Below are positions 1 to 25,897 of a stretch of DNA of 25,897 nucleotides, piece after piece; position 1 is the first letter of the stretch, and each line of letters opens with the position of its first letter. Source of the DNA: a virus; the IMG/VR virus record IMGVR_UViG_3300044464_000070, positions 1 through 25,897 of that record; one strand, 5' to 3'. The notes under the pieces were generated by a model, which was given only the letters and a program-made list of their open reading frames with translations, searched no databases and was not told where the DNA came from. The position numbers were made by a program, and so were the translations under genes.

Positions 1-213
1 GTGAATGTGTTGGCAGCAGAGTCGGATGGGATGCCGGCATTTGTAGCTGAAACAGAAGCAGTCACAGTCTACGCACGAGCCGGTGCTGTTCATCCGAATT
101 CGATTTTGTTGGCAGCGTCTAAGGCATGTGCCAACCCCACATGCACAATCCATTTTATACCGCGCGTGCCGTGGCAGAAGTATTGTCCACGATGCGCGAA
201 GATTAGGAGGTAA
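1..213 (+). CDS. small Cys-rich (zinc-ribbon-like) protein, possibly 5'-truncated
   Basis: The frame is open from the first base of the window (GTG at 1), so the true start may lie upstream. The 70-residue product has a C-terminal Cys cluster: two Cys five residues apart (C-A-N-P-T-C), then a CPRC pair about 17 residues later, ending in a basic tail. This spacing resembles the small zinc ribbons found in phage and mobile-element regulators. The stop (211-213) is followed within 5 nt by the ATPase start, and the ATPase Shine-Dalgarno AGGAGG (205-210) lies inside this gene, so the two are probably co-transcribed and translationally linked. No function is recognised. A DNA-binding or adaptor role is only an inference from the Cys pattern. 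Confidence 0.55.
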   Translation: MNVLAAESDGMPAFVAETEAVTVYARAGAVHPNSILLAASKACANPTCTIHFIPRVPWQKYCPRCAKIRR

Positions 214-218
214 GTGAT

Positions 219-2033
219 ATGAATAAAGATATCATCCAACTTTCAGTTGACTTTTCTTTGCCAGTGAAAAACCTGTTGAGTCAGAAGCTGGCTTTCATGG
301 GTTCGAACGGCAGCGGGAAAACATACGGCTTGATGAAGATATTGGAAGAGATCCTGCGCCGTAATGGATGGGTGATCGTGTTTGATCCGGTTGGTATCCA
401 TTACGGATTGAGGCTCGATGAATCTGGCAAAAAGCCAAGCGATCTGACCATACCTGTTTTCGGTGGGCTGCATGGCGATGTGCCATTGACGCCCGAATCA
501 GGCAAGTTGGTTGCTGATCTTCTTTTTGAAAAACGACTCTCGGCTGTGCTGGATGTTTCGATGTTCACCGACCCGGAGCTCAATTTATTTGCTGCCAACT
601 TTGCAGAGCAGTTCTATCGCCGCATGCAGACTCGCAAGCATCCCGTCTCCATCGTGCTCGAAGAATGCCAGGAGTTTATTCCGCAGAACCCACAAAAGGG
701 AGAAGAGAAAAAACTGCATCACTTCACGCGCATTGGTAAGTTGGGACGCAATTACGGCATCGGTCTGATGATGGTTTCTCCACGCCCGCAAGAAGTGAAT
801 AAGAAAGTATTGAACCTCACGCAGTTGATGTTTGCCTTCCAAATGGGCGGACCGCAGGAGCGTAAAGCCATGGGTGAGTGGTTTGATTATGTTGGCTTCG
901 AAGATCGCATTGACCGCATCCTGCCAACTCTTGAAGTTGGTTGCCCTTATGTATCTTCGCCGCGCTGGCTGAAGTTCAATGGTGTGATCAAGAAGATAAA
1001 CAAGAAGTCAACCTTCGATACTTCATCAACCCCTGACTTTGACGAAAAGCAAAGCGCGGCGCTCGAACTCACGCCCATTGATATTGCAGCGATCCAGGAA
1101 TCGATGCAGGCTGTGATCGAGCAATCGAAAGCTGGTGACCCCAAGCTTTTGCGACAGGAAATTGAACAGTTAAAGCGACAGCTGCGGGAACGTTCGACGC
1201 AGGTGCAGGCTGAGGTAAAGATCGAGCGCGTTGAAGTGCCGGTGCTGCCGCAAGAGTCTATGGACGCGATCATCAAGTCGCTGGCTGATCTGAATGCTCA
1301 TGCGCAAGACATTAAGGATGTGGCAGATAAGATTGAGTCGTATCCGCTACAACTGGTGCCAATGGTTGGAATGTTAAAGAATGCAGTTGATCAATATTCA
1401 AAGCCGCCGACGATTAACTCCATGCGGGCAAAGATGGGAATCAAGCCAATGCAGGTGGGTGTTGATCGTGGTGCACCAGGGAAAGATAAGACGATAGCAA
1501 CGGTCATGCGCAGAGATAGTAAAAACCCAGACGTCATCAATGTGGTGAGTTCTGCGGAGATCACTGGCCCGATGCAACGCATCTTGGATGCAATCGCGTG
1601 GCTTGAGTCTATTGGCATCGATGCGCCCATGCAAGTGGCGGTGGCGTTTCTGGCTGGATATACGTTTGGCGGAGGTGCTTACAACAATCCGCGTGGTAAG
1701 TTGAATACTGCTGGATTGGTGGAATATGTTGGTGAAAGGATTCGGCTAACTGATGCAGGAAGACAGGTTGCACAATTTCCGAAGTTGCCGTTGACTGTCG
1801 ATGAAATGCACAGGCATGTGATGAATGTTTTACCGGGTCCACATCAAAAGATTTTGAGAGTGCTGTTGGAGAATTATCCCAATGCAATCTCGAAAGCCGA
1901 CTGTGCATCGATGGCAGGGTATGCACAAGGTGGCGCCTTTAATAACCCGCTTGGTAAGTTGCACACAATGGGACTGGTGGCTTATCCGCAGCCTAGTTAT
2001 GTGGTGGCTGAATCGTTATTATTTTTGGAGTGA
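219..2033 (+). CDS. HerA/DUF87-type ATPase with duplicated C-terminal domain
   Basis: This is a 604-residue P-loop ATPase of the HerA/FtsK-like group. Walker A GSNGSGKT is at residues 28-35 and Walker B (VSIVLEEC) at about 143-150. A segment [20 protein letters not shown] (171-190) matches the arginine-finger/sensor region of HerA-like proteins. Residues about 305-335 are predicted coiled coil. The C-terminus holds two copies of a roughly 50-residue unit (about 451-503 and 541-590), each with a G-G-A-(Y/F)-N-N-P-x-G-K-L core, probably winged-helix-like. The start is supported by AGGAGG eight nt upstream. Its stop overlaps the GTG at 2030, and the integrase ATG is 9 nt downstream, so both are likely one operon. 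HerA proteins pump or translocate DNA, and a role in phage or element DNA processing is inferred. No NurA, SIR2 or DUF4297 partner is adjacent, so I do not call a defence system. Confidence 0.85.
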
Positions 2034-2041
2034 GGTTTGTT

Positions 2042-2956
2042 ATGTCGAAATTTATGGATGATCTAAGAGATAAGATCAGAGTGAAACAGTATGCCTATAA
2101 GACTGAGAAGACGTATTTGGATTGGGTGGAATGGTTCATCCGTTTTCATAGTTTACGTCATCCAAATGATATGGGTAAAGTTGAGATTGAGTCGTTTGTG
2201 ACGAACCTGGCTAAAACCGGTGTGAGTGCGAGCACACAAAATCAGGCGTTGGCGGCAATCCTATTCATGTATCGCGCTATGTTCGACAGAGAGTTTGAAG
2301 GGATCGAAGCCGTGCGAGCTAAGAAGTCCACGCATATTCCCACGGTGTTGACTGTGGATGAAGTGAAGCGGGTGTTGTGTCATTTGCAGGGTGTTTATCA
2401 CATGATCGGATATATGCTATATGGCAGTGGGATGCGTCTCATGGAATGTATGCGGCTGCGGGTGAAGGATGTTGATTTTGAGTTGAAAACCATTACATTG
2501 CGGGATACGAAGTCAAACCGTGATCGCGTGACAGTTTTACCGAATGCTGTGATCGAGCCGTTGAAGTTGCATTTGGCGAAGGTCAAAGCTCAGCACGATG
2601 AAGATATATCGAAGGGGTTTGAAAGTGTGGAAATGCCCGGCGCATTGGGCAGAAAATATCCGAACGCGGAATATGAATGGGGCTGGCAATATGTTTTTCC
2701 TGCCAGTCAATATTCACGCGATCCGCGCAGTGGGATCGTAAGACGGCATCATTTGTATGAAACCAGCGTACAGAAGGCGGTCCGTAAGGCGGCGAAGGAA
2801 TCTGGAATTGTGAAGCCGGTTGGTCCGCATACGTTTCGTCATTCTTTTGCAACTCATCTTTTGCAAGGAGGCACAGACATCAGAAAGATTCAGGAATTGC
2901 TTGGACATCAAGACCTAAAAACCACGATGGTTTATCCCCAGCAGCGTGCGGGCTAA
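2042..2956 (+). CDS. intI: integron integrase (IntI-like tyrosine recombinase), truncated after the catalytic Tyr
   Basis: This tyrosine recombinase has an N-terminal SAM-like domain and a catalytic domain with Arg in YGSGMRLME, the [12 protein letters not shown] box (His and Arg), a LLGH box and the nucleophile region TTMVY. Numbered from the ATG at 2042, these fall at R132, H263/R266, H289 and Y298. Between them lies the additional IntI-specific patch ([21 protein letters not shown] then RRHHLYE), which separates integron integrases from XerC/D and ordinary phage integrases. I chose ATG 2042, with GAGG 6 nt upstream, over the GTG at 2030. The protein ends six residues after Tyr (PQQRAG), where IntI proteins normally continue for about 15-25 residues. 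Its stop codon is the TAA of the CTAAC box of the first attC. Activity is therefore doubtful. The gene runs in the same direction as the cassettes; in most integrons it is divergent. Confidence 0.9.
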
Positions 2957-3075
2957 CACCAGATGCACTGGACGGGGCTGTAGATCCCCTTACAGAGCGT
3001 ATTGTGGAAGCAGAATTGAAACTTGAACCGTGGCGCTCGGCAAATCCGCCCCGCCAGTAATCTAAACCGTTCGGC
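2951..3075 (+). other. attC-like recombination site 1
   Basis: R'' GGCTAAC (2951-2957), a 9-nt spacer ending in TGC, L'' ACTGGACGGGGC (2967-2978), L' GCCCCGCCAGT (3048-3058), a 10-nt spacer, and R' GTTCGGC (3069-3075). L'' and L' are complementary except for one extra base on one side, which is the extrahelical-base asymmetry typical of attC hairpins. The variable terminal structure is about 70 nt. R'' and R' fit the RYYYAAC/GTTRRRY consensus with one mismatch each. The TAA of R'' is the intI stop codon. Confidence 0.75.
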
Positions 3076-3113
3076 GGCATCTTGCCAGCCGAGTACCTGA
3101 AAGGAAAATCAAA

Positions 3114-3356
3114 ATGGATAATTGCCCGCATTGCAAAAAAGACATTCGCAAGGAATTGATACATGAAGTTTTTGGAAGGTTGAAGGGTCACGACTTTGAG
3201 CACGAGTGTTCCTTCTGTGGTGCATTGCTCGAAGTTGAAGTTGTGCCCGTGCCTGAGTTTGAAATGTCAGTCAAAGAGCCGCCCAACACGGCGTGCACTG
3301 GATTGGCTGAAACGTCCGCAAAATTATCAGGTCTGGCGCAACCCGCCAACCAGTAA
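3114..3356 (+). CDS. gene-cassette ORF: small zinc-ribbon protein
   Basis: An 80-residue ORF with CPHC near the N-terminus and CSFC about 28 residues later, a four-Cys zinc-ribbon arrangement, followed by an acidic segment. AAGGA lies 8-13 nt before the ATG. It sits between attC-like sites 1 and 2, so it is the first cassette gene. The last 25 or so residues (from PPNTACTG onward) are translated from attC site 2 itself, because the R'' box there has lost the usual stop codon (GCCCAAC). That tail is probably not functional. Specific function is unknown; small Cys-rich proteins are common among integron cassettes. Confidence 0.6.
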   Translation: MDNCPHCKKDIRKELIHEVFGRLKGHDFEHECSFCGALLEVEVVPVPEFEMSVKEPPNTACTGLAETSAKLSGLAQPANQ

Positions 3357-3375
3357 CGCATAACCGCTAGAAGGC
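3281..3375 (+). other. attC-like recombination site 2
   Basis: R'' GCCCAAC (3281-3287), a 9-nt spacer ending in TGC, L'' ACTGGATTGGC (3297-3307), L' GCCAACCAGT (3345-3354), then R' at about 3366-3375 (GCTAGAAGGC). L''/L' pair with one extra base on the L'' side. The R' box is degenerate, with about three additional bases relative to GTTAGGC, so this site may be weakened. It contains the 3' end of the upstream cassette ORF, and its AGAAGG may serve as the ribosome binding site of the next one. Confidence 0.65.
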
Positions 3376-3378
3376 TTC

Positions 3379-3600
3379 ATGCAAAAATATATTTGTCCTA
3401 TCTGTCTCACTGAAACTGAAACCGATGATCCATTCCCTAAGTGTTGCGGTCATTATTCAGTTGAAATCGAAATGTGGAACGCTGACGTTGATGGCTGGAT
3501 GAAGTCTCGTGAGTATGAGTTAAGCCTTCTAATAAAGCGTGCAGTTGACGCTTCGCCACGCGGCAAAAAACTGGACAAGTTATCAGGCTCGCGCAACTAA
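3379..3600 (+). CDS. gene-cassette ORF: small Cys-rich protein
   Basis: A 73-residue ORF with CPIC near the N-terminus and a CC pair about 15 residues on, suggesting a small metal-binding fold. A Shine-Dalgarno-like AGAAGG (3370-3374) inside the end of attC site 2 lies 4-5 nt before the ATG. The last 20 or so residues are encoded by attC site 3 (3527-3615), whose R'' box stop codons are out of this frame, so the native protein may effectively end near SREYELSLL. No family is recognised. Its placement between two attC-like sites is the main reason to call it a cassette gene. Confidence 0.55.
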   Translation: MQKYICPICLTETETDDPFPKCCGHYSVEIEMWNADVDGWMKSREYELSLLIKRAVDASPRGKKLDKLSGSRN

Positions 3601-3615
3601 CGCCAGCCGTTCGGC
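3527..3615 (+). other. attC-like recombination site 3
   Basis: R'' TTCTAAT (3527-3533), 9-nt spacer AAAGCGTGC, L'' AGTTGACGC (3543-3551), L' GCGCAACT (3591-3598), 10-nt spacer AACGCCAGCC, R' GTTCGGC (3609-3615). L''/L' pair with one unpaired base. The spacer and R' closely resemble those of site 1, including the GCCGTTCGGC-type end. This is the cleanest overall match to a chromosomal-type attC, apart from the last base of R''. Confidence 0.7.
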
Positions 3616-3630
3616 ATTTATTGTGTAAAC

Positions 3631-3762
3631 TTGAAACGTCTGGTTACTGGGCTCGTGGAGCGTTCGGGCAGTTATAAAGATGTGGAGGTGCCGACTCTTA
3701 CAGCTAGACAATGCCCAACAAAGCATGCAAAGGACGGCTGTGCCGTCACACTCGCCCACTAG
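3631..3762 (+). CDS. possible short cassette ORF (low confidence)
   Basis: An open frame from a TTG (3631) to TAG (3760-3762) would give 43 residues, of which the last 14 or so are read from attC-like site 4. No Shine-Dalgarno is seen before the TTG. The interval between attC sites 3 and 4 is only about 100 bp, so this cassette could equally be an empty or decayed one. I list it because the frame stays open through the whole cassette. Confidence 0.2.
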   Translation: MKRLVTGLVERSGSYKDVEVPTLTARQCPTKHAKDGCAVTLAH

Positions 3763-3764
3763 GC
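3713..3764 (+). other. degenerate attC-like site 4
   Basis: R'' GCCCAAC (3713-3719) and 9-nt spacer AAAGCATGC are intact and match the other sites. They are followed by a compact hairpin GACGGC/GCCGTC (3733-3738 with 3742-3747) and an R'-like ACTAGGC (3758-3764), which lacks the leading GT. At 52 bp it is short. It is probably a decayed or truncated attC marking the end of the array. Confidence 0.45.
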
Positions 3765-3811
3765 TGTTGTAACAATACTAGAGAGGTATCGTCCCGCACA
3801 AAAGAGAAAGG

Positions 3812-3824
3812 TATAATAGAACGT
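3812..3824 (+). promoter_or_regulatory. candidate -10 box downstream of the cassette array
   Basis: A perfect TATAAT (3812-3817) is followed 7 nt later by an ATG (3825) that opens a 19-codon ORF ending in TGA at 3882-3884, immediately before the ATG at 3885. No good -35 hexamer is seen at 16-18 nt. The short ORF would be essentially leaderless and could act as a leader peptide for the 3885 gene. The evidence is limited to the -10 match and spacing. Confidence 0.3.
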
Positions 3825-3884
3825 ATGAACTATATATCGAAAGGTATCCAATCAGGTGACGTATTGCTTTTGCGGGGGAAATGA

Positions 3885-4223
3885 ATGTCATCCAAATCAT
3901 TTCGTGAGCGGAAGTTTGTTTTATGCACTGGTGAGATTGCCACGTTTGAAAAACTGGCAGAGCATCGTGATAGTCATATCGTGGGTGAGCTGCATCACCT
4001 GGTGCGCGATGGCATTGATCTCACTGTATGCGCTGTATACACTTCGTCGTATCGCGTCAATCAAGTGTTATCACCGCCGCCGGTGATCCGCGTGTATGCG
4101 ATTGGTGATGCCATCATTCCGTGCGAGCTGTGTGATCATCGCCGCGATTGGGGCATCAGCATGACCGGTCTCTTTTGGTTGATGAAACGAATCTATAAAA
4201 ACTTTTCTTCGAGCGGGATATAA
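3885..4223 (+). CDS. hypothetical protein
   Basis: A 112-residue protein that I do not recognise. It has a mixed alpha/beta look, with a CELCDHRRDWG segment near residue 83 (a possible metal-binding CxxC) and a basic C-terminus. GGGGGAA (3875-3880) precedes the ATG at a suitable distance, and the start abuts the stop of a 19-codon upstream ORF. Its stop codon (4221-4223) lies inside the TATAAT of the late promoter/leader copy A, so it is the last gene before the packaging block. Another frame over the same DNA (3856-4086) is less convincing, as it has no ribosome binding site. Confidence 0.5.
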   Translation: MSSKSFRERKFVLCTGEIATFEKLAEHRDSHIVGELHHLVRDGIDLTVCAVYTSSYRVNQVLSPPPVIRVYAIGDAIIPCELCDHRRDWGISMTGLFWLMKRIYKNFSSSGI

Positions 4224-4282
4224 TAGTTTAAGTTGAATGTTGCACGTCCCGGCTTTGTCTGGGACAATCCCATCGGAATAAT
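4197..4282 (+). promoter_or_regulatory. late promoter/leader module, copy A
   Basis: TATAAT at 4219-4224 is followed by AGTTGAAT (4231-4238) near the expected start of transcription, then a hairpin GTCCCGG/CTGGGAC (4246-4252 with 4259-4265). A TCGGAA box comes next (4273-4278), then a terminator hairpin. The upstream spacer shares TTTTCTT and GCGGG with copy B at 10005-10032, but there is no TTGACA-like -35 here. The same order of elements recurs in copy B, so the module is a duplicated regulatory unit. It precedes the holin-like gene and the packaging block. Confidence 0.6.
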
Positions 4283-4322
4283 GCACCCGATGACTCTCTT
4301 GAGTCGTCGGGCGCATTCGTTT
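4283..4322 (+). terminator. terminator-like hairpin in leader A (possible attenuator)
   Basis: An 11-bp stem (4286-4296 with 4301-4311, one G-T wobble) with loop TCTT is followed by a moderately T-rich tail. It lies between the promoter and the first gene (ATG 4348), so it would stop transcription before the gene unless read through. It is nearly identical to the stem in leader B. An alternative pairing of ATCGG (4272-4276) with CCGAT (4287-4291) could disrupt it. Confidence 0.6.
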
Positions 4323-4347
4323 AAATCATTTGTAAAAGGAGATCAAA

Positions 4348-4653
4348 ATGACTGTTGAACAATTGGGTTCCATTGCTGGTGTCGTGTTATCGCTTGCGTT
4401 GGGATATATCCCTGGGCTGGCAGAGTGGTATGCAAACAAGGACACCAGGTCCAAGGCGCGCATTATGGGCGCGCTGTTGATCATCGTTGCGCTGGCTATC
4501 TTTGCGATGGCATGTGCTCACATCATTGCTGGCATTGGGCTGGCTGTTGTGTGCACGAAGGTGTCACTGCTTCAGCTGGTGCAGATCCTGATCGCCGCAT
4601 TGATTGCGAACCAGTCCACGTTCATGCTGGCTGTGCGTCCGTTCAAGCGGTAA
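4348..4653 (+). CDS. small multi-spanning membrane protein, holin candidate
   Basis: A 101-residue hydrophobic protein with three likely transmembrane segments (about residues 5-25, 41-63 and 68-92), separated by a short charged loop (NKDTRSKAR), and a basic C-terminus (RPFKR). Size and topology fit a class I holin or another small phage membrane protein; no holin family is identified by sequence. AAAGGAG (4335-4341) precedes the ATG. It is the first gene after the duplicated promoter/leader and overlaps the HNH gene by one base (TAATG), so it heads the packaging operon. If it is a holin, the cognate endolysin is not in this window. Confidence 0.65.
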   Translation: MTVEQLGSIAGVVLSLALGYIPGLAEWYANKDTRSKARIMGALLIIVALAIFAMACAHIIAGIGLAVVCTKVSLLQLVQILIAALIANQSTFMLAVRPFKR

Positions 4654-5036
4654 TGCCCAACCGTGCGCAGCGTCCATGTGCGCGTCATCCATGGATACTG
4701 ATCAGTCCAGGTGCTGGCTGTCCGCAGTGTGTTGGGCAGCCAGCGCTTGAACGTCCACGTGTGGCGCCACGTCCCACCGCGGCGAGGCGTGGCTATGGAT
4801 ACAAGTGGCAACAGTATCGCAAGCAATACTTCAGTGTGCCGCGCATCTGTGCGTGTGGATGCGGACGGTTCGCAACGATAGACAATGCGGACATCGATCA
4901 CATCCAGGCTGTGACTGGTCCCAGTGACCCGCTGTTCTGGAAACACTCGAACCATCAGGCACTGATCCACGAACATCACTCACGTAAAACGGCCACGCAG
5001 AACCGTGTCTCTCCGCGGCGGGGGAGGGGAGTGTAA
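4653..5036 (+). CDS. HNH endonuclease of the packaging module
   Basis: The 127-residue protein has an N-terminal CxxC (CPQC, 23-26), the typical RRGYGYKWQQYR motif, a CACGC cluster (66-70), DH at 82-83, Asn 100 in SNHQAL and His 109 before SRKT. These form the beta-beta-alpha metal HNH fold seen in HK97 gp74-like proteins. The usual second CxxC is altered (HEHHSRKT rather than CHSRKT). The start at 4653 follows the one-base overlap with the upstream stop; the frame remains open further upstream but only antiparallel to the holin-like gene's codons. HNH proteins next to terminase support specific cleavage of phage DNA at cos ends, which suggests cos packaging here. Confidence 0.85.
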   Translation: MPNRAQRPCARHPWILISPGAGCPQCVGQPALERPRVAPRPTAARRGYGYKWQQYRKQYFSVPRICACGCGRFATIDNADIDHIQAVTGPSDPLFWKHSNHQALIHEHHSRKTATQNRVSPRRGRGV

Positions 5037-5123
5037 ATCTTTGCAACTCCCACGTATAGACCGTTGCTCTTGCAGCAATACGAAAATTTCTCCCAATGTG
5101 AAAAATTTGCGACCATAGAAATT

Positions 5124-5678
5124 ATGCCAGCTAAAAAGGATTCATCTCTCAATAAACGGCACGACACCAAAGCGGACAAAGCGAAGCGAGAGTCTGCTGA
5201 AGCGGCGATGGTGCCCACCACAAAACTATCAAAGAAGCCGCCGATCGCATTGACTGGCCACAAAGTAGCCAGTGCAGTATGGACTCGACTGGTGAGTCTA
5301 TATTACGAAACGAAAGGCGAGATCATCACATCGTTCGATGAAGACGTGTTGATCAAGTATTGCCTGGCTGAAGAAGAGTTGATCCAGTTGGCGGATTTGC
5401 GAAAGGTGATCTTTCAAACTTGGAACATACATCTCAAATGGTTGAACCAATTCAAGCCGAAAGGTGATCAGATAAAAGATTACCTGGGCGCACTCGCGCA
5501 GGCGAATGCATTGCTTCAAAGATTTCAAGGCATGGATGCGCGCATGGATGGTAAGAGAAAGATGATCATCACGATGGCGCAATCGTTGTATCTCACGCCG
5601 CGATCGCGCGCGGGTGTGGCGCCAACGGAGAAAGAACCAGAGAAGCCAAAGAGCGAGATGGACAATCTACTTGATTGA
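5124..5678 (+). CDS. terS: phage terminase small subunit (P27-like)
   Basis: About 184 residues. After a basic N-terminus comes the P27-family core: a PPIALTGHKVASAVWTRLV segment, then a helical region with FDEDVLIKYCLAEEEL, and a C-terminal LTPRSRAGV motif that closes many P27-type small terminases, followed by an acidic tail. The small subunit binds the packaging site and loads the large subunit. I take ATG 5124 (MPAKKDSS) as the start; a TTG at 5064 in the same frame would add 20 residues of unlike composition, and neither has a strong ribosome site. HNH lies just upstream and TerL downstream, with two small ORFs inserted between the terminase subunits. Confidence 0.8.
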   Translation: MPAKKDSSLNKRHDTKADKAKRESAEAAMVPTTKLSKKPPIALTGHKVASAVWTRLVSLYYETKGEIITSFDEDVLIKYCLAEEELIQLADLRKVIFQTWNIHLKWLNQFKPKGDQIKDYLGALAQANALLQRFQGMDARMDGKRKMIITMAQSLYLTPRSRAGVAPTEKEPEKPKSEMDNLLD

Positions 5679-5692
5679 AAGGATTGAATAAC

Positions 5693-5917
5693 ATGTTCGA
5701 ATATTTAAAAACCCTGCGATGTATTTATTTGCATAAGTCATTTTCTTATGGCTTGCCCGCTGCGGGAAAGTATTTGATTTGGGATTGCAGTTGTATTAAG
5801 TGTGGTCACCAATTCAAAATAAAAAGACCGAACACGCCGCGCTGGGTATCGCCTATTCGTTTTGACAAGACCCGTCCTGAAAGTTGGGATGAATGGAATA
5901 AGCGAAATACATCATGA
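5693..5917 (+). CDS. small Cys-containing protein inserted between terminase genes
   Basis: A 74-residue product with a C-x-C-x-x-C cluster (CSCIKCGHQF) at mid-length, likely a small zinc-binding site, and several aromatic residues. AAAGGA (5678-5683) lies 9 nt before ATG 5693, which I prefer to the TTG at 5675. The region is visibly more AT-rich than the terminase genes around it, which suggests a later insertion (moron). It overlaps the next short ORF by 4 bp (ATGA). No family is recognised. Confidence 0.55.
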   Translation: MFEYLKTLRCIYLHKSFSYGLPAAGKYLIWDCSCIKCGHQFKIKRPNTPRWVSPIRFDKTRPESWDEWNKRNTS

Positions 5918-6075
5918 ATCCAAAATTATTGAAGGCGCTGATTCTTTGGATCGAAATTGTTTGTTCAATGCTTTTATATCAAAGCAATATTTTTCCCGAA
6001 AATCAACGAGTAGATTTACATAAAGCAACTGCCGTCTTGACTGCTGAACTCAAAAAGCAGGATGTCTCTAAATAA
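5914..6075 (+). CDS. short ORF, 53 aa, N-terminal hydrophobic segment
   Basis: The ATG at 5914 overlaps the preceding stop (ATGA), and the frame ends at TAA 6073-6075, two bases before the TerL start. The product has a hydrophobic stretch at residues 5-22 that could be a signal anchor, then a polar helix. The overlap and tight fit between two genes support it being translated. It shares the AT-rich composition of the 5693 ORF, so both may have arrived together. Function unknown. Confidence 0.5.
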   Translation: MNPKLLKALILWIEIVCSMLLYQSNIFPENQRVDLHKATAVLTAELKKQDVSK

Positions 6076-6077
6076 CT

Positions 6078-7712
6078 ATGTTTGACAAAGAAAAGGCGCA
6101 GCGTGCGGTTAAGTTTATTGAGCTGATGAAGTTGACGGGGGATTTTCATGGGCAGCCGTTCAAACTGATTCCCTGGCAACATGATATTGTGTGGGATGTC
6201 TACGGGACGATGAACGCGCGCCAGGTGAGGCAGTATCGTTATGTGTATGTGTCGTGCGCAAAGAAAAATGCCAAGAGTCAATTAACTTCCGGCATCGGGA
6301 ATCTGCATCTGTTCGATAAGAACGAACCGAATGGGCAAATCGTTTTATGCGCAGGCGATCGCGAACAGGCAGAGCAAACGATCTATTATCCCCTAGTGGA
6401 AATGATCGAGCAGGAACCATCGCTGCTGAAGCGGGTGAAGATCACAGACTCTAAAAAGTTGATCGAGAATAAAGAGACCGGCACCATCTTAAAAGTGATC
6501 AGTGCCGAGGCATATACCAAACACGGCTGGAATATTTCCTGCTGCGTGTTCGATGAATTGCACGTGCAGCCCTCGCGTGATCTGTGGGATGTGATGACCA
6601 AAGGCGCAGGCTTGGCACGGCGCCAACCGATCTGGTGGGTGATCACCACCGCGGGGCTTGACCCAGATCGCAAGTCTATCGCGTGGGAAGTGCAGGAGAA
6701 AGCCGAAGCCATTCTAAAGGCGAGAGAAACGGGGGACGCGTCCAAGGACCTTGACACCTGGTATCCCGTCATCTATGCATACAACGGCGAAGATATTTAC
6801 AACGAGAAACATTGGTACGAGGCAAACCCATCCCTGGGCACCACGTTGCAGATCGAAGACCTGCGCGCCCTGGCGAATGAGGCGAAGCTGCATCCGTCGG
6901 ATGAGTTGCTCTTTCGTTGGCTCAATCTCAATCAATGGGTCACCACCAAGCTATCATCCTGGCTGCCGTTGGATCTGTTCGATAGCACAGTTGGCGAGTG
7001 GGGGCGTGCTGATATGTTGGGCAAGGAATGTTATCTCGGCATGGATCTTTCGACGACGACGGACCTGAGCGCGATCTGCCTGGTATTTCCGCCGCAAGAT
7101 GACTTCGACGATTGGCGCGTGATCTGGGATTGTTGGATACCTGAGAAAAATATGCAGGCGCGTATCAAGGAAGATCACGTGCCCTATGATGTCTGGGCAG
7201 CTGCTGGATATATTCAACCCACCGAAGGACCTGTCGTTGATTACACGGTCATCGAAGAACGGGTTCAGGAAGTGCGCAAACTCTACAAAGTGATCGAACT
7301 GGATGGGGATAAAACGTTTGCGACAATGCTATGGCAGCGCCTCGAAGCCGACCATTTGACCTGCGTGGATATCCCCCAGCATTATGCCACGCTGACAGAC
7401 CCGATCAACCAGGTGGAAGTATTGCTGAAGCAGCGCAATAAATTCGAGCTGGATGACGGCACGATCATCGAAGAACCGGCGCTGACTCACGAGGCACATC
7501 CCGTGGCGCGTTGGGCGTTTGGCAACGCCAGCATTTCGAAGAACGGCAATGCGCAGATTAAGTTGGTGAAACAACATAAGGGCAGGGGATATGATCGCAC
7601 GAAGCGCATCGATCCGATCATTGCGTGGGTGTGTGCGATGGCGCGTGCGAGATTTTACGAGACAGGCAAAAGTGTTTATGAGACGCGAGGCGTGCGAAGG
7701 TTGGGGGGATAG
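6078..7712 (+). CDS. terL: phage terminase large subunit (Terminase_1/YmfN type)
   Basis: 544 residues, the usual length. It cuts and pumps phage DNA into the prohead. The ATPase domain has an atypical Walker A CAKKNAKS (60-67; the family normally reads RKNGKS, so the central Gly is Ala here), Walker B CCVFDE (155-160) and coupling motif WVITTAG (187-193). The RNase H-like nuclease domain has Asp 323 in YLGMDLSTTTDLSA and Asp 512 in RIDPIIAW. The ATG lies 2 nt after the preceding stop. It is followed by an AGCNNTT heptamer array. Assignment is firm; whether the G-to-A change in the P-loop matters is not known. Confidence 0.93.
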   Translation: MFDKEKAQRAVKFIELMKLTGDFHGQPFKLIPWQHDIVWDVYGTMNARQVRQYRYVYVSCAKKNAKSQLTSGIGNLHLFDKNEPNGQIVLCAGDREQAEQTIYYPLVEMIEQEPSLLKRVKITDSKKLIENKETGTILKVISAEAYTKHGWNISCCVFDELHVQPSRDLWDVMTKGAGLARRQPIWWVITTAGLDPDRKSIAWEVQEKAEAILKARETGDASKDLDTWYPVIYAYNGEDIYNEKHWYEANPSLGTTLQIEDLRALANEAKLHPSDELLFRWLNLNQWVTTKLSSWLPLDLFDSTVGEWGRADMLGKECYLGMDLSTTTDLSAICLVFPPQDDFDDWRVIWDCWIPEKNMQARIKEDHVPYDVWAAAGYIQPTEGPVVDYTVIEERVQEVRKLYKVIELDGDKTFATMLWQRLEADHLTCVDIPQHYATLTDPINQVEVLLKQRNKFELDDGTIIEEPALTHEAHPVARWAFGNASISKNGNAQIKLVKQHKGRGYDRTKRIDPIIAWVCAMARARFYETGKSVYETRGVRRLGG

Positions 7713-7716
7713 GTGC

Positions 7717-7744
7717 AGCTGTTAGCGATTAGCTGTTAGCTTTA
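7717..7744. repeat. AGCNNTT heptamer array
   Basis: Four tandem heptamers AGCTGTT, AGCGATT, AGCTGTT, AGCTTTA follow terL directly. The last one provides the stop codon (TAA on the - strand, 7742-7744) of the convergent gene. It belongs to a family of seven such arrays in this window. Confidence 0.75.
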
Positions 7745-7948
7745 TAGGTTGTCAAACCAATGTGGGGAAATGTTTGTTGAATATCGGATTGCGTCCATGA
7801 GATCATGTTGAAGTTCTTCTGGCAGGTCATCGAAGAAAGTTCCCTTGAATGTAAAACGTTCTATGGATGAAACGCGCCAGATTCCATCTTGATCCTGGAT
7901 TGCTTCAAGAGTCATTTTGGTTGCAGGGCTGGGCTTAGGTTCGAACAT
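7742..7948 (-). CDS. small acidic hypothetical protein
   Basis: A 68-residue product, charged and without hydrophobic segments, containing a plausible helix DLPEELQHDLMDAIRY near the C-terminus. Support comes from its amino-acid make-up and from a -10-like TATAAT on the - strand (7959-7964) about 10 nt upstream of the ATG. The leader would be only a few nt, so there is no Shine-Dalgarno. It is divergent from the 7973 gene and convergent with terL. No family is recognised. Confidence 0.5.
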   Translation of the reverse strand: MFEPKPSPATKMTLEAIQDQDGIWRVSSIERFTFKGTFFDDLPEELQHDLMDAIRYSTNISPHWFDNL

Positions 7949-7958
7949 CGTTGGCGGG

Positions 7959-7966
7959 ATTATAAT
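7959..7966. promoter_or_regulatory. shared divergent -10 (ATTATAAT)
   Basis: The palindromic ATTATAAT gives TATAAT on the + strand (7961-7966) and TATAAT on the - strand (7959-7964). On the + strand the ATG at 7973 falls where transcription should begin, which predicts a leaderless mRNA. On the - strand the ATG (7948) is about 4 nt from the predicted start. No strong -35 is seen on either side. Confidence 0.4.
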
Positions 7967-7972
7967 GCTGAT

Positions 7973-8257
7973 ATGAACGCATCAGAGTTTGCAAAAGCAT
8001 ATCTAGGAGAATTCAAGACCGAAGATTGGCAAAAGGATCTTCTGGAAAACATTGAACTTCTTCAGAGATATAAATTCGGTATTCATGTTGGTGGTCAGCG
8101 CGCCCGCAAATGGCAGACTCATCTCATGTATCTGCGTGCGTGTTGGGAAATGGGGATGGAGACTTGTACGATCTCGGGTGATGTAGAGTCTATCCGCCCC
8201 AGGCTGCATGTTGTTTATGATGATTTGATCTACATGCCAAAATACCCAAAGGAATAA
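7973..8257 (+). CDS. hypothetical phage protein
   Basis: 94 residues from ATG 7973 (MNASEFAKAYLG). I chose this start over an in-frame ATG at 7889 because the upstream part is antisense to the 7742-7948 gene and because the TATAAT sits just before 7973. The sequence is mixed helix/strand, with one basic turn (GGQRARKW) and two Cys. No catalytic motif is seen. It is followed after one nt by the 8259 gene, whose ribosome binding site AAAGGA lies inside it, so both are likely co-expressed. No family is recognised. Confidence 0.55.
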   Translation: MNASEFAKAYLGEFKTEDWQKDLLENIELLQRYKFGIHVGGQRARKWQTHLMYLRACWEMGMETCTISGDVESIRPRLHVVYDDLIYMPKYPKE

Positions 8258-8258
8258 C

Positions 8259-8591
8259 ATGAAACTTTATCCAATGTATCATAAGGTTTGCGGGAAAATT
8301 TCTTTTTATACAAAGCAGCGTCTTGTTGATATGATTGATCCATGGCCTCCAAACGCAAAAGATGTTATTCTTCTCGATGGCACACAGCCGTTGAATTATA
8401 TTGATGAGCTTTTTTGCGACTCGTGTAAAACTCTTTCCCGTCGCAAGACATGGAATGAGTTTTACTATAAAAGTAATGAGCCTATTGATGTAGATTTTAT
8501 TCCACAAAAAACGTATACATCAAAAGAGTTCAACGAACTGGCAAAAGGCGATCCGTTGAAGAAGCTATGGGACGAGGATCAAGAAAAGTAG
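8259..8591 (+). CDS. hypothetical protein with CDSC zinc-ribbon-like motif
   Basis: 110 residues, AT-rich compared with the structural genes. It contains an early HKVCGKISFYTK segment and a later ELFCDSCKTL; together the three Cys and the His could bind one metal ion in the manner of short phage zinc ribbons. AAAGGA (8248-8253) precedes the ATG. Its 3' end overlaps the first copy of the 18-bp palindrome (8588-8605), which supplies the stop TAG. Function unknown. The composition and position suggest accessory cargo placed between the packaging and structural blocks. Confidence 0.6.
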   Translation: MKLYPMYHKVCGKISFYTKQRLVDMIDPWPPNAKDVILLDGTQPLNYIDELFCDSCKTLSRRKTWNEFYYKSNEPIDVDFIPQKTYTSKEFNELAKGDPLKKLWDEDQEK

Positions 8592-8687
8592 ATAAATCTA
8601 TCTGCGCTGCAGGAGTTTTCTGAAGCGTAGATATTTTTGGCTACAGGGGCCCGAAAAAGATTTTGTGGCCGTTGTAGCTATTTCTAG

Positions 8688-9398
8688 CTACGGCGCATGC
8701 CGCAGGGATTCCATGGCTTGAAGGAGCACGCGCTTTTCAAGGGTGGGCATGTTCTCAATTTTCTTTTCCCAACGTTTGATCTTACGCTTGATGCGCTGGC
8801 GGTCAGTGCGGTTGACGCCGAGAAATGCGTAATCATGCAGTGCAATGGGTTCGGGGTAATTCATCCATAGCCATTCTTTCGCGACTCTGCCTGCGCGGGT
8901 CATGGTGTTGTAGGAGAGTGTGCGCCAATCCTTTAATTCCCTGGCATAGAGCTTCGACCAATAGCCTGAGATCATGACCATACACTTCAGGGACTTGATC
9001 AAGGTGAGTAGAGTCTGATGTTGTTCGACGGTGTCAAACTCATGTTCGTAAATGTCACCCTGCCATGAACGCACTGGCGTGCCATCGATGTCACGCTTGA
9101 GATATGGTGGATCTAAGTATATAAAGCAGTTTTCTTCAGGGTAGCCAGATGTATCTACAGCGGACCGCAGGGTTGTGATCACGTCGTCATTTATGACTAC
9201 AGCGGCCGGTAGTGATTCGCGTAAAAGGTTTGTACAGCTGGGGTAGACATCGATGACTACGGTGACGTGGGCAGGGCGTTTCATGCGCACGATGGCACCG
9301 GAACCGACGAAGCCTTCGATGTAAACATCGTGCGGTGGGATTTGGTTGATGATGGTCTGGAAGACTCCAGCTCCGTTTTTACTGCCGGGATAGTTCAT
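8688..9398 (-). CDS. DNA adenine methyltransferase (D12 class)
   Basis: 236 residues. The N-terminal YPGSK (3-7) precedes AdoMet motif I EGFVGSGA (28-35), and the catalytic motif IV is DPPY (96-99, in YLDPPYL). These are the marks of D12/Dam-like N6-adenine methylases. The C-terminus is basic and helical (RIKRKIKRWEKK), possibly binding DNA. It is the only sizeable - strand gene here, interrupting the late operon. Phage methylases protect DNA from host restriction or act in regulation; the target site cannot be read from sequence. Its stop codon is inside one 18-bp palindrome (8674-8691), and three more copies are embedded in the coding region, read as V-x-x-x-x-(Y or D). Confidence 0.9.
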   Translation of the reverse strand: MNYPGSKNGAGVFQTIINQIPPHDVYIEGFVGSGAIVRMKRPAHVTVVIDVYPSCTNLLRESLPAAVVINDDVITTLRSAVDTSGYPEENCFIYLDPPYLKRDIDGTPVRSWQGDIYEHEFDTVEQHQTLLTLIKSLKCMVMISGYWSKLYARELKDWRTLSYNTMTRAGRVAKEWLWMNYPEPIALHDYAFLGVNRTDRQRIKRKIKRWEKKIENMPTLEKRVLLQAMESLRHAP

Positions 9399-9434
9399 GA
9401 TGATATCCTGTAGTTGAAAATGACTGCGTACGAT

Positions 9435-9462
9435 CGCAATTAGCGATTAGCTTTTAGCGATG
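9435..9462. repeat. AGCNNTT heptamer array
   Basis: CGCAATT, AGCGATT, AGCTTTT, AGCGATG in tandem, lying between two copies of the 18-bp palindrome in the 750-bp gap upstream of the methylase gene. Confidence 0.65.
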
Positions 9463-9641
9463 CTGCACGATCGCGGGTGTAGATGGAACCAACTACACTT
9501 GCCGTGCGCCCGTAGTTGTTTATGGCTGCGCAGTCTTATGTAGATGAAAACATCTACCACGCCGGCATTGTAGACGAGAATGTCTACGATGTCAAGAGTC
9601 TAGATCCCGCGCAGTTGAAAATGGCTACAGCTGCGGAGTGC

Positions 9642-9670
9642 TTGACTTTTGGAATCGGATTTGCTATTAT
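9642..9670 (+). promoter_or_regulatory. sigma70-type promoter for the structured RNA
   Basis: TTGACT (9642-9647), a 17-nt spacer, and TATTAT (9665-9670). Transcription would start at about 9677. No credible ORF with a ribosome binding site follows, and a terminator hairpin lies about 290 nt downstream, so the product is probably an RNA. Confidence 0.7.
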
Positions 9671-9676
9671 GTGCGT

Positions 9677-9993
9677 GGCGGTGTTCAGCTTGCCCCCCTC
9701 AAGCCAGAGCCGCCACTTGCTTTGATGTTTTGCTAAAACATTGGTTGGGTCGTAAGAGTCCAACCGCCGATCAGGTAATAACAGCAAAAGAGGTGCTATG
9801 CACCATGAAAGGGGCGGGCTAGGTTCCTGATCACCAATTGCCTGCCCATCATATCTTCGAAACCTTTTTTGACTTGGGGACTGGCTTGGTGTGGTGTGGA
9901 ATGAGCGCATGGAAATTCCACAAGCCCAGCTCCGTAAGATGCGCAGCCAGAGTCACATGTTAGACAAACGCCCAGATCATCGGGCGTTTGTCA
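9677..9993 (+). ncRNA. candidate structured non-coding RNA, about 315 nt, two pseudoknots
   Basis: Between a strong promoter and a terminator lies a non-coding stretch rich in helices. In order: GTGGCGG/CCGCCAC (9675-9681 with 9710-9716) enclosing GCTTG/CAAGC with a CCCCCCT loop; GGTTGG/CCAACC (9743-9748 with 9760-9765); GATCAGG/CCTGATC (9769-9775 with 9826-9832), enclosing GGTGC/GCACC (9792-9796 with 9800-9804). GGGCGGGC (9812-9819) pairs with GCCTGCCC (9840-9847), crossing the previous helix as a pseudoknot. A long hairpin follows, CTGGCTT with AAGCCCAG and TGTGGAA with TTCCACA (9881-9929). Its loop GCGCAT (9905-9910) can pair with ATGCGC (9939-9944), a second pseudoknot. It does not match tRNA, tmRNA or RNase P features I know. 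A HEARO/omega-RNA-like identity is possible but no IscB or TnpB gene is adjacent. Confidence 0.6.
9963..9992. terminator. intrinsic, probably bidirectional terminator
   Basis: Perfect 11-bp inverted repeat GACAAACGCCC/GGGCGTTTGTC (9963-9973 with 9982-9992), with an 8-nt loop. The GGGCG stem ends in TTTGT on the + strand and mirrors this on the - strand. It closes the structured RNA just upstream of promoter B. Confidence 0.75.
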
Positions 9994-10004
9994 CTTAACT
10001 GCAC

Positions 10005-10032
10005 TTGACGGTTTTCTTTGCGGGGTTATAAT
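10005..10032 (+). promoter_or_regulatory. sigma70-type late promoter B
   Basis: TTGACG (10005-10010), a 16-nt spacer, and TATAAT (10027-10032). It is followed by AGTTGAAT (10040-10047) near the expected start point, as in copy A. It drives leader B and, if read through, the gene block starting at 10149. Confidence 0.75.
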
Positions 10033-10039
10033 CTGCCTC

Positions 10040-10094
10040 AGTTGAATATTTGATCGCACTCCTGGTGTATACCAGGTGAATGTCGGAACATATT
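10040..10094 (+). promoter_or_regulatory. late leader RNA, copy B
   Basis: The transcript would begin with AGTTGAAT, then form hairpin CCTGGT/ACCAGG (10061-10066 with 10071-10076), then TCGGAA (10083-10088), then enter the terminator stem. The order matches copy A at 4231-4282, although the first hairpin differs in sequence, which argues for conserved structure. An ATG at 10080 is in frame with the 10149 gene through the terminator, so translation of a leader could influence termination. Confidence 0.6.
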
Positions 10095-10135
10095 GCGCCC
10101 GATGACTCTGTTGAGTCATCGGGCGCTTTGTTTTT
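10095..10135 (+). terminator. strong intrinsic terminator in leader B (possible attenuator)
   Basis: Perfect 14-bp stem (10095-10108 with 10113-10126), loop TGTT, followed by TTTGTTTTT (10127-10135). It lies between promoter B and the ATG at 10149, so it should block the downstream operon unless antitermination occurs. It could alternatively end a small RNA of about 95 nt. Confidence 0.8.
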
Positions 10136-10148
10136 CCAAGGAGAGAAC

Positions 10149-10412
10149 ATGGCAAAACCTATGGCACGCGCAAAGTTTTACTGCACTTCCATCATAAAAA
10201 TGACGGGCATGGGGTACAGCTCCGAAACTGGAAAGTACGAACCACGCATTGTGGATGATTACAAATTCAATGCCGTGTCCACTGGATCTGAAGAGAACAA
10301 AAGTTTCTTTGCATCCACGCCGTCTGGCAGTCTGTCTCTCTCCTCGGTACGTGATGATCTGTTTGAAGTGGGTAAAGAATATTACTTGGACTTTTCTCCA
10401 GCTGAAGGCTAA
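10149..10412 (+). CDS. small conserved phage protein of unknown function
   Basis: 87 residues from ATG 10149, with AAGGAGAG 4-11 nt upstream. An in-frame ATG at 10080 would place the leader terminator inside the gene and is rejected as the main start. The product is soluble. Features such as FYCTSIIKMTG, a mid-region GSEENKSFFASTPSGSL and an ending GKEYYLDFSPAEG recall short proteins that occur near the start of structural operons in many siphoviruses (an impression from memory, not a search). It is followed without a gap by the HD-GYP gene. Confidence 0.7.
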   Translation: MAKPMARAKFYCTSIIKMTGMGYSSETGKYEPRIVDDYKFNAVSTGSEENKSFFASTPSGSLSLSSVRDDLFEVGKEYYLDFSPAEG

Positions 10413-10979
10413 ATGGAATTTCAGCTCGGAGATGTCATTCGCATGTTTCGCAGGATGGGGGATCTGCATTCACCCAGCACAGAAGATCACGCAGTACGTG
10501 TGCGTGATTTCGCGCTGCGAATCGGGGAACGCTTGAAACTCAGCAGCGAGCAGATGAACCTTTTGAAATACGCAGCGGACGCGCACGACATTGGCAAGAT
10601 GTTTATTGATGCCAGTATTTTGTATAAGCCTGGCAGACTCAATAAGGCTCAGCGCGGACAGGTGGAAAAACATTGTGAGCTGGGCGTCGAGGCAGTGGAG
10701 CCGATCCATTTACCCGCTGACATTATGCAAGCCATTCTCCACCATCACGAACACTACGATGGCAGTGGTTATCCCAACAAACTCAAAGGCGAAGAGATCC
10801 CATTATTTGCGCGTGTCGTAACGATCGCGGATATGTGGGACGCGCTGAATTCAGACCGTCCACACCGGACCGGCTTCAGCTCGGTGAAAGCTCTGGAGAT
10901 CATGAATCAATCAGCAGCTTGGTTTGATCCGAAGCTCTTCGCGATCTTCCTGGATATTGTGCGAGGCACAGAGTCGTAA
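10413..10979 (+). CDS. HD-GYP domain phosphohydrolase
   Basis: 188 residues forming a single HD-GYP domain. Putative metal ligands: His 26 (DHAVRV), HD 58-59 (AHDIGK), His 87 (KHCELG), His 110-112 (HHHEHYDGSGYP, which also gives the GYP motif at 119-121) and Asp 140 (IADMWDAL). HD-GYP proteins hydrolyse cyclic di-GMP or related nucleotides. All motif residues appear present, and there is no sensory domain. It begins directly after the 10149 gene stop and overlaps the next gene (TAATG), so it belongs to the late operon. A stand-alone HD-GYP enzyme in a phage structural operon is unusual; it may alter host signalling, or act on another nucleotide. Confidence 0.88.
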   Translation: MEFQLGDVIRMFRRMGDLHSPSTEDHAVRVRDFALRIGERLKLSSEQMNLLKYAADAHDIGKMFIDASILYKPGRLNKAQRGQVEKHCELGVEAVEPIHLPADIMQAILHHHEHYDGSGYPNKLKGEEIPLFARVVTIADMWDALNSDRPHRTGFSSVKALEIMNQSAAWFDPKLFAIFLDIVRGTES

Positions 10980-11479
10980 TGTCTTCAGAATTAATTGTCA
11001 CTCTGATCGCTGCGGTATTGGGATCATCTGTCCTTGGGGCGGTCGTTACCTATTTTCTTATGCGGCGCAAGATCGCAGCGGAGACCAATGAGACCAACGA
11101 GAAAGCCGCATCTGAAAAAGTGGATACCACCCAGAAGACCTCAGACTTCGTCGAGAAAATTCAAAACAAGAATATTGATCTATACGAGAAAAATACTGAG
11201 CTCGAGAAGATCAAGATCGACCAGGCGCATGTCATTGAGAGTCTCACGGAACGGTTAGCAGCTCGCGACCGGCAATTGGAAACGTTGAACAAACAAGTGG
11301 AACGTTTATCCAGCCTGGCAGAGCAGGCGCCGATCACTGAAACTTTGCGCTCGCAATTAGAGACCGTGAATAATATCGCCGCTCAATTGCAGCAATTGTT
11401 GATCGAAAAAGAAAAGACCATGCAGGAATTATCGCAGACGAATCGCGACCTGCAAATGCGCAAACCATCCAAAACATAA
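10979..11479 (+). CDS. membrane-anchored coiled-coil protein (spanin- or Rz-like candidate)
   Basis: 166 residues. The N-terminus holds one transmembrane helix (about residues 5-27, ending in MRRK), then a long, charged, heptad-rich region to residue 150, predicted coiled coil. This topology fits an inner-membrane spanin (Rz) or other phage membrane coiled-coil protein, but no outer-membrane Rz1 partner is seen within it. The ATG overlaps the HD-GYP stop by one base (TAATG). AAGGAG at its 3' end serves the next gene. Function is inferred from topology only. Confidence 0.6.
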   Translation: MSSELIVTLIAAVLGSSVLGAVVTYFLMRRKIAAETNETNEKAASEKVDTTQKTSDFVEKIQNKNIDLYEKNTELEKIKIDQAHVIESLTERLAARDRQLETLNKQVERLSSLAEQAPITETLRSQLETVNNIAAQLQQLLIEKEKTMQELSQTNRDLQMRKPSKT

Positions 11480-11488
11480 GGAGTTGAT

Positions 11489-11854
11489 ATGGACATTTTT
11501 TTACCTGGCAAATACAAAATCTCATCTGATTTAACCACCCTGAAAATTCATAATGCAGATGACGAACTTACGCCCGTGGTGGGGAATTTTTTCAAGAACG
11601 ACACTATTGACGTATTTCAGGTGTTTCCGGTCAACGCTAAAGGGATTGTATGGGGCATGATTACACCACCAAATACCCCAGTCAAAAAATATATTGGCAT
11701 GAGTGTTTACGGAAAGCCGAAGGTCGTTCGCTTTGCCGACTTACCAGAAGCAGAGTCTGAAACATCCAGAGATGCGCTGGCGAGTGCAGTGAATGGCTTA
11801 ACCCTTGCGATCAATGCGCTGGCTGCCCAGGTCCACGAGCTGACAAATAAATGA
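11489..11854 (+). CDS. hypothetical protein, beta-rich N-terminus and helical C-terminus
   Basis: 121 residues; AAGGAG (11478-11483) precedes the ATG. Residues 1-80 look beta-rich (KYIGMSVYGKPK), and 85-121 form an amphipathic helix (LASAVNGLTLAINALAAQVHEL) that might oligomerise. Its stop overlaps the start of the DUF115-like gene by 4 bp (ATGA). I do not recognise a family. Its position in the late operon before the portal suggests a virion or assembly role, but this is only inference. Confidence 0.6.
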   Translation: MDIFLPGKYKISSDLTTLKIHNADDELTPVVGNFFKNDTIDVFQVFPVNAKGIVWGMITPPNTPVKKYIGMSVYGKPKVVRFADLPEAESETSRDALASAVNGLTLAINALAAQVHELTNK

Positions 11855-12375
11855 CCGACGCGCATATGCCTGCGGCTATATTGGGTGGCGGTCCAAGTCT
11901 TAAACAAGACCTGGAGAAACTGCCTGATGGGTGCGTATTGATCAGCGTGAACGATCATGCGCTGCATCATTGCGAGCCGCATTTCCTGGTCCACTTGGAT
12001 AACCACTTCGATAAATGCCCAGAGCTGAAAGAAGCGCTCGATCACTATACCGGCATCGTAGTGAGTCCGTTTTCAAACAGCCATGTCACATTGCCGAAGG
12101 GTGAGTGGTGGGATGGTGGTTTCACATCCACGCTGGCAACCTGGTTTGCATTATGGAGCGGCTACGATCCAGTCATCTTATGCGGCATGGATTGTTATCA
12201 GGGTGAGATCAAATATTGTCATGAGCGACCGAGTTTTTACCATCCCGTTTTCGATTTTCCGCTTGAAAATCACCTGCGCGCCTGGCGTTTTGCCCTCAAA
12301 AAATGCCCCAATCCTGAGCGAATCAAGGCAATGAGTGGTCCTTTGGTGGAGGTGTTTGGTGCCTACACAGCCTAA
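11851..12375 (+). CDS. DUF115/MptE-like protein
   Basis: 174 residues. An N-terminal GGGPSLKQDLEKL loop is followed by LISVNDH and HFLVHLDNH segments, then GGFTSTLATWFALWSGYDPVI and CGMDCYQ. This pattern (GGGPSL ... TS...A..G.dpIiLcGMDcy) is characteristic of the DUF115 / 6-hydroxymethylpterin-pyrophosphokinase-MptE-like family, Rossmann-type nucleotide-binding proteins also found in phages. The gene overlaps its upstream neighbour by 4 bp, and its 3' end overlaps the small membrane gene starting at 12359. Its substrate in this phage is not known; modification of a glycan or nucleotide is a guess from the family. Confidence 0.7.
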   Translation: MTDAHMPAAILGGGPSLKQDLEKLPDGCVLISVNDHALHHCEPHFLVHLDNHFDKCPELKEALDHYTGIVVSPFSNSHVTLPKGEWWDGGFTSTLATWFALWSGYDPVILCGMDCYQGEIKYCHERPSFYHPVFDFPLENHLRAWRFALKKCPNPERIKAMSGPLVEVFGAYTA

Positions 12376-12589
12376 AAATTCGCGTTTTTTGGCGTCTTTT
12401 ACTGCCTTCAAAGAGGCATTTTTAGCCCTTTTTGGGGTGCATGAAGTGCTCTTTTTAGCTGGATTTTTCGGATTTTTCCGAGGTTTGAGCGGCATTTGGT
12501 CGCTGAATGGCGCACTCATGGTGTGCGGCGCCATCTTGATGTTGATCGCAGTCATATCCATTTTGATCGCGCAACGGAAAGGGATCTGA
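12359..12589 (+). CDS. small two-TM membrane protein
   Basis: 76 residues from GTG 12359, with GGAGGTG (12348-12354) 4 nt upstream. Two hydrophobic segments (about residues 18-40 and 50-70) and a short basic C-terminus (QRKGI). Its start overlaps the end of the DUF115-like gene, and its stop overlaps the portal ATG by one base (TGATG). The region is T-rich. It could be a second holin-like or antiholin protein, or an unrelated membrane protein. Confidence 0.6.
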   Translation: MPTQPKNSRFLASFTAFKEAFLALFGVHEVLFLAGFFGFFRGLSGIWSLNGALMVCGAILMLIAVISILIAQRKGI

Positions 12590-14250
12590 TGGGCTTTTTA
12601 GTGAATGCATTCGACAAACGTTCTGTCACTGTAGTGGGTGACGAGCTTTGGCGTTCCTGGAAGGCTTCGAACGCTTTATCTGGCATCACAGTGACACCGG
12701 ATAAAGCGATGACCTTCTCCGCAGTCTATGCGGCGCACAAGATCCTAGCTGAGTCCACTGCGATGCTGCCGCTGTTTCTGCTGAAACGGTTGAAGCCACG
12801 CGGCAAAGAACAAGCCACTTCGCATTCACTGTATGGTGTGCTGCATGATGTGGCAAATCCGGAGATGGATGCGTACCTGGTGCGCGAAACGATGACCGCT
12901 CACCTGGTGGGTTGGGGTAAAGCCTTTGCCAAAATTGATTACGACATCGATGGGCAAGTCTCCGCATTGTGGCCCATTCATCCTGCGCGCGTCTCTGTGC
13001 TGCGCGATCGCAATAAGCAATTAATTTTCGAAGTCACGCTTCCCGATGGGCAAAAGAAAACCTATCAATGGTTTGAAATTTTATATCTGCGGGCATTATC
13101 TCCCGATGGCATCAATGTCTACACTCCGATCAAGCTCGCGAAAGAGGGGATCGGACTGGCTTTAGCCGCGGAAGGTTTCGGTGCATCGCTATTTGGAAAT
13201 GGCGCCACACCCAATGGCGTATTACAAACCGATAAAGCGTTGAGTGATAAAGCCTACAACCGTCTCAAAGAAGATTGGAGCGGGAATCATCAAGGCATTT
13301 CGAACGCCAATAAGTTCGACATCCTGGAAGAGGGTTTGAAGTGGCAAACCACATCCATACCCAATGATGATGCGCAGTTCCTTCAGACCAGAGTCTTTCA
13401 GGTGGAAGAAGTTGGACGGTGGTATCGCATCCCCAACATGATGTTAAACATGAGCGGGGCAAATTCAACCTATGCCAGCGTGGAAGCCTTTGGTTTGCAA
13501 TTCGTGATCTACACGTTATATCCCTGGCTCGTGCGTTGGGAAAAGGGGATCTCGATGCAGCTGCTGCTCGAACGTGAACGCAAAACATTATTTGCAGAGC
13601 ACGCCATGAGTGCCATTTTGCGCGGCGATACCAACAGCCGTTTTGCTGCATATGGAACGGGCCGTCAGTGGGGCTGGCTGAGCGTGAATGATATCCGCGA
13701 GTTTGAAAACATGAACCCGATCGATGGTGGAGATACCTATCTCTCGCCTTCGAACATGGTCAATGTCAGTGAGCCTAGCAAGATCCAACGGTCCTATCTG
13801 CCAGTGTTGATCGATGCAATTCAACGGGTCTTGAGACGCGAAGCCAACGATGTACGTGCAGCTGTGCAGAAGATCTTGATCAAACGCGGCGCGGAAGAGT
13901 TCACCGATTGGATGGGTGAGTTCTATCGTGAGCACCAGGAATTTATTGTGCGTAATCTGATGCCTGCGGCGCTGACCTATGCAGAGATGGTCGCCAATGG
14001 CATGGATCTTTCAGCAGTCAATATCAAGGTGACAGAGTCTTTACGATTGTTTGCCTTACGGCGTGCCGGGCAAGTGCAGGAACAATTCAAAAATGCACTG
14101 CATGAAGCTGAGCCTGCGCGCGCCATCGAAGGAATTATGGATGGTTGGGATTCGACCTATGTGGAACGAATCGCAAAAATGGAAATCAGCCGCCAAACCT
14201 CCGTGCTGATCGCACCGATAAAGGAGCCAGAATGGATAAATCAGATCTAG
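12589..14250 (+). CDS. phage portal protein (HK97 family)
   Basis: 553 residues from ATG 12589. It has the HK97 portal pattern: an early TPDKAMTFSAVYAAHKILAES segment, then LVGWGKAFAKID, WPIHPARVSV, an LSPDGINVYTPI stretch and QVEEVGRWYRIPNMML. Residues 1-410 form the usual portal; the remaining 140 or so are a helical extension (from YLPVLIDAIQRVLRREA). The portal forms the ring through which DNA enters and leaves the capsid. The start overlaps the preceding stop (TGATG), and the 3' end overlaps the protease start by 19 bp. Following terL, it confirms an HK97-like head module. Confidence 0.92.
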   Translation: MGFLVNAFDKRSVTVVGDELWRSWKASNALSGITVTPDKAMTFSAVYAAHKILAESTAMLPLFLLKRLKPRGKEQATSHSLYGVLHDVANPEMDAYLVRETMTAHLVGWGKAFAKIDYDIDGQVSALWPIHPARVSVLRDRNKQLIFEVTLPDGQKKTYQWFEILYLRALSPDGINVYTPIKLAKEGIGLALAAEGFGASLFGNGATPNGVLQTDKALSDKAYNRLKEDWSGNHQGISNANKFDILEEGLKWQTTSIPNDDAQFLQTRVFQVEEVGRWYRIPNMMLNMSGANSTYASVEAFGLQFVIYTLYPWLVRWEKGISMQLLLERERKTLFAEHAMSAILRGDTNSRFAAYGTGRQWGWLSVNDIREFENMNPIDGGDTYLSPSNMVNVSEPSKIQRSYLPVLIDAIQRVLRREANDVRAAVQKILIKRGAEEFTDWMGEFYREHQEFIVRNLMPAALTYAEMVANGMDLSAVNIKVTESLRLFALRRAGQVQEQFKNALHEAEPARAIEGIMDGWDSTYVERIAKMEISRQTSVLIAPIKEPEWINQI

Positions 14251-14927
14251 AGAATGTTAAGAAAACACAGGACGTGGAGCGTCGCACCTTTCAGGTGAAT
14301 GAACTGCGTGTGTCGAGCAATGGTGAAAAACCAACCATTGAAGGATACGCAGCTGTGTTCAACCAATACAGCCAGGACCTGGGCGGTTTCGTTGAGATCA
14401 TTGATAACGGTTTCTTCGATGATGTGCTCGATGATGACGTGCGCGCGCTGATGAATCACGATCCAAATTACATCCTGGGGCGCACTACGAATAAGACGCT
14501 GGAGATCAAGCAGGATGATAACGGCCTCTTCCAGCGAACCTATCCGCCGGTGACTGAGCCTGAAGCTGTGCAGTGGGCAAAGGATCTGATGGTCTCGATC
14601 AAGCGCGGTGATATCACTCAACAATCTTTTGCATTCAGAGTTAAGCGCACCTGGCGCGGGGACCCAGAAGATGGCGATGAATGGTTTGTTTCTGGTGATC
14701 TGATCGTGCGCCGTTTGAAGAAAGGTGGCTGTGCGGAATTGTTGGATGTTTCGCCGGTGACCTACCCTGCATATCCGCAGACTAACGTGAGCGCCAATAC
14801 ACGCTCGCGATTCGACGAGTTCAAGGAGTCTCTCCAACGGCAGGCGCCGAAAGAGGGCGAGCAAGCACAATGGCAGGAGCCACTCGATAGCTTGCAACGC
14901 CGACTCGAACTCACCACTAAAGATTAA
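14232..14927 (+). CDS. HK97-family prohead protease
   Basis: 231 residues from ATG 14232, with AAGGAG 5-10 nt upstream. The U35-type serine protease pattern is present: EGYAAVFNQYS near the N-terminus, His 76 in MNHDPNYILGR, Ser 132 in QQSFAFRV and Asp 172 in LLDVSPVTYPAY. It should cleave the capsid protein's N-terminal scaffold domain during maturation. Its start overlaps the portal gene by 19 bp, and it lies 21 bp before the capsid gene. The C-terminal 45 residues are charged and helical. Confidence 0.92.
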   Translation: MDKSDLENVKKTQDVERRTFQVNELRVSSNGEKPTIEGYAAVFNQYSQDLGGFVEIIDNGFFDDVLDDDVRALMNHDPNYILGRTTNKTLEIKQDDNGLFQRTYPPVTEPEAVQWAKDLMVSIKRGDITQQSFAFRVKRTWRGDPEDGDEWFVSGDLIVRRLKKGGCAELLDVSPVTYPAYPQTNVSANTRSRFDEFKESLQRQAPKEGEQAQWQEPLDSLQRRLELTTKD

Positions 14928-14948
14928 TTTCAAAAGGAGAATTGTTCC

Positions 14949-16271
14949 ATGAAAAACGCACGTGAATTACGTGATAAACGCGCAGGGTTGAAGGTGGAAG
15001 CCCAGACTCTGCTCGATGTGGCGTCCAATGAAAAACGCGATCTCGCCAAAGAAGAGCGCGAAAAGTTTGATGGCATTACCGCGAAAATCGACTCACTGGC
15101 AGATGATATCCGCCAGGCTGAAAAGATGGACACACTCAACGCTGAGCCTCAGCAACGCCAGGACATGAACCCGGTCGCTGAGATCGGCATGAGTGACAAG
15201 GAAATCAAGAAGTATTCTGTGGTCCGCGCGATCAATGCCGCGGTGGGAACCTTGCAGGGCAACCCCAGAGCTTGGAACAATGCGGCGCTTGAACGCGAAG
15301 CCAGTGAAGCGGTTGCCAAACGTTTTGGACGTGAGCCACGCAGCTTCTTCATCCCGCATGATGTGGTGGTCGGTGTGCAGAAGCGCGATCTGACCGTAGG
15401 CACGCCCAGCGCAGGCGGATATCTGGTGCAGACTCAATATCTGCCCATGATCGAATTGCTACGCAAGCGCCTGGTATTGTCCCGCGCCGGTGTGCGCATG
15501 TTGACCGGCCTGGTTGGTGATGTCGCGATCCCCAAACATACTGCATCTGGCACTGGTTATTGGCTGGCTGAAAGCGGCGCTCCCACCGAATCCCAGCAAA
15601 CTCTGGGACAAGTGGCGCTTACGCCACACACCTTTGGCGCCTATTCCGATATCTCACACAAACTCCTGATCCAATCCAGCATTGATGTTGAGAACTTCGT
15701 CCGGGATGACCTGGCGCAGGTGATCGCACTCGGCATTGATTATGCCGGTTTGCATGGCGATGACAGCACTGATGTCAACCAACCAGATGGCGTTGCCAGC
15801 ACCAGCGGCATCGGTTCGGTGGTTGGTGGTACGAATGGCGCTGCCCCGGATTGGTCAGATGTGGTTGATCTGGAAAAAGAAGTTGCGGTTGATGATGCTG
15901 AAGCTGACAGCATGGCTTACATCACCAATGCAGCTGTGCGCGGGAAGTTCAAGAAAACCTTCCGCAATGCCACCTATGGTGAAAACCCGATCTGGGAAAG
16001 TGACAGCACTTTGAACGGTCACACCGCATTGGTTTCCAACCAGGTGAGCTCAGGTCTGACCAAGGGGTCTGCCAGCACATGCTCCGCGATCTTCTACGGC
16101 AATTGGGATGACCTCGTCATGGGCATGTGGGGCGAAGGCGTTGATATCCTGGTCGATCCGTTCTCTCTTAGCACACAACGCGCGATCCGGGTTGTGGCAT
16201 TCCAGGACGTGGATTTTGCGGTACGGCATGCGCAATCCTTTGCAGCGATGCTGGATGCGCTAACGAGCTAA
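14949..16271 (+). CDS. major capsid protein (HK97 fold)
   Basis: 440 residues. Residues 1-65 are a charged coiled coil (delta/scaffold domain), to be removed by the upstream protease. The mature part has the HK97 pattern: GGYLVQTQYLPMIELL, RAGVRML, VAIPKHTASGTGYWLAESGAPTES, and the SHKLLIQSSIDVENFVRDDLA long helix, ending with DVDFAVRHAQSFAAM. AAGGAG (14933-14938) precedes the ATG. It is followed by a strong stem-loop (16297-16326). The expected capsid is T=7 or similar, but this cannot be deduced from the sequence. Confidence 0.94.
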   Translation: MKNARELRDKRAGLKVEAQTLLDVASNEKRDLAKEEREKFDGITAKIDSLADDIRQAEKMDTLNAEPQQRQDMNPVAEIGMSDKEIKKYSVVRAINAAVGTLQGNPRAWNNAALEREASEAVAKRFGREPRSFFIPHDVVVGVQKRDLTVGTPSAGGYLVQTQYLPMIELLRKRLVLSRAGVRMLTGLVGDVAIPKHTASGTGYWLAESGAPTESQQTLGQVALTPHTFGAYSDISHKLLIQSSIDVENFVRDDLAQVIALGIDYAGLHGDDSTDVNQPDGVASTSGIGSVVGGTNGAAPDWSDVVDLEKEVAVDDAEADSMAYITNAAVRGKFKKTFRNATYGENPIWESDSTLNGHTALVSNQVSSGLTKGSASTCSAIFYGNWDDLVMGMWGEGVDILVDPFSLSTQRAIRVVAFQDVDFAVRHAQSFAAMLDALTS

Positions 16272-16296
16272 GCTCGTGTTGACTGTAAAAAATTCT

Positions 16297-16326
16297 GATG
16301 TGCTGGTGCGCAATCACCAGCACATC
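16297..16326 (+). other. perfect 12-bp stem-loop behind the capsid gene
   Basis: GATGTGCTGGTG/CACCAGCACATC (16297-16308 with 16315-16326), loop CGCAAT. No T-run follows, so it is not a classical terminator; the ribosome site CAGGAG (16327-16332) begins immediately after it. It may protect the 3' end of capsid mRNA or tune translation of the 16342 gene. Confidence 0.7.
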
Positions 16327-16341
16327 CAGGAGAATACTCTG

Positions 16342-16653
16342 ATGAAAATAAAAATAATCCGACCCACCATCTTCCGCAAGCAGCAAGTGATGCCCAGCGA
16401 TGAACCAATCGAGGTGACCAAGGTGGAGGCAGTTGAGATAATTGGCGCGGGCAAAGCCGTGGCGGTGAAGGAAGCGGCAGCCGAGACCACTGACCAGTCA
16501 ATTGAAGAGATTGAAACAACCGACACGCCCGCCGTCAATACCGAGTCCTTTGCGCCGGTGGTGATGAAAGCGACAGAGATCACTAAAGCCGACGCGAAGA
16601 GAGCAGCCAAGAAGGCTGAAGCCGACGCGAAGAAAGAGAGCAAACAATCATGA
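16342..16653 (+). CDS. small acidic/basic head-region protein
   Basis: 103 residues from ATG 16342, supported by CAGGAG 9 nt upstream; a longer frame from GTG 16276 would run through the stem-loop and is rejected. Residues 1-45 look folded (IRPTIFRKQQVMPSDEPIEV, then IIGAGKAVAV) and resemble the short proteins commonly found after the capsid gene. The rest is a low-complexity Ala/Glu/Thr tract ending in a Lys-rich helix (KRAAKKAEADAKKESKQS). It overlaps the next gene by 4 bp (ATGA). Function is unknown; it may be a capsid accessory protein. Confidence 0.65.
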   Translation: MKIKIIRPTIFRKQQVMPSDEPIEVTKVEAVEIIGAGKAVAVKEAAAETTDQSIEEIETTDTPAVNTESFAPVVMKATEITKADAKRAAKKAEADAKKESKQS

Positions 16654-17087
16654 ACATCCGCAGTTTTGTCACGGATACGAAAATTGACCTGCTGCTTAGT
16701 GATCCCGATGGCGACAACGAGACGCTGTACGGCGCAGGTGTGGACATGGCCGGCTATGAAGGCGTGATCTTTGTTGCCACCTGCCGACGCGGTGAAGCGG
16801 GCACACTCACCTTGAAGGTGCAGCAGGACACGGATGTGGCTTTTGGCACGGCCGCCGACTTATTGGGCACCGCCAAAACCCTGGTGATTGCGACAGGCAC
16901 GGATGCCAAGGCGATTGTCGAAGTTGTACATCCAGGGAAGCGCTATCTACGCCCAGCACTGGTGATCCCCAACCTGGGCACCGCTCGAGCGGTCTCAATC
17001 ATCGCCATCCGTTATGGTGCCAAGTATCTTCCGGAAACAAATGCCGATGCAGAGCTGCACGTTAACCCCGCGGAAGGCACAGCGTAA
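16650..17087 (+). CDS. putative head decoration/head-tail protein
   Basis: 145 residues, beta-rich, with DLLLSDPDGD near the N-terminus and repeated strands (GTLTLKVQQ, KRYLRPALVIPN, ISIIAIRYGAKYLP-like pattern). It is preceded by the 16342 gene with ATGA overlap and followed directly by the GTG of the connector gene. A stabilising capsid decoration protein is plausible from position and size, but the family is not firmly recognised. Confidence 0.55.
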   Translation: MNIRSFVTDTKIDLLLSDPDGDNETLYGAGVDMAGYEGVIFVATCRRGEAGTLTLKVQQDTDVAFGTAADLLGTAKTLVIATGTDAKAIVEVVHPGKRYLRPALVIPNLGTARAVSIIAIRYGAKYLPETNADAELHVNPAEGTA

Positions 17088-18122
17088 GTGACCATTTCAT
17101 ACGCTCAATTCTTTTGTACCGTTGCGGACCTGGTGTCTGATAAACAGGCACCAGGTCTCGATGAGACACGCATGTTTCAGGCGATCCGCGATGCATCTGA
17201 TTTTGTGCAGAAGCATATAGGCTGGTTCATTCCTGTGACGTTGACGCGTTCATTTCAAGGTAATGGCTCAGGGCGTTTGGCGCTGCCAGCCATGCTGCTG
17301 GGAATTACATCCATCACCAATGATGGCGTGACACTGGCAACCACTGATTATGTGCTCAAGCCTGATGATGGATATTGGGCAAGCGGTCCATTTGGCGAGT
17401 TGCATGTTGACGAAGATTCCAACTTGCTCTCGGCATGGAGCGAAGATAAAAATGGTGTGGCGATCAGTGGTCGTTGGGGAATGTTCGAGCGGAGTGGCAT
17501 TTCTGGTGCAACAGTGCAGGATACAACTCAGCAGAGCGATAGTCAACGCACGTTGAAGGTTTCAGATGGTGGAAAAGTTTCGCCAGGCATGGTGTTATTG
17601 ATCGGATCAGAGCAGGAAGCAGTGACTGGTTGGGAAGCTCCTACTGAAGCAGTAACTGTACTGAATGGCGCGATCACTGCTGCTGACGAAATCATCACGG
17701 TAGACAATGGCGCCCTGGTGCACAGTGGTGAGATCCTGCGCGTGGATTTCGAGCAGATGAAGATCAAGGATATTCGCAGCAATCAGTGTTCGGTGATCCG
17801 CAGTTGGAATGGCACCGGCAAAGTGGCGCATGCGGATGATAAAGCTGTGGATGTCTATCGGACCGTCACGGTGGATCGTGGTGTGAATGGCACGACTGCG
17901 GCAGTGCATGCCAATGGTGTTGCCATCTCACGCTATTTTGTGCCGGATGATATTTTATATCTCACCAAAGAGATCGCGACGTTGAGCGCGAATAAGGCAC
18001 AAGGTGGATACCAGGGACGCACGGGCAATGATCAAACCGGTGTCGTGTTCTATAACGATGCCTTCCCACAATTTGACATCCAGAAGATCAAAGAAAATTA
18101 TTACATCCCGAGGCTTAGTTAA
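17088..18122 (+). CDS. head-tail connector (gp6-like), enlarged
   Basis: 344 residues, starting at GTG 17088 directly after the preceding stop. The N-terminus (QAPGLDETRMFQAIRDASDFV then GWFIPVT) resembles the helical start of gp6-like head-tail connectors, followed by beta-rich segments (LPAMLLGITSITNDG). It is about three times the length of a minimal connector, with additional beta domains at residues 150-320 including two VDRGVNGTTAAVH-like stretches. It ends at TAA, with the next ATG immediately after. The connector identity rests on position and the N-terminal pattern. Confidence 0.6.
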   Translation: MTISYAQFFCTVADLVSDKQAPGLDETRMFQAIRDASDFVQKHIGWFIPVTLTRSFQGNGSGRLALPAMLLGITSITNDGVTLATTDYVLKPDDGYWASGPFGELHVDEDSNLLSAWSEDKNGVAISGRWGMFERSGISGATVQDTTQQSDSQRTLKVSDGGKVSPGMVLLIGSEQEAVTGWEAPTEAVTVLNGAITAADEIITVDNGALVHSGEILRVDFEQMKIKDIRSNQCSVIRSWNGTGKVAHADDKAVDVYRTVTVDRGVNGTTAAVHANGVAISRYFVPDDILYLTKEIATLSANKAQGGYQGRTGNDQTGVVFYNDAFPQFDIQKIKENYYIPRLS

Positions 18123-18665
18123 ATGATCAAGGTTGGAATTCTCGCCCCAGATCTAGAGCGCCAGATGGAGCTATTGAAGGCGTACCCGGAGATCGTTGAA
18201 AAGCATTTCGGACCTACGCTGAAGCGGGATGTGAAGACTCTGGCTGAGCGCATTCGTCCCACGATCCCGGTATTGAGCGGCAAGGCACAACGGACATTTG
18301 CATCAAAGGTCACCGGCAAGGGTATCAACCTCACGGGCACGGTAGGTTGGTACAAGAAAAATTCGCCCTGGTATATCAACATCGTGGAGCATGGCGCCAA
18401 GCCGCATCCTTTGAATAAAGGCGTGTCGATCCGCAACAGCAATAAGCGCACCGCATTATTCAATGCACACATCAGCAATCCGAATCGCGTCCGGGTGGGC
18501 GGCGTGCCCGTGAAGATCGGCGATCGCTGGGTGACGATGGAAGCCCACCCAGGCTTCAGCAAACGCGGCTTTATGGCGGCTGGTTATGCAGCGATGGGTG
18601 GCTTAATCAACGCAGACATGGCGCAAGCCAGTGAAGGTGTCGTAAAGGAGCTGGCGATCAAATGA
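18123..18665 (+). CDS. HK97 gp10-like head-tail/tail completion protein
   Basis: 180 residues. Helical N-terminus, then the conserved pattern TIPVLSGKAQRTFASKV, a VGWYKKNSPWYINIVEHGAKPHPL core, and AHPGFSKRGFMAAGYAAM near the C-terminus. These are typical of the HK97 gp10 family (virion neck/tail completion). The family is usually 120-150 residues, so this is slightly long. It starts right after the connector stop. An 11-bp inverted repeat begins at the last base of its stop codon. Confidence 0.8.
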   Translation: MIKVGILAPDLERQMELLKAYPEIVEKHFGPTLKRDVKTLAERIRPTIPVLSGKAQRTFASKVTGKGINLTGTVGWYKKNSPWYINIVEHGAKPHPLNKGVSIRNSNKRTALFNAHISNPNRVRVGGVPVKIGDRWVTMEAHPGFSKRGFMAAGYAAMGGLINADMAQASEGVVKELAIK

Positions 18666-18707
18666 TCCCGTTCGCTGCATTTATTTCTTTCGGAGGGCGA
18701 ACGGGAT
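18665..18707 (+). promoter_or_regulatory. hairpin enclosing the ribosome site of the 18706 gene
   Basis: ATCCCGTTCGC (18665-18675) and GCGAACGGGAT (18697-18707) form a perfect 11-bp stem with a 21-nt loop. The loop contains the Shine-Dalgarno CGGAGG (18691-18696), and the start ATG (18706-18708) overlaps the end of the stem. The start is therefore partly sequestered, suggesting translational coupling or control of tail terminator levels. Confidence 0.65.
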
Positions 18708-19188
18708 GACTCTTGCGATGACGTGGCTCGATGAACTGGCGAAGATCTGGGAATTCGGCGATGGAAATTTTGGGACCGTGAAATCTTTTCGTCTGATCGA
18801 GAAAGCGGAATTTCCAGCGTCCATTGACCCATCAGATCTGGATCGATCTCCGATCGCGCTGACGGTGCCAGCCTCGATGAAACCTGAGTATTCATCAGGC
18901 GGACCTTTGATCGTTTATTGGACCGGCGTGACTGAATTCCATGTGGCGCCCGATATTGATTTTGGACGCATCCCAGCGCTGATGCCCTGGTACGGAATGA
19001 TCCTGAATGCAGCCACGAGTCATATGAAATTGAACGGCACTGTGGAATTATTCTTGCTGGCAGACAGCGAGAATGCCATTGAAGGACCGATGGGTCTGAA
19101 ATATGGCAACGAAGCGGAGCATTGGGGCTTCACCGTGCAATGGCAGGTGAAGCAACGGATCGAAGGCATGATCACGGTGAACGCTTAG
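18706..19188 (+). CDS. putative tail terminator/minor tail protein
   Basis: 160 residues with no hydrophobic segments. GGAGG (18692-18696) lies 9 nt before ATG 18706; ATG 18718 is a second possible start. Beta-rich (PLIVYWTGVTEFHVAPDIDF, NGTVELFLLADSE). It lies between the gp10-like gene and the tail tube gene, where siphoviruses carry the tail terminator (gpU-like). This identity is by position and length; I see no decisive motif. Its stop is followed by a heptamer array. Confidence 0.55.
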   Translation: MTLAMTWLDELAKIWEFGDGNFGTVKSFRLIEKAEFPASIDPSDLDRSPIALTVPASMKPEYSSGGPLIVYWTGVTEFHVAPDIDFGRIPALMPWYGMILNAATSHMKLNGTVELFLLADSENAIEGPMGLKYGNEAEHWGFTVQWQVKQRIEGMITVNA

Positions 19189-19193
19189 AAACG

Positions 19194-19228
19194 AGCTATT
19201 AGCTATTGGCTTTTAGCGGTTAGCAATT
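19194..19228. repeat. AGCNNTT heptamer array
   Basis: Five tandem units: AGCTATT, AGCTATT, GGCTTTT, AGCGGTT, AGCAATT. It fills the gap between the tail terminator gene and the small 19246 gene. Confidence 0.75.
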
Positions 19229-19245
19229 ATGGAAAGAGGTGATGT

Positions 19246-19464
19246 ATGCAATACAAATATGTTGGTGATGGCGCAGGCGTTCCGGGTCTGCCGCATGAAA
19301 TTTCGGATGAAGAAGCGCAGGCGCAGGGATTTGGTGAATTACTGAAGGCTGCGATCGCGAATGGTAGCTATGTTGCTGCGGACCCCACCCCCGACCCCTC
19401 CCCAAATTCAAAAAGCGAATTTGGAGAGGGGAGTAAAAAAAAAGTAAGGAGTAACAATGGGTAA
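19246..19464 (+). CDS. small protein with a repeat-derived C-terminus
   Basis: 72 residues. GAGGTG lies 5-10 nt before ATG 19246. Residues 1-45 look like a normal small protein (YVGDGAGVPGLPHEISDEEA), a type often placed before the tail tube gene. From about residue 46 (DPTPDPSPNSKSEFGEGS) the coding sequence is a GC-rich palindromic repeat element (19381-19433), which recurs outside genes at 20491. The C-terminal 25 or so residues are therefore probably an insertion-derived tail. It overlaps the tail tube gene start by 8 bp. Confidence 0.6.
   Translation: MQYKYVGDGAGVPGLPHEISDEEAQAQGFGELLKAAIANGSYVAADPTPDPSPNSKSEFGEGSKKKVRSNNG
19381..19433. repeat. GC-rich palindromic repeat element, copy 1
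   Basis: A run of CCCCACCCCC leads into CCAAATTC/GAATTTGG (19402-19409 with 19417-19424), extended by CCCCTCC/AGAGGGG to a 15-bp stem with one mismatch. Copy 2 is at 20491-20540. This copy is translated as the C-terminus of the 19246 gene. Confidence 0.75.
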
Positions 19465-20470
19465 TCGATTTTTTTCCAAGGTGCAGTATGGCAAAGAGTC
19501 CACGCGTGGCACGGCGGTGGCTGCCACTAAGATATTGTTAGGCAAAGTGCCCGCGATCAACAGCGATCGCAAGCCGGTGATCCCCGATGAAGATATTGGC
19601 ATTCGCGCGCGTGGCGTGCGCTCGGTGATCCATCAATATCTGTATAGCAACACCCTCAGCACGGAGCATGGTTATTTCCAACAACTGCCGTGGCTCTTTG
19701 GATGCGGATTGAAGGGTGGTGTGACACCTGGCGAAGTGACTGCCGGGCAGGGTGATATGTTGTGGACCCAGACACCCAGCCTGGTTGCGGGAGTCTTGAA
19801 TGAACCAGATTCGTCCACGATCGAATTAGGTGACGATACCCAGGCGTTCGAGGCAGAGTATGCCATGTTCGAGCGCATCCGCATCAGCGGGCAGGTGGCA
19901 CAAGGTATGGACGCTGCCCCTGTGAATATCGAAGCGGATTTCTTCAGCCGCCAGCTGACGCCCACTACTTTCACCGGCGCGTTATCGCTGCCAGTGGCTG
20001 AGCCAATGAATGCCAAATTGGCGCGGCTCTATGTGGACAGCGCCTGGTCTGGAATCGGCGGGACCGAACTTGCCAACGTGCTGCGTAGTTTTGACATCGA
20101 GATCATCACTGGTGTGCATCCGAAGTTCAGCGGCTCGGGTGATAAATATTTCAATGCCCACGGCGAGGGTTTGATCACCGTGACCGCGCAATTCACGATC
20201 GAGGGACTCAGCGCTGCCAATGCGTTGTTCAATGCGCAGCAGGCTGCCACTTTTCAGGCAGTACGTCTGGAGATCGATGGTGGCGTCATTGGTACCGGAA
20301 CACCGCACAGCCTAAAGCTGGATATCGGCGGTGTGTGGGAATCGGTCAGCCCGTTGGGTGGTGAAGACCGTTCGGATAATTTGCACACTGCCACATTGGT
20401 GGATCAATACGATTCGACCGGCGCGAAGTTATTGCAGGTGGCGACGGTGACGAATGTTTCAAGCTATTAG
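19457..20470 (+). CDS. major tail (tube) protein
   Basis: 337 residues. The start MGNRFFSKVQYGKESTRGTA is typical of long-tail tube proteins, which read 'x-KVxYGKE-S-x-GT-A' at the N-terminus. It continues with an alternation of beta-strands, VPAINSDRKPVIPDEDIG, TIEGLSAANALFNAQQ, and a C-terminal VSPLGGEDRSDN. AAGGAG (19444-19449) precedes the ATG. It precedes the tail chaperone and tape measure genes as in all siphoviruses. Its stop TAG (20468-20470) is formed by the heptamer array that follows. Confidence 0.8.
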   Translation: MGNRFFSKVQYGKESTRGTAVAATKILLGKVPAINSDRKPVIPDEDIGIRARGVRSVIHQYLYSNTLSTEHGYFQQLPWLFGCGLKGGVTPGEVTAGQGDMLWTQTPSLVAGVLNEPDSSTIELGDDTQAFEAEYAMFERIRISGQVAQGMDAAPVNIEADFFSRQLTPTTFTGALSLPVAEPMNAKLARLYVDSAWSGIGGTELANVLRSFDIEIITGVHPKFSGSGDKYFNAHGEGLITVTAQFTIEGLSAANALFNAQQAATFQAVRLEIDGGVIGTGTPHSLKLDIGGVWESVSPLGGEDRSDNLHTATLVDQYDSTGAKLLQVATVTNVSSY

Positions 20471-20496
20471 CAGTTAGCTATTAGCGTTTAGCGACC
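20462..20496. repeat. AGCNNTT heptamer array
   Basis: AGCTATT, AGCAGTT, AGCTATT, AGCGTTT, AGCGACC. The first unit encodes the last codons and stop of the tail tube gene; the last runs straight into palindromic repeat copy 2. Confidence 0.75.
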
Positions 20497-20540
20497 CCAC
20501 CCCTGCCCTCCCCAAATTCAACGTGCGAATTTGGAGAGGG
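20491..20540. repeat. GC-rich palindromic repeat element, copy 2
   Basis: Same build as copy 1: a CCCCACCCCT run, then CCCTCCCCAAATTC/GAATTTGGAGAGGG with a short variable loop. It lies in the gap between tail tube and tail chaperone genes. The two copies differ mainly in the loop and a few bases of the C-run. Confidence 0.75.
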
Positions 20541-20552
20541 AGAAAGAGAAGT

Positions 20553-21008
20553 ATGAAGATCAATATCCCGAAGGTAGTTATACCGGTTCCGATGTCGGAG
20601 TATGCGCCAGAGTTGCAGGGCAACGCCTTGCACGTGTGGGTGAACCCACCGATGCAGATCTTACAAGCATATCGCCAGTTATTGAGCACGCTGCAAGCGC
20701 ATGAATTGGAAAGCGCACGGCAGATGCTGGAGATACCTGCGACCAAAGAAGAGCGCTCACCGCTGATGCGGGCATACGATCAGGCGCTGCATTGGATCAA
20801 CCGCAGGAAAGAAGAAAAAACAGAGGGCGTGAGCGTGGATCTTCTGGAGTGGTATGCCAACATCTGGAGTCAGGGTCCCGCGGATACGCAGTGGACGGTG
20901 GAAGAGCTGCGCACACTCGAAGAATCTGACCCGGCTTTTTTGAGTTGGATGATCGCGCAGACCTGGAAGGCACGCGGTGAGCATATGGAGCAGAAAAAAA
21001 AAGTCTGA
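20553..21008 (+). CDS. tail assembly chaperone, short form (gpG-like)
   Basis: 151 residues from ATG 20553, with GAGAAAGAGAAG as a weak ribosome site. Mostly helical, with a Pro-rich N-terminus (IPKVVIPVPMSEYAPELQ) and charged middle. It ends in a run of Lys from nine As (20994-21002) and stops at TGA 21006-21008. That run contains the A AAA AAA slippery heptamer from which the -1 frame continues. Lies between tail tube and tape measure genes, the lambda G/GT position. Frame 0 before the poly-A run is coherent throughout. Confidence 0.8.
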   Translation: MKINIPKVVIPVPMSEYAPELQGNALHVWVNPPMQILQAYRQLLSTLQAHELESARQMLEIPATKEERSPLMRAYDQALHWINRRKEEKTEGVSVDLLEWYANIWSQGPADTQWTVEELRTLEESDPAFLSWMIAQTWKARGEHMEQKKKV

Positions 21009-21271
21009 GTGACGCCCTGGCAGCGATCGCACGCAGCAAAGAATTCAACCATGCGCGCATCCGAGAAGTACAACGGGCGAACTTGATCAATCGATTCAGC
21101 GGTGGGACTGTGATCGCACCCTGGGAGGTCGAGCAGCTGGATGATGAATGGATCGATGTGTTTACAGGTTTGGCAGACTTGCCACGGCTGCGAAAAGATT
21201 ACCAGGCGTTTGAGAAGCTGCTGGCTAAGAGACGCATGCAGCATCCGAATTACAGGAAGTATTTGAATTAA
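20553..21271 (+). CDS. tail assembly chaperone, -1 frameshift fusion (gpGT-like)
   Basis: Ribosomes slipping -1 at A AAA AAA (20996-21002) continue in the second frame (codons from 21002), adding about 89 residues beginning SLSDALAAIARSKEF and ending at TAA 21269-21271. This frame has no stop between the slip and the end, and no start codon with a ribosome site, so it is best explained as the T domain of a GT fusion. Total length is about 239 residues. GT proteins bring tail tube protein to the tape measure. The reading is supported by order (tube, G/GT, tape measure) and phase. Confidence 0.8.
20996..21002 (+). promoter_or_regulatory. programmed -1 frameshift site A AAA AAA
   Basis: In the 0 frame the codons are AAA AAA at 20997-21002, preceded by A, so the heptamer is in the correct phase for -1 slippage. 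The full A-run is nine (20994-21002). Confidence 0.8.
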
Positions 21272-21276
21272 AGATC

Positions 21277-21304
21277 AGCTTTTAGCGGTTAGCTATTAGC
21301 GTTT
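21277..21304. repeat. AGCNNTT heptamer array
   Basis: AGCTTTT, AGCGGTT, AGCTATT, AGCGTTT, then GGC. It separates the chaperone fusion stop from the tape measure gene; a TTG start at 21303 would lie inside it. Confidence 0.75.
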
Positions 21305-21317
21305 GGCAAAGGCAGCG

Positions 21318-22973
21318 ATGGCAAACAGTGTTCTGAATATCATCATCAAACTAATCAAGCAAGGCGGCGCGGATAAGGAGACCGTCAGTGGTCTCTATCA
21401 GATCAAGCGCTCACTTTTGGATGCTGCCGCGGTGGCGGGTACTTTCGTTGCGGCTGGGTATGCCGTTAAGAAGGGTTTGGATGAGACAGTCGGATCACTG
21501 GTAGCCTATGCCGATGAAGTGCGGCGCACGCAGAACACCACGGGGTTGGAAGCCGAGGATGCTTCGAAGTTAATTCAGATCCTGGGTGACCAGAAGATCA
21601 GCTACGAGCAGCTGGAGAAAGTCATTCGGACCAACGGCAAAGCCTATGATTTTTCGGCTGAGGGTCTTGCCAAAATGTCAGATGAATATCTGACACTCGG
21701 AAACGCTCAAGAGCAAGCCGCGTTCATGCAGGAGCGGTTTGGAAAGCAATGGATCGATTTTGTACCGGTCATGCAGAAGGGTGGGGATGCGATCCGCGAT
21801 GCAGCGGATGCAGTCAGTGAAAATCTAGTGCTGACTCAACAGGCTGTTGACCAGGCGCGCGAGTATGAAGTTGGCATGGATAACCTGAGCGACAGCGTTC
21901 AGGGTTTTAAGATTGCGTTGGGTCAGGAAGCCATACCGGTCGTCAATCAATTTGTGGATGGTTTGAACGTTTGGGTGCGCGCCATTGAAATTGCCAAAGA
22001 GAAAAACGATGGCGGTATCGTCACGCAAAAAGAGTGGAAGGCGGCGCTGGAAGAAGCGACGGTTGAAGTTGCCCAGCAGAAACTGGCATTGAACGATCAT
22101 GCCACTGCACTGGATGGAGATACTACCTCAGCCACCGACAATGCCGCTGCGATCCAGGCGGTCAGCGCGGCGAATCAAAGCATGTTGAGTTTGATCGGCA
22201 CGATCGCGGGAGAGACACAAAGCTATACCGCCAAACAAGCGGAGCTGACAACGAAGATGCAGGAGAACCGTGCAGAGGCTGAGAAACTCTATCCGTGGCA
22301 GAGCCAGCAACTGAGCGAGTTGAACGGAAAATACGCCGACATGGAAGCGACCTACGCTGCCAACGCTGCGGCACATACGGCGGCGATGGGGAAAATTCAA
22401 TATGATTTATATGTCACACAGCTTTCAGTGGGTGGATTAGATGATGCAGAAAAGGCGATGGCTGAGCAGGCGGGGTTGGCATTTGGCGTCTTCGACCAAG
22501 CCTCGATCAACAGCGCCACGAACATGAACATTGTGACGCAGGCAGTGATCGATGGAAAGTTGCGGATCGAAGATATGCAGAAGGCACTGGAGATGCTGCC
22601 AGAATCCAAAAGCATCGATATCGTGATCAATACCATCCAAAATTTATCTCAAGGGGCGCTGGCATCGAATGGGCAATCAGGATACAGCCAATTGGCTGGT
22701 AACAACGGATATGCAGCTGGCGGTATTGCCACAGGTCCAAGCACGGGACACTGGGAATTATTACACGGTACGGAGGCGATCATTCCGCTCGAGGGTGGCG
22801 CGGTGCCGGTGGCACTTTCAGGCGCCCAGCCCAGCCAGGGTGGTGGTGATGTGTATGTGCGTCTGACGGTTAAAAGTCCGATCACCATTATGGATGAGCA
22901 ATTAATCAAGAATACTCTATTGCCTTTTATTATCAATGGTTTGCGAGAAGCGAAGGCGCGGGGGTTGGTATGA
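21318..22973 (+). CDS. tail tape measure protein
   Basis: 551 residues from ATG 21318, with AAAGG (21308-21312) 5 nt upstream; the TTG at 21303 lies in a repeat and is rejected. Ala-rich helices and coiled coils (residues 1-470) with hydrophobic AAAVAGTFVAAGYAV near residue 36. The C-terminus GGIATGPSTGHWELLHGTEAIIPLEGG is a common tape-measure ending. It sets tail length, and at this size it predicts a fairly short siphovirus tail. Its stop precedes a heptamer array. Assignment rests on this ending, composition and position. Confidence 0.88.
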   Translation: MANSVLNIIIKLIKQGGADKETVSGLYQIKRSLLDAAAVAGTFVAAGYAVKKGLDETVGSLVAYADEVRRTQNTTGLEAEDASKLIQILGDQKISYEQLEKVIRTNGKAYDFSAEGLAKMSDEYLTLGNAQEQAAFMQERFGKQWIDFVPVMQKGGDAIRDAADAVSENLVLTQQAVDQAREYEVGMDNLSDSVQGFKIALGQEAIPVVNQFVDGLNVWVRAIEIAKEKNDGGIVTQKEWKAALEEATVEVAQQKLALNDHATALDGDTTSATDNAAAIQAVSAANQSMLSLIGTIAGETQSYTAKQAELTTKMQENRAEAEKLYPWQSQQLSELNGKYADMEATYAANAAAHTAAMGKIQYDLYVTQLSVGGLDDAEKAMAEQAGLAFGVFDQASINSATNMNIVTQAVIDGKLRIEDMQKALEMLPESKSIDIVINTIQNLSQGALASNGQSGYSQLAGNNGYAAGGIATGPSTGHWELLHGTEAIIPLEGGAVPVALSGAQPSQGGGDVYVRLTVKSPITIMDEQLIKNTLLPFIINGLREAKARGLV

Positions 22974-22977
22974 GGTC

Positions 22978-23005
22978 AGCTATTAGCTTTCAGCTTTTAG
23001 CGAAC
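22978..23005. repeat. AGCNNTT heptamer array
   Basis: AGCTATT, AGCTTTC, AGCTTTT, AGCGAAC, directly after the tape measure gene. Confidence 0.75.
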
Positions 23006-23011
23006 CCCCTT

Positions 23012-23061
23012 GTCGATGAGTACATCGACGTTCCCCCATTTTGTGCTCTCCCAAATGGGGG
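23012..23061. repeat. two hairpins, diverged relative of the palindromic repeat
   Basis: GTCGATG/CATCGAC (23012-23018 with 23023-23029, loop AGTA), then CCCCCATTT/AAATGGGGG (23033-23041 with 23053-23061). As with copies 1 and 2, a C-run meets an AT-rich arm and lies next to a heptamer array. It precedes the 23079 gene. Confidence 0.6.
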
Positions 23062-23078
23062 AAAAGGTTTGGGTACAC

Positions 23079-24629
23079 ATGACTGACAGGCGCTATGGTG
23101 TAAACAAGTATGGTGATGGTAAGTTGTACGGTCCATCAGATTCGCGCGAGGCGTTGGCGTGGGATGTATCCATTGATTGGGATGAAGATGGGGTGTTCGA
23201 AGCGAATGAAGCTGCGCGCCTGACAGCGTATGGCATCAGCCGTGGTCGAACGCGCTTATTGAAATCAGCAGGCGAGGGTTTTGAAACGATCGGCACCGGC
23301 ACCCTGGTAATCACATTGCGCAATGCGGACGGACGTTTCGATGCCTGGAACACTGCCAGCCCAATTTACCCCAATGTTAATTATGGCAAGGATATCAAGG
23401 TGCGCGTGAAGGACCTCGCGACTGGGATCATCTATCCGCGGTTTCGCGGCACGATCACGAACATCGTTCCGATGGGTTATGGTGAGGACGCGAAGGTACA
23501 GCTGTATGCCAGCGATGGGCTGGAGTTCCTGCGGAATTATCCAGGGCGGGTGGATGTGCAACAAAACACCACGCCGGATGTTGCCATCGGTTTGATCCTG
23601 GATGCGGTGCAGTGGCATGCCAAGTGGGGACGCAGCCTGGATGTTTCGAGTGACGCGCTGCGGTATTGGTGGGCATCGGGTAACCGGATCGCGATGACTG
23701 AAATCGAAGATCTGGCGCAATCCTTTGTCGGTTATTTTTTCGTGACTGCTGAAGGGCAGGCGCGCTTTGTCAAACGTTCCAGCGTGAGCGATGCTGTGGC
23801 AAGTTATGAGCAGGGCAGCCTGTTGAAAGATATTGGCAACCCACAGCCGTATGAATTGCTGCGCAACGTTGTGCGGTTGAAGGTGCATCCGCTGATCCTG
23901 GCGAGCACGGGCGTGATCTGGCAATTGGTAGGCAATACCCCCAGCGTGGCGCCTGGCGCGGCGAATGCTTTGCAGCTGTTCGCCAACTATACCTATAACA
24001 ATGTCAACGTTTCGGCGATCAATGTGATCACGCCGGTGGCGACCACGGATTTTTTGGTCAACACGTTGGCGGATGGCAGCGGCACGAATCTCACCGGCAG
24101 CTGCACCGTCACGAAGACCGATTTCGGGGACACTGCCAAATTGGTGATCACGAACAACAGCGGTTCGAACGGCTATATTACTTTTCTACAAATCCGCGGC
24201 GATGCGATCTATGAACCCAACACGTCGGACGTTACATATCCCGGCGATCTCAGCACGGTGCGCAGCCCACGCGAATTGGTGATCGATCAGCCGTGGCAGC
24301 AGGACGTCAATGTGGCGGTCGATATCGCAAATGTGCTGGGGGCGTTCTTCGGCGGTCAACATCCAATCCCGAATATCAAGATCGATGACCGACCGGCGCT
24401 GCAATATGCAGCAGACTTGTTCGATATCTGTTCACTGACATCGGATTATTTGGGATTGAATGGAGAGTCCTTCCGGGTGGGCGGCATCGAGGAGCAGACC
24501 GATCCGCAATTTGAGAACTGTCAGAAGGTAAGCACACGCTTTTATTTGGAGCCGTATATTTCGGCGGACAATTACATGCAATGGGATACGAATTCAGTTT
24601 GGGATACCAGCACGGTGTTTGGTTTTTAG
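23079..24629 (+). CDS. distal tail/baseplate-like protein
   Basis: 516 residues from ATG 23079 (MTDRRYGVNKYGDGK); GGGAAAAGG is upstream, and longer starts at 23010 and 23055 run through the repeat hairpin. An early AWDVSIDWDEDGVFE segment, then ISRGRTRLLKSAGEGF and LRNADGRFDAWN resemble the beta-barrel start of tail hub or distal tail proteins; a central FDIEDLAQSF-like region follows. The rest is beta-rich. It lies between tape measure and fibre genes, as baseplate components do. The exact type (Dit or Tal) is not determined. Its stop TAG is formed by the following heptamers. Confidence 0.65.
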   Translation: MTDRRYGVNKYGDGKLYGPSDSREALAWDVSIDWDEDGVFEANEAARLTAYGISRGRTRLLKSAGEGFETIGTGTLVITLRNADGRFDAWNTASPIYPNVNYGKDIKVRVKDLATGIIYPRFRGTITNIVPMGYGEDAKVQLYASDGLEFLRNYPGRVDVQQNTTPDVAIGLILDAVQWHAKWGRSLDVSSDALRYWWASGNRIAMTEIEDLAQSFVGYFFVTAEGQARFVKRSSVSDAVASYEQGSLLKDIGNPQPYELLRNVVRLKVHPLILASTGVIWQLVGNTPSVAPGAANALQLFANYTYNNVNVSAINVITPVATTDFLVNTLADGSGTNLTGSCTVTKTDFGDTAKLVITNNSGSNGYITFLQIRGDAIYEPNTSDVTYPGDLSTVRSPRELVIDQPWQQDVNVAVDIANVLGAFFGGQHPIPNIKIDDRPALQYAADLFDICSLTSDYLGLNGESFRVGGIEEQTDPQFENCQKVSTRFYLEPYISADNYMQWDTNSVWDTSTVFGF

Positions 24630-24641
24630 CTGTTAGCTCTT
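24628..24641. repeat. AGCNNTT heptamer pair
   Basis: AGCTGTT and AGCTCTT, with the stop codon of the 23079 gene overlapping the first unit. It is the shortest member of the family. Confidence 0.6.
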
Positions 24642-24662
24642 GGTGAAAGGTAGAAGGTAGTG

Positions 24663-25298
24663 ATGCCAATAAAGAATGTTGATTACATTGTGACAGCCAA
24701 GCATTATGGCGGCAGCGCGCGGGGGTATATCCGCAAGATGCAGCGTGAGATCCATAAGCGAGGCGTGGCGGTCACGATCAAGAATTTGGACGATGAACCG
24801 ATCGGCATTCCGATCGTGGCGCGCATCTGGCAGGGGCAATGGATCGCGGACTGCGAATGCAATGGCGCCTGTTTTGTGGACCCGGATGAGCCGGTATTTT
24901 TTTGTTTCACCTGCGGAAACCGTGCCAATGGTCAAAAGCCACGCCCGGTGATCTTTCCACCTGAAGAGGAGCGGAAGGAGATCGAGCGTTTATTGCTGGA
25001 ACGCCCGGTCAGCGACCTGGCAGGTTTGACCGAACTGGAACGGGCCGGCATGGCAAAGCCTGTGTTGTTTGTGCAAGTGGAAGAAGTTCAGCAATCAGCG
25101 ATCCCACAAGGGGATGGTAGAAGCGATCAGCTTTTAGAAGATCTTCCTAAAACAACCAGAACGTTGCCGTTGACACGTTCGTGGGAACCCGGCGAGACGA
25201 GTGACGATCTACACAAGCAGCAGGACGAACCCATCAAAGAATGGCGCAAGACATTGAGACAGGATGCGTTGAAAGGAAAAGCGCATGTCATTCAATAA
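24663..25298 (+). CDS. Cys-containing tail-region protein
   Basis: 211 residues from ATG 24663, with AAGG 6 nt upstream. The middle (ADCECNGACF, then FFCFTCGNRANG, about residues 60-85) has five Cys, including a CxC and a CxxC, compatible with a zinc-binding fold. The C-terminal third is charged, with a Trp-rich end (SWEPGETSDDL). It overlaps the fibre gene by 14 bp. Lying between baseplate and fibre genes, it may be a minor tail or assembly protein. No family is recognised with confidence. Confidence 0.6.
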   Translation: MPIKNVDYIVTAKHYGGSARGYIRKMQREIHKRGVAVTIKNLDDEPIGIPIVARIWQGQWIADCECNGACFVDPDEPVFFCFTCGNRANGQKPRPVIFPPEEERKEIERLLLERPVSDLAGLTELERAGMAKPVLFVQVEEVQQSAIPQGDGRSDQLLEDLPKTTRTLPLTRSWEPGETSDDLHKQQDEPIKEWRKTLRQDALKGKAHVIQ

Positions 25299-25897
25299 TT
25301 CTTTTACGGCTGTGACCGGCGCGACCTATACAGCCGCACAATACAACACGCACGTGCGCGATAACTTCAGCGCGGTGTGGGTCTACACCACGGCGGGTGA
25401 TATCGCCTATGCCACCGGCGCCACGACATTGACACGCCTGGCAATCGGCGCGAGTGGTGCGATCTTGAAATCAACCGGCAGTGCACCCGCCTGGGTGGCA
25501 GCTGGTGGTGCAGGATCGCTGTTCTACAACAATGGGGCATCCACCCCTGCGTGGCTGGCGATCGGTGCGAACGGCGCCATACTGAAGTCAACGGGCAGCG
25601 CACCGAGTTGGGTGGCAGCTGGTGCGGCAGGAGCGCTGTTTTATAACAACGGGGCATCTACGCCCGCCTGGCTGACCGTGGGCGCCAGTGGTTATATGTT
25701 GGGCAGCAACGGCAGCGCGCCAGTCTGGTCCGCTTTTTATCGCTACATGACCTTTCTGCTAAATGCTGATATCGCGCTCAACACCGGCGATGATGCGGTG
25801 CGCTTCCGAATTCCGGCGGCATTGGGTGGCTGGAATATTGCCACCGTGGCAGCCTCGCGTAAATCAGGCACAGGTATTTTGACGTTGCAGATCCGCA
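25285..25897 (+). CDS. tail fibre/receptor-binding protein, 5' part (runs off the window)
   Basis: Open from ATG 25285 to the window end (204 codons seen). GAAAGGAAAA (25271-25280) is upstream. After MSFNNSFTAVTGATYTAAQY come AGDIAYATGATTLTRLAIG and two near-identical 39-residue repeats (ILKSTGSAP(A/S)WVAAG ... FYNNGASTPAWL), starting a third. This GDI...LxxG...APxW pattern is common in tail fibre shafts of environmental phages. DNA repeat period is 117 bp (about 25438 and 25555). From residue 150 a different domain begins (FYRYMTFLLNADIAL). The 3' end and receptor domain are outside the window. Confidence 0.8.
   Translation, partial: MSFNNSFTAVTGATYTAAQYNTHVRDNFSAVWVYTTAGDIAYATGATTLTRLAIGASGAILKSTGSAPAWVAAGGAGSLFYNNGASTPAWLAIGANGAILKSTGSAPSWVAAGAAGALFYNNGASTPAWLTVGASGYMLGSNGSAPVWSAFYRYMTFLLNADIALNTGDDAVRFRIPAALGGWNIATVAASRKSGTGILTLQIR

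Follow-up and report, generated by a model that had tools for sequence, protein, structure and literature searches.

A phage locus predicted to encode a composite RNA headed by a hairpin of the Anaerolineae C6U-loop family

The virus represented by a 25.9-kb IMG/VR record, which at its full length is the window analysed here, appears to make a folded RNA of about 315 nt whose 5′ domain is a copy of a host hairpin. Judged by comparison with its relatives, the RNA would be a composite of this host-type hairpin, two pseudoknotted modules (A and B) and an end hairpin. The C6U-loop hairpin, which the initial annotation did not single out, is the most conserved and most widespread part of the locus, and its occurrence suggests that a bacterial small RNA not described before has been borrowed and built upon by phages. 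A fuller reading, that Anaerolineae carry an undescribed order-wide C6-loop small RNA and that phage copies, extended by pseudoknots, head late-region transcripts in order to imitate or compete with it, is offered tentatively, at clearly less than an even chance. The hairpin points to a small-RNA family, apparently not described before, that is present in about two thirds of the genomes sampled from a major environmental order, and it opens phage imitation of a host small RNA to testing. In phages whose hosts are largely uncultured, the known RNA repertoire grows by an attenuator-like element and by two pseudoknot modules with covariation support.

The non-coding stretch under study (9642-9992) is flanked on one side by a minus-strand DNA methyltransferase gene (8688-9398) and on the other by a block of genes for an HD-GYP protein, a possible spanin, the portal and the major head protein, with the gene for the large terminase (TerL) upstream at 6078-7712. 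The host is taken to be a member of the Anaerolineae because the TerL relatives found in assembled genomes belong, with one exception, to Chloroflexota, mainly to Anaerolineae; the exception is a short match at the edge of a contig in a Rhodobacteraceae bin. Isolated GenBank phages are distant from the window phage (best identity 46%), and plasmid and phage collections gave no DNA match to the locus. Related phage loci were gathered via the terminase alone (17), via alignment (80) and, for further ones, via DNA patterns, and their intergenic stretches were compared by BLAST and alignment. The phage-encoded HD-GYP domain protein (PF13487, 10413-10979) is kept in two relatives, L003 and L008. 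Elsewhere in the window, the gene at 219-2033 is called a terminase large subunit by PHROGs and encodes HerA/TrwB-like ATPase domains according to Pfam; the clear terminase of the window is that at 6078-7712.

The earlier proposal of a conserved non-coding locus for a structured RNA with two pseudoknots is supported by the comparative evidence. Neither strand holds a conserved coding frame, and the open reading frames at 9516-9725 (plus strand) and 9584-9910 (minus strand) were ruled out as genes because relatives differ by indels of 1-2 nt. All the helices originally named exist in the sequence, and none of 100 dinucleotide-preserving shuffles folds as well as the region (z = -3.37). That the RNA matches no known family also held, as an Rfam search of the region gave no match at the gathering score and none convincing at E <= 10; the best match, STnc310 on the end hairpin, was low-scoring and below the cut-off.

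The C6U-loop hairpin in phages and Anaerolineae chromosomes

The locus begins with a plus-strand promoter, P1 (9642-9670), correctly read at the outset as TTGACT-N17-TATTAT, in which TTGACT (9642-9647) and TATTAT (9665-9670) are separated by a 17-nt spacer and a TG precedes the second hexamer. The hairpin follows at 9676-9715 on the same strand, with the loop G-CCCCCCU-C, and is expected at or within 1-2 nt of the 5′ end of the transcript. Promoter and hairpin (GGCGGTGATCAGCTTG-CCCCCCT-CAAGCCAGAAGCCGCC) are the constant part across phage relatives and stand at almost constant spacing in 20 phage loci. The phage loop reads YCCCCCU closed by UG/CA, with exceptions in L009 (TCCCTTT) and L080 (a shifted loop), and the upper stem covaries across the 20 phages (score 0.405, against 0.093 when shuffled). 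Between P1 and the divergent methyltransferase promoter, imperfect 20-bp palindromes of the type TGTAG-N10-CTACA recur six or seven times in an array (9409-9629); 7 matches reach at least 9 of the 10 positions, compared with a shuffle mean of 0.16. Similar palindromic repeats occupy the equivalent place in relatives and are probable operators, the binding sites of a phage regulator.

With a model of the phage hairpin, R1, and a threshold of E <= 1e-3, chromosomal hairpins were found in 16 of the 396 class genomes searched. The host element consists of a promoter, a 15-bp hairpin (GGGTG-CCCCCCT-CAC[CT]C) and, behind it, either ATTTAA or a T-run. Across 25 host copies stem pairing is 99.5%, the covariation score is 0.747 against 0.224 when shuffled, nine pairs show double-sided changes and the loop is invariant. 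Among weaker host matches the loop varies (CCCCCCC, CCACCCT, CCCCCCG), and many of these copies end in U5-U6. A second model, R2, built from host chromosomal copies alone, matched 37 of the 396 class genomes, 129 of 201 order genomes at E <= 1e-5 (1-7 copies each) and 24 of 301 genomes in a phylum draw, all of which were already in the class draw, these being metagenome-assembled genomes searched with a shortened E-value calibration. Beyond these Chloroflexota draws the survey took in one Rhodobacteraceae genome, in which the hairpin gave no match. Some host copies are found behind ftsK, where the gene ahead of them is mostly convergent; they therefore look like free-standing small RNA genes. 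Tandem hairpin genes about 170 bases apart were seen in some genomes (L155/L159, L167/L177 and other loci).

R2 also matches the window hairpin (33.8 bits, E about 2e-4), which provides an independent link since R2 never saw phage sequences, with the caveat that its training copies were fetched with the phage model and that promoter likeness adds to the score. Seventeen of the 18 other phage loci searched match R2 at E <= 1, the weakest at 0.11, and scores are weak for several of them. With upper-stem covariation and reciprocal matches to the host, the hairpin is best regarded as a phage member of the Anaerolineae C6U-loop hairpin family defined here. The window shares with the family a hairpin with the loop TG-YCCCCCU-CA immediately behind a sigma70-type promoter; its stem has an internal loop, and instead of forming a free-standing RNA of about 45 nt with a U-run directly behind the stem it runs on into modules A and B. 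The locus would accordingly be classed as a phage variant of the family, unlike the host form in its long body.

The host C6-loop hairpin RNA family seems undescribed; searched against Rfam, the host hairpin gave nothing above the cut-off (best ctRNA_pGA1, 28.2 bits versus 45), and literature searches on put RNA and Anaerolineae RNAs returned nothing relevant. A likeness exists to 6C RNA/B11 (RF01066) of the Actinobacteria, a small RNA with cytosine runs in hairpin loops, whose C-rich loops in mycobacteria repress mRNAs with G-tracts near their ribosome-binding sites (PMC10470900). However, 6C belongs to a different phylum and has two C-loops, whereas the host gene and the window have one C6 loop each and the phage form adds pseudoknotted modules. 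As the RF01066 model found no match in the window and the loop is single, the RNA was not filed under 6C; the same model was not among the matches listed for the host hairpin L168 and gave none over the cut-off in 41 order genomes.

Modules, pseudoknots and the end hairpin

Behind the constant hairpin the body varies. Module A occurs in the window, L003 and L008, and module B in the window, L004 and L005; other bodies follow the hairpin in L013 and L065 and none does in L007, so that among the loci compared only the window has both A and B. The module junctions are clean and linkers such as CCTTTTTTGACTT are common to relatives, and the modules therefore seem to be gained or lost as units. One fold of about 315 nt, as first envisaged, is not borne out by this separate occurrence of the two modules.

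Module A (9721-9850, plus strand) comprises the helices 9728-9734/9783-9789, 9743-9748/9760-9765, 9792-9796/9800-9804 and 9812-9819/9840-9847, together with pseudoknot A, in which 9769-9775 pairs with 9826-9832. The predicted GATCAGG/CCTGATC pairing is supported by compensatory change, as it becomes AACCAGG/CCTGGTT in L008 through two full double substitutions, with 7 of 7 positions paired in all three sequences. In the module and pseudoknot together 99% of pairs are kept across the three, and three double-sided changes occur, two of them within pseudoknot A, against none in slid controls; helix 9792/9804 shows a compensatory change. As there are only three sequences, and 19 of 500 shuffles do as well, this covariation is support rather than proof.

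Module B (9876-9954, plus strand), for which two distinct sequences were compared, is framed by the outer helix CTGGCT/AGCCAG and contains the hairpin 9896-9902/9915-9921, whose 7 pairs are all retained in L004, four of them through changes on both sides. Pseudoknot B pairs 9905-9910 with 9939-9944, and here too the pairing first suggested, GCGCAT/ATGCGC, persists in altered form, as L004 has ATGCAA/TTGCAT with 6 of 6 positions paired and three of the pairs changed on both sides; two random 6-mers pair by chance in about 0.3% of cases, G-U allowed. Alone, module B folds no better than shuffles (z 0.34), which would be expected if a pseudoknot, beyond what the folding program can draw, makes up much of its structure. 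A DNA pattern for module B picked up one further contig, L148; the register of the pseudoknot is missing there and the match seems to be due to chance. Searches for modules A and B in the 201 order genomes gave only chance-like matches of 22-33 nt.

At 9963-9992, on the plus strand, stands the end hairpin, the probable 3′ end of the RNA. It had been described as a perfect terminator hairpin; the 11-bp pairing (GACAAACGCCC/GGGCGTTTGTC) is indeed perfect, but directly 3′ of it comes ACTTAAC and no U-run, so it is not a textbook terminator and was not flagged as one. In L003 and L008 the equivalent end hairpin is followed by a short U-run.

In L013 a different body of about 370 nt (8095-8470) follows an equivalent promoter and hairpin; it had no Rfam match and its folding energy is not unusual. 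In L065 a repeat of about 54 bases (GTCTTCAACCCGTCGGGGTTGATTGCCGCTCGAATGC...) stands three times head to tail at 3180-3345; the arrangement looks like a CRISPR array, but the sequence between the copies is identical.

Attenuator-like elements before the late genes

The next transcription unit on the plus strand (10005-10134), before the late genes, has a promoter at 10005-10032 and a further element, termed C, at 10056-10134, of which the window holds a second copy at 4242-4322. Element C comprises a hairpin (GCASTCC..GGAS), a strong terminator and a segment X, which offers the 5′ arm (Y) of the terminator an alternative pairing partner, an attenuator-like pattern. It was also found in L003, L004, L006-L011, L013, L071, L072, L078-L080, L086, L107 and L143, with two copies in several phages, and gave weak matches of under 30 bits in host genomes. 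Across nine types of the element 44 of 45 X:Y pairs form, against 35.0 when shuffled (0 of 5000 shuffles reach it), where X and Y were picked by eye in a manner that favours pairing. A second kind of putative attenuator was seen at the equivalent place in L070 (~5680-5770), L074 (~2330-2425) and L081 (~2130-2235); it reads GTCG..AGTAGA-hairpin-TGAACGC..CGAC ahead of a terminator and is riboswitch-like in look.

Possible modes of action

The most likely mechanism, if still slightly on the doubtful side of even, is that of a C-loop small RNA acting in trans, by pairing with G-tracts in the leaders of mRNAs. On the mechanism that we infer, P1 would drive a phage small RNA of about 315 nt whose first domain is a phage copy of the host hairpin RNA. 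The host form would be a free-standing gene of about 45 nt with a promoter, a hairpin with the near-invariant loop TG-CCCCCC-T-CA and a short U tail, and the single-stranded C6 loop, held on a stable stem, could pair with G-tracts near ribosome-binding sites as in 6C/B11. The phage lineage would have extended this hairpin by the swappable pseudoknotted modules A and B and the end hairpin, and the two modules may confer stability or serve as additional binding domains.

The strongest rival, which we consider rather unlikely, is a late-operon leader that acts in cis. P1 would then be the late promoter, and the 5′ hairpin would load a factor onto RNA polymerase, which would read through the hairpins and element C into the late genes, in principle in the manner of lambda pR′/Q or HK022 put. 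The put RNA consists of two adjacent hairpins that bring about antitermination in cis, and lambda 6S and the lambdoid late leaders are short RNAs made from a promoter just before the late genes. The locus resembles the former as a structured RNA near a phage promoter and the latter as a short RNA that starts before the late genes and ends ahead of them, and the 315-nt species would be a prematurely ended leader comparable to lambda 6S. The fixed distance between promoter and hairpin favours such a leader, as does the position of the locus after TerL and before the portal and capsid genes. In nine or so relatives (L006, L009-L011, L071, L074, L079, L080 and L107) the hairpin is followed directly by an attenuator-like terminator, element C or one similar to it, before the next gene, with no terminator in between, and the X:Y covariation points to a conserved alternative to the terminator. 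However, the hairpin stands alone in bacterial chromosomes, mostly without an operon behind it, and we know of no free-standing chromosomal copies of put. In L150, another phage, with no terminase relative detectable in the stretch examined, the hairpin fronts a methyltransferase gene. A loop that stays invariant while the stems change freely is more typically seen when the loop binds a partner, element C in the window has a promoter of its own, and, unlike the lambda leaders, the locus has no Q or QBE that could be identified and carries a host-type 5′ hairpin with swappable modules.

A near-invariant loop and closing pairs on variable stems, in host and phage alike, would also be expected if the C6U hairpin bound a conserved host protein and the phage RNA acted as a decoy or sponge, stabilised by modules A and B, which could raise its lifetime; no candidate protein was found, and this reading is clearly unlikely. 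It is still less probable that the hairpin is a mere 5′ stability or insulating element with A and B as unrelated passengers, for example remnants of elements. Its place at the very 5′ end and the absence of any body in some relatives (L007) would fit, but a hairpin serving only as a stem would have no need of an invariant loop, and the pairing of A and B is kept through compensatory changes. The suggestion of a single large ornate RNA of the GOLLD/ROOL/HEARO type drew on the phage location, the pseudoknots and the length of about 315 nt, and GOLLD and ROOL are likewise structured, pseudoknotted RNAs borne by phages, with no known function. Yet GOLLD and ROOL are longer and often lie near tRNA islands (PMC12286853), whereas the window contains no tRNA and gives no sequence or model match to them. 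GOLLD, ROOL, HEARO, tmRNA and group I identities were all rejected, as none of the corresponding Rfam covariance models matched; since modules are moreover gained and lost separately between relatives, this reading is hardly tenable.

For the favoured trans-acting C-loop RNA, leader regions in 800 kb of one host genome, G002, which carries four copies of the hairpin, were inspected for G-tracts. Counting against the mechanism, no broad enrichment of G6 targets was seen; the result speaks neither for nor against a small number of specific ones. Of the 591 leaders GGGGGG was present in 2, and AGGGGG occurred in 5 leader regions against 1 in each control position.
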